From an archaeon (GTDB lineage Archaea; Thermoplasmatota; Thermoplasmata; Methanomassiliicoccales; Methanomethylophilaceae), in the NCBI GenBank assembly GCA_024399215.1, contig JAKSHT010000004.1, positions 1-46,635 of the forward strand: 46,635 nucleotides of DNA, written 5' to 3'. The translations under genes were made by a program, and so were the position numbers. The notes beneath the pieces were generated by a model. The model worked only from the letters and a program-made list of their open reading frames with translations, was not told where the DNA came from and searched no databases. Of this stretch, positions 1 to 46,635 are shown in pieces; the stretch's first letter is position 1, and every line of letters begins with the position of its first letter.

Positions 1-315
1 CCTAGGCCGAGCTGTCCATAAAAATTGTCTCCCATTCCGTAGAGTTTTCCATCTGCTATGAAAAATGTTGTGCTATAACTGCATGTAATATCAGTAATTG
101 TCCCGAGATCCAGACCGATTTGAGTTGGCGTAATAACTTTTCTAGAGTTTTTTACTCCAAGTTGCCCGTGTTCATTATTGCCCATTCCGTAGAGTTTTCC
201 ATTTACAATCAGAAGTGTTGTATTACTGCTACACTGTATTTTCACGTTAAAAGCCACGATTCTGTTCACCAAAAGGCACTTTAACGGCGCTAGGAGCACC
301 TGTGGTGGGAATACT
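1..315 (-). pseudogene. RCC1-repeat protein fragment (frameshifted, runs off left edge)
   Basis: The reverse strand encodes two consecutive RCC1-type blades, each with the hallmark GKLYGMGxNxxGQLG, 50 residues apart. The repetition shows in the DNA as a 22-base direct repeat at about 31-52 and 181-202. Reading inward from base 315, the upstream part (GAPSAVKVPFGEQNRGF) is in a different frame. Dropping one T from the TTTT run near base 248 joins it smoothly to NVKIQCSSNTTLLIVNGKLYG. An in-frame TAA at 316-318 precedes the segment and I see no start codon, so the 5' end is missing as well. RCC1-like proteins are usually beta-propellers and in host-associated archaea may be surface proteins; function here is unknown. 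Could be a live gene if the T run is a sequencing error and the start lies elsewhere. Confidence 0.6.
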
Positions 316-596
316 TTATAGAGAAAAATATTTTACGTGATTTTGTGAAGTGGAGAATTTGGGTAGTGGAATGCCTCGAAGATACAATAGTTGCAGGGGC
401 AATAAATGAAGGTTATAATTTTTAGGGTGTGACAACCATGTAATTGGTATTTTCGTTAGTTTGAACTTGCGAGAATGGAGGTGTGTTTTAGATTTGTATA
501 TAGTTGTGCGTAGGTAGTGTTGGAGTAAATAGAATTCTTAGAAAAAGGACGATGCCGTTATATTTACGGTTATATCTAGCGTAGGAGCGATATACG
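316..596. other. Intergenic stretch upstream of the Mrp gene
   Basis: No convincing coding frame. The right end holds AT-rich TATA-like sequences (about 558-576) and a GGAG motif at about 584-587, both suitable for expressing the gene that starts at 597. Nothing else recognised. Confidence 0.4.
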
Positions 597-1409
597 ATGG
601 CAAAACCAATGATTAGCGAAGAAGATCTCAGGTTGAGTGAGAGTCTTGGTAAAATAAAGCACGTGATAATTATTATGAGTGGTAAAGGTGGTGTGGGGAA
701 AAGTACCGTATCATCAAACATAGCTATGGCACTCTCTATAAGAGGGTATCAGACAGGTATCATGGATGTAGACATTACAGGGCCAAATATTCCAAAAATG
801 TTTGGTATTGAAGATGAACAATTAGATGTCACAGATGAAAAGCTCGTTCCGGTGTTGGTGCCACCATCTTTAAAAGTTATTTCAATGGCGTTCCTTCTTC
901 CAAGCAAAGATTCGGCAGTTATGTGGAGAGGGCCTGTCAAAATGACGGCTATCAAACAGTTTATTGGAGATGTTATTTGGGGAGATCTTGATTATTTAAT
1001 CGTGGACATGCCTCCAGGCACTGGAGATGAGGCCATTTCCATTGCACAGCTTATGCCAAAAGCAGATGGGACGATTATTGTTACAACACCTCAGGATGTT
1101 GCACTTCTAGACGCAAGAAAGTCGATTACATTTTCAGCACAGACCAAGATTCCTATTCTTGGTCTTATCGAGAATATGAGTGGATTCGTGTGTCCTCATT
1201 GTGGAAAGAAGACAGATATTTTTAGATCGGGTGGAGGGGAGGTAACGGCAAGGAACCTTGATATTCAATTTCTGGGCTCAATCCCTATAGAGTCTGAAAT
1301 TGTAATGTCCGGGGATTTAGGAATGCCAATAATAGTTAATAAGCAAGATTCTGAGTCGGCTAAGTCGTTTAATTCTATTGTTGATAAAATAATAAAAACA
1401 GTGGAATAG
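597..1409 (+). CDS. Mrp/NBP35-family P-loop ATPase, Fe-S carrier (ApbC-like)
   Basis: A 270-residue MinD-like ATPase of the Mrp/Nbp35/ApbC family, which carries and transfers Fe-S clusters in the cytoplasm. The deviant Walker A GKGGVGKST is near residue 30, followed by the Mrp signature MDVDITGPNIPKMFG, the switch segment DYLIVDMPPGTGDEA, and a CPHC pair near residue 200 (FVCPHCGKK), the usual bridging-cluster ligands. Length is normal for an archaeal Mrp without the N-terminal DUF59 domain. Start ATG is preceded by a GGAG motif about 10 nt upstream. It is monocistronic and convergent with queE. The stop is TAG, with a TAA two codons later. Family assignment is firm; the client proteins are not known from the sequence. 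Confidence 0.93.
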   Translation: MAKPMISEEDLRLSESLGKIKHVIIIMSGKGGVGKSTVSSNIAMALSIRGYQTGIMDVDITGPNIPKMFGIEDEQLDVTDEKLVPVLVPPSLKVISMAFLLPSKDSAVMWRGPVKMTAIKQFIGDVIWGDLDYLIVDMPPGTGDEAISIAQLMPKADGTIIVTTPQDVALLDARKSITFSAQTKIPILGLIENMSGFVCPHCGKKTDIFRSGGGEVTARNLDIQFLGSIPIESEIVMSGDLGMPIIVNKQDSESAKSFNSIVDKIIKTVE

Positions 1410-1441
1410 GAATAAACTATGTGGTGGTGTAATGAGGTTTG

Positions 1442-2068
1442 TTACACTGCCCTTTTATTTCCCCATATGATTTTATGAAGTTGAGGAAGGACTCTTACAT
1501 TAAGATCTGATGCAATGACTTCTTCGGCTAGAGGTTCGATATCCATCCCTCCAACTGGTGTAAAAATTGATTCACATTGCGGTTTATATTTATCTATGAT
1601 ATATACTGAGTAGTCAAAATCTGTTCCGCCGTTGATTATAAATTTAAGTTGATCTTTTTCTCTGAGAGTGTCGATATTGGAGAAGTTCGTCTTCGATTCC
1701 ATTTGAGAGCTTGGGCATTTTATATCCATGCTTATTATTATATTATCGGACGCAGGGACCTGTGATATATCTATAGATCCGTTAGTCTCTAGGACTATGG
1801 TCTTATTTGAGTTTAGGAGTCTTTCCAAGAGTTCTATTGTATCTTTTTGGAGGAGGGGTTCTCCTCCAGTAAGGCATACGTCATTACAATTTCCAACCAT
1901 TGCCATGATATTATCTAATGGGATGTCTGTTCCTCTCTCTAATGATGCGTATTGTGTATCACACCACGCGCAGTTGAGATTGCATCCTACAGTTCTGATG
2001 AAATATGTTGGAATACCAATCTTTTTTCCCTCCCCCTGAATAGATTTAAATGATTCGCAGATTCTCAC
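1442..2068 (-). CDS. queE: 7-carboxy-7-deazaguanine synthase QueE (radical SAM)
   Basis: QueE converts 6-carboxytetrahydropterin to 7-carboxy-7-deazaguanine, the ring contraction in preQ0 synthesis; in archaea preQ0 feeds archaeosine in tRNA. The N-terminus has the QueE signature SIQGEGKKIG and the radical-SAM cluster motif CNLNCAWC (C-x3-C-x2-C) near residues 29-36. LTGGEPLLQ is the SAM-binding GGE motif. At 208 residues it is typical of the short archaeal and bacterial forms. It is the last gene of a leftward operon mtxX-queD-queC-queE. The start is GTG at 2068, 4 nt after the queC stop, so translation is probably coupled. Confidence 0.95.
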   Translation of the reverse strand: MRICESFKSIQGEGKKIGIPTYFIRTVGCNLNCAWCDTQYASLERGTDIPLDNIMAMVGNCNDVCLTGGEPLLQKDTIELLERLLNSNKTIVLETNGSIDISQVPASDNIIISMDIKCPSSQMESKTNFSNIDTLREKDQLKFIINGGTDFDYSVYIIDKYKPQCESIFTPVGGMDIEPLAEEVIASDLNVRVLPQLHKIIWGNKRAV

Positions 2069-2072
2069 AGTA

Positions 2073-2744
2073 TCACTCGTATTCTATCTCATCTTTATAT
2101 CCAGCTTCTTTAAATCCTTTCAGACGAAGGCGACACGAATCGCATTTTCCGCATGCTTTCTCTTGTCCATTATAACATGTCCATGTCAGATGGAGCGGTG
2201 CACCTAATTTTTTTCCAAGGCGTACGATGTCTGCCTTTGAAAGTCTTAGAATCGGTGTTTCGATCTTTATTTGATGTCCCTCAACGCCCGCCTTTGTGCC
2301 GACAGCAAGCATTTTCTGAAACTGTTCAATAAATTCCGGACGGCAATCAGGGTATCCCGAGTAATCCACATTGTTCACTCCTATGTAGATTCTGTCAGCC
2401 TCAATAGATTCGCATAGCCCCGCCGCGACTGACATCATTATAATGTTTCTTGCTGGAACATATGTGATTGGAATATCAGAACCTATTAATGCGTCGTCTC
2501 TGTTTTTTGGAACCGTAATGTCAGATTTTGTAAGAGCCGAACGGAACATGCTAAGATCAATGTTGACTACAATGTGTTTGATACCGAAGTACTTAGCAAC
2601 ATTGCTAGCGGATGTCAACTCTCTTGTGTGTCTTTGCCCATACTTGAAACTTAATGCTGTGCATTCTTGACCATTATTGATAGCACATGCTAATGTTACG
2701 GTGGAATCTAAACCTCCAGATAGAAGAACTACAGATTTTGACAT
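2073..2744 (-). CDS. queC: 7-cyano-7-deazaguanine synthase QueC
   Basis: ATP-dependent ligase that turns 7-carboxy-7-deazaguanine into preQ0. The PP-loop motif VVLLSGGLDSTV lies directly after the start. The C-terminus has the zinc-binding cysteines of the family (TWTCYNGQEKACGKCDSC). I start at the ATG at 2744 (MSKSVVLLSGG), because the frame upstream only adds a short non-conserved extension lying inside queD. That start still overlaps the end of queD by 16 nt, which is consistent with coupled translation. The gene stops in TGA 4 nt before the queE GTG. Together with QueD and QueE the window encodes the route from dihydroneopterin triphosphate to preQ0, except GTP cyclohydrolase. Confidence 0.95.
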   Translation of the reverse strand: MSKSVVLLSGGLDSTVTLACAINNGQECTALSFKYGQRHTRELTSASNVAKYFGIKHIVVNIDLSMFRSALTKSDITVPKNRDDALIGSDIPITYVPARNIIMMSVAAGLCESIEADRIYIGVNNVDYSGYPDCRPEFIEQFQKMLAVGTKAGVEGHQIKIETPILRLSKADIVRLGKKLGAPLHLTWTCYNGQEKACGKCDSCRLRLKGFKEAGYKDEIEYE

Positions 2745-3220
2745 ATATTCAACTCTTTTGTACACCAAACGGTTTGACCTCTCTCTTCATCAAGACCAAT
2801 AGATACAGAACGTATGCATGGAGGAAAATACGTGTTTTCAACGATCTTGTTTACCATCGACATTGCCATCTCCTCAGCTGTGGTATTTGAAACGTCAAGA
2901 AAAACGACTTCTTCTTTCGGAAAAACATATTTTTTTCCGCACGAAGTCACTTCGATTGAATTTTCTTTTTCAGAAAATTGTACATACTGCGATCTTCTGG
3001 GAAGGAGAATTCTGTGGTCAAATTTTTCAATAAATTCCTTGAGTCTTGTTTTTAAATCGACAAAATCCATAACCATCCCAAGCTCTCCAATTTCTCCTTC
3101 GAGCCTAAAACGGAGCACATACGAGTGCCCGTGAAGCCTTGAACATTTTTCATGCTTCGGTATAAAGTGACAAGCCGAAAATCTAATTCCAGAATGTTCC
3201 CCATCGATTTCTAATATCAT
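2729..3220 (-). CDS. queD: 6-carboxytetrahydropterin synthase QueD (PTPS family)
   Basis: A 163-residue member of the 6-pyruvoyltetrahydropterin synthase family. The zinc ligands are visible: the first His in FSACHFIP and the pair in RLHGHSYVL. The FDHRILLP block is the conserved segment with the catalytic-site His. Position directly before queC and queE argues for the QueD role (6-carboxytetrahydropterin from dihydroneopterin triphosphate) rather than tetrahydrobiopterin synthesis. The start ATG overlaps the mtxX stop as ATGA, and the stop is TAG. The inserted segment around residues 85-105 is somewhat longer than in minimal QueD proteins, but no key residue is missing. Confidence 0.92.
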   Translation of the reverse strand: MILEIDGEHSGIRFSACHFIPKHEKCSRLHGHSYVLRFRLEGEIGELGMVMDFVDLKTRLKEFIEKFDHRILLPRRSQYVQFSEKENSIEVTSCGKKYVFPKEEVVFLDVSNTTAEEMAMSMVNKIVENTYFPPCIRSVSIGLDEERGQTVWCTKELNICQNL

Positions 3221-3969
3221 TTCTTATTCCTCGCTAATTTTATTGCAAGAGCAATTGAGTCTTCATAACTATCTTTTGCACGTGATGTGTCTACGAATAT
3301 TTTGTCGATATTTACCACCGGCGCACCAAGTGCCTTCGCTCCACAAATAAAGTGTAAAGATCTGAAAATTATATTCCCAGATATGCCATCAGGGGCTATG
3401 ATAATATCTGCATCATTGATTGCGTTTTCAAGAAGTATTTCTGCATGATATGCATTGTATCCTTCTGCATTTAGAATCTGGACCAATTTTAATGCGTCAT
3501 AGATTGTCTTGTCTACTTCTGGACATCGTCCGATATCGTCTTTTCTTCCGCCAGACATTACGGCAATTTTTGTTTTTATTCCGACAGATTCCATTAGATT
3601 TACGCTTCGTGTTGCAAGAGTATACTTTTGCTCTACGGTCCAGCCTTCATCGATACCCACTGGCGCAGATATTATTAATTTACCGTTTTTTAATTTGAAT
3701 ATGACGACTCTTTCCAAATTATTGACTTTGAATGTTTCTTTTAGTCTTGGAAGAATCGCTGATGATGACATATCACCACGGATAGCAGCGTCAATTTTAT
3801 CTTTGTAAAGATCTTCGATTAATTTATTTGAATCTGTATATACAACAACTGATTCTCCAAATGCCTCTTTACTTTTGATAGTCTTGTTGGATTTTCCATT
3901 CCACCCCATGCCAATTTTAAGGTTTTTTGGATTGTATTCTTCAAAAAGCGTCTGGCTAAACATTGACAT
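3217..3969 (-). CDS. mtxX: MtxX / methanogenesis marker protein 4
   Basis: A 250-residue protein related to phosphate acetyl/butyryltransferases that is restricted to methanogens (marker protein 4, MtxX). Characteristic stretches are DAAIRGDMSSSAILP, APVGIDEGWT, IAVMSGGRKDDIGRCP and IIAPDGISGNIIFRSLHFI, the last being the phosphotransacetylase-like acyl/phosphate binding loop. MtxX was named as a putative methyltransferase subunit; its true reaction is not established. It heads the operon and overlaps queD by 4 nt. A TATA-like box at 3985-3993 fits initiation right at the start; a second ATG six bases inside (3963) is equally possible as a leaderless start. It is the clearest single indicator that the organism is a methanogen. 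Confidence 0.85.
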   Translation of the reverse strand: MSMFSQTLFEEYNPKNLKIGMGWNGKSNKTIKSKEAFGESVVVYTDSNKLIEDLYKDKIDAAIRGDMSSSAILPRLKETFKVNNLERVVIFKLKNGKLIISAPVGIDEGWTVEQKYTLATRSVNLMESVGIKTKIAVMSGGRKDDIGRCPEVDKTIYDALKLVQILNAEGYNAYHAEILLENAINDADIIIAPDGISGNIIFRSLHFICGAKALGAPVVNIDKIFVDTSRAKDSYEDSIALAIKLARNKK

Positions 3970-3984
3970 TGCCCATATGGTCGT

Positions 3985-3993
3985 TATATTTAT
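3985..3993 (-). promoter_or_regulatory. TATA box for mtxX-queDCE
   Basis: Reverse-strand TAAATATAA lies 20-26 nt upstream of the two candidate mtxX ATG codons, the normal archaeal TATA-to-start-site distance, which suggests a leaderless or nearly leaderless transcript. Confidence 0.5.
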
Positions 3994-4017
3994 TTTTGTA
4001 CGTGATAGAAAAGGAAC

Positions 4018-5010
4018 TTAACTTATTGACCTGATTATGTCAAATGCGTAGTCGTCCCACTTTCTTAAGCCAAGTGCTATTTCTGCTTCCACTGGGGTGA
4101 GTATGGGTTTGTTATATCTTAGGTAGTCATCTATAGCAATTCTTGGACATCCGGTACTGATAAAGGCGTCGACATGATAAGCAATAAGATTCTGTGGTGT
4201 GAGTTCGTCCATATATGCTTTATAAGCCTTTTTTCCAGACTCCTGGATTTTTTTTATAATATTCTCAGCTACAGTATCTCTTCTTTGACCTATTTTGCTA
4301 CATATAATCACAAGAAATCTCTCTGCAACCTTTGCGTTTTGGATCACTGCAAATCTCTTCCGAAGAATTCTATCTTTAATTGCGTCAACATTTCTAAGTT
4401 CGCCAGTGAAGGGATCGAAGACGAATACTTTTTTTCCAGTGTGTAGTGCTACGGTAAGTGGGTGAAAATTTCCTTCTCCTATGAAAATGAACGCATCCAC
4501 ACGCTGAGATACCGATTCGGCAGAACTACAGTTGCAGCCTAATATTTGTCCAGGATAACACGTCCTTCCATCCCCTCTTTCTATAATCACTTTTTTTCCG
4601 TATTTTTCAAGAATTTCTCTAGCTTGTTCGATACACTCTATGTATTGCAGAGTTGCGAGAAGCCCAACTTTCTCAGGGATCTCATTAATGTTTTTTCTGA
4701 GATTCTCTTTGATATCCACATGGCACAATGCCTCAACGAATAGAACATCCCTCTCTGCCTGTAGATTCTGGATCGGAGAGTGTCCAAAGTGAACCAATGC
4801 GTCTGCTATATCCTTGAAATTGTGAAATACATCGCAAGCGCCGTAACAGGGATCTCCCGATATGATAAAATTGGCGTCTGTGTTGAGCGCCAAGAAATCG
4901 ACTATGTCGGTTGCTTTGGATTTTAGTCCTTCTGGTATCTGGAGTGCAACGGAATGATGTTTCCTGCTTCGGATCCATTCAGCTACATATTCCAACTGGA
5001 GGTCGAACAT
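4018..5010 (-). CDS. dph2: Diphthamide biosynthesis enzyme Dph2
   Basis: Archaeal Dph2 is a homodimeric [4Fe-4S] enzyme that cleaves SAM to give a 3-amino-3-carboxypropyl radical and modifies the histidine of elongation factor aEF2. The three cluster cysteines are visible in ISGDPCYGACD, ILGCNCSSAES and STGCPRIAIDDY, spread over the three homologous domains. I place the start at the ATG at 5010 (MFDLQLEYVAEW); the longer frame begins at a TTG inside rpl10e. The ATG sits 1 nt after the rpl10e stop, so the two are co-transcribed and probably translationally coupled. The link is sensible, since both act in translation. At 330 residues the length is normal. Confidence 0.92.
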   Translation of the reverse strand: MFDLQLEYVAEWIRSRKHHSVALQIPEGLKSKATDIVDFLALNTDANFIISGDPCYGACDVFHNFKDIADALVHFGHSPIQNLQAERDVLFVEALCHVDIKENLRKNINEIPEKVGLLATLQYIECIEQAREILEKYGKKVIIERGDGRTCYPGQILGCNCSSAESVSQRVDAFIFIGEGNFHPLTVALHTGKKVFVFDPFTGELRNVDAIKDRILRKRFAVIQNAKVAERFLVIICSKIGQRRDTVAENIIKKIQESGKKAYKAYMDELTPQNLIAYHVDAFISTGCPRIAIDDYLRYNKPILTPVEAEIALGLRKWDDYAFDIIRSIS

Positions 5011-5011
5011 T

Positions 5012-5530
5012 TCATTGAACGAGATTTTGTCCTCTTTCAATTTCAATGTAACATGGCGTAGGATATTTCATAGAAGCTTTCCAGAGGGCAATTTTTGCAG
5101 TGTTGAAAACGGTGGGTAAGCATGAGACAGTCATGATAGCTTGGTTACGTTCCAACCTTGCTGCCGTACCAACATTTTTTCCAAATGCTTGACGCATGCC
5201 GCTCGATACACGATCCGCTCCCGCGCCGGTTGCGAGCTTGTTTTCTCTAAGGACAATATGTGGAAATGCCCTAAGTTTAAGATGATAATTGGCTATCCCT
5301 GCGTCCTTCGTTAATATTCTGTTTGCTGCAATACGTCCCGCCTCAAGAGAAGAGTGTCTTATCTGAACGCGATTCTTACATTTGAGTGTGAGCCGAACAG
5401 GAAACTCTGCTGTTAGATTACCCATATCGAATTGACTAATTTTACTATTGGGGACACCGCCCATATACTCCCTGCGAGCGTAAGCCATTCCTTTGATTTC
5501 TCTATACATTACTGCAGGTTTTCTTGCCAT
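5012..5530 (-). CDS. rpl10e: Large ribosomal subunit protein uL16 (L10e)
   Basis: A 172-residue archaeal L10e (uL16). It begins MARKPAVMYREIKGMAYARREYMGGVP, broken here by family features: the conserved KISQFDMGN, the tRNA-contacting loop LATGAGADRVSSGMRQAFGK, and AKIALWKASMKYP near the end. I use the ATG at 5530, which has GGTGA about 5 nt upstream, instead of an earlier in-frame codon. A TATA-like box at 5630-5640 predicts a transcript start near 5610, giving a leader of about 80 nt. Downstream dph2 follows after 1 nt. Nothing is unusual in the protein. Confidence 0.96.
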   Translation of the reverse strand: MARKPAVMYREIKGMAYARREYMGGVPNSKISQFDMGNLTAEFPVRLTLKCKNRVQIRHSSLEAGRIAANRILTKDAGIANYHLKLRAFPHIVLRENKLATGAGADRVSSGMRQAFGKNVGTAARLERNQAIMTVSCLPTVFNTAKIALWKASMKYPTPCYIEIERGQNLVQ

Positions 5531-5629
5531 CCGTATCACCGATGCGAGTGGTGAAGGAAAAACAGTTCTAAATATCAGTTAGGAGCTGTTCAAATCCTGT
5601 CCACGACACAATGCGCCCGACCGCAATGT

Positions 5630-5640
5630 TAAATATAAAT
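5630..5640 (-). promoter_or_regulatory. TATA box for rpl10e-dph2
   Basis: Reverse-strand ATTTATATTTA is the best promoter element upstream of rpl10e. The expected start near 5610 leaves an untranslated leader of about 80 nt, which can form a small AACAG/CTGTT hairpin. Confidence 0.45.
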
Positions 5641-5793
5641 GTTCGTGTGGCTGACGCGTGCAGTTGCAGTTATAGAACCTAGGATTATTTTGCTGTTTGC
5701 GGTGTAGCTGTGCCATTTTGCCGATACGGTGGTTCGGTTGCGTAATTTTTCTGTTGAGTCGTTCGGAGGTTATGATGGTAAAAAATTCTGAGA

Positions 5794-6897
5794 TTAAGAT
5801 TTACTAAGTGAACCAAAGTCATTTGCTGCTTTAACGAGAGCGTCGATATTTTCTTGATACGAAAAAGGAGGGACCTCACATGAGGTGCCAAGAATGAATC
5901 CGCTTTTGGTGTCTTTTCCGTTCAAAAGTTGTTGCTTGGCTTGTTCATAAACCTTCTCTGGATTTTTGAGAACGAAAAGTTTGGTGTCTACTGAGGGCAT
6001 AATCGTACATATGTTGCCATATGTCTCTTTCATTACTTTAGCTGGAAATGGACTTCTTTCCCAATATCCTATCTGCATTATTGTGAAGGGAGTAAAAACT
6101 ATTTTGTTTGTGAATAATGCGTAGTCGTCTTTGTGATTTCCGCAAAAGTGGTAAAAAATTTGCGGACCTGCTCCTTTTGATAGACATTTTTTAACAAGTG
6201 ATGATAATGCTGGAGGGGATATCTTTTTAATAGTGTCAGGGGACATTGTATCGCTGTTTTCTAGAACAGCCCCAGTATTGATTAAGGCCATTCCATATCT
6301 TCTGGCTAGTAATTCTGCGCCAGATACTGCGGTCTCTATGTATGTTTCGATGAGTTTTTTACATAAATCTAGTTCGGTTTGTGTCCACATGAGAAATTGT
6401 TCGATGCCACATAATTCAGCCGCAGACCCAATTGGTTCAGGACAATATGCCAGCGGGACAAACATCCTGCGCTTATGTTTTTTAATATAATCCATTCCTC
6501 TGGTTAGAAGTTCATACGAGTACCCATTTTTTATCTCGTTACTGTCAGGAATGTGAATTTTGTCTGTATCCTCTGGATCTTTTACGATGGTGTTAATAGG
6601 CACTGGTGCTGTGTAATTCATAGGTCTTAATTTGATTCCTAGTTCAGGTAGCCAAGGATGTGCGAAATAGTATTTCGTAACTGGTAATAGGTCATATCTT
6701 TGTTGAGCTTGTGCCAAACAAACCACCGCTAATTCTGGATATGCATAAAAATCTTTTATTGTATGACCGTATAGTATAGTGGAGTGGGATAACATCATCG
6801 GATCGACGGGTATTCTATCGGCCGTACCGCCGACAAAGGAGGCTGCGTATCTTCTTTCGGCTCGATCTAGCCACTCGTCGTTGATGTCAAATTCCAT
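5794..6897 (-). CDS. Uroporphyrinogen-decarboxylase-fold methyltransferase (MtaA/MtbA-like)
   Basis: A 367-residue protein of the UroD/MtaA/CmuA superfamily. In methanogens the best-known members move methyl groups from corrinoid proteins to coenzyme M. The zinc-ligand pattern H-x-C...C of MtaA/MtbA is present as H250 and C252 (FYHFCGNH) and C340 (LGTSCEVPP). The N-terminus (ADRIPVDPM) replaces the usual arginine-rich UroD substrate site. No corrinoid protein or substrate methyltransferase gene is adjacent, so the methyl donor and acceptor cannot be read from context. It starts 2 nt after the stop of a MoaD-like gene and appears to be the last gene of the operon containing the P-type ATPase. 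A role as methylcobamide:CoM methyltransferase is plausible but not shown. Confidence 0.75.
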   Translation of the reverse strand: MEFDINDEWLDRAERRYAASFVGGTADRIPVDPMMLSHSTILYGHTIKDFYAYPELAVVCLAQAQQRYDLLPVTKYYFAHPWLPELGIKLRPMNYTAPVPINTIVKDPEDTDKIHIPDSNEIKNGYSYELLTRGMDYIKKHKRRMFVPLAYCPEPIGSAAELCGIEQFLMWTQTELDLCKKLIETYIETAVSGAELLARRYGMALINTGAVLENSDTMSPDTIKKISPPALSSLVKKCLSKGAGPQIFYHFCGNHKDDYALFTNKIVFTPFTIMQIGYWERSPFPAKVMKETYGNICTIMPSVDTKLFVLKNPEKVYEQAKQQLLNGKDTKSGFILGTSCEVPPFSYQENIDALVKAANDFGSLSKS

Positions 6898-6899
6898 TT

Positions 6900-7088
6900 T
6901 TATCCGCCGGATGCAACTGCTATAGCTTCGACTACTTTTCCGTCTTCTGGCACAGTGTCAGATGGAATTAAAATTCCATCAATTAGAAATAAAAATGAGT
7001 CAGGATTCAAGTTAATGTTGACCACTGTGTCTAGTATTGTGCCTTCAATAATGTATTTTTTGCCATCTAAATAAAGTACGCTACTCAT
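6900..7088 (-). CDS. MoaD/ThiS-like ubiquitin-fold protein with C-terminal Gly-Gly
   Basis: Sixty-two residues, starting at the ATG that overlaps the ATPase stop (reverse strand GATGAGTAG). The pattern is a classic small beta-grasp carrier: a short strand with a YLDGKKYIIEG turn, TILDTVVNINLNPDSFLFLIDG, a DTVPEDGKVVEAIAVASGG ending, and a free C-terminal Gly-Gly. Such tails are adenylated by E1-like enzymes, then either thiocarboxylated (sulfur carriers for thiamin, molybdopterin, tRNA thiolation) or conjugated to lysines (SAMPs). No E1-like enzyme, MoaE or ThiG is nearby. The four-gene context of helicase, ATPase, this carrier and a methyltransferase-family protein is unusual. The long form of the frame adds ten residues upstream inside the ATPase gene, which I reject. 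Confidence 0.8.
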   Translation of the reverse strand: MSSVLYLDGKKYIIEGTILDTVVNINLNPDSFLFLIDGILIPSDTVPEDGKVVEAIAVASGG

Positions 7089-9702
7089 CAAATTTCCCGG
7101 ACCTGTTTTTTTCAACAATTTTAATAAGTTTTTCTCTATATTTTCGATCGATAAAATTCGTAAGTTTCTTCATTAGGTCAAGTCGAAGCACCGTACGATT
7201 GACGAAAAACCATATTACAGTACAGAACAAAATACCTGCAAGAAATTCCGGGGGTGGTGCCATAATTGGAAGCCATAACTGGAGTTTCTGTGATTTTTCT
7301 ACGGCGAAGTAGATTATTGGAATCAGTGTAAGCAATAAGATGAATAGAATAGTTGGTCGAATATCCTTGTGAAGTTTTCCATCAACGGAGAAGAACTTTA
7401 TGTAAGGACATACCATGAACTGTTGAACTATACCAGCGGTTAGTAAAAACACTAGCATACAATTCCTTGCGTTGATTTCGGCAATTCTTTCCATGGGTAT
7501 ACTTCCTGAGGCCATTATGCCGTAGAATTCGTTCATCTCGGATATTTCAGTGAAAGTAGGCCACCCATAAAATGTTAATTGTTTTTCCGTATAAAGCATT
7601 GTTAAGGTATTGTTAAATGTAGCAAAGTATGCTGTTAGATAGATAATAAGCGCGAATATTGCTATGAGCAACCCTGTTGGCATGGCGAATTTGATGACTT
7701 CCGGTAGTATTGCCCCCTTATTTTTTGTAGGTTGGGCCCATAGTGTCATCATTAATGCAGATATTGAAACGGACATAAATGCGTAAAATGCAGCTTGTGT
7801 TGGTAGAAATGGGGTTGCGCCATCTCGTAAAAATGCCGAAATTATTATCATAACGAAGGTGACTATGAATGCTAAAGCGAAATTCCGTGAAATGTAAAGT
7901 TTGAGAATGTCCCGCATGCCGGAAACTGTTCTTCGACCCTCAATAAGAGCTTGCGGAAGAGCGCTAAATTCATCATCGACTAGGACCATGTCCGCTACTC
8001 CTCTTGCGGCCCCGCTTCCGCTTTGAAGGGCTATGCCGACATTGGACATTTTCAGGGATTTAACATCATTTACTCCATCACCTACCATGGCAACATATCT
8101 TCCTTCTCTTCTCAATGTTTCAACGATTTTTTCTTTATGATCGGGTTTCATTCTACCAAAAATATTAGTTTCAAGAATCGCCCGAGTTTTCTCTTCGCCT
8201 TTTAGTTGATCTAATTCATCGCCAGAAATAATTTTACGTCTACCAGGAATTTTTGCGATTGTGAATAATGCGTCTACTGTTTTAGGATCGTCTCCCGAAA
8301 TAACTTTGAGATCCATTCCATTGTCTAAGAAGATATCAATTGTATCCTTGCAATTCTTACGAATTTCATCTTCTATGGCTATAAGTGCAACGAGCTCTAG
8401 ATTGCCAATTATTGGTCTTCCGTCTGAATCATAAAGATTTGATGACTTTGATCGCCCTAGAGAAATAGTTCGAAGGCCATTTTTAGAAAATTTTTCATTA
8501 ATTTTTAGTACTTCTTTTGGAACACTTTCAAAGAGCGCGGAAAGCGCGCCCATGTACATTGTATGGATTTCATTATTAACTTCAACTTTGACTGCGCTGT
8601 ACTTTCTTTCAGATGAGAATCTTATTTCTTCAATAACTCTTACTTTTTCAGCTATCCCGAATTTTTTTCTTAGAGCTTCGATTGAGCTATTGACACTTCC
8701 AGTTGAGCTTGCATATAGTTTAATAAGTTTTTTTGATTCTTCTTCATCGATAAAACTGACCATGTCGTTGAAAAGAAGCCTATTGGTAGTAATTGTACCA
8801 GTTTTATCCATACAAATAGTATCGACGTGGCTTAGTGATTCAACGGCATTCGATCTTTGGAGAAGAATGCCTTTGTCTGCCATACGAACTGCAGCAACCA
8901 TATAATTTATGACTATCAGTAAAAATAATGCGATGGGAACAATGCCTAAGACGATAACAGCATTTTTTACTGTATTCTGAAATGCGATGTTGATATCTCT
9001 GCCTTTTACAACATTGACGATAATCATGACGAAAAGAATTACAAAAGCAATAGACATTAGCAATTTTGTGATTGCAGAAATTTCCATTTGGAGGGGAGTC
9101 ATTTTATTTGTGTATTTCTTTGCGCTTGCGAGCATTTTTGATGCAAATGTGTTTATGCCAAACGCATCAACCTTGTAGAAACCGGTGCCGGTTACACAGT
9201 AAGAACCGGAGTATATGCGATCATTGTCATGCTTCATGACAGTACTTGATTCTCCTGTGAGTAGAGATTCGTCCATTTCAAGATATTCTCTAGCGATAAG
9301 TTGTCCGTCGACAGGTGCTTGGTCTCCGGGACTGAGCTTAATGATGTCGTCCTTTACTATCTCGGATTGATCGATAAATTTTTCTTTCCCATCTCTTATG
9401 ACGGTGGTCGTTGGTCGCATCAACAATGCAATTTTATCTAAGCGACGTTTGGCTCTAATCTCCTGAATCGTCGCGACTATAATGTTCAGTGCTATGATTA
9501 GCGTCGCGGCTAGTCCATCCATTGGTCCACTTATAAACCAAAGGGTTATTCCCATTATCAAAAGTATTAGGTTGAAGCTGTTGCATGCATTTCTCGCAAT
9601 TATATCTCTGTATGAACTGCTGACTATTGGCTTCACTGAATTGATTTCGCCCTTTGAAATGCGCTCTGTAACCTCCTTGGACGTTAATCCAGTAATTGCC
9701 AT
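7081..9702 (-). CDS. HAD-type P-type cation ATPase
   Basis: An 873-residue integral membrane P-type ATPase. The actuator motif TGES is at 149-152, the phosphorylation motif DKTGTITTN begins at D299, FGRMKPDHKEKIV precedes the hinge, and MVGDGVNDVKSL is the HAD motif. There are membrane helices before and after these. It resembles the CtpE-like (HAD-IC) group more than heavy-metal pumps; there is no N-terminal CxxC domain. The helix-4 ion site, usually PEGL in calcium-type pumps, reads GIVPIALFLL (253-262), so the acidic residue is absent. The ion is therefore unknown. A GGTGA motif lies about 7 nt before the ATG, 19 nt after the helicase gene. The stop TAG overlaps the MoaD-like start. Confidence 0.88.
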   Translation of the reverse strand: MAITGLTSKEVTERISKGEINSVKPIVSSSYRDIIARNACNSFNLILLIMGITLWFISGPMDGLAATLIIALNIIVATIQEIRAKRRLDKIALLMRPTTTVIRDGKEKFIDQSEIVKDDIIKLSPGDQAPVDGQLIAREYLEMDESLLTGESSTVMKHDNDRIYSGSYCVTGTGFYKVDAFGINTFASKMLASAKKYTNKMTPLQMEISAITKLLMSIAFVILFVMIIVNVVKGRDINIAFQNTVKNAVIVLGIVPIALFLLIVINYMVAAVRMADKGILLQRSNAVESLSHVDTICMDKTGTITTNRLLFNDMVSFIDEEESKKLIKLYASSTGSVNSSIEALRKKFGIAEKVRVIEEIRFSSERKYSAVKVEVNNEIHTMYMGALSALFESVPKEVLKINEKFSKNGLRTISLGRSKSSNLYDSDGRPIIGNLELVALIAIEDEIRKNCKDTIDIFLDNGMDLKVISGDDPKTVDALFTIAKIPGRRKIISGDELDQLKGEEKTRAILETNIFGRMKPDHKEKIVETLRREGRYVAMVGDGVNDVKSLKMSNVGIALQSGSGAARGVADMVLVDDEFSALPQALIEGRRTVSGMRDILKLYISRNFALAFIVTFVMIIISAFLRDGATPFLPTQAAFYAFMSVSISALMMTLWAQPTKNKGAILPEVIKFAMPTGLLIAIFALIIYLTAYFATFNNTLTMLYTEKQLTFYGWPTFTEISEMNEFYGIMASGSIPMERIAEINARNCMLVFLLTAGIVQQFMVCPYIKFFSVDGKLHKDIRPTILFILLLTLIPIIYFAVEKSQKLQLWLPIMAPPPEFLAGILFCTVIWFFVNRTVLRLDLMKKLTNFIDRKYREKLIKIVEKNRSGKFDE

Positions 9703-9721
9703 GAACCTTCACCATAATCTC

Positions 9722-12643
9722 TTATTTATTAACCGTGCTACCAACGGCGCAAGGTAACAGGTTAAGGTAGTCTGATACAGCCTGTTCTATCCTCTCCATA
9801 CTATGTGGAGTTATTTGTACGGATTTGTTTTGTGAAAGATAATCAATGAAGCAGTCAACTTTTTTTCCTTTGAATTTTGCAACTTGTGCGTAAACACTTA
9901 CTTGTAATTTGTAATGCTCAAGATAGTTATCGTTGATATCTGTTTTGTAGTCATGTATTTCAATTCTGTCATCGTATTCGGCCATGAGATCGATGACTCC
10001 TTTTATTGAAATGTTTTTAATAGGAAGTACGCACGGAACTTCCACAGAAATGTTTGCATTTTTTAGATTGTGTAGTATTTCACTTATTATGGCAGTTTCT
10101 GGAAGTGAGTCGTCAAATTTTCTACCGTGTGCCATTAAATAAGCAGCTTTGTGTACTTTTACGCCATATTCCACGCCTTTGCTTATTGCACTAATAGATT
10201 CTTTGAGGGGTTGAGGGATTGTTAGCATGAGATCGTGTACTGAAATATCTACACGTCTTTTTATATAATGGCCGATGGTTGGAGCTTTTACTGATTGTTC
10301 ATTATTAGTGCCTCCTGTAGCTCCTGTGATAGATATTGGCACACCACTGCCATAATATCTGAAAAATCGAGATGGGTTTGACGCTATAAGAGTCAGATAT
10401 TGCTTTGCTCGTGTCATCGCGACAAAGAGTAATCTTCTCTCTTCTGAATAGTCTTTTTCTATAACCGCATGTATGATTGCATATTTCCACGAATCGTAGA
10501 TAAATTCTCTTTTTGTGCCGTCTGTTTCCTTTAAGAAGTATTCATGAGTACATCTGATGCCTGTAATGTCTGAGAACTTGAACCACGAACTGTCACTTTT
10601 CGTGCTAGGCATAGAAAAAGTATCTAGTCCTGCGATTATTACAACGGGATACTCTAAACCTTTAGACTTGTGTATTGTTTGTATGGTTACGGCTTCGGAT
10701 TTTAGCGATGGCTCAACGTCGTATTTTGTTCCCATTTTGATATCGTTTTCTATGAGCCTTATAAGATCCGGTATGGTGACGAGAGAATTGTCATATATTG
10801 ATGATATTGCGTTGATGATAGACTGTGTTATGTCATTATTTAGACCATAGAATGAGAAGATTGTCGTCAGAAGATCATTTGGTCGTCTACATTTGCTTAC
10901 TAATTTTGTGCGTTGGTTAATAATAAATTCTGGGACACCGGAAGGGGACGGGTACGTTTTTGGCCTACCACTGTAATCAATCATTGCTACAATAGATGAT
11001 AGGGGATACTTCATGTCTGTGAGTATGGCTATAAGTCCTCTGAGGTCATTTTTATTGTTGACATATCTTAGCCATGCTAAAGCAAGTTTGCCCTCTCTTG
11101 TTGACATTATTTCTATGTCGCCTTGGAAAAATGCAGGAACGGATCTTAAATTGCAGACTTTAAGAATTTTGGCGCATAACTGTCCAGTTCTGCATAGTAC
11201 TGCAATATCCTTGTAAGTAACGGGTCTTTCTTTTTGTGTTTTAGAGTCTACGTGTAAATATTTTCTGCTATTAACATAATTTATTATTTTTTCAACAACA
11301 GCCCAAGGCTCCAGTTCTTTATCTTTAGCAGTTATCATCTCGAATGCGGTATTTTTTTTATAAACTGGGTCCATTATGGATTCTAATTCGACTATTTTTC
11401 CATTGGATACAAGCTCATTGTCAATAGCTGGGATTTTGAGTGCATCAAATGATTTATCTAATATTAACCTGGAGTTTCTATAATTTTTGTTGAGTGGGAT
11501 GTTTGTAACATTGGTATTGTTAAATGAAACTCGCGTTTTATTTGTATTTAGTTCTCTAATGAAACCGTCTACGCGGTTTTTAAAGTCAATAATATTATCT
11601 ATGGATGCATATCTGAATCCGTGTATTCCTTGTTTCCAATCACCTACCACACATAAGTTGGGTTTGTTCATAAGAAGCAGACAAATTTTCATCTGAAGTT
11701 CATTTGTATCTTGAAATTCGTCAATCATCACGTAGTTGACTCCGAATAATTTCCTTGAACCTTCATGCTGAAATAAAGAGGAAAATGCCATGACTTCAAC
11801 AACACTAAATGTGAGTTTTCCAGTTTTTATGCATTCTTTTAGGTATCCATAATATAGGTCATGGATGTATTCAAATAGTATAGACCTGTCGTCGTCAGTA
11901 ACTGATTCAATAATTTTGTCGTTAATTTGTTGTCCGTTGTCCCAGTCGGCGAGTTCTGGTGCGAAATATTTTGGGCTGTGCTTGATAACTTCTAGTGTTT
12001 TTTTAGTTTTATTCGATGACAGAACGATGTCTTTGAGACTTTCTATATCTCCGAGAATATTTTTTTCTCCATTACCGAACCATTTCTTTTTGAGAGGAAT
12101 AACACCTCGAGACATTAATCTGTTAATAAGATTATATATATCGTTCGCTCGTCCGTTTGATAAAGCTGCTGGGTTGAATTTCTGTTTGATATATTTTGAT
12201 CCGTATTTTGAGGCAAAACGAGTGTAAAAGTTGGTAAATCTCTCTACATTTAAAGTGTCGTTTTCTTCTATTTTAGAATTCCTTGAGAGTATTTCCTCAA
12301 ATTCGAAGAAGCTGCTTACTGCCTCTGGAGCATTTAGGACTATGTTTAAGCACAGAGAATCAAACGTTGTAACTTTTAAATTTCTGAGAATGCTGCTCGC
12401 ATCAGATGGTTCTTCTCTGTTATTTGTCTCAATAATTTTTGAGGATATTCGATCCTTTATTTCTTGAGCTGCATTTTTTGTAAAAGTGACCATTAAGATA
12501 TCTTTGGAATCTACGCCACTGTTTACTATATTGGCATATCGCTCAGTAATGGTATTTGTTTTTCCTGTACCTGGCCCAGCATCTGATACAATAAACCCTT
12601 CAATCGTTTCGGCCAGTTTTTTCTGTTGCTCATTGAGCTCCAT
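9722..12643 (-). CDS. AddA-like UvrD/PcrA superfamily helicase with PD-(D/E)XK nuclease domain
   Basis: A 973-residue SF1A helicase-nuclease. Helicase motifs in order: Walker A GPGTGKT at 23-29, motif Ia VTFTKNAAQEIKDR, DEFQDTN (motif II), VVGDWKQGIHGFRYA (III), LNKNYRNS (IV), TIHKSKGLEYPVV (V) and LLFVAMTRAKQYL (VI). The C-terminal domain has the RecB-type nuclease motif GVIDLMAEYDDRIEIHDYKT. It starts in a TAATG overlap with the stop of the upstream nuclease gene, so the two proteins are almost certainly made together, like AddA and AddB. The expected role is resection of double-strand breaks or degradation of foreign DNA. Assigning it as AddA is by architecture and context; archaea usually use HerA-NurA with Mre11-Rad50 for this step. 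Confidence 0.85.
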   Translation of the reverse strand: MELNEQQKKLAETIEGFIVSDAGPGTGKTNTITERYANIVNSGVDSKDILMVTFTKNAAQEIKDRISSKIIETNNREEPSDASSILRNLKVTTFDSLCLNIVLNAPEAVSSFFEFEEILSRNSKIEENDTLNVERFTNFYTRFASKYGSKYIKQKFNPAALSNGRANDIYNLINRLMSRGVIPLKKKWFGNGEKNILGDIESLKDIVLSSNKTKKTLEVIKHSPKYFAPELADWDNGQQINDKIIESVTDDDRSILFEYIHDLYYGYLKECIKTGKLTFSVVEVMAFSSLFQHEGSRKLFGVNYVMIDEFQDTNELQMKICLLLMNKPNLCVVGDWKQGIHGFRYASIDNIIDFKNRVDGFIRELNTNKTRVSFNNTNVTNIPLNKNYRNSRLILDKSFDALKIPAIDNELVSNGKIVELESIMDPVYKKNTAFEMITAKDKELEPWAVVEKIINYVNSRKYLHVDSKTQKERPVTYKDIAVLCRTGQLCAKILKVCNLRSVPAFFQGDIEIMSTREGKLALAWLRYVNNKNDLRGLIAILTDMKYPLSSIVAMIDYSGRPKTYPSPSGVPEFIINQRTKLVSKCRRPNDLLTTIFSFYGLNNDITQSIINAISSIYDNSLVTIPDLIRLIENDIKMGTKYDVEPSLKSEAVTIQTIHKSKGLEYPVVIIAGLDTFSMPSTKSDSSWFKFSDITGIRCTHEYFLKETDGTKREFIYDSWKYAIIHAVIEKDYSEERRLLFVAMTRAKQYLTLIASNPSRFFRYYGSGVPISITGATGGTNNEQSVKAPTIGHYIKRRVDISVHDLMLTIPQPLKESISAISKGVEYGVKVHKAAYLMAHGRKFDDSLPETAIISEILHNLKNANISVEVPCVLPIKNISIKGVIDLMAEYDDRIEIHDYKTDINDNYLEHYKLQVSVYAQVAKFKGKKVDCFIDYLSQNKSVQITPHSMERIEQAVSDYLNLLPCAVGSTVNK

Positions 12644-15264
12644 TATTCAACTCCAGGACTGGATATACATATGTCTTTGAAACCGCACATTGAACAATTG
12701 ACAGTTGGTATCATGGGAAATTCATTGAAGAACATATTTTCCAGACTGTCAAAGCTTTTTAAAACTAAAGATTTGAATCTGGCTAGATATTCATCTGTCA
12801 CATAGAGAGTCTTTTTATCATCGCTAACAAAAATGGCTGGAGATTCAGAAATTATGCTTCTAACTTTTTTGGCAAGTGCTGTGGCGTTTGTTTTGTTAAG
12901 TTTCATGGCTTGAAACTTGTCAATCAAACATTGATTCATTTTTAAAATTGCGTCGAATCCGATACTTTCTATTACATTGGCATATAGATTTTCGGAACCT
13001 CTGAGAAAACCAAACGATTTTGCCGTCCCTATTTCGTAAAGAAAAATTTCTCTTATGTAGTTCATTACAGATCCTATCTTTTTGATAGTGACTACGTTAT
13101 CGTGAATATCATATGGAATTCCAGCAACATCTTTACCTTCGTTCGCTGCGGTATAGAATAATATAAATGACTTTTCTCCCTCCTTGCATATTTCGTCCAG
13201 GAGGGAGAGATAGAACATACACTGGTATTCTTTGTCGTATGTAGTAAATTCTTCGCTGACTCTGTCCTTTACTGATTTTGCATCGTGAGCACTTCCTGTT
13301 TTAAAGTCAAAGATTGTATTGTTGACGATGATATCAAAAATGCCTTTCATATGATTTTGTTTTGATTCGTATGGTACCTCAGTTATATTTGATAGTGTTT
13401 CCTTTCCAGTTTCTTCAAAAAAGCGGTTATATCTATGTCTTGTGAGACAATTACCAAGAATCTTTGTGTTGGAAAAGTTCATCTTGTCGACAAACTCGTT
13501 GATATTTTTGATAGAATTCCTTATATTTGATATTTTGATAGATCTTGTCTCAGCAGGAAATAGCCCTATTACAGCATTTGAAATTGTATCGACATAATGT
13601 TCAATTCCATATTTAGTGGCTATTTCAGGATAACATACCCTAAATTCGATGTATTCGTGAAGAAGGCTTCCAAGAATGGTACTACTATTATCTTGGCTCC
13701 CGAGAAGGGAGGCAAGCATGTACTTGCGAGGGCACGAAATAAAGTTGTTAAAAGATGACTTAGAAAATGATTTGGGAATATATTCTAGGCATACATGTTT
13801 TTCGTTAGGCATTATAAATTTGAGGTTTTCATCTATGCACCAGTTTCCAGGAATGAACTTTTCACAGACATCGTTGAATGTTTCGTAATGGCGATTTTCT
13901 ATTTGATCAAAGTATGAACACGGTTTTGGCTTGATGCCATTTTTTGTGGAACTGCATATATATATTCTTTCAGAACCCTGCTGCAGGAGAATCTGAAACT
14001 TCTGAATATTCTTGTCATTTTCTTCTTGCTTAAGGCCATAGCTAATTACATTTAGAAAGTTTAGATCTATCTCCCATTCGGTTCCAAGACCAAGGTATAT
14101 AACGATTGGGCGATCTATGTACACTGAGTTTTTGCAGTCAACGAGGAGCACTCCCTCCTTTTCAGAATCTGGAACTTGCTCGTTGTGTTTTAGATTGCTA
14201 ACATTGTTAACTGCGTAAATGATGTTGTCCGTGTCTGTGCTATTTGCTACTGTGTTGGCAATGTCTAATTCATCTAGAAGGGTTTCAATTGGTTCTTTTT
14301 CTGCTCCGGCAATTTTATTGCAAATATCTAGATATGTATATTTTTCTATATTTTGCATTATTTTTATAATTTCATTTGTTTTCTTGTCTCTAGATATCAA
14401 GGAGAAATTTTCAATGAGATATTCATCATATCTTTCGGAGATGAATCCGCCGTATGACGAAATTAGTTCTCTGACCTGACTAACCTTTACCGTATTGAAT
14501 GAGAATGACAGTGTAATAAACTCAAGAAATTTTCTGACGGGACTTAGGTCTTTGACATTTACGAAGTTTTTGAACGGGATTTTTTTTCGATATAGTGCTG
14601 ACCTTACGGAGTCTGCGATGGATTCTTCAACATTAAATACGACTGCCGTATCTGCTGCATTGTCTAATGTAATGAGAGATGTGGCATTTTCTGCGATTTG
14701 TCTACTGTTATTAAGTTCTCTTATCTCAGGAATTATGTATTCTCCGTTTTTAAAAACCTCTATGTAATCAAATTTCCCTTCGGGAGGGTTAAAATTTTTA
14801 TCTAGCTGATCGTAGAAATCTGCGCCAATGACTGCAATTTTCTTTCCTGTAAAAAATGTTGAATCTTGACCACTGAATGTTGACATTGCTTTTTCTAATG
14901 TAGGAAGCTGGATATATTCGTCATAAATAACTTTTGATCTTCTGCCATGAAGATGTTTCTTGACGTCTTTTGTGTATCTTCTTATAGTCTTAAAATTTTG
15001 AATTTCGCTGTGAACATATCCAAATTTGTATCCAGTGTTTTTAGAGATAACTCTAATGACTTCAACATCACTAAGTGTCGGTGTTCCAAGAATATCTTCA
15101 CATATGGTACTTGCCAGCTGAAGTGGCGTAATGGCAAAAATTCCTATTCTAGGAATGTTAATTCTGTTATTGAGAGCAAGTGCTAATGGCGCGTCATTAC
15201 AAAGAACCATATCATAATTTTTCACCTCGTCGTATAATTCATCGATGCTTTTCGCCAGCCTCAT
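12643..15264 (-). CDS. AddB-like PD-(D/E)XK nuclease with Fe-S cluster motif
   Basis: About 873 residues from the ATG at 15264 (MRLAKSIDELYDEV). A longer frame starts at a TTG inside the neighbouring gene, but a TATA box 20 nt upstream of 15264 makes that ATG a good leaderless start. The N-terminal two thirds lack a Walker A motif, as in AddB-type proteins whose helicase half is inactive. The nuclease motif GIFDIIVNNTIFDFKTG is near residue 641. The four cysteines of an AddB-like [4Fe-4S] latch are present: one in SCPRKYM near 512 and three in VNCSMCGFKDIC near 858. The last codon overlaps the ATG of the AddA-like gene. Probable partner of that helicase in double-strand-break processing. Confidence 0.78.
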   Translation of the reverse strand: MRLAKSIDELYDEVKNYDMVLCNDAPLALALNNRINIPRIGIFAITPLQLASTICEDILGTPTLSDVEVIRVISKNTGYKFGYVHSEIQNFKTIRRYTKDVKKHLHGRRSKVIYDEYIQLPTLEKAMSTFSGQDSTFFTGKKIAVIGADFYDQLDKNFNPPEGKFDYIEVFKNGEYIIPEIRELNNSRQIAENATSLITLDNAADTAVVFNVEESIADSVRSALYRKKIPFKNFVNVKDLSPVRKFLEFITLSFSFNTVKVSQVRELISSYGGFISERYDEYLIENFSLISRDKKTNEIIKIMQNIEKYTYLDICNKIAGAEKEPIETLLDELDIANTVANSTDTDNIIYAVNNVSNLKHNEQVPDSEKEGVLLVDCKNSVYIDRPIVIYLGLGTEWEIDLNFLNVISYGLKQEENDKNIQKFQILLQQGSERIYICSSTKNGIKPKPCSYFDQIENRHYETFNDVCEKFIPGNWCIDENLKFIMPNEKHVCLEYIPKSFSKSSFNNFISCPRKYMLASLLGSQDNSSTILGSLLHEYIEFRVCYPEIATKYGIEHYVDTISNAVIGLFPAETRSIKISNIRNSIKNINEFVDKMNFSNTKILGNCLTRHRYNRFFEETGKETLSNITEVPYESKQNHMKGIFDIIVNNTIFDFKTGSAHDAKSVKDRVSEEFTTYDKEYQCMFYLSLLDEICKEGEKSFILFYTAANEGKDVAGIPYDIHDNVVTIKKIGSVMNYIREIFLYEIGTAKSFGFLRGSENLYANVIESIGFDAILKMNQCLIDKFQAMKLNKTNATALAKKVRSIISESPAIFVSDDKKTLYVTDEYLARFKSLVLKSFDSLENMFFNEFPMIPTVNCSMCGFKDICISSPGVE

Positions 15265-15280
15265 GATGTTGTGGATGGCA

Positions 15281-15292
15281 TATAATATAAAA
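15281..15292 (-). promoter_or_regulatory. TATA box for the addBA-like operon
   Basis: Reverse-strand TTTTATATTATA centred about 23 nt upstream of the ATG at 15264. It lies within the sequence following the zinc-ribbon gene and decides the start of the AddB-like protein. Confidence 0.5.
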
Positions 15293-15317
15293 GACTCATT
15301 TGTTGCTCCCCACTGAG

Positions 15318-15758
15318 CTAATTGGAAATTGTGCTTCGTATGCAATTGACTGAAAAGATGGAACCAACAAGTGCGTCAAATGCTTGCATGAAATATGACG
15401 CCAGGAATAGGACTGTGCAGATAATAGTTAATATTGTGGCGGTAGTATGACTCAGAGAAGACACTCCGTTGGATAGTAGAAGCATTGAAGTGTAGACAGG
15501 GAGACTCGCAAAAAGGTAACGACACGCTTTTTTATAATTTTTCATATACAGTTGTGCCATTCCTCCGAGGCCGATGGCCGCGGGTAGCAATGCTAGCAGT
15601 ATGATTATTTTTCTGTTATAAGTCTTGGGTTTTGGGGAAGATATTTTGATATCTTCTTCCATTTTTTCTTTCGTGTGGATGGAGTGGTAACACATCGGGC
15701 AATTGAGACTGAAAGAGGGCATGATCTCTCCGCAGTACGGGCATCTTCTGTTGGCCAT
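15318..15758 (-). CDS. Zinc-ribbon membrane protein
   Basis: A 146-residue protein starting MANRRCPYCGE, with GGTGA 8 nt upstream of the ATG; this start is preferred over an ATG ten codons earlier. The N-terminus is a zinc ribbon (CPYCGE then CPMCYHS). It is followed by a linker and at least three hydrophobic segments: IIILLALLPAAIGLGG, LFASLPVYTSMLLL and TATILTIICTVLFLAS. Proteins of this layout (zinc ribbon plus TM2-like helices) are common in archaea and have no known function. Stop is TAG. It may be co-transcribed with the nuclease-helicase operon, but that operon also has its own promoter, so a functional link is only suggested. Confidence 0.75.
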   Translation of the reverse strand: MANRRCPYCGEIMPSFSLNCPMCYHSIHTKEKMEEDIKISSPKPKTYNRKIIILLALLPAAIGLGGMAQLYMKNYKKACRYLFASLPVYTSMLLLSNGVSSLSHTTATILTIICTVLFLASYFMQAFDALVGSIFSVNCIRSTISN

Positions 15759-15943
15759 TGAATCACCCTTTTTATTGATGTTTATCATGTGAGTGATGAT
15801 TTTAGGTAGTGTAGCTATCTTTATTACGGCGTATCATAATCCGTTACATAATAGCTTTGAGAAATATTTCTAAAAGAGGGAGCATTTTATATTGTATTAG
15901 TGCTTGGACTGCTGGAAACAAGAATTTCATTTTTCAGTTCAAC

Positions 15944-15951
15944 TTATATAT
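15944..15951 (+). promoter_or_regulatory. TATA box for xseAB
   Basis: TTATATAT is centred about 25 nt before the GTG at 15973, making that codon the likely leaderless start of xseA. Confidence 0.5.
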
Positions 15952-15972
15952 TGTATTTCTCCATTGTATATT

Positions 15973-17307
15973 GTGGAAACACTGACTGTGTCACAGTTCA
16001 ATAGGCGAGTCTATACCATCATTTCGTCGAATGATACTGTTAGAGAGTTGGCTGTTGTTGGGGAAATTTCCAAGGTTAGTCGGTCTCCGTCAGGACATGT
16101 GTATATTGATTTGAAGGATTCTGAGTCGGTTGTCAAATGTACACTTTTCAAGGGTCCGGCGTCAAGGTTGAAGTTTATTCCGAGAGATGGGATGAAAGTC
16201 ACTGTCTACGGTGATGCATCGTATTATGTTAAAGGGGGATCATTAAACTTTAATATTTTTGCTATGGAAGAGTATGGAAAAGGAGACGCGCAAAGAGCTC
16301 TAGAGGAGTTGACATCTAAACTTCGAGGTGAAGGTTTATTTGATGATGCAAGGAAAAAACCGATTCCAAAATATCCTAGAACAATAGGTGTTGTTACTTC
16401 GCATACGGGGGCTGTAATCAAAGATATAATGGACACTGTCGCGAGAAGAGGTTATCCTGTTAATATTCTTCTTTCTCCCTCAACAGTTCAAGGCGATACT
16501 GCTCCTGCGAGTATTGTTGCTGCTATTCAGTTGCTAGCACAGCAGGATATTGATGTTTTGATAATTGGGAGGGGTGGAGGTTCAAAAGAGGATCTTATTG
16601 CCTTTAATTCTGAAAGTGTTGTTAGAGCAGTTGCGTTGTGTGAGGTTCCGGTCATTTCGGCGGTAGGTCATGCCACCGATAAATCATTGTGTGATTTAGC
16701 TGCGGATAAGTATGCCGAAACTCCGACAGCGGCTGCAATGATAGCTACACCTGATGCTAATAATGAACTTCGAAATTTAGATGATTTGTCATCTTCGATG
16801 AGTAAATCGTTATTGAATATAATCACTAGAATAAGATCAAAATTTGATGTCATAGATTCGAAGCTCTCATTGACTGGTGCTGGGAGAATTATTCAAGAGT
16901 ATAGAGTTCGGTTAGATGCGATGAATACACGTTTGAATTCGTCGTTGACGATGAAGTCAGTAAATACTCGCAATAGCTATAATTCCTTAGGGTTTAGGAT
17001 AGAGACTATAAAACTTATCGATAAGATTCAGAATGGTCGTCGAGCTTTAGAGACTATCCTATATAGGGCTAATTCAAAAATTGTTAGCCAAATTGAGAGC
17101 ATAAAGAGTCAATTGAGTGTCCAATCTGCCGTTTTAGATTCGTTGAGTTTAGAGAAGACGCTGCTGAAGGGATTTAGTCTTGTTACGGATTCAGAGGATA
17201 ACATATTGTCATCAGTAAGTCATATTAGAATTGGTTCTGTGCTGTTTATTAAGATGGGGGACGGAACTGTTGTCGCAGAAGTAAAGGAGCTGAGAAAAAA
17301 TGGATAA
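15973..17307 (+). CDS. xseA: Exonuclease VII large subunit XseA
   Basis: About 444 residues from the GTG at 15973 (VETLTVSQFNRRVYTII); upstream codons lie between the TATA box and this start and are unlikely to be translated. The N-terminal OB fold covers the first 100 residues (LAVVGEISKVSRSPSGHVYIDLKD). The catalytic domain has the XseA signatures IGVVTSHTGAVIKDI, RRGYPVNILLSPSTVQG, IIGRGGGSKEDL, SAVGHATDKSLCDLAADKYAETPTAA, then a long coiled-coil region for XseB binding. Exonuclease VII degrades single-stranded DNA from either end without metal. It is mainly bacterial, so transfer into this archaeal lineage is likely. It overlaps xseB by 8 nt. Confidence 0.93.
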   Translation: METLTVSQFNRRVYTIISSNDTVRELAVVGEISKVSRSPSGHVYIDLKDSESVVKCTLFKGPASRLKFIPRDGMKVTVYGDASYYVKGGSLNFNIFAMEEYGKGDAQRALEELTSKLRGEGLFDDARKKPIPKYPRTIGVVTSHTGAVIKDIMDTVARRGYPVNILLSPSTVQGDTAPASIVAAIQLLAQQDIDVLIIGRGGGSKEDLIAFNSESVVRAVALCEVPVISAVGHATDKSLCDLAADKYAETPTAAAMIATPDANNELRNLDDLSSSMSKSLLNIITRIRSKFDVIDSKLSLTGAGRIIQEYRVRLDAMNTRLNSSLTMKSVNTRNSYNSLGFRIETIKLIDKIQNGRRALETILYRANSKIVSQIESIKSQLSVQSAVLDSLSLEKTLLKGFSLVTDSEDNILSSVSHIRIGSVLFIKMGDGTVVAEVKELRKNG

Positions 17308-17518
17308 AGAGATGTCTTTCGAAGAGAATCTGAAAGAGATGGAGAGGTTGGTAGAGGATCTTGAATCTGGCAAATACAGTCTGGAGGAGAGTATTGAGAT
17401 TTATGAGAAGGCTATCACCTTGCGCGAGAAGTGTCGGAGATTTCTTGAAGAGAGTGAGAAAAAGGTTGAAAAATTGATGGCAACTGCCAATGGTGTTGAA
17501 AGAGAGGAATTTCCCTAG
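17300..17518 (+). CDS. xseB: Exonuclease VII small subunit XseB
   Basis: Seventy-two residues forming the short helical hairpin typical of XseB: MSFEENLKEMERLVEDLESG, then LEESIEIYEKAITLREKCRRFLEESEKKVEKL. Several copies bind the coiled-coil part of XseA in the holoenzyme. The ATG overlaps the xseA stop (ATGGATAA), so the subunits are translationally coupled. Stop is TAG. Length and motif are fully normal. Confidence 0.93.
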   Translation: MDKEMSFEENLKEMERLVEDLESGKYSLEESIEIYEKAITLREKCRRFLEESEKKVEKLMATANGVEREEFP

Positions 17519-17641
17519 GGCTATGACAGATTATATTTGAAAATCCTAGATTGATGAGATTGAATAGGCTTGTCGGATATTGGTTCGCGGGCATATTGTA
17601 GGTGGGGGAATGAGTCTCTCTTTTAGTGAGTCCAGAATGAA

Positions 17642-18481
17642 ATGAATGTTAGGGAAGTGTTTGACAGCATCCGTAACGATATAAAGGATGGAAATTATCA
17701 GATTATAAGACAGAAAGTGGGAAATCTTATTGATTCGAACCCACAAAATATTGATGTTATGCTTGAGTGCGCTTCTTTATTGAAAACAGTTGATGATGAT
17801 GAGTATTGTCAATCAATTATTGATCGTGTCCTTGATATTGTGGAATCTCCTAATTTTGGTGTTGCAATTGCAATCAGAAATCTTGGAAGGATATCTGAAG
17901 CATATGGATTGATGAAAGATTTCTCTTGTGATTCTGAAAAACAGACTGAAATTGCTAAAACGCTTATGATGATGGATGAACCTAAGAAAGCCATGGAAAT
18001 TCTGGAGAAAAGGGATTCTCATTCAAAGAATGAGGAGCTTCTTAGATGTGATGTTCTTTGTTCACTCGGAAATTTTGACGAGGCTCTTTCTGTTGCAAAA
18101 AAATTAGTAAATAAAAAAGAAACTACCTATGACGTCCTGTCTAAGTTCTGTAATATATTAATGAGAATGGGCAGAGATAATGATGCCATAAAAATGGCGA
18201 AGTTTTATCTTAAGGAAAACAAGGAAAGTGCTGATTACTTGGCTTTGATGTCTTACGTCATGTATGTTGGCGGGAAAATTCCAGCAGCGGTAAATTATGC
18301 TTGTCGTGCATTGAAAAAAGATTGCGATCATATTGGCGCTTTGGAGATTATGGCAATGTGTCTTATTGAAAAGCAGAAATATCTTCAAGCGAAACTTTTG
18401 GCTGGTGCTATTAACGATAAGGATCCGGGTAGCATCACGGCAATTAATATTTTGGATATGTGTCGGAAAGCACAAAAATGA
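17642..18481 (+). CDS. TPR-like repeat protein
   Basis: A 279-residue soluble, mostly helical protein without signal peptide or membrane segment. Repeating alpha-hairpins with TPR-type spacing are visible, for example FDEALSVAKKLVNKKETTYDVLSKFCNILMR broken into DNDAIKMAKFYLKEN, AAVNYACRALKKDCDHIGAL and YLQAKLLAGAINDKDPGS. These folds mediate protein-protein contacts and do not reveal a function. It lies 120 nt after xseB and ends 17 nt from the convergent trkH. Similar TPR proteins are widespread in Thermoplasmata; no specific partner can be named. Confidence 0.75.
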   Translation: MNVREVFDSIRNDIKDGNYQIIRQKVGNLIDSNPQNIDVMLECASLLKTVDDDEYCQSIIDRVLDIVESPNFGVAIAIRNLGRISEAYGLMKDFSCDSEKQTEIAKTLMMMDEPKKAMEILEKRDSHSKNEELLRCDVLCSLGNFDEALSVAKKLVNKKETTYDVLSKFCNILMRMGRDNDAIKMAKFYLKENKESADYLALMSYVMYVGGKIPAAVNYACRALKKDCDHIGALEIMAMCLIEKQKYLQAKLLAGAINDKDPGSITAINILDMCRKAQK

Positions 18482-18498
18482 GTTGTTTGATGTATTTG

Positions 18499-19992
18499 TC
18501 AGCCTGTCCTTTTCATAGAACTGATAAATTCTTTCCAGAATCTTGGTGTAAATAGTATGATTCCCGAAATGATTTCTAAACGTCCAAGCAGCATGATGAA
18601 ACATAGAAAGATTTTGAGGAACCAATTTAGACCACAAATAGACAGCCCGAGTGTACCATTGAAAGAAGAGCCGGATGTGGTAATGAGTGCAATTGTAGTT
18701 AATATAGAGGATGGCAGGTCATAACCACAGATCACTAGGGCTAGGATTCCGGCAAGTGTTGTGAGTAAGAATAAGACGCATAATGTGGCTATTATGTTAA
18801 TAGTACGATTTTCAACGAAACCTTTGTTCAATCGAACTTCGCAAACTGCTTCTGGGTGGAGTATACTTTTTAGGCCGTTTTGAATGTATTTTAGAATGAC
18901 GATAAGTCGGCTTATTTTAATACCACCTGTAGTTGAACCAGCAGAGCCTCCAAGAAATGCTGCAAAAATGAGAATTGTTGATACAACTTCTGGCCAGTAT
19001 TCAAAGTCTACAAAAAATGTAGTTGACGTTGCGCCTATTACTGCAACTATTACATCTATAAAATCTGAGTTGAAGCCTTTTCCGATAGTATAGTCACAAT
19101 GAATAAGAATATAAATTAAGGTTATCAGTATTGAGTTCCATAGGAGAACAAATTTGAATTCTTCGTTGCTGAAGTATGTAGTATACTTTTTGTAGTAAAT
19201 TGCTCTGAAATGGAGAAAGAAGTTTATTGATCCAAGAAGCATAAAGATGCTGCAAACGATCTTTACCTTCCCGGGAAATTCGGAGAAGTTGCTGTATTTG
19301 CTGACCGGTCCGCCGGTAGATATTGTCGCTAGAGATTCACACAGAGAATCAAAAAAGGAAACATCTAGTGACATTAGCAATAGTACCATTGCTGCAGTTA
19401 AAAAGGAGTATACGCACAGGAACTGCTCGGCTATATCCTTTTTCCTAAGTGTGAGAGTGGATGCATCAGATGAGAAGGACGTGCTTGAATCGAGTAGTTC
19501 TCTGCTACCAAATCCAAACATTGGTAAAAGGAGTGTAAATAGCATAATAATGGCCAATCCTCCAATCCATTCCATAATAGATCTCCACATAAAGAGGCCA
19601 GATGAAATGCGTCTTACGTTTACTATAGCTGCTCCAGAAGTCGTAATATTAGAAGTTGATTCGAAGAGACTATCTGCTACGCTAAAACCGGATACCATGA
19701 ATGGTACAGCACTGAATATAATTGCGACGATCCAAACTATACCTAGTAAAAATAAACCGTCGATAGATCTGATGGTTTTGGGCATTTTAGTCGTTAATCC
19801 AATGGTTACAGAAAGTATGATACCGATTAGTATTGGTATGATAAAGGTAAGATTGCTAGTATTTTCGAAGATATCGATCAAGAAACATGGCAACATTGCT
19901 ATGGAAAGCCCAAGGAGTTCTATTGAAATTACACGAAGATATGCATTTTCTCTTTTATTATGTAGATTTATACTGAGCTTTATTCCTATCAT
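18499..19992 (-). CDS. trkH: Trk-type potassium uptake channel subunit TrkH
   Basis: A 497-residue polytopic membrane protein with the four pore-loop repeats of the Trk/Ktr superfamily: TSNITTSGAAIVN, ATISTGGPVSKY, GSAGSTTGGIKISR and TTSGSSFNGTLG, whose central glycines build the K+ selectivity filter. TrkH forms a dimeric K+ channel gated by the cytoplasmic TrkA ring. The gene begins 8 nt after the trkA stop, in one operon. It ends convergent with the TPR gene 17 nt away. Key filter residues are intact. Confidence 0.94.
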   Translation of the reverse strand: MIGIKLSINLHNKRENAYLRVISIELLGLSIAMLPCFLIDIFENTSNLTFIIPILIGIILSVTIGLTTKMPKTIRSIDGLFLLGIVWIVAIIFSAVPFMVSGFSVADSLFESTSNITTSGAAIVNVRRISSGLFMWRSIMEWIGGLAIIMLFTLLLPMFGFGSRELLDSSTSFSSDASTLTLRKKDIAEQFLCVYSFLTAAMVLLLMSLDVSFFDSLCESLATISTGGPVSKYSNFSEFPGKVKIVCSIFMLLGSINFFLHFRAIYYKKYTTYFSNEEFKFVLLWNSILITLIYILIHCDYTIGKGFNSDFIDVIVAVIGATSTTFFVDFEYWPEVVSTILIFAAFLGGSAGSTTGGIKISRLIVILKYIQNGLKSILHPEAVCEVRLNKGFVENRTINIIATLCVLFLLTTLAGILALVICGYDLPSSILTTIALITTSGSSFNGTLGLSICGLNWFLKIFLCFIMLLGRLEIISGIILFTPRFWKEFISSMKRTG

Positions 19993-20000
19993 CTTAGACC

Positions 20001-21323
20001 TTAGAAGTTGATTATCTTTTCGAGGCTATCTGTACTGACGTTATATGTAAACATAACCAAAACATCATTTGCGTGGATCTCAGTGTCCATCCTGGGGTAG
20101 ATTTTTTCTCCGTTATGGACAATGCATGTGATGCGGACACCTTCAGGGAGGTGAATATCTCCCATGTGTTGGTCCCGTATTTTGGAGTTATCTTCAACAG
20201 TTATAGTGAAAAATTTCTCGCCAGGATGTCTCATTTCAAGGATGGATTGTTTATCCGAAATCAGTATTTTTGTAATTTCGTTGGCAACAATACGATGTGT
20301 ACCTATAGCGCTTTTTATACCTACAAAATCAAAGATATCAGCGTACTCTGGCATTGAATACCTTGAGATAATTTTTGTGGTCCCAAGCTTCATGCCCATT
20401 AGACATGAAAGAAGGTTGGTTTCATCTCTATTGGTCATAGCCATGAGGACGTCTGCTCTACCAATATTTTCATTTTGAAGGAGGTGCGGATTTACTCCAC
20501 TCCCATTGACAACGACAACATTGTTTACTTCTCTTACTAACCGGTCACATCTTTTAGTGTTTGTTTCGAGTATTTTGACAGATTTTTTTCTTGATTCGAG
20601 AAGTTTTGCAGCTTTTAAACCGGAGAATCCTCCACCAACAACAATAAATTCCGATGCCTCGTGAGTTATGCCCATAAATCTATTGAATTCTGATACACCT
20701 TTTGAGGTGCCGAGAACAGTAATTTTGTCACCAGCAAGAATTTCCATTGTTTCACAGTTGACAATGGTTGTGTCTTCTCGACAAATACATACGATGGTAC
20801 AGTCCTTTGGTATCTCAAGGTCAATAACAACTTTTCCTATTATATTCACATGCTTGTCTGTGACTTCAAAGAGAACTATGCTCATGTTCATTGATTCGAT
20901 GCTGTCATAGTCAATTGCATTTTCTAGGAGTGATAACTCAACAATTTTATTCGCAATGGCAAGCTCAGGAGAAATAATTCGGTCAACGATTTTTGATGAG
21001 ATTTCAGTCATAAAATCCGGATTTCTAATCGTGACAATTGTTACTATTTCAGGTTTGATGTGCTTAGAAATCATTGCGATGAAGAGGTTATCTTCATCGT
21101 GCTCGGTTGCGCTAATTATGACCTCTGGCTGTTGTCTTTCAAAGGCTTCTTCGAGTGTTTTAGGATTAACTCCGTTTTCACACAAAGTTGAAACATTTAG
21201 AAGATCTTTGATGTTCTCTGCTGTAGTTTTGTCAACCTCGATGGTCATGACGTTATGGAATTGGGATAAAACTTGTGCACATGTGTATCCAACACTTCCG
21301 GCTCCAACAATAATAATATTCAT
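20001..21323 (-). CDS. trkA: Trk potassium uptake regulatory subunit TrkA
   Basis: 440 residues with two RCK modules, as in full-length TrkA. The first Rossmann fold begins MNIIIVGAGSVGYTCAQVL with the acidic end MTIEVD. The second begins FIVVGGGFSGLKAAKLL near residue 220 and ends VKILETN. Each is followed by a TrkA-C domain (IVLFEVTDKHVNIIGK; FFTITVEDNSKIRDQ). The protein binds NAD(H) or adenine nucleotides, possibly c-di-AMP, and gates TrkH. It is the first gene of the trkA-trkH operon. Immediately upstream lies a region that can fold into a closed structured RNA, which may control it or be an independent RNA gene. Confidence 0.94.
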   Translation of the reverse strand: MNIIIVGAGSVGYTCAQVLSQFHNVMTIEVDKTTAENIKDLLNVSTLCENGVNPKTLEEAFERQQPEVIISATEHDEDNLFIAMISKHIKPEIVTIVTIRNPDFMTEISSKIVDRIISPELAIANKIVELSLLENAIDYDSIESMNMSIVLFEVTDKHVNIIGKVVIDLEIPKDCTIVCICREDTTIVNCETMEILAGDKITVLGTSKGVSEFNRFMGITHEASEFIVVGGGFSGLKAAKLLESRKKSVKILETNTKRCDRLVREVNNVVVVNGSGVNPHLLQNENIGRADVLMAMTNRDETNLLSCLMGMKLGTTKIISRYSMPEYADIFDFVGIKSAIGTHRIVANEITKILISDKQSILEMRHPGEKFFTITVEDNSKIRDQHMGDIHLPEGVRITCIVHNGEKIYPRMDTEIHANDVLVMFTYNVSTDSLEKIINF

Positions 21324-21330
21324 AAATCAC

Positions 21331-21480
21331 CTAATAGGCAGGCGCAGATGTACTCGCCGATTCAAACGAAATCGACGCCTACTGGCCGGCTATTCATCTT
21401 ATGCTGCTATACCTGGCTCCTTGGAGGAGTTATTCTACGCTCTGACGCACACTGAAAGAACTTGGTTCGGATGCCTTAGA
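21331..21480. ncRNA. Candidate structured RNA (trkA leader or separate ncRNA)
   Basis: A stretch of about 150 nt, richer in GC than its surroundings, with ends that pair: CTAATAGGCA at 21331-21340 and TGCCTTAG at 21473-21480, leaving a two-base bulge. Inside are further stems: AGGCG 21340-21344 with CGCCT 21376-21380, enclosing CGATT/AATCG; GCCGG with CTGGC; CTCCT/AGGAG with a 3-nt loop; GAAC/GTTC. There is a TATA-like box on each side (about 21310-21320 for +, 21484-21489 for -). The minus box is too close to include the 5' closing strand, so a plus-strand RNA starting near 21331-21340 fits slightly better. A riboswitch-like trkA leader remains possible. I do not recognise a known family. 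Confidence 0.4.
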
Positions 21481-21603
21481 CTCTATATAAAAAATTCGTA
21501 TATGAAAGGGGATGATTACATTTGGTCTGTGAATTTGTTTAGATATTAAGTAGAACGTTTGGTTACAACTTAGTTAAATACGCAACTCGTGTTTATTTGC
21601 TCT

Positions 21604-21662
21604 GTTGTGAAGGACGTTCCCCTTGCATTCGGACTTTTACTAGCCCGGTCGTCTTTCACAAC
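21604..21662 (+). ncRNA. Candidate small hairpin RNA
   Basis: A 13-bp stem, GTTGTGAAGGACG at 21604-21616 with CGTCTTTCACAAC at 21650-21662 (one G-U pair when read on +), closes a 33-nt loop. A TATA-like TTAAATAC at about 21574-21581 is 25-28 nt before the first stem base. An AT-rich, T-rich stretch (21671-21700) follows. There is no coding frame here. The exact fit of promoter distance to stem start suggests a short transcript; I cannot assign it to tRNA, box C/D or SRP RNA. It could alternatively be a DNA-level inverted repeat or terminator. Confidence 0.35.
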
Positions 21663-21909
21663 GCTTTACTTAAATTTTTTAATTTTGATTTAAAAATTTG
21701 ATTGACATCTCCTAAAGCGTATGGTGCAAAATTGCTGTCTCCTTGTTGAATATATAGGGACGGGGGTTCAAGAAGGATTTAATTTATGGAGGGCGCGTTC
21801 TTTATCTATAGGTGGGGTAGCTTATCTCAGGGAACTGTTTGTTCTGGTGATTCGACGGTTGAATGAGTGCCCCTGTTGTGTTGATTGATCTTTATATTTG
21901 CTCTTCGGT
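21663..21909. other. Non-coding stretch beside orphan secreted-protein gene
   Basis: AT-rich sequence with an imperfect inverted repeat (AAATTTTT near 21673 and AAAAATTT near 21692). Short open frames here are not supported by any family resemblance or start signal. Probably contains the 3' flank of the leftward gene ending at 21910. Confidence 0.35.
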
Positions 21910-22500
21910 TCAGAAACGTTCTTTTTCCCATTTTTCTCTGAGACATTGTAACCTATGTGAATCTTTGTATGTGTTGATGCTATTTGGGAGTGAAGACAGT
22001 ACTGTCTTAGCGGCCGAAGTGACATCGTATGCCTTTAAATCTTTGTTATCGACGACCGTCTTAAGAAATTCTTTCAACCTTATCAGTTCTTGACTATACT
22101 TGAATTCGTCAAGATCTACCTTCTTGATTTCGTCTCCTAAGTCCAAAGAAATATATTGACCTAATAGCCAAGCATAATTGGAACCCATAGCATTGGCAGT
22201 GGCAATATCTTTCACTGACATACCTATAACAAGCCCTAACATGTAATTCGATAGTGCTTTAGACTTATCATCAAAAGAATCTAAAGTCTTCAAATAAGCT
22301 TCTATTCGAAAATCTTTAAAGTGATTATATTTTTCTTTAGTATCATTTTTCCCGGCTTCGTACTCATCTTTGAATGCTGAATCGTAGTTGTCATCACTCA
22401 AAGCTCCACTGCTATAACCCTCACTGTAAGCCAAACAGTTTGTTAGCACTATGAGTACAATCACACTGAAGGAAACATACGCGGAGGACTTGCCGTTCAT
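21910..22500 (-). CDS. Hypothetical secreted protein
   Basis: 196 residues. The N-terminus is a signal peptide or anchor: a short polar start, then VSFSVIVLIVLTNCLAYSEG, with cleavage plausible after NCLA. The mature part is acidic and helical (SFDDKSKALSNYMLGLVIGMSV, FKYSQELIRLKEFLKTVVD). There is no recognisable domain. It is a single gene with an AT-rich promoter-like region (GATAAGATAAT) right upstream of the ATG. It sits between RNA candidates and a broken gene in an accessory-looking region. The cysteine near the cleavage site may or may not be a lipid attachment point. Confidence 0.6.
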   Translation of the reverse strand: MNGKSSAYVSFSVIVLIVLTNCLAYSEGYSSGALSDDNYDSAFKDEYEAGKNDTKEKYNHFKDFRIEAYLKTLDSFDDKSKALSNYMLGLVIGMSVKDIATANAMGSNYAWLLGQYISLDLGDEIKKVDLDEFKYSQELIRLKEFLKTVVDNKDLKAYDVTSAAKTVLSSLPNSINTYKDSHRLQCLREKWEKERF

Positions 22501-22796
22501 ATTATCTTATCAAATCCCTTATTTTGTATCGTAGCGTTCTGTGTATAGTGCAGGCCTGTTCTTAAATCTATATCTTTCGATAGACTTGGTCTTCGGAATC
22601 TTTTAAGAAAATTGATGGAAATTGCGCGAGTGGGGTACTTTTCTGGGTGGGAGATATAGTATGCTATGAGTAGTACTCGGCGGCATACTTGGCTCTCAGT
22701 AACACTATAAAAATTTCATGGGGAGGCTTGTAGTTTAGACTCACGTGACACAAAAAGGCACTTGTTCACTGGTGCTAGGCTTATCGTGTATTTTTG
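22501..22796. other. Intergenic stretch with RCC1-linker-like remnant
   Basis: No intact gene. At 22753-22779 there is a segment resembling 271-294 of the RCC1 fragment (shared AAAAGGCACTT and GCTAGG); on the reverse strand it would read PSTSEQVPF, compared with PSAVKVPF in the RCC1 fragment. It is probably a leftover of the same repeat family. Confidence 0.3.
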
Positions 22797-24398
22797 TCAA
22801 CAAGGTGGATTAAGTGGTTTTATCGGTTTTACTTCCCAGAAAGGGGTTTCCTGTATGTACTTAATGAACAATTTGAAGTTGTCTCTTGTTTCTTGAGATA
22901 GGCTGCTGTAGATGATATCCAATTTCTGAGCGAATACCGCCGCGGAATTGAATTTTTTACTAAGATTGTACTTCTTCCGATCGCTATCATTGAATAGATC
23001 TTCGATTTGTGTGTTTTAGCGTAATGAAGAGCGTCTGATAATGTAAATACAGCAGCCTTGTCCTTAGCGACAGCTTGGAATTGCATTCCGGCATCATCGC
23101 TATCAACAAGAACGATTGGATGTCTACCAATTTTTTTATGCTGCCAATGTTTCCATTGCCACTTTTTTATTGGGGTCTTTGTCGTGGTCAATATACCCCA
23201 GTCCGTTTATTGGTATAAAGTCTATATCGAGATTCTTGTAGTCGCCTTCCTCTTTTGAACGAAGAATTTCGCACATAGAGTTCAGGTAAAAATAATCGGT
23301 AATTCCTTCTACAAAGACAGTTTTTCTATCGTCTGTTCTCATATAGTTTCTGCCAATTGTTAGTGCGTCTAGTAGTGGTTTAATTGTGTCGTGACTTCCA
23401 TAGCTTGCTCGATCAAAATTGTTAGTGATAGTTGATACACCGTTATCATGTCTGATGATGAGTCTTACTTCATCAAGGTGTCTTACATCTATGGCCATAG
23501 GGTTTTGGGTAGCCAATACGAATGTAACTCCTCTTTCTCTAGCAATTTTTCTTAGAAATGTTATGATATACTTAATACCACAGTTCAAGAGGTCTCCAAA
23601 ATTATCTATAGTGACGATATCTCCGAAATTCAGTGAATTTTCTATCGTCGTTTGTATGAGGAACTGAAGTATTAAATGAAAGCCGTGTGACTGATATTCT
23701 ATGTTTTCTTGTATGTCATTTCTGTGAATATATAGCACGATTCCCTCGGATTCAAATTTGGCCGTGAGACAATACGAGTTTTCCTTATCACACAGTAATT
23801 TATTTAAATGAATAGAGAGCCCTCTTAGTTTTTCGTTGGCATTATCTTCTAGAAGTTGTCTTTTCTTGAGGTTATCTCTTGCATAACGCGCTTTGCCAAT
23901 AATGTTTTCTTCACATCCAGCGGCTGACAGTACATAGGGTACGTACGAATGGCAAAAGTTATCTCACTTGTAAATGAAATCTGATTTCTGTAGTATCACG
24001 TAAGAGAAGTGTCCTACTTTGTTACTGAGCTATATTTAGACACGTTGCCAGAATTGCTCTTTCCTGCTTTACCGTTATGACCCGGCCTGTCTTCACTTGT
24101 CGTACTCTCGCCCGTTGCGTCTTTATCTGTGTAAGGCCCTACATTTGGTTTCATATGAATGTGTGGTGATTTTGAGGATTGTGCAAAATAGGTGTAGTCT
24201 TTTTCTTCGATATTTTGTTTACGAGACTTTTCAATGACACTAACTAAATTGAATTTTCCGGAGTTGTTGACGCCTAGAAGTATTACTAATCCTTCATCAT
24301 GCTCATCGTTCAAACAACGATTTATGCAAAGCCTCTCGGTTTTTTTCTACTCCGATGTTCCTAAAATTTGAAATTTCTAGGATTCTAGCGCATTCCAT
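22797..24398 (-). pseudogene. Broken OLD-like ATP-binding protein with TOPRIM domain
   Basis: Pieces in several reverse-strand frames join into one AAA/OLD-type protein. From the ATG at 24398: MECARILEISNFRNIGVEKN, a frame change near 24310, then LVILLGVNNSGKFNLVSVIE (Walker A with T/S changed to F), another break before SFCHSYVPYVLSAAG near 23960, and an open stretch through FESEGIVLYIHRND, VTIDNFGDLLN (Walker B region), FVLATQNPMAID and KTVFVEGITDYFYLN (TOPRIM start). A frame change near 23150 precedes IVLVDSDDAG (TOPRIM DxD), and a last one near 23000 leads to the tail ending NPPC at 22797. Relatives are overcoming-lysogeny-type nucleases or AAA_15 defence ATPases. At least three frame disruptions and a spoiled Walker A indicate a dead gene. 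Confidence 0.75.
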
Positions 24399-24513
24399 TT
24401 GAATCTTTCTGCCCGTAAGGGATAAAAATCAAAAATAATAATTTTTCTAGTTATGTCTATCATACTGTATGTTCTATATACCGAAGCAAACTGCGACTAG
24501 TTAAACAAAAAGG

Positions 24514-24521
24514 CTATATTT
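24514..24521 (+). promoter_or_regulatory. TATA box for the ribonucleotide reductase gene
   Basis: The sequence around CTATATTT lies about 40 nt before the ATG at 24557; the predicted start near 24541 leaves a short leader and excludes the upstream TTG at 24527 from the transcript. Confidence 0.4.
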
Positions 24522-24556
24522 GTTAATTGGACATTGCCTGCCGGCGTTGCTGGTAC

Positions 24557-26782
24557 ATGGAAGTAGAACAATGGTTGGGCTCTGATAACAAGTTAGGAAT
24601 TGATATTTGGAGGAAAAAGTACTGCTATAATGGCGAGTCATTTGAACAGTGGCTGGATCGCGTGAGCGATGGTAATGATGACATTAGGCAAATGATTGTC
24701 AACAAAGAATTTCTTTTTGGAGGAAGAATTCTTGCCAATAGAGGACTTTGGAAGACAGGATTCAAAGCAACGTTATCTAATTGCTATGTTGTAGAACCTC
24801 CGAAAGATTCCATTGAATCCATATTCGAGACTGCGGGAAAACTTGCAAGGATTTTTAGTTATGGAGGAGGGTGTGGGATAGACATTTCTAAGCTTGCTCC
24901 TAAAGGTGCCAAAATTAACAATACGGCCCTAGAGACGTCTGGTGCAGTTTCATTCACAGATCTTTTCGCAATGGTCACAAGTCTTATTGGTCAACATGGA
25001 AGAAGAGGGGCTTTGATGCTTAGTATATCATGTGAACACCCAGATCTGGAAGACTTTATGGCTGTGAAGACTGATGTTAATAGAGCGACTAAAGCTAACA
25101 TGTCAATTCGTGTGACAGATAAGTTTATGAACGCTGTAAAGAGCAAAGAGACTTTCGTACAGACATTTAGGCGTCCTGAAACTGATTCGGTGACAATTAA
25201 GAACCTTAATGCTCGTGAATTTTTTAGAAAAATGTGCTATGCTAACTGGGACTTTGGTGAACCTGGTTGTCTTTATTGGGATAGAATAGAATCATGGAAT
25301 CTTCTCAGTGAGTTCCCTAATTATCACTATGCAGGAACAAATCCTTGCGCTGAAGAACCACTTCCTGCAGGGGGGAGTTGCCTACTAGGAAGCATAAATC
25401 TTGCAGCGTTCGTTAATAATAGATTTGAAGAGGAGAGATTCAGAAGAGCAATTGATGTTTGTATTACAGGACTTAATGAGGTCCTTGATGAGGGACTACC
25501 GCTTCATCCGCTTAAGGAACAAATAGAATTGGCTACCAACTGGAGACAAATTGGACTTGGAGTTATGGGATTTGCAGATATGCTCATAAAACTTCAACTC
25601 ACGTATGGAAGTGATGAGGCACTGAAATTTTGCGATAAAATTGGTTTCATAATGGCAGATGAGTCAATTAAACAGTCTGCGATTCTTGCCAGGGATAATG
25701 GGGCTTTCCCGATGTGCAACATAGAGCAAATCATGGCTTCTCCTTATTTTCAGCTCAATACAACAGAAAAAACAAAAGAACTTGTTAAAAAATATGGTCT
25801 TAGAAATTCACAGTTACTTACAATTGCACCTACAGGAACACTTTCAACAATGCTTGGGGTTTCGGGAGGTATTGAGCCGATTTTTGCCAATTTCTATAGA
25901 AGAAAGACGGTATCGCTCTCTGGAAAGGATGAATACTATAAAGTCTACACCCCTATTGTCAAAGAGTACATAGATAAGTTCAAACTTACGGGTGAGGGAG
26001 ACCTTCCGAAATTCTTTGTAACAGCCCAAGAACTCAATTTTAGACAACGTCTTCTTCAGCAAAGCACATGGCAGAAACATATTGATGCGTCTATAAGTTC
26101 TACTGTTAATCTTCCGAATGACTTTCCTGAGAAAGATGTTTATGACCTTTATATGTTCGCGTGGGAGACGGGATGCAAGGGTGTTACAGTATTTAGGGAT
26201 GGATGTCAGCGGGTTGGCATACTTGATAGAGAAGAAGGAGGGCAGCATCCAGAAGAAAGGTCTGTTAGGAAGAAAAGAGGATTTGTTGAAAATGTTGCGG
26301 ATGACGTTATTGGTAAGAAGAGGAAACTCATTACAGGATGTGGGAGCTTGCACTGTACAGCCTTTTTTAATCCACACACTGGAGATTTAGCTGAGGTCTA
26401 TCTTAATAAAGGTTCTACGGGCGGTTGTAACAATTTCATGATTGGTCTTTCAAGGATGATTTCACTTGCGGCAAGAAGTGGTTGTAATATCGAAGATGTT
26501 GTAGATCAGTTAGAAAGTTGCGGTTCATGTTCGTCATACGCTGTCAGAACATTTACCAAAAACGATACTAGCAGAGGATCGTGTTGTCCCATGGCTGTTG
26601 GATATGCACTCAAAGATATGCATAAGGAAATGCAGAGAGAAATTGATCAAACGCTATTTACTTCGATACAAAAAAGTGATGAAAGTAAACTTAACGATTC
26701 CTGTCCCGAGTGTGGAGAGAAGTTGGAAAAGCAGGGAGGATGCAACATTTGTAAAAGTTGCGGATGGACTAGATGCGATTGA
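24557..26782 (+). CDS. nrdJ: Adenosylcobalamin-dependent ribonucleotide reductase (class II)
   Basis: About 741 residues from the ATG at 24557 (MEVEQWLGSDNKLG). This is the large B12-dependent, oxygen-independent ribonucleotide reductase that makes deoxyribonucleotides. Visible are the N-terminal catalytic cysteine region LSNCYVVEPP, the substrate-binding YGGGCGIDISKLAPKG, the active-site loop NPCAEEPLPAGGSCLLGSIN with the NPCAE radical site, IAPTGTLSTMLGVSGGIEP, and the family-specific C-terminal zinc ribbon CPECGEKLEKQGGCNICKSCGW. No ATP-cone is seen at the N-terminus. Cobalamin dependence suits a methanogen with corrinoid methyltransferases. It is monocistronic. The proposed upstream TTG start adds ten residues and is less likely. 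Confidence 0.94.
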   Translation: MEVEQWLGSDNKLGIDIWRKKYCYNGESFEQWLDRVSDGNDDIRQMIVNKEFLFGGRILANRGLWKTGFKATLSNCYVVEPPKDSIESIFETAGKLARIFSYGGGCGIDISKLAPKGAKINNTALETSGAVSFTDLFAMVTSLIGQHGRRGALMLSISCEHPDLEDFMAVKTDVNRATKANMSIRVTDKFMNAVKSKETFVQTFRRPETDSVTIKNLNAREFFRKMCYANWDFGEPGCLYWDRIESWNLLSEFPNYHYAGTNPCAEEPLPAGGSCLLGSINLAAFVNNRFEEERFRRAIDVCITGLNEVLDEGLPLHPLKEQIELATNWRQIGLGVMGFADMLIKLQLTYGSDEALKFCDKIGFIMADESIKQSAILARDNGAFPMCNIEQIMASPYFQLNTTEKTKELVKKYGLRNSQLLTIAPTGTLSTMLGVSGGIEPIFANFYRRKTVSLSGKDEYYKVYTPIVKEYIDKFKLTGEGDLPKFFVTAQELNFRQRLLQQSTWQKHIDASISSTVNLPNDFPEKDVYDLYMFAWETGCKGVTVFRDGCQRVGILDREEGGQHPEERSVRKKRGFVENVADDVIGKKRKLITGCGSLHCTAFFNPHTGDLAEVYLNKGSTGGCNNFMIGLSRMISLAARSGCNIEDVVDQLESCGSCSSYAVRTFTKNDTSRGSCCPMAVGYALKDMHKEMQREIDQTLFTSIQKSDESKLNDSCPECGEKLEKQGGCNICKSCGWTRCD

Positions 26783-26855
26783 GATAGTATAAAGATTGGA
26801 AATAGAGTTTTACGGGGCAGGAATGCTGTAAAGTTGGGTAGGAACTGTATTTGGT

Positions 26856-26868
26856 CGCTCCGTGAGCG
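26856..26868. promoter_or_regulatory. Inverted repeat upstream of thermosome promoter
   Basis: A perfect CGCTC-CGT-GAGCG palindrome located about 17 nt upstream of the thermosome TATA box. Its position is suited to a regulator site; alternatively it may be a terminator hairpin of the preceding gene, though no T run follows. Confidence 0.3.
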
Positions 26869-26884
26869 TAGCTAGTTAGTATAA

Positions 26885-26896
26885 AAAATATATATA
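26885..26896 (+). promoter_or_regulatory. TATA box and RBS region of thermosome gene
   Basis: The AT-rich AAATATATATAG is a strong TATA element. An AAGGAG ribosome binding site at 26923-26928 lies 8 nt before the ATG at 26937, so this transcript has a short leader with a real Shine-Dalgarno sequence. Confidence 0.55.
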
Positions 26897-26936
26897 GAAG
26901 GACAAAATTACTGGTCTCAGTAAAGGAGTTACTGCT

Positions 26937-28586
26937 ATGTATGGTGGTTCTGGGAATGGTAATCAGCCGATCATTGTACTGAAAGAGGGTACGGAGAGAA
27001 GCAAAGATAAAGAGGCCCAATTTAACAATATTGCAGCTGCGAAAGCGGTTGCGGATTCGGTTAGGTCGACGCTTGGACCCAAAGGAATGGACAAAATGCT
27101 TGTCGATTCTATAGGTGATGTTACAGTCACAAATGATGGTGTGACAATTCTCAAAGAAATTGACGTTCAGCATCCCGCAGCAAAAATGGTCGTTGAAGTA
27201 GCAAAGACACAGGATTCGGAGTGTGGAGATGGAACAACGACAGCAGTTGTTCTTGCTGGTGAACTTCTTAAACAATCAGAATCTCTAATTGATGCGAACG
27301 TTCATCCGACTGTGATTACAAATGGATTTAAGTTGGCTGCAGCAAAAGCAGTTGAGGTACTTAACAGCATTTCAGTCGATTCGAATAGTGATGATATTCT
27401 CAGAAAAGTCGCAGCGACGGCGATGACCGGCAAATCAGTTAGTGGTGAGGAGGAATATCTTTCAGACCTTATCGTCAAAGTGGCAAGGCTTGTCGAGGAC
27501 GATGGAAAGGTCGATATGTCCAATATAAAGATCGAGAAGAAGGCAGGTGGAATCACAAAGGACACGTATATGGTCGGAGGGATTGTTCTTGATAAGCAGA
27601 GAGTTCATCCACGAATGCCTAAAATTGTAAAAGATGCAAGGATTGCGCTTTTCACCACACAGATGGAAAATAAAAAACCGGAGGTTGATGCTCAGATCAG
27701 CATTACTGATCCAGAGTCAATGCAGGCATTCCTTTCACAAGAAGAGGGGACGCTTAAGGCGATGGTTGATAAAGTTAAAGAAGTCGGGGCAAATGTTGTT
27801 TTCTGTCAGAAAGGTGTTGATGATCTTGTTCAGCATTATATGGCAAAGGCTGGAATTTATTGCTGCAGGCGTTTGAAGCAGTCTGATATGGAGGCTGTTG
27901 CAAAGGCAACTGGCGCATCACTTGTTGGAGAGATTACTGAGATTCAATCTTCAGACCTTGGTATGGCTGAAACCGTAGAAGAGAAGGAAGTAGGTACCGA
28001 ATCAATGACGTTCATTACTGGATGCAAAAATCCAAAAGCCACTTCGGTTGTCATACGCGGTGGAACAGACCACATAATGGATGAAGTTGAGAGGGCTATG
28101 ACTGATGCAATTCGTGTTGTAGGCGTTGCGATTGAAGATGGAAAGGTTGTTGCTGGAGCGGGTGCACCGGAAATTGATGTTGGGCTTAAGCTTTCACAGT
28201 ATGCATCCTCAGTTGGTGGGAGAGAGCAACTTGCAATTGACGCGTTCGCAAAGGCGATGGAAATTATTCCTTGGACAATTGCCGAGAATGCGGGTATAGA
28301 TTCTATCGATGCGGTTATTAAGCTCAAGAGTGCGCACCAGAAGGAAGAGAAAGGGGCGTATTTTGGACTTGATCTCGAGACAGGCGAAGCGGTTGATATG
28401 ATTCAGAAGAATGTCGTCGAGCCTCTAAGAGTGAAAATTCAGGCCGTAAATTCTGCAGCGGAAGTTGCGAATATGATTCTCAGAGTCGATGATGTTATTG
28501 CATCGCGCAGAGCGCCTCCAATGAACCCTTCGGCTGACCCATCGCTTGGCGGTCCTGGTATGTCTGGCGTCGGCGGAATGATGTAA
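26937..28586 (+). CDS. thsA: Thermosome subunit (group II chaperonin)
   Basis: 549 residues of a CCT/thermosome subunit, which folds proteins in a double-ring complex in the cytoplasm. Motifs: [43 protein letters not shown] (ATP site), the apical-domain helical protrusion region, and [17 protein letters not shown] near the C-terminus, ending in the typical Gly/Met-rich tail [12 protein letters not shown]. Its promoter has a strong TATA box, a Shine-Dalgarno site and an upstream palindrome, consistent with high, possibly heat-regulated expression. A terminator-like hairpin follows. The symbol letter is nominal; other subunits may exist elsewhere. Confidence 0.97.
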
Positions 28587-28604
28587 GATTGAAATTGTAA
28601 TTTG

Positions 28605-28621
28605 GAGGGTTTTATCCCCTC
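28605..28621 (+). terminator. Terminator-like hairpin after thermosome gene
   Basis: GAGGG and CCCTC pair across a 7-nt loop, 18 nt after the thermosome stop, and are followed by TATAATTTTTATTT. This fits a hairpin plus T-rich termination signal. Confidence 0.5.
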
Positions 28622-28708
28622 TATAATTTTTATTTGTCATTGTTGTCCTGTATACTTTGTGGGGAGGATTCCGCATTCGGATATTTCCTGCAGGTGGTTT
28701 TTAGACGG

Positions 28709-28719
28709 TTATATATTAA
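28709..28719 (+). promoter_or_regulatory. TATA box of recombinase pair
   Basis: TTATATATTAA is centred about 26 nt upstream of the GTG at 28739, which supports a leaderless start at that GTG. Confidence 0.5.
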
Positions 28720-28738
28720 GAATAGTGGTTTCTTGCTT

Positions 28739-29533
28739 GTGGTTCAAGATACCCCTGGCAATCGTGTTGCACTTTATGTGAGAGTTTCGACAGAAGAGCA
28801 GGCTGAGTTAGGATTTTCTCTTGATGGTCAGATGAAACGTTTAGAAAAGTATTGTGAGTCGGAAGGTTATGAGATAGCAGGCAAATACGTTGAAGAGGGT
28901 TGTTCTGGGCGTAGTGTTGACCGGCCAGAGTATAAACGTATGATGTCAGAGAAAGACAAATGGGACCTTATATTGGTTTTAAAAATGGACAGGATTCATA
29001 GAAATAGCACAAATTTTACGAATATGATGAATGAGCTTAAAACTAGTGGAAAAGACTTTTGTTCTGTACAAGAGCAATTTGATACGAAAACTGCAATGGG
29101 TCGGTTTGTTATGGACTTCATCCAACGCATAGCTCAGCTGGAGAGTGAACAGATAGGAGAAAGGGTAAAACTAGGTATGAAACATAAGGCAAAGTCTGGA
29201 AAGGGTGCACTTGGATCTGGACAACCATATGGTTATAATTATGATCATGGACAGCTTAAGGTTAATGATCAAGAAGCACACGTAGTGAAGACTATATATG
29301 ATATGTATTGCAACGATTATTCGATGGGATCTATTGCTAGTAGTCTCAACGAATCTGGTGTTCCCGCAAAAAAGGGAGGTAAATGGAATAGACAGTCGAT
29401 TTTTAAGATACTTCACAATCCTTTATATGCAGGATACATAAAATGGGATGGAAGTATTGTTCGAGGCAGTCATACGGCTATTATAGAATACAATATTTTT
29501 AAAAAAGTGAACGCTAATCTTTATCAAATTTAA
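28739..29533 (+). CDS. Serine recombinase (resolvase N-terminal plus Recombinase domain), copy 1
   Basis: About 264 residues from the GTG at 28739 (VVQDTPGNRVALYVRVSTEEQ). The catalytic serine is in YVRVSTEEQ; other resolvase-domain signatures are YVEEGCSGRSVDRPEYKRMM and LKMDRIHRNS. IQRIAQLESEQIGERVK is the long helix E. A Recombinase domain follows (GKGALGSGQPYGYNYD ... LNESGVPAKKGGKWNRQSIFKILHNPLYAGYIKW). It lacks the zinc ribbon and coiled coil of full-size (about 500-residue) large serine integrases, so it is intermediate in size. A second related recombinase starts 1 nt after its stop. Substrate sites are unknown; candidates are an element's own att sites or an invertible segment elsewhere. 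Confidence 0.85.
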   Translation: MVQDTPGNRVALYVRVSTEEQAELGFSLDGQMKRLEKYCESEGYEIAGKYVEEGCSGRSVDRPEYKRMMSEKDKWDLILVLKMDRIHRNSTNFTNMMNELKTSGKDFCSVQEQFDTKTAMGRFVMDFIQRIAQLESEQIGERVKLGMKHKAKSGKGALGSGQPYGYNYDHGQLKVNDQEAHVVKTIYDMYCNDYSMGSIASSLNESGVPAKKGGKWNRQSIFKILHNPLYAGYIKWDGSIVRGSHTAIIEYNIFKKVNANLYQI

Positions 29534-29534
29534 T

Positions 29535-30407
29535 ATGAGAGAGATGAAAAAACGTGCCGCGTTATATGCACGTGTATCGACTGATGAGCAAGCTAAATTT
29601 GGCTATTCGCTAGATGCACAAATTGAAAAGATGCGAGACTTCTGTTTTGTTCAAGATATTGAAATTGCAGGAGAATATTTAGATGATGGTTTTTCCGGAA
29701 GAAATGTGCGTAGAAAGGCGTATCAATTAATGTTTTCCAAGGATGAGAGGAAGAAGTGGGATTGTATTGTTGTTTTGAAGATAGATAGGATTCATAGAAA
29801 TAGTAGAAATTTTATGGCAATGATGGACGATTTGAAAAAACACAACCAGACATTCATATCAACCATGGATAGGGTTAACACAGATAACGCAGTTGGTAGA
29901 TTTGTCATGGATATAATTCAGCGCATAGCTCAGCTGGAGAGTGAACAGATAGGTGAGAGGACATATCTTGGGATGAGAGAGAAGGCTGAAACAACTCAAG
30001 AAATAATGGGATTTGTACCGGCATTTGGTTATAGTATTACAAATGGGGAACTTGTATCGAATTCGGAATTGAATGTGGTCCGCAACATTTTTGATATGTA
30101 TATTGAAGGCGCTACGCTAGATGATATCGCTTACAGACTTAATAGATCTGGTGTTTTAACGAGGAAGGGAAATCCATGGAATAAGTTTAACCTTCGTAAT
30201 ATCCTTCATAATCCAATTTATGCTGGATATATGAGGTGGGATGACTTGCTTCAAAAACATAGCGCACAAGTGGCTGTGTCAATTGAGGAATATAATGATG
30301 TTCAGAATCTTATGGCTTCGAAAGTTAGAGATCCTAGCAAAAATAACCCTAAACTTCTTGATGAGAAACGGATGAAGTCGGCAGTTTATCCACGTGAAGT
30401 GTTGTAA
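29535..30407 (+). CDS. Serine recombinase, copy 2 (tandem paralogue)
   Basis: 290 residues with the same order of domains as its upstream neighbour: ALYARVSTDEQ with the catalytic serine, YLDDGFSGRNVRRKAY, LKIDRIHRNSRNF, the helix IQRIAQLESEQIGERTY, and a Recombinase domain ending NLRNILHNPIYAGYMRWDD. A 30-base run is identical in both genes (from CGCATAGCTCAGC, at about 29127 and 29920), although the flanks have diverged; this suggests local gene conversion or selection. It has a longer, charged C-terminal tail. Start ATG is 1 nt after the copy 1 stop, so the two are co-translated and may work as a heteromer. Again no zinc ribbon is present. Confidence 0.85.
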   Translation: MREMKKRAALYARVSTDEQAKFGYSLDAQIEKMRDFCFVQDIEIAGEYLDDGFSGRNVRRKAYQLMFSKDERKKWDCIVVLKIDRIHRNSRNFMAMMDDLKKHNQTFISTMDRVNTDNAVGRFVMDIIQRIAQLESEQIGERTYLGMREKAETTQEIMGFVPAFGYSITNGELVSNSELNVVRNIFDMYIEGATLDDIAYRLNRSGVLTRKGNPWNKFNLRNILHNPIYAGYMRWDDLLQKHSAQVAVSIEEYNDVQNLMASKVRDPSKNNPKLLDEKRMKSAVYPREVL

Positions 30408-30476
30408 TAGGGAGCATTGCGCGTATTGGCATAGTTTCCGTTATCTATTTTATTTTGATTTCCTTAACCAATCCTG

Positions 30477-32234
30477 ATGGAAGAGCCCCAATTCCTGCTT
30501 ATTATGATGGTTATTGTTCTGGCTGCAGGATTTTGTTCGGTTGTTTTTAATAAGTTGAGGTTACCAGCTATTATTGGCTATCTGTTGGCAGGAATTGTTA
30601 TAAAAAATGTTGTACAAAAGAACTTTGAGATGCCAGAATCTACAGACGTGATTATTGAAATTTTAAAAGATCTTGGTTTGATAATGCTATTTTTCTGTAT
30701 TGGAACCGAACTTAATATGGAAAAACTAAGAAGTAATAGTAAATTTGCAACTGTTGTTGTGATATTACAACTTCCGTTGATGATTTTTATAGGCATTATA
30801 TTTGGCTTCTTTTTTCTGAAATTGGATGGAGTTGCCGCAATATCGCTTGGGGCAATTATTTCGGGTTCAAGTACTGCAGTTGTTGCCTCGGTTTTGAAGG
30901 CACAGGAAAGAGTTTCTTCGGAAGAAGCAGATATAATTATTCTTATTACTATTATGGAAGACATAGGACAGATTGTAATATTGTCTATGGTTACACCTCT
31001 GTTCCTTGGTTCTATGATGAGCGCTATTGGCATTATCAAACTCGTCACGCTCATTGCATTGTTTATGACGTTGGTGTTTGTTTTAGGAATCCAGTTTGTT
31101 CCAAGAGTGTTAAATTGGGTTGGTGATAATACATCTGAAGAGGCCCTCCTCATTTTTTCTGTAGGGATTTGTTTTCTGATGGCATATTTATCCATATCCA
31201 TAGGGATGTCTATGGCGACTGGAGCATTTCTTACGGGTGTTATAGTTTCGCAATGTAATCATGTTCATCGTATAGAAGAAATGGTTAGTCCGATGAAAGA
31301 ATTTTTTATGTCTATATTTTTTATTTCGGTTGGCATAGAGGTTTTGGTTAATGATTTTATTAACAGTGTAGGGATGGCTTTTGCAATCTTCTTACTTTTT
31401 GCATGTGCAAAGTTTTTCACTGTTTTTCTTGGATATTATCTGTGTGGCAAAAGTTTTGAAAATGGTTTTGTTTCCTCAGTTTCTCTTATAGCTATGGGAG
31501 AATTTGCATTTGTTATTGCGGCTGAGGCATTAAAAAACAATGTTATCGATCGAGAATTTTATACTGCGGTTATTGGCGCTGCTCTTATTTCATCAATTGT
31601 TCTTCCGATAGCTTCTAAAAAAATGTTTGAAATGATTGGGAAAATTCGTTGTAATTGTCCAGAATCTATAGTGTCTTTTGGACACATGATTTATTCTGCG
31701 AGGGATGATTTTACAGATAAAATGAATGAGTTCAAGGGTTTTAACGAATTTATGATAAAAAACTTGAAAAAATCGCATTTTTGTGTTATTTTTATTATCA
31801 CTGTAGAGATAATATTTATGCTGTTGACAAATTCTGCCACAAAATTCTTTTCTGAGTATCTGCATGGAATTATGACGAATCTTTCAATAGATCAAACGTT
31901 AGTAATTTCATGCATAGTTTATATGGCGGTTAACTTTTTCCTACTTCTTCTACCGTTAACAACATTGATTAAAACGTGTAGACGTATGATTAATGTTATT
32001 ATTTATATTGACGATAAGGGCTTAGAAAGGCGGGATGTTTCACATCCATTTTATAAGAAGTTTGTGGGTTATAGCCCCGTGGCGCTCGCAGTTTTTATTG
32101 ACTTGATAATCATGAACATTGCACCTGGACCGTTTTCTTTCGGGAGACTAGTGGTTATCGCAGTTATCGGAATTATAATTTTTATTATAGGTTTAATTTA
32201 TCTAAGAGTTAGGGGACTTCACTCTGAAGTGTAG
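30477..32234 (+). CDS. CPA2-type monovalent cation:proton antiporter (KefB-like)
   Basis: 585 residues of a polytopic membrane protein. The core resembles CPA2 exchangers: NKLRLPAIIGYLLAGIVIKN, FCIGTELNMEKLR, AISLGAIISGSSTAVVASVL and IITIMEDIGQIVIL-like sequence (the unwound helix and acidic ion site, here ED rather than the QD common in KefB), then SISIGMSMATGAFLTGVIVS. After about residue 400 there is a soluble stretch and four more hydrophobic segments instead of the usual TrkA-N (RCK) domain, an uncommon tail. K+ or Na+ specificity cannot be read. With trkAH it suggests active control of monovalent cations. It ends in TAG, followed in frame by another 34 codons encoding a hydrophobic segment. 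Confidence 0.83.
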   Translation: MEEPQFLLIMMVIVLAAGFCSVVFNKLRLPAIIGYLLAGIVIKNVVQKNFEMPESTDVIIEILKDLGLIMLFFCIGTELNMEKLRSNSKFATVVVILQLPLMIFIGIIFGFFFLKLDGVAAISLGAIISGSSTAVVASVLKAQERVSSEEADIIILITIMEDIGQIVILSMVTPLFLGSMMSAIGIIKLVTLIALFMTLVFVLGIQFVPRVLNWVGDNTSEEALLIFSVGICFLMAYLSISIGMSMATGAFLTGVIVSQCNHVHRIEEMVSPMKEFFMSIFFISVGIEVLVNDFINSVGMAFAIFLLFACAKFFTVFLGYYLCGKSFENGFVSSVSLIAMGEFAFVIAAEALKNNVIDREFYTAVIGAALISSIVLPIASKKMFEMIGKIRCNCPESIVSFGHMIYSARDDFTDKMNEFKGFNEFMIKNLKKSHFCVIFIITVEIIFMLLTNSATKFFSEYLHGIMTNLSIDQTLVISCIVYMAVNFFLLLLPLTTLIKTCRRMINVIIYIDDKGLERRDVSHPFYKKFVGYSPVALAVFIDLIIMNIAPGPFSFGRLVVIAVIGIIIFIIGLIYLRVRGLHSEV

Positions 32235-32339
32235 TCAGGAGGGATTGTTATTTCAAGAAGACAAGAAAAAATTAATAAATTAATTTCTGTGCTTGTCCTG
32301 CTGATTTTTTTAGGGACCGCTTTTGCCGCATGTTTGTAA
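32235..32339 (+). other. Short in-frame hydrophobic reading frame after antiporter TAG
   Basis: After the antiporter TAG (32232-32234) the same frame stays open for 34 codons to a TAA at 32337-32339. It contains a basic stretch ISRRQEKINK and one membrane span, LISVLVLLIFLGTAFAACL. A strong AGGAGGG sequence (32237-32243) lies 7 nt before an ATT codon at 32250, so it could be a separate small membrane protein with an unusual start; alternatively it could be a read-through tail. There is no ATG, GTG or TTG in frame before the hydrophobic segment. Translation is unproven. Confidence 0.3.
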
Positions 32340-33179
32340 GAATTGGCCTTTTATTTATTAAACGGAACGTGTTAAGCAATTGCTGTTAATTTTCCTAAAG
32401 GAGAAAAAATTGTTCATAAGACGTTTAGCATGATTGAGGAGTAATTGTGGTTAGGTTATCGTGGGTCAGCAGATCTTGAATTGAGTTTGTTTTTCATCTA
32501 TAAAAAATGTGACTTGGGTGAGTCAACAGTGTGTATCCGATTAAAATAGGGGTTGTTTATTGCATATTTCAATATTTCTAGCCCTTCTCCAAAAAATGTA
32601 TTTTAAATAAAAAGTCATATAGGTATGTGTAAAATTTCCTAAATTAAGTTGATATTCGGGGTACCGTCGTGGACATAATTTGTATGGATATATCAAAAAT
32701 TATGCGAAAAACTGATGTTTTTGTTAAATATCAATGTAAAATGACATTAGAGATATTAATAATGATAATAATGGAATTATGTTTAATATTTGCATATATT
32801 TAGATTCGTATATTGTTTTGTAAAACAATATTGAAAAAATCTTCTTTTTTGCATAGTATAGTGAGATTTTTGATTTGTGTAATTTTGTAAAATTTAATTT
32901 TGGGCTGTAGTAATTTGAATAAATAGGTGATTCATCTATCTCGCTATGATTATAGATAATATTTAAAAGGAAAATGTTATAATATTAATTAATAATGTAA
33001 TTATAAATTATTAAATATGAGACTTATATTTCGTTAAAAATTTAGGCCGTTTAGCGGCTAATAAAATATTTTTCTTAATTTATTAAATGGGGTGAGGCCC
33101 CTATGTTTTAGAAAAAATTCACCGAAATGTTTTGTTGGTAGGCTAAAATATCTTGTGTGGTGTTAGTCGACGAAATTGT
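32340..33179. other. AT-rich gene-poor island
   Basis: About 840 nt of strongly AT-rich sequence with no credible coding frame on either strand, especially 32900-33030. It contains two hairpins near its right end that probably terminate the leftward gene at 33180. No origin-recognition repeats, tRNA or known RNA motif recognised. Confidence 0.45.
33043..33062 (-). terminator. Terminator-like hairpin downstream of the orphan gene
   Basis: TTAGGCCG and CGGCTAA pair with one bulged G around a TTTAG loop. Read on the minus strand the stem is followed by AAATTTTT. A second small hairpin, GGGG-TGAGG-CCCC, lies at 33090-33102. Both are downstream of the leftward gene ending at 33180. Confidence 0.4.
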
Positions 33180-33521
33180 TTACCAATCGTCTTCAACTTT
33201 AGGGAGTTCATCGCAGAAGATGATGTCTTTTCTCTTAGAAATAGCGTTGACACGATATTTTTCTCTTTCAGAAGCAGATATTTCGGTTTCATCGATATAG
33301 ACATCAATCTTACCATGATACGAGTGCTGATTCCAACATGGTCTTTTGGAGCTCTCAGTTACCGTCTTGTTTATATCATCACCTTGAAGAATTGTCATTA
33401 TCTTAAGACCTTCACCAGCTTCAGTACAGACTAATGCTATACCTGGTTTTCGCGGAAGTTCATTTTTATCTAAAACATAAGGACCTGTGAAATATCTTCC
33501 GTCGACTAGAATTCTATTCAT
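33180..33521 (-). CDS. Hypothetical protein (possible GIY-YIG-like fold)
   Basis: 113 residues, starting MNRILVDGRYFTGPYVLD. The pattern of a turn ELPRKPGIALVCTEAGEGLKIM, a segment GDDINKTVTESSKRPCWNQH and a strand KIDVYIDETE recalls small proteins related to GIY-YIG nucleases, in which a nucleotide-like loop is followed by an H-x-K-x-C-W block; the catalytic GIY and YIG motifs themselves are absent. I cannot assign a function. It stands alone in an AT-rich region, divergent from the Hjc gene, with hairpins after its stop. The base composition of the gene is more GC-rich than its flanks, supporting a real coding sequence. Confidence 0.55.
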   Translation of the reverse strand: MNRILVDGRYFTGPYVLDKNELPRKPGIALVCTEAGEGLKIMTILQGDDINKTVTESSKRPCWNQHSYHGKIDVYIDETEISASEREKYRVNAISKRKDIIFCDELPKVEDDW

Positions 33522-33626
33522 GACCCAGTAGCTGCATTATTTAATTAAACAATGCTGTTGGTCGGAATTAATTAAAGTACCTATGGATGATGATTATTTT
33601 GCTAATTTTTATTTATAATAAATTTG

Positions 33627-33644
33627 TATGTCAAATGAGACATA
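33627..33644. promoter_or_regulatory. Palindrome in divergent intergenic region
   Basis: TATGTC-AAATGA-GACATA, perfect 6-nt arms, midway between the divergent orphan gene and the Hjc-like gene. It might bind a regulator; no regulator gene is adjacent. The rest of 33522-33807 shows only the Hjc promoter. Confidence 0.2.
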
Positions 33645-33770
33645 ATTATTTATTGACGAACACGGACAAATTGTCATTGTATTCTCGTTTTGGATGTAAT
33701 CATGTTTCGACTAAAAATTTCCGGGCCTAGGATACTGGCTGCATTGAAAATGAAATAGGCACGATGTCTT

Positions 33771-33778
33771 TTTATATG
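33771..33778 (+). promoter_or_regulatory. TATA box of the hjc-like gene
   Basis: TTTATATG lies about 33 nt before the ATG at 33808; predicted start near 33800 leaves only a few leader bases. Confidence 0.45.
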
Positions 33779-33807
33779 GTATTAAAAGTTTTTATTGCAA
33801 GGATAGG

Positions 33808-34326
33808 ATGGCAATACAAGGAAACTCTTACGAGAGAGAGTTGAAGAATTTACTTTCTGGAGAGGAAAAAGCAATTGTTAAAGTTGTCAAGACATGTGAT
33901 GAGAGAGAAAAAAGTGCATACGAAAATCTTCGAATAAATCCATTTATGGTTGTGAGAGCAGCTGGCTCTATGGGTGCAGACCTTGTAGCCTTGAGAGAAA
34001 ATCACTCTTTCCTCATTGAAGTGAAAAGTTCTTGTGATAGTATAATTCATTTCAGTAGAAACTTACATCTTATGGAACAGGCCAATAAAATGAAAGAAGA
34101 ATGTTTTAAGGCACGTGTTCTTTTGATTTATGCATTTAGGCTTAAGAATCAAAGGGGGGATCCCTGGAGAATATTTTATCTTCCTATTGATGAAGATCTT
34201 AAGGGCACTATGGGGCTTCTACAGAGGCGGCTTCCCAAAATTAAACATAGCGTTAACGGAAATTATCTTATGAAGTGGTCAGATGGCATGAAATTGAGTG
34301 AATTTATAGAGTATATGTTGCTTTAG
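33808..34326 (+). CDS. hjc: Holliday junction resolvase Hjc
   Basis: 172 residues of the archaeal Hjc family, which cuts four-way DNA junctions symmetrically to finish homologous recombination. The N-terminal acidic residue lies in NSYERELKNLL. RAAGSMGADLVALRENHSFLIEVKSS contains the D...E-x-K metal site of the PD-(D/E)XK fold. The C-terminal part (DPWRIFYLPIDEDLKGTMG) extends beyond the minimal 120-130-residue Hjc, a common variation. Stop is TAG. It may work downstream of the resection enzymes encoded at 9.7-17.5 kb. The family call is firm from the motif order; the extension has no clear function. Confidence 0.85.
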   Translation: MAIQGNSYERELKNLLSGEEKAIVKVVKTCDEREKSAYENLRINPFMVVRAAGSMGADLVALRENHSFLIEVKSSCDSIIHFSRNLHLMEQANKMKEECFKARVLLIYAFRLKNQRGDPWRIFYLPIDEDLKGTMGLLQRRLPKIKHSVNGNYLMKWSDGMKLSEFIEYMLL

Positions 34327-34414
34327 GTGGGGTATGTTATAGAATTCTAGATTTTATCTAGTTTGGTCATTTCTGGTGAATATGCCTTCGTGTAGAACAT
34401 AGTAAGATATTTCA

Positions 34415-34828
34415 ATGAAAGTTACTGTTTACGCTACAGTGTCGGAAAGAGATGCGTATGCGGCTAGAAAATTTAATTGTACAATTAGAGAGAGAGCCAT
34501 TTTTGAAGCCGGAATTAAGTTAGCGACTATATATCACCAATTTGTTGGTTCTCCTGTATCTACTAAAAATGTAAGGTTTATGGAAGAGGCTATTGAGAGG
34601 GCTGTTAGGATTCAGCCTTATGTAACAGATGTTAAGGTTAAGATTGACGATTCCAAATTCGGAAAAAGTGACAGGTATAGTTATTCATCATTGACGGGGG
34701 AGATGATTGATGCTGTTGTAACAGTGTTGGTGGACGATGTTGCCGTGACGGGGGAAATGAGGTATGACAATAATTTAAAGTACCCACTTATGTTTGTTTC
34801 AAAGATTGAGTGCAGTACAAAAATTTAG
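34415..34828 (+). CDS. mptD: Archaeal dihydroneopterin aldolase MptD
   Basis: 137 residues of the archaeal-specific DHNA family. The conserved core is RERAIFEAGIKLATIYHQFVGSPVS, then AIERAVRIQPYVTDVKVKID, SSLTGEMIDAVVTV and MRYDNNLKYPLMFVSKIE. MptD converts dihydroneopterin to 6-hydroxymethyl-dihydropterin and glycolaldehyde, for methanopterin or folate-type cofactors. It draws from the same pterin pool as the queDCE products. The first 25 residues are less conserved. Stop is TAG. It is monocistronic, 88 nt after hjc. Confidence 0.85.
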   Translation: MKVTVYATVSERDAYAARKFNCTIRERAIFEAGIKLATIYHQFVGSPVSTKNVRFMEEAIERAVRIQPYVTDVKVKIDDSKFGKSDRYSYSSLTGEMIDAVVTVLVDDVAVTGEMRYDNNLKYPLMFVSKIECSTKI

Positions 34829-35388
34829 ATTAATTCAGCTTTAGTGGGTTAGTTTTTCACAATTTTTACGATGTGAGGATTTCGGACATCGAAACTTGAA
34901 TTGGTGTGGCAATTTGGATCGCTCGGCTTTTGAGTGATGTCTAGACAAGACTTTTTTGGATAGTTATAGACTTTGTAGTATTATGTAAATTATTTCATTA
35001 ATAACGTTATAATCATAAATTTTAAATTGATTTATAATGACATTGATACATTTGAAAAATGAGTGTTTATTTGTATTGGATGTTAGCTGTTGCCGGTTTA
35101 TTTTGAAGGATAGATAAGTTATAGATGTGGTCAATGTGTGTGAATATTAGAAGAATCGGTTGCTGTTATTGGAGTTGGATTTAACGGTGAATCTTGTGTG
35201 TATATCTAAAAAGATGCCCCGCATGACATGTGACTATATTTATAAATTTTCTATATTTGACATTTTGTAGAGATTATCTGGATTTTACAATTAAAAAATA
35301 TCGATTAGATGTTAGCCTGGGGCTAAAAATATACGTGTTATTTAAAGTCTTTAAATACTACAAATGCCCTACACCGTAGAGTGCCGTC
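34829..35388. other. Intergenic stretch with a perfect small hairpin
   Basis: About 560 nt without a supported gene. It includes TTAGCC-TGG-GGCTAA at 35312-35326 (perfect 6-bp stem) and, at 35350-35358, TTTAAATAC, the TATA box of the next gene. No tRNA or known RNA motif recognised. Confidence 0.4.
35350..35358 (+). promoter_or_regulatory. TATA box of the thep1-trm1-HAD operon
   Basis: TTTAAATAC lies about 35 nt before the ATG at 35389, giving a predicted start near 35380. Confidence 0.4.
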
Positions 35389-35934
35389 ATGATCTCTGAT
35401 ATTAAAATTGGTATTACAGGCCTTCCAGGTACAGGTAAGACCACTTCTTTGCTGCGTGTTATTGATATGTTGAAGGATGAAGAGCTTGTCGTTGGTGGGA
35501 TGATTAATGAGCCCATTCTTAATGGCAGGCATCGAGTAGGAATGATGACTCGTAACCTTCTTACTAGTGAGAAAGAGATTTTTGCGAAAGCTGGATTTGA
35601 AAGTAAAATTATGGTTGGTAAGTTTGGCGTTGACATTCACGCATTGGAAAGAGTTGGAGTCCAGGCCATAAGAGACGCAGTTGAGCAATGCGGTTTGATT
35701 GTTATCGATGAAGTCGGGAAAATGGAAGTGGAAAGTGAAGAATTTTCGAAGGCTGTTAAAGAGGCACTTGAAGCAGATAAGCCGATGATCTTGACGCTTC
35801 ATAAAAAATCAAGGAATCCACTTCTTCAAGATATTAGGAGAAGAGACGACGTTAGGATTTTAGAAGTAACGCCTACTAATCGCAATCTTTTACCCTTTAA
35901 AATCGTCCGTCTTATGAACGGAGAAAATGCTTGA
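35389..35934 (+). CDS. THEP1-type nucleoside-triphosphatase
   Basis: 181 residues of the THEP1/NTPase family: Walker A GLPGTGKTTSLLR at the N-terminus, VGGMINEPILNGRHRVG, Walker B LIVIDEVGKMEVES, and a C-terminal ILTLHKKSRNPLLQDI. The enzymes hydrolyse NTPs to NDPs, with uncertain cellular role; a link to nucleotide or RNA metabolism is possible. The TGA stop overlaps the ATG of trm1 (TGATG), making it the first gene of a tightly coupled three-gene operon. Length and motifs are normal. Confidence 0.88.
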   Translation: MISDIKIGITGLPGTGKTTSLLRVIDMLKDEELVVGGMINEPILNGRHRVGMMTRNLLTSEKEIFAKAGFESKIMVGKFGVDIHALERVGVQAIRDAVEQCGLIVIDEVGKMEVESEEFSKAVKEALEADKPMILTLHKKSRNPLLQDIRRRDDVRILEVTPTNRNLLPFKIVRLMNGENA

Positions 35935-37034
35935 TGGTAGATGGAACCATTGTTCAAGAGGGCCAGACAAAACTTTTGGTACCGAAGGATCATTCGGTTG
36001 GTGGACCTGGGAAGATAGGACATTCTGTTTTCTTTAATGAGCAGATGGCGTTCAGTAGAGACGTCTCTGTAATGTTTTTGAGGACGTTATCTAGGGGAGT
36101 AAACGTCGCTGACACTATGGCGGCGACTGGGTCGAGGGCTGTAAGAATTGCCAATGAGATTCCTGAGATGGATGTTGTGGCTAATGATGTAAGTCCCTAT
36201 GCTATGCCATATATCGAAGAGAATGTAAAGATAAATGGCCTCTGCAATTGCACGTTATCAAATAAAAATATGCATTCTCTCTTGGCTGAGGATATTTTTG
36301 ATTATGTCGATGTCGATCCGTTCGGTTCACCGGTACCATTCTTACATTCGGCTATCCAAGGTTGTAAGAGATATGGGTATATTGCGATAACAGCTACAGA
36401 TACTGCGACCTTGGCCGGCGCTCAAAAGCTAAAATGTAAGAGGAGATACCAGGTTGAGCCCCTCGGAGGACCAATGTGCCATGAAATTGGAATAAGAATT
36501 CTCTTAGGAACAATGGCCCGTGAAATGGCGAAGTTCAATAAAGGACTGAAACCGATACTGTCGTTTAGTGCAGATCACTATTTTAGGATTTATGTCCAAT
36601 CGCTCGATGGGGCGACATATGCTGACAAATCTTTAGATTCTTTTGTTTATTTATCATATAATCCGAAGACATTAGAGAGATCATTTTCAAGAGAGTCAGA
36701 TAAAAATTATAAATACGGTCCTTTTTGGGGTGGAGGGCTCTTTGATAGAGAGTGTATTTCCAAAATGTCTTCTGACAATATGTCGACTTGGAGGAGATGT
36801 GATAAAATGCTTGAAATATGGAGAGATGAAATCGATGAAGTGCCTTTTTTATATGAAATATCAGAAATATCGTCATATCTTAAGCTTTCAACGCCTCCTC
36901 TTGGGAAGTTTATTGAAAAAATGAATACATATGGAAGGACTACAAAGACACATATTTCTCCTACTGCTTTTAAAACAGTACTTTCCCTGAAAGAGATAAT
37001 TGACATTTATAAAGAATGTGCCGAAGGTTGTTGA
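35934..37034 (+). CDS. trm1: tRNA (guanine26-N2)-dimethyltransferase Trm1
   Basis: 366 residues from the ATG at 35934 (MVDGTIVQEGQTKLLVP); the preceding TTG is not needed. Trm1 uses SAM to make N2,N2-dimethylguanosine at tRNA position 26. Signatures: VFFNEQMAFSRDVSVMF, DTMAATGSRAVRIANE (SAM site), VANDVSPYAMPYIEENVKIN, DYVDVDPFGSPVPFLHSA with the DPFGSP catalytic motif, and ITATDTATLAGA. The C-terminal domain (YGPFWGGGLFDRE) is the usual archaeal one, with fewer cysteines than in eukaryotes. It overlaps the THEP1 gene by one base and abuts the HAD gene. Confidence 0.95.
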   Translation: MVDGTIVQEGQTKLLVPKDHSVGGPGKIGHSVFFNEQMAFSRDVSVMFLRTLSRGVNVADTMAATGSRAVRIANEIPEMDVVANDVSPYAMPYIEENVKINGLCNCTLSNKNMHSLLAEDIFDYVDVDPFGSPVPFLHSAIQGCKRYGYIAITATDTATLAGAQKLKCKRRYQVEPLGGPMCHEIGIRILLGTMAREMAKFNKGLKPILSFSADHYFRIYVQSLDGATYADKSLDSFVYLSYNPKTLERSFSRESDKNYKYGPFWGGGLFDRECISKMSSDNMSTWRRCDKMLEIWRDEIDEVPFLYEISEISSYLKLSTPPLGKFIEKMNTYGRTTKTHISPTAFKTVLSLKEIIDIYKECAEGC

Positions 37035-37703
37035 ATGTCCAAATTAGTTATTTTTGATATGGATGGGACTATTTGTGATTCGTGGGCCGGCATGTCTTTT
37101 TGTTATAGGAGAACATTGGATAAATTTGGCAGGGCAGACATTGCAGATGAAGAATATTACTCCTGCTTTTCAGGGTGCCTTCCTGAGAATTTATCTAAAA
37201 TGCTTAATGTTGAGGGTGGAGAATTAGAAGAAGCAGTAAAATACTTTAGAGAATGTTATGAGTCGGAAGAAAGATGTAAAGCAATGCTTTTTCCTTATAT
37301 TTTGGACATAATTGTTAATCTTCATAATGAGGGTTATAAAATTGGTCTTGCAACTATGACTTTAGAAAAGTATGCAATTGATACGTTGTCCCATGCTGGA
37401 ATCGTTGAGTATTTCGATGTTATAAAAGGCTCCGATGAAAAAATGAGAATATCAAAAACTGATATGATTAATGCATGTATGGAGGAAACAGGTATTTCAA
37501 AAGAGGATACAGTGATGGTGGGCGACGGATTCAGTGATCGAAGTGCTGCTCAGAACACAGGTATTGGATTTATTGCCGCAGCTTATGGTTATGGCATAAC
37601 GCTAGATAATTGTCGTGAGTATGGAATTGAAAATGCTGCTAGTCCTAGACTGGTCTATGATGCTATAAAAAAACATTGGGATCGCTCTGTCAACATACAG
37701 TGA
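37035..37703 (+). CDS. HAD-superfamily phosphatase (phosphoglycolate phosphatase-like)
   Basis: 222 residues starting immediately after the trm1 stop (TGAATG). Motif I FDMDGTICDSW holds the nucleophile and general acid aspartates, motif II LATMTLEKYA, motif III lysine near ISKTDMINACM, and motif IV VGDGFSDRSAA. The helical cap is between motifs I and II (C1 type). Substrates of such phosphatases are small phosphate esters; none can be named. It is the third gene in the coupled operon; the link to tRNA methylation may be only regulatory. Confidence 0.85.
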   Translation: MSKLVIFDMDGTICDSWAGMSFCYRRTLDKFGRADIADEEYYSCFSGCLPENLSKMLNVEGGELEEAVKYFRECYESEERCKAMLFPYILDIIVNLHNEGYKIGLATMTLEKYAIDTLSHAGIVEYFDVIKGSDEKMRISKTDMINACMEETGISKEDTVMVGDGFSDRSAAQNTGIGFIAAAYGYGITLDNCREYGIENAASPRLVYDAIKKHWDRSVNIQ

Positions 37704-37819
37704 TTACGATGTCTAATTTTTGATAGTTTTGATTAAATGTTGAGTTACGATTTTGTTTGGGAGCACAAATTTTAATTTTTAAGGGCTAGTTGTCTCTGGT
37801 ATCGATAAAGTGCATAATT

Positions 37820-39079
37820 ATGTCTGTTAGTCGATATTTAGATGGCTCTGAATTCCAAATTACGGAGAAAATAGACGCTGAATCGTTGGTATCTACAAAG
37901 ATTCTTGAAGATGCCCAAGATATGCCAGTCGTTTTTGATAATATTAACAATAGAAAAGCTGTTGGAAATATATTCTCTACTAGAAAAAAAATTGCGGATG
38001 CCCTTAATATTAAACTAGATGAAATTGTCACGACGCTCATCGAAGCTATCAATCATCCTTGTAACCCTGTTTTTACAGATACTCCAGAATTTAAAACGAA
38101 ACAATTAGAATTGGATCTCACCAATCTTCCAATTTGTAAATACTTTCCACAAGACGGGGGAAGATATATCTCGTCTGGTATTGTTATTTCTGAATATAAA
38201 GGAAAGAGAAATATTTCCTTTCATAGAATGATGATTATTAGTAGAGACACTGTTGCAATTCGTCTTGTTCCAAGGCATCTATATGCGATGTATGAAGAAG
38301 CCAGCGCAAATAATGAAGAACTTAAAATATCAATTTGTGTCGGGGCCAGACTTGAGGTACTACTTGCTGCTGCAACTTCAGTAGATTATGAAACTGACGA
38401 GATGACCATTGCGTCAGCTCTGTGTATGAAATCGTCGGGAAAACCTATTCTTGTTGGAAAGACAGATAATGGATTAATTGTACCTTCCGAATGTGATTAT
38501 GTTTTTGAGGCAAGGATAACATTTGACAAAATAGATGAAGGGCCGTTTGTAGATATTACTGGGACATATGATCGAATTCGTCAGCAACCAGTTGTTAAAG
38601 TTGAAAAAATTTGGTCGAATACTAATCCTTACTTTCATTTCATTCTTCCTGGGGGCAATGAACATTACTTACTCATGGGTCTTCCGAGAGAGCCAGTTAT
38701 ATTTATTTCTTTAAAAGAAGTGGTTGATGTTAAATGCATCCGCTTAACTGAGGGGGGATGCTGTTGGTTTAATGGAGTTATTTCGATTAGAAAAAGGAAT
38801 TCAGATGATGGAATAAAGGCTGCTATTGCAGCTATAAATAGCCATAAATCTATGAAAAATGTCATAATTGTTGATGACGACGTTGATATATTCAATGATA
38901 AAGAAATCGAATGGGCTTTAACGACAAGATTTCAGGCAACAAAATTAGTTACTCTTCCAGGAGAAAAGGGATCTTCACTTGACCCTAGTGCAGATGATGA
39001 CATTACGTGTAAGGTTATTATTGATGCCACTATCCCTCTGGATGAGGATAAAATGAAGTATGTTAAAGCCTTGCTATAG
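37820..39079 (+). CDS. UbiD-family decarboxylase (probable anhydromevalonate phosphate decarboxylase)
   Basis: About 419 residues from the ATG at 37820 (MSVSRYLDGSEFQ); an earlier in-frame codon adds ten residues. UbiD-type motifs: LPICKYFPQDGGRYISSGIVIS, ISFHRMMIISRDTVAIRLVPRHLYAMYEEA (prenylated-FMN site region), ICVGARLEVLLAAATSVDY, EFEARIT-like YVFEARITFDKIDEGPFVDITG. The short length is typical of the archaeal branch, in which a member decarboxylates trans-anhydromevalonate 5-phosphate to isopentenyl phosphate in the modified mevalonate route to membrane lipids. The specific assignment is inference from family and taxon. Stop is TAG. No UbiX is in the window. Confidence 0.8.
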   Translation: MSVSRYLDGSEFQITEKIDAESLVSTKILEDAQDMPVVFDNINNRKAVGNIFSTRKKIADALNIKLDEIVTTLIEAINHPCNPVFTDTPEFKTKQLELDLTNLPICKYFPQDGGRYISSGIVISEYKGKRNISFHRMMIISRDTVAIRLVPRHLYAMYEEASANNEELKISICVGARLEVLLAAATSVDYETDEMTIASALCMKSSGKPILVGKTDNGLIVPSECDYVFEARITFDKIDEGPFVDITGTYDRIRQQPVVKVEKIWSNTNPYFHFILPGGNEHYLLMGLPREPVIFISLKEVVDVKCIRLTEGGCCWFNGVISIRKRNSDDGIKAAIAAINSHKSMKNVIIVDDDVDIFNDKEIEWALTTRFQATKLVTLPGEKGSSLDPSADDDITCKVIIDATIPLDEDKMKYVKALL

Positions 39080-39244
39080 TTTCATATAGAATAAAAGTCT
39101 GAGAGTTAGCTTGCTAGTTTGTTTCCTGGAGGCACTCATAGAATCAGAAGTGTCTTCTTGACTTTGTCTCAATGTGTTTGTTGAATTATGTTGTTAAATA
39201 GATAATTTAATAGATTGAATCGATGGTTAAAAGTAGTGCGTATG

Positions 39245-39254
39245 ATAAATATAC
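39245..39254 (+). promoter_or_regulatory. TATA box of gltX
   Basis: ATAAATATAC is about 24 nt before the ATG at 39273, so the transcript is probably leaderless; this favours 39273 over the GTG at 39264. Confidence 0.45.
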
Positions 39255-39272
39255 GTAATCAATGTGGTTACC

Positions 39273-40949
39273 ATGCAGGATATTGAGAACCTTATCAAGA
39301 AATACGCGTTGCAGAATGCTGTATTTTTTAGGGGCAAGGCTGACCCTAAGTCGGTTATTGGAAAGGTATTAGGTAAATGTCCTGAATGCAGAGGCAGGGT
39401 TCCAGAAATAACAGAGATAATCAACACCGTCGTTGCCAGTGTAAATTCAATGAATATTGAGTCACAAAGGAAGGCTTTAGAGGAAATAGATCCGTCTATG
39501 TTGGTTAGGGAGAAGAAGGGGAGGAGATGTGACCTTCCTGATCTGGATGGTGTGGATAAAAAAGTTATAATGAGGATTGCTCCTGGGCCATCAGGACCGC
39601 TTCATATAGGGCACACTCGTGTATCAATTCTTAATGATGAATATGTTAAAAGATACAAAGGAACTCTTGTCTGTAGATTTGAGGATACAAATCCTGAAAA
39701 GATTGAACCTGACGCATATGATATGATTTCTGAAGACATTGAATGGCTCGGTGTTAAGGTACATAGAAATATTATTCAGTCAGATAGGTTCGAAATATAT
39801 TATGATTACACGAAAAGACTTATTGAGATGGGATATGGATATGTGTGTACATGTAATGCCGACCACTGAAGAGATCTGAAAGAGAGAAAACTAGCATGTC
39901 CATGTCGCGATCTTTCTGTTGAACAGCAACTTGAAAGATTTGATGAGTTTATGTCTGGTAAATATGGAGAAGGGGAAGCAGTTGCGGTCATTAAAACCGC
40001 GATAGATCATCCAAACCCTGCTGTGAGAGATTTCGTTGCATTAAGGCTTGTTAATCATCCCCATCCGAGAACTGGAACTAAGTATATTGCGTACCCGATG
40101 ATGAATCTGTCAGTCGCTGTTGATGACCACCTCCTGGGAATGACACATGTAATTAGAGGGAAAGATCATTTAAACAATACATTTAGGCAAGAATACATCT
40201 ACAATTACTTTGGCTGGGATAAGCCGGTTTTCTATCATTATGGATTGGTCAATATCACAGATTCCGTTTTAAAAACGTCAGTGATAAAGCAGAGTATAAA
40301 AGAGGGCCTGTATTCAGGTTGGGACGATGTTCGTACAGGTACTGTAAGGGCAATGAAGAGGAGAGGTATTAAGCCAGAGGCAATTAGAAGGTATTGGATA
40401 GAGAGTGGGATTAAGCCAATTGATATTCAATTTTCTTGGGATAATTTATTCGCAATGAATAGAGACATTATTGATGCCGATGCTAACAGATACTTTTTTG
40501 TTCAAGATCCTGTTAAATACAATATAGAAGGAATTGATTCAATTATCGGGAAAGCTCCACTTCATCCTAATTATCCAGAGAGAGGCTATAGAGAGTATGC
40601 AGTCAGGGGATCAAATACAATATTTATCTCATATGAAGATTCAAAAATGTTTGCGGATATGGGCAAGATTAGATTAAAGGACTTATGTAATATTGATTTT
40701 GGAGAGCATGTTAAATATTCAGGATCAGACGCTTCTATTCTAAAAGAGGGTTTTAAAGCAGTTCAATGGGTTGGAGAGGCTTCTACTAGGGCAAAAATAC
40801 TGATGCCAGATGGAACGACTCTTGATGGACTTGTTGAAAATTCTATTCTTGAAGAGAGAGGAGATATTGTACAATTTGAAAGAATTGGATTCGCTAAAAT
40901 TGAGAGTAATGATAAAAATTCATTTGTGGCCATTTTCGCACATCGATGA
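39273..40949 (+). CDS. gltX: Glutamyl-tRNA synthetase, interrupted by an in-frame TGA
   Basis: Archaeal-type class Ib GluRS of about 558 codons. It charges tRNAGlu, and tRNAGln too in archaea that use GatDE. Landmarks: IENLIKKYALQNAVFFRGKADPK, the HIGH motif in APGPSGPLHIGHTR, RFEDTNPEKIEPDAYDMI, YVCTCNADH, then a TGA at 39867-39869 (codon 199), and without any frame change RDLKERKLACPCRDLSVEQQ, YPMMNLSVAVDDHLLGMTHVIRGKDH and GWDDVRTGT. The anticodon-binding beta-barrels follow normally to a TGA stop. The TGA replaces one residue in a helix after the CTC zinc-like motif, possibly a tryptophan. The KMSKS-equivalent reads LKTSVIKQ, where I would expect a sequence near LSTSK. Either sequencing error, nonsense mutation or read-through; the gene is otherwise intact. 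Confidence 0.85.
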
Positions 40950-40963
40950 ATAAGATTTTGTGC

Positions 40964-42865
40964 TTAACATAGAGAGAGAATTCCGCTGAGGCTGGAACCT
41001 ATAGTTAGTGCGACAATTATTGAAGAGGTTGTTATAAGAGTCATGTGCTTGATTCCGAATTCATGATAAAGCGCTATAATGGCTGCGAGGCACGGAAAAT
41101 AGGTAGCCATGACCATGCCAAAGACCACAAATTGGTGTGGAGACATGAAATCAGTCAGGTTTACTGATTGGGCCTCAGCCAATACGGCCAGCATGCCGTA
41201 TGCCATCTCTTTCCTTATGATGCCCGTAATGAATGCTATGATTGTTATAGCAGGAAGACCAAGTAATGAAACTGTTATCCATGACATAGGTTGGACAATT
41301 CTTATTAAAAGATTGTACTGAAGGAGTAATTCGATAATTATACTTCCAAGAATAAGTAGAGGAGCAGCTAGTTTGAAGAAATCACTCGTTCTTACCCACA
41401 TTTTGCGAATAATATTCAAAAATTTTGGGAATTCCAATTCGGGAAGTTCTATTGCCAAATAAGATGGCTCATACGGAAGTCTTTTGTTAAGAAATAGACC
41501 GATACATGCTCCAATGATTATCAATGTGCTTACTATGACTAGTGACCAAATGAGTCCTGCAAATCGTCCTGTGACACCGGCAATAATAGCAAGTTGTGCA
41601 GAGCAAGGGACTGCCATGCAGATAAGGGAGCATAGAATTATTCGCTCTCTTTTGGATTTAATGCTGCGTGTTGCGAGAATAGCAGGGACATTACATCCAA
41701 ATCCGACCATCATCGGAATGAATCCATTTCCATGAAGTCCTATTTTATGCATTATCCTGTCAAGAAGTACAACTGCTCTTGGCATGTAACCAGTATCTTC
41801 TAGCGCCCCTAGAATAATATAAAAAATCATGATATAAGGAATGACAAGTCCTAGAACAGCTCTAATACCGTTACTAGTGCCGTTTACTATTGTTTTCTCT
41901 ACTGGAGTAAGTTGAAGATTGGAAAAAATCACTTCCACTGTTGCTGAGTATACCTTATCTAGCAATTCTGCGAGATATCCTCCTACAAAAATTGTGCAAG
42001 TTAGAGTGAGAGTTAGCACTAATATGAGAATGGGTACACCGGTTAGAGGATTAACTGTCATTTCCGAAAATTTTTCTGTATGAGTCTGCTTGCAGGTTTT
42101 TCTTTTAATTGTTTCTGTTGCAATTATATGAGCATTACCGTATCTATCTCTGGCAAGGTGGATATTCATGGTTTCGCCATGAATTTTCATGAATCTGGCC
42201 TGCATGTTTTTGATGCTAATTTTAATATCTGAGTCTACGTTGGCGTCAGAAACATCGAGATCTTCTAAAAATTTGATAGCTGTTCCCCATTTTATTGTTG
42301 GATTCGTATTTTGGATTTTTTTAACACATTCCACAATATGACCATCATAAGGAACTTTGTAATTTGATGTTCTGGCCCCACCTGTAGAAATTGTGTTGAG
42401 AAGATCATTGATACCTTCTCCTGTTTTGGAAGAAACTGGGATAAATGGAATTCCAAATGTTTTACTTAACTTATCGATATCTATGTCATACTTTTTGATG
42501 GCCAGATCATATTTATTAAAAGCAATTATAAGTGGCAATCCAAGCTCTAGTATTTCGAAAATAAGAACGAGACTTGGTTCAGGATTTGTAGCATCTGCGA
42601 CGATGATGAACACATCACTTTTTTGGCTACGAATCGTATCGATAACCATTCTTTCGTCGTTGGAATTGGCCGACAGGCTATATGTACCAGGTAGATCATA
42701 GATACGGAAAGTTTTTTTGTTTACTGTGATAGTTCCCTCGTTGAATTCAACAGTTGTTCCTGGATAGTTGGAGGACACTACGTTTATTCCTGTTAATCTA
42801 GAAAATAGGCAAGATTTGCCTACGTTTGGCTGGCCTATTAATGATATTCGTATTTCTTTAGTCAT
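40964..42865 (-). CDS. feoB: Ferrous iron transporter FeoB
   Basis: 633 residues. The N-terminal G domain has G1 GQPNVGKS, switch TTVEFNEG, G3 DLPGTYSL, G4 NKYD and G5 VSSKTGEG. The membrane part has the two Gate motifs typical of FeoB (MPRAVVLLDRIMHKIGLHGNGFIPMMVGFGCNVPAI; IIAFITGIIRKEMAYGMLA). It moves Fe2+ into the cell. The ATG overlaps the stop of the regulator gene (TAATG), so the pair is co-expressed. No free FeoA gene is seen; a FeoA domain is fused to the regulator instead. It is convergent with gltX, 14 nt apart. Confidence 0.95.
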   Translation of the reverse strand: MTKEIRISLIGQPNVGKSCLFSRLTGINVVSSNYPGTTVEFNEGTITVNKKTFRIYDLPGTYSLSANSNDERMVIDTIRSQKSDVFIIVADATNPEPSLVLIFEILELGLPLIIAFNKYDLAIKKYDIDIDKLSKTFGIPFIPVSSKTGEGINDLLNTISTGGARTSNYKVPYDGHIVECVKKIQNTNPTIKWGTAIKFLEDLDVSDANVDSDIKISIKNMQARFMKIHGETMNIHLARDRYGNAHIIATETIKRKTCKQTHTEKFSEMTVNPLTGVPILILVLTLTLTCTIFVGGYLAELLDKVYSATVEVIFSNLQLTPVEKTIVNGTSNGIRAVLGLVIPYIMIFYIILGALEDTGYMPRAVVLLDRIMHKIGLHGNGFIPMMVGFGCNVPAILATRSIKSKRERIILCSLICMAVPCSAQLAIIAGVTGRFAGLIWSLVIVSTLIIIGACIGLFLNKRLPYEPSYLAIELPELEFPKFLNIIRKMWVRTSDFFKLAAPLLILGSIIIELLLQYNLLIRIVQPMSWITVSLLGLPAITIIAFITGIIRKEMAYGMLAVLAEAQSVNLTDFMSPHQFVVFGMVMATYFPCLAAIIALYHEFGIKHMTLITTSSIIVALTIGSSLSGILSLC

Positions 42866-43533
42866 TATAATTTATCCACATGTATTGCTGTAGCCATTGC
42901 TCTATCTAGAGCAATACTGGTTTCTCCGATTTTTATAATTCTGATACCGGCTTCCGAAATGATATTGGAGAGTTCTATGGGCCTTTTAGGAACGAATCCC
43001 ATAGAAATAAGTTTTCCAATGATTCCTTCATCCTTTGAAGAAAGATGTGAAATTACACCTTTGTCACCTACTTTCATTTCTGAAAGAAAAATACAGTCGC
43101 TATGGACTTCTCCAGAACTGGTGCATGGATCGGGACACATTTCACAATCTTTATCGATTTTAGTTCCGATCAAACGACATATCTTAGTTGCGGATTCATC
43201 AGATATTGAATGTTCTGCTGCACAAGCTTGGTTATGTGCCTGTTGATGATCTATTTTTAAAACTTCATGAAGGAATCTTTCTAGGATGTGATGTCTTCTT
43301 CTAAGAGCGCGGGCGCTTGCTGTACCTTTCTCAGTTAGTGATACTCCATGATATTTTTCGTAATTAATCAATCCATTTTTCTGAAGAATTTTTAACATTT
43401 CAGTAACACTAGCCGGCGCAATATTCATGTAGGATGCTAATTCAGTAGTTTTGACCGTTTTTTTCCCATCAATTAGACGGAGAATATTGATAAGATAATC
43501 TTCACGATCATTTGTACTCATGAGCTTCATCAT
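42865..43533 (-). CDS. DtxR/MntR-family metal-dependent regulator with C-terminal FeoA domain
   Basis: 222 residues. The N-terminal winged helix is typical: EDYLINILRLIDGKKTVKTTELASYMNIAPASVTEMLKILQKNG. The dimerisation and metal-binding helix follows (LERFLHEVLKIDHQQAHNQACAAEHSIS). A cysteine-rich loop CEMCPDPC...SDC lies between the two parts and is richer in cysteine than usual. The C-terminal 75 residues form an SH3-like FeoA domain (MKVGDKGVISHL ... SMGFVPKRPIEL). It probably represses feoB, and itself, when Fe2+ is present. A palindromic site overlaps the region just upstream of its start. Metal specificity is inferred from feoB being in the operon. Confidence 0.9.
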   Translation of the reverse strand: MMKLMSTNDREDYLINILRLIDGKKTVKTTELASYMNIAPASVTEMLKILQKNGLINYEKYHGVSLTEKGTASARALRRRHHILERFLHEVLKIDHQQAHNQACAAEHSISDESATKICRLIGTKIDKDCEMCPDPCTSSGEVHSDCIFLSEMKVGDKGVISHLSSKDEGIIGKLISMGFVPKRPIELSNIISEAGIRIIKIGETSIALDRAMATAIHVDKL

Positions 43534-43545
43534 GATATCCCAATA

Positions 43546-43561
43546 TTTAGATGTGCCTAAA
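43546..43561. promoter_or_regulatory. Putative DtxR-type operator
   Basis: TTTAG-ATGTGC-CTAAA, an inverted repeat resembling the TTAGG...CCTAA-type boxes of DtxR/IdeR/MDR1 regulators, centred 20 nt upstream of the regulator's start codon, where it would cover the transcription start. Autoregulation of the dtxR-feoB operon is a reasonable inference. Confidence 0.45.
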
Positions 43562-43633
43562 AATTCTAAATGGCAACACTAGATCTGAGTAGTAGATGTG
43601 TGGTTGATTTAAATGTACGCTTAAATTGAATAT

Positions 43634-43659
43634 TTACCAAAAAATAAGTACATAGGTAA
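43634..43659. promoter_or_regulatory. Inverted repeat upstream of the riboflavin operon
   Basis: TTACC at 43634-43638 and GGTAA at 43655-43659 are separated by 16 nt, directly upstream of the ribB TATA-like sequence. It may be a repressor or activator site. Archaeal rib genes are often controlled by the RbkR regulator, whose gene is not in this window. Confidence 0.3.
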
Positions 43660-43665
43660 CTTTCT

Positions 43666-43676
43666 TTTTTTAAATT
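43666..43676 (+). promoter_or_regulatory. TATA box of the riboflavin operon
   Basis: The T-rich TTTTTTAAATT lies about 29 nt upstream of the ribB ATG at 43700; predicted transcription start is within a few bases of the ATG. Confidence 0.4.
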
Positions 43677-43699
43677 GGCAGTGCTGCCCTAAGATTTGT

Positions 43700-44395
43700 A
43701 TGGGAAACATAGAGAGAGCTATTGAAAGTATAAAGAGGGGGGAAATTGTTCTTATTTACGACTTTGATGATAGAGAAAGAGAAACTGATATGACAATTGC
43801 CTCGGAATTCATCACTCCCGAGGCGCTTAAGATAATGAGGAAGGACGCTGGTGGGCTCATATGTACGACAACACCCTACGACATCGCAAAAAAGATAGGA
43901 CTACCGTTTATGTCTGACGTATTCTGGGACGATCGACGGAGATACCCACTTCTTGAAGCAATGGCACCTACTGATATACCTTACGATAAAACTAAATCGT
44001 CATTTGGTATTACAATTAATCATAGGAAAACATATACTGGAATTACTGACAATGATAGGGCACTTACAATTAAGGAGTACTCAAGAATTATTTTTCAAAA
44101 TAAATCTATAGAGGATATTCGGAAAGATCTCGGGAAAAATTTTAGGTCGCCAGGTCATGTGCATTTACTTAATACATCAGAAGTTCCACTTAAAACAAGG
44201 AAGGGGCATACAGAACTAGCAAGCACTCTTATGATCATGGCTGGTGTTAAGCCATCAGCAACGATATGTGAAATGATGGGGGATGATGGGAATTCTGAAA
44301 AGAAGGAAGTCGTCAAAAAATATGCTGAGAAACACAGACTAGTTTTTGTAACAGGTGATGAAATCATCGAATCGTGGGAAAAATTTAGTGAGTAA
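43700..44395 (+). CDS. ribB: 3,4-dihydroxy-2-butanone 4-phosphate synthase RibB
   Basis: 231 residues. It converts ribulose 5-phosphate to 3,4-dihydroxy-2-butanone 4-phosphate, the four-carbon precursor of riboflavin. The acidic loop DFDDRERETDMTIASE is the variant of the DDxDRExE metal and substrate site. AGGLICTTTPYDIAKKIGLP, FGITINHRKTYTGITDNDRALTI, and SPGHVHLL with the catalytic HxH-like region complete the pattern. It stands alone without a GTP cyclohydrolase II domain, as in other archaea. It is the first gene of ribB-ribL-ribC-ribH. Confidence 0.94.
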   Translation: MGNIERAIESIKRGEIVLIYDFDDRERETDMTIASEFITPEALKIMRKDAGGLICTTTPYDIAKKIGLPFMSDVFWDDRRRYPLLEAMAPTDIPYDKTKSSFGITINHRKTYTGITDNDRALTIKEYSRIIFQNKSIEDIRKDLGKNFRSPGHVHLLNTSEVPLKTRKGHTELASTLMIMAGVKPSATICEMMGDDGNSEKKEVVKKYAEKHRLVFVTGDEIIESWEKFSE

Positions 44396-44404
44396 GTGTA
44401 TAAA

Positions 44405-45303
<899 letters not shown>

Positions 45304-45307
45304 GTAA

Positions 45308-45718
45308 ATGACAAAATATAGAATAGGGATGGTAGCTGCAGAATTCAACTACGAGATTACGTCGCTAATGATTGCGAGAGCACAGGCGGAAGCTAAGTTT
45401 CTTGGTGTAGAGATTACAAAGACAAATCTTGTTCCGGGAGTTTTTGAGATCCCACTTGCGACAAAAAAGCTCGTAGAAGACCCTGATATTGATGCAGTTA
45501 TTACGCTGGGCGCAGTTATTGAGGGTGAAACTGAACACGATGAGGTTGTTATGGGACAGGCATCGAGAAAGATAATGGATATTTCTCTTGAATCGGGTAA
45601 ACCTGTTGCATTTGGACTTACAGGCCCCGGAATGACTGAACTTCAAGCGATGGATAGAATCGAGAAAGGTGCACAGACTGTGGATGCGGCAGTGAAGATG
45701 TTACAAAGACTTGCGTAA
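45308..45718 (+). CDS. ribH: 6,7-dimethyl-8-ribityllumazine synthase RibH
   Basis: 136 residues. It condenses the ribB product with the pyrimidine intermediate to form lumazine, the substrate of RibC. Key features: FNYEITSLMIARAQAEAKFLG, LVPGVFEIPLATKKL, AVITLGAVIEGETEHDEVV with the catalytic His, and VAFGLTGPGMTELQAMDR. Family members form icosahedral or pentameric shells. It ends the operon; downstream is a small GTGC-TTT-GCAC hairpin (about 45759-45769) followed by T-rich sequence, a possible terminator. Confidence 0.95.
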   Translation: MTKYRIGMVAAEFNYEITSLMIARAQAEAKFLGVEITKTNLVPGVFEIPLATKKLVEDPDIDAVITLGAVIEGETEHDEVVMGQASRKIMDISLESGKPVAFGLTGPGMTELQAMDRIEKGAQTVDAAVKMLQRLA

Positions 45719-46084
45719 TTTGTTGTACTGATTGAAATTAATACTTCCGGGTAAGTTCTGTGCTTTGCACTTGGGTGTTATTGTAATGGTTTGTATTTAT
45801 TATGTCTAAATATTCAATATGAATAATTAAGGTGGGAGCGGGGTTTGATAAATTTGTAGAAAGGTTGTGATGATTTAGAATCGTCGCTGATTTTCAAGAA
45901 AATTAAAGTAACGATTTTCATTGTTAGGGATGCTTTTGAGAATATTGGCGTTATGTGGGTTTGGAATAACTGTCGAAATGATCGGGGTGATGCCAAGCGT
46001 GAATTGGTGGGCATGACTGTGATTTTGTGTTGCGGAGTTACAGTTCTGGTGAGAGACATTCAACTTGGCGTAAGGAAGTGAATT
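45719..46084. other. Intergenic stretch, possible gene remnant
   Basis: After the ribH stop there is a small hairpin near 45759-45769. From about 45852 the plus strand stays open for about 70 codons to a TGA just before 46082, including a hydrophobic LVGMTVILCCGVTVLVRDI, but without a suitable start codon or a recognised family. It may be a degraded coding fragment or chance. Overlapping minus-strand frames look like shadows of it. Confidence 0.3.
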
Positions 46085-46624
46085 TTAGTCTATGATAGAA
46101 TATGCCGACGTATCGTGCCCGTTGGTGTACTTACGAATTATTTCGTGGTATTCTTTAGATTGTAAATATTCTATTGGAAGTACTTCTTCAAAACCTTCCA
46201 TGACGTACCCAGCGTCGATCACTTTTTTAACGTATTTTTCTCTGTCTTGGGATTTAACATAATAATCAAATACTTCTTTTGCGAGATTTTTGTTTACAGC
46301 TACTAGAGTGAGAATCATGAAGATGAATTCATCGGATTCATATGCGTCTGGATATTCCTTATAGGAGTTAAGGATAAAACGTGAGATCTTTGAAAAGATT
46401 TCCTTGAAGTCTTCTGACATAGTGCTTGGAGATATATTTGACAGGTCTGGAAAACAGCTTTTGCAGCTATATAGTACTCTTGACGCTCTTACAATTGCGT
46501 ATAAATTGGACTGTGAAAGTCCTGATAGTACATATTTCTTCCATTCTGGTTTTTCTATCATCTTCAAGTATGAGTCTACAAAGGCGGATGAAAATTGTAT
46601 GTAGTGGTAAGAAAAAGTTGGCAT
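46085..46624 (-). CDS. Hypothetical helical protein (possibly partial at right edge)
   Basis: 179 residues from an ATG at 46624, but the frame stays open to the window end, so the true start may lie outside. It is soluble and mostly helical, with paired-helix sections such as LAKEVFDYYVKSQDREKYVKKVIDAG and IFSKISRFILNSYKEYPDAYESDEF. There is one CKSC pair (YSCKSCFPDL). There is no signal peptide, membrane segment or recognised catalytic motif. The helical pairs could be a TPR- or HEAT-like array. Function unknown. Confidence 0.55.
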   Translation of the reverse strand: MPTFSYHYIQFSSAFVDSYLKMIEKPEWKKYVLSGLSQSNLYAIVRASRVLYSCKSCFPDLSNISPSTMSEDFKEIFSKISRFILNSYKEYPDAYESDEFIFMILTLVAVNKNLAKEVFDYYVKSQDREKYVKKVIDAGYVMEGFEEVLPIEYLQSKEYHEIIRKYTNGHDTSAYSIID

Positions 46625-46635
46625 ATGTGATTTGT

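Follow-up and report, generated by a model that had tools for sequence, protein, structure and literature searches.

Genetic codes of the table 4 type, in which UGA has passed from a stop codon to a tryptophan codon, are recognized by the presence of UGA at many conserved Trp positions and by the disuse of UGA as a terminator. They also call for a tRNA-Trp that can decode UGA, by virtue either of a UCA anticodon or of a CCA anticodon combined with a 4-bp anticodon stem. UGA read-through by a tRNA-Trp of the latter type has been reported in bacteria and eukaryotes (PMC13092985). Archaeal glutamyl-tRNA synthetases (GluRS) are characterized by a catalytic domain, the class I motifs and an anticodon-binding domain, all encoded in one frame. 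The gltX gene described here (39273–40949, forward strand) has each of these features, with a single TGA interrupting the frame. It is located in a window of 46,635 nucleotides, i.e., the whole stretch of DNA that was analyzed, which corresponds to contig C34 of the draft genome of a Methanomethylophilaceae gut methanogen, assembled from metagenome reads (G000; 51 contigs, 655 kb, 79.48% complete, 5.84% contamination, with contigs C44, C46 and C47 consisting of N only). The nearest named relatives of G000 are Methanomethylophilaceae (Methanomassiliicoccales) from animal guts. Its closest relative is a metagenome-assembled genome (MAG) of the same genus from horse faeces (G003; JAKSHS010000003.1, locus L031), with a GluRS protein that is 91% identical (92% for the N-terminal 198 residues). 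Nearly all of G000 and G003 was taken for a genome-wide comparison of open frames. Both genomes are small: G000 has ~0.65 Mb and G003 ~0.75 Mb, at a completeness of 79% and a contamination of 6% in either case. The remaining genomes of the family, which include two from this genus, range from 1.0 to 1.9 Mb. The difference may reflect genome reduction in a gut lineage or merely a shared incompleteness.

The original prediction, made from the sequence alone, described a lone TGA at 39867–39869 (forward strand) in an otherwise continuous GluRS frame, and both the domain matches and the alignment with relatives confirm this. Numbering from the ATG at 39273, the TGA is codon 199. Upstream of it, positions 1–102 of PF00749 are matched; downstream, the match resumes at PF00749 positions 111–312 and is followed by two anticodon-binding domains, without any frame shift, up to the gene's own TGA stop at 40947–40949 (the gene as a whole matches PF00749, PF03950 and PF20974). 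When the protein is read through the TGA, the best solved relative is 3aii_A, matched over 6–560 with an E-value of 2.4e-162. The KMSKS-like segment had been suspected of being altered as well, which turned out to be wrong. The KMSKS equivalent, LKTS at 40269–40280 (forward strand), is the commonest form in this group, being present in 89 out of 107 relatives, while another 12 out of 107 carry LSTS.

Among 109 related gene records, which were drawn from two overlapping collections and are not all independent, the position of the TGA codon is occupied by TGG in 106 cases, by CTG in two and by ATG in one. As the relatives, including G003, carry TGG, G000 differs from them by one G-to-A transition, and the TGG-to-TGA change that was initially listed among the options is supported by an ancestral TGG. 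The occurrence of TGG in sister strains had been named as an observation that would speak against a true stop; TGG was found only in a sister species (G003). The TGA is very probably an isolated G-to-A change in the MAG consensus, due to a sequencing or assembly error or to an unfixed strain variant, with TGG as the codon in the functional gltX. The consensus base would then either be an error or have been picked up from a minor, unfixed variant; the functional gltX of the population would carry TGG at this position, and the organism would use the standard genetic code and make a normal GluRS with Trp. We infer that the base is most likely either incorrect or a variant that has not reached fixation in the population.

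The nature of the assembly is consistent with an error or a minor variant, as G000 is a contaminated draft in which some short contigs seem to stem from a second congener. Specifically, contigs C9, C15, C29–C33, C35, C39 and C41 (loci L119, L125, L142–L147, L151 and L153) repeat stretches of the main contigs with ~71–83% DNA identity, which suggests that sequences of two species of the genus are combined in the assembly. Similar duplicates occur in G003 (C14 and C7 versus C9, ~78–86%). A census of in-frame stops, filtered to drop antisense frames and subjected to flank filters, retained three premature stops in convincing G000 genes: the one in GluRS, one on C38, in a gene for a DUF2111/DUF4443 protein, and one on C30. 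C30 and C38 are short, divergent contigs, and a region of C5 has a further copy, of greater divergence, on C30. The stop on C30 would belong to the minor congener, as would probably the one on C38, and the coverage of this congener is likely poor. Since C30 and C38 also carry premature stops, isolated nonsense substitutions do occur in this assembly. These are single stops (TAG and TAA) near position 2178 of C30 (L143) and near position 2129 of C38 (L150), where G003 has Glu. Nonetheless, the GluRS TGA is situated on a long, 46.6-kb contig of the main species, of which it is the sole such stop, and not on a short contig. Moreover, a change from UGG to UGA is frequent among true nonsense mutations as well. 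A literature search for papers on stops in such metagenome assemblies found none.

A real and recent nonsense mutation, which would leave gltX dead and tRNA-Glu charged by an enzyme missing from the assembly (e.g., a second GluRS), is improbable. The completeness of just 79% leaves room for such an enzyme. However, almost every relative has just one GluRS. The search for a second gltX, proposed with the original prediction, detected no other GluRS in this incomplete assembly, in which the catalytic domain of class Ic synthetases is matched by gltX alone; a second copy is thus rejected for this assembly. gltX is essential, and a genuine nonsense mutation that hit the sole GluRS would be expected to be lethal. 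In the alignment of the G000 and G003 genes, which is ungapped except for three N-terminal residues, pS and pN are 0.493 and 0.037 before the TGA, and 0.467 and 0.053 after it. These values point to strong purifying selection on both sides of the TGA, with the frame kept, and because pN remains far below pS after the TGA too, the sequence downstream of it has not degenerated. The lineage-specific amino-acid changes in GluRS, 22 in G000 versus nine in G003, do give a weak hint of relaxation or of errors, but few substitutions in either lineage affect columns that are invariant among the other relatives. A general pseudogene decay of G000 is rejected as well, with no convincing frameshift among 457 G003 genes read in G000.

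It is still less probable that UGA is read through as Trp by a suppressor or near-cognate tRNA-Trp, yielding full-length GluRS, perhaps at a limited rate. The expected residue at codon 199 is indeed Trp, which is what reading of UGA by a near-cognate tRNA-Trp(CCA) would give, and the read-through reported for the 4-bp anticodon stem offers a precedent. The tRNA-Trp of G003, however, has a CCA anticodon and an intron of 96 bases, and its anticodon stem measures 5 bp rather than the 4 bp linked to the reading of UGA, while the tRNA-Trp gene of G000 is absent from its 79% complete assembly. Furthermore, no tRNA with a UCA anticodon was found in G000 or G003, both of which are incomplete. UGA is also in regular use as a terminator, ending ~37% of the genes in G000 (181 out of 484) and 171 out of 456 in G003. 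Within the window, 12 supported genes end in TGA when GluRS (40949) is counted, some of which overlap their neighbour by 4–40 bp (the underlying list has 13 rows, as the broken GluRS was entered as two pieces). At the positions where G003 has Trp, G000 carries 1146 TGG codons and three TGA codons. Of the latter, two are located at most nine codons from the N-terminus, a region in which the start site is not certain, leaving GluRS as the only Trp-to-TGA site inside an intact, clearly real gene; other conserved Trp positions in intact genes are not TGA. The statements that at least twelve genes in the window stop with TGA, some of them overlapping, and that TGA is not globally reassigned are hence upheld, the latter on a genome-wide scale, and a global reassignment of UGA to Trp is rejected. 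A TGA that is both real and fixed, with an essential GluRS made only by UGA-as-Trp read-through that could limit or regulate its level, is more doubtful again. If it were real and fixed, an essential gene of an archaeon would depend on stop-codon read-through, which would be a striking situation.

A GluRS split into two chains, the second one starting from the ATG at 39951, is very unlikely. A 332-aa open frame does begin at this ATG, but the break falls between two Cys pairs (CTC...CPC), the second of which would be lost with a start at 39951. Additionally, GluRS is a single uninterrupted chain in the nearest relative, and no internal stop is present in the GluRS matches of 60 related genomes. 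Selenocysteine, favored by the codon itself and nothing more, can practically be dismissed, as the relatives have Trp rather than Cys and no match to tRNA-Sec (RF01852) above the gathering cut-off was obtained in the genus, for which four genomes with incomplete assemblies were searched (27–35 bits versus 47, several of these at ordinary tRNA places). The biological oddity hinted at in the original prediction thus finds no counterpart in a UCA-anticodon tRNA, a tRNA-Sec, a second Trp-to-TGA site in an intact gene or an unusual KMSKS motif. Pyrrolysine was also rejected; it concerns UAG and not UGA, and the genus has no PylS above the cut-off. The genomes covered by the PylS search were G000, G001, G002 and G003, while one PylS is present in G014, which belongs to another genus of the same family. 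About one gene in five ends with TAG, which serves as an ordinary terminator.

Altogether, G000 offers no support for reassignment, for selenocysteine or for programmed recoding, and the TGA most likely reflects an error in one base or a minor strain variant rather than a novel mode of decoding. Single in-frame stops in essential genes of MAGs should therefore be checked against the reads before recoding is proposed. Compared to the known systems, the GluRS of G000 resembles the UGA stop-to-Trp codes of the table 4 type in having UGA at a conserved Trp position. It differs from them in that UGA is a normal terminator in G000 and in that only one conserved Trp site in an intact gene is affected. 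Likewise, it resembles 3aii_A in its full-length match and in its catalytic and anticodon-binding domains, whereas the position of the TGA in G000 is occupied by Phe in 3aii_A and by Trp in this order.
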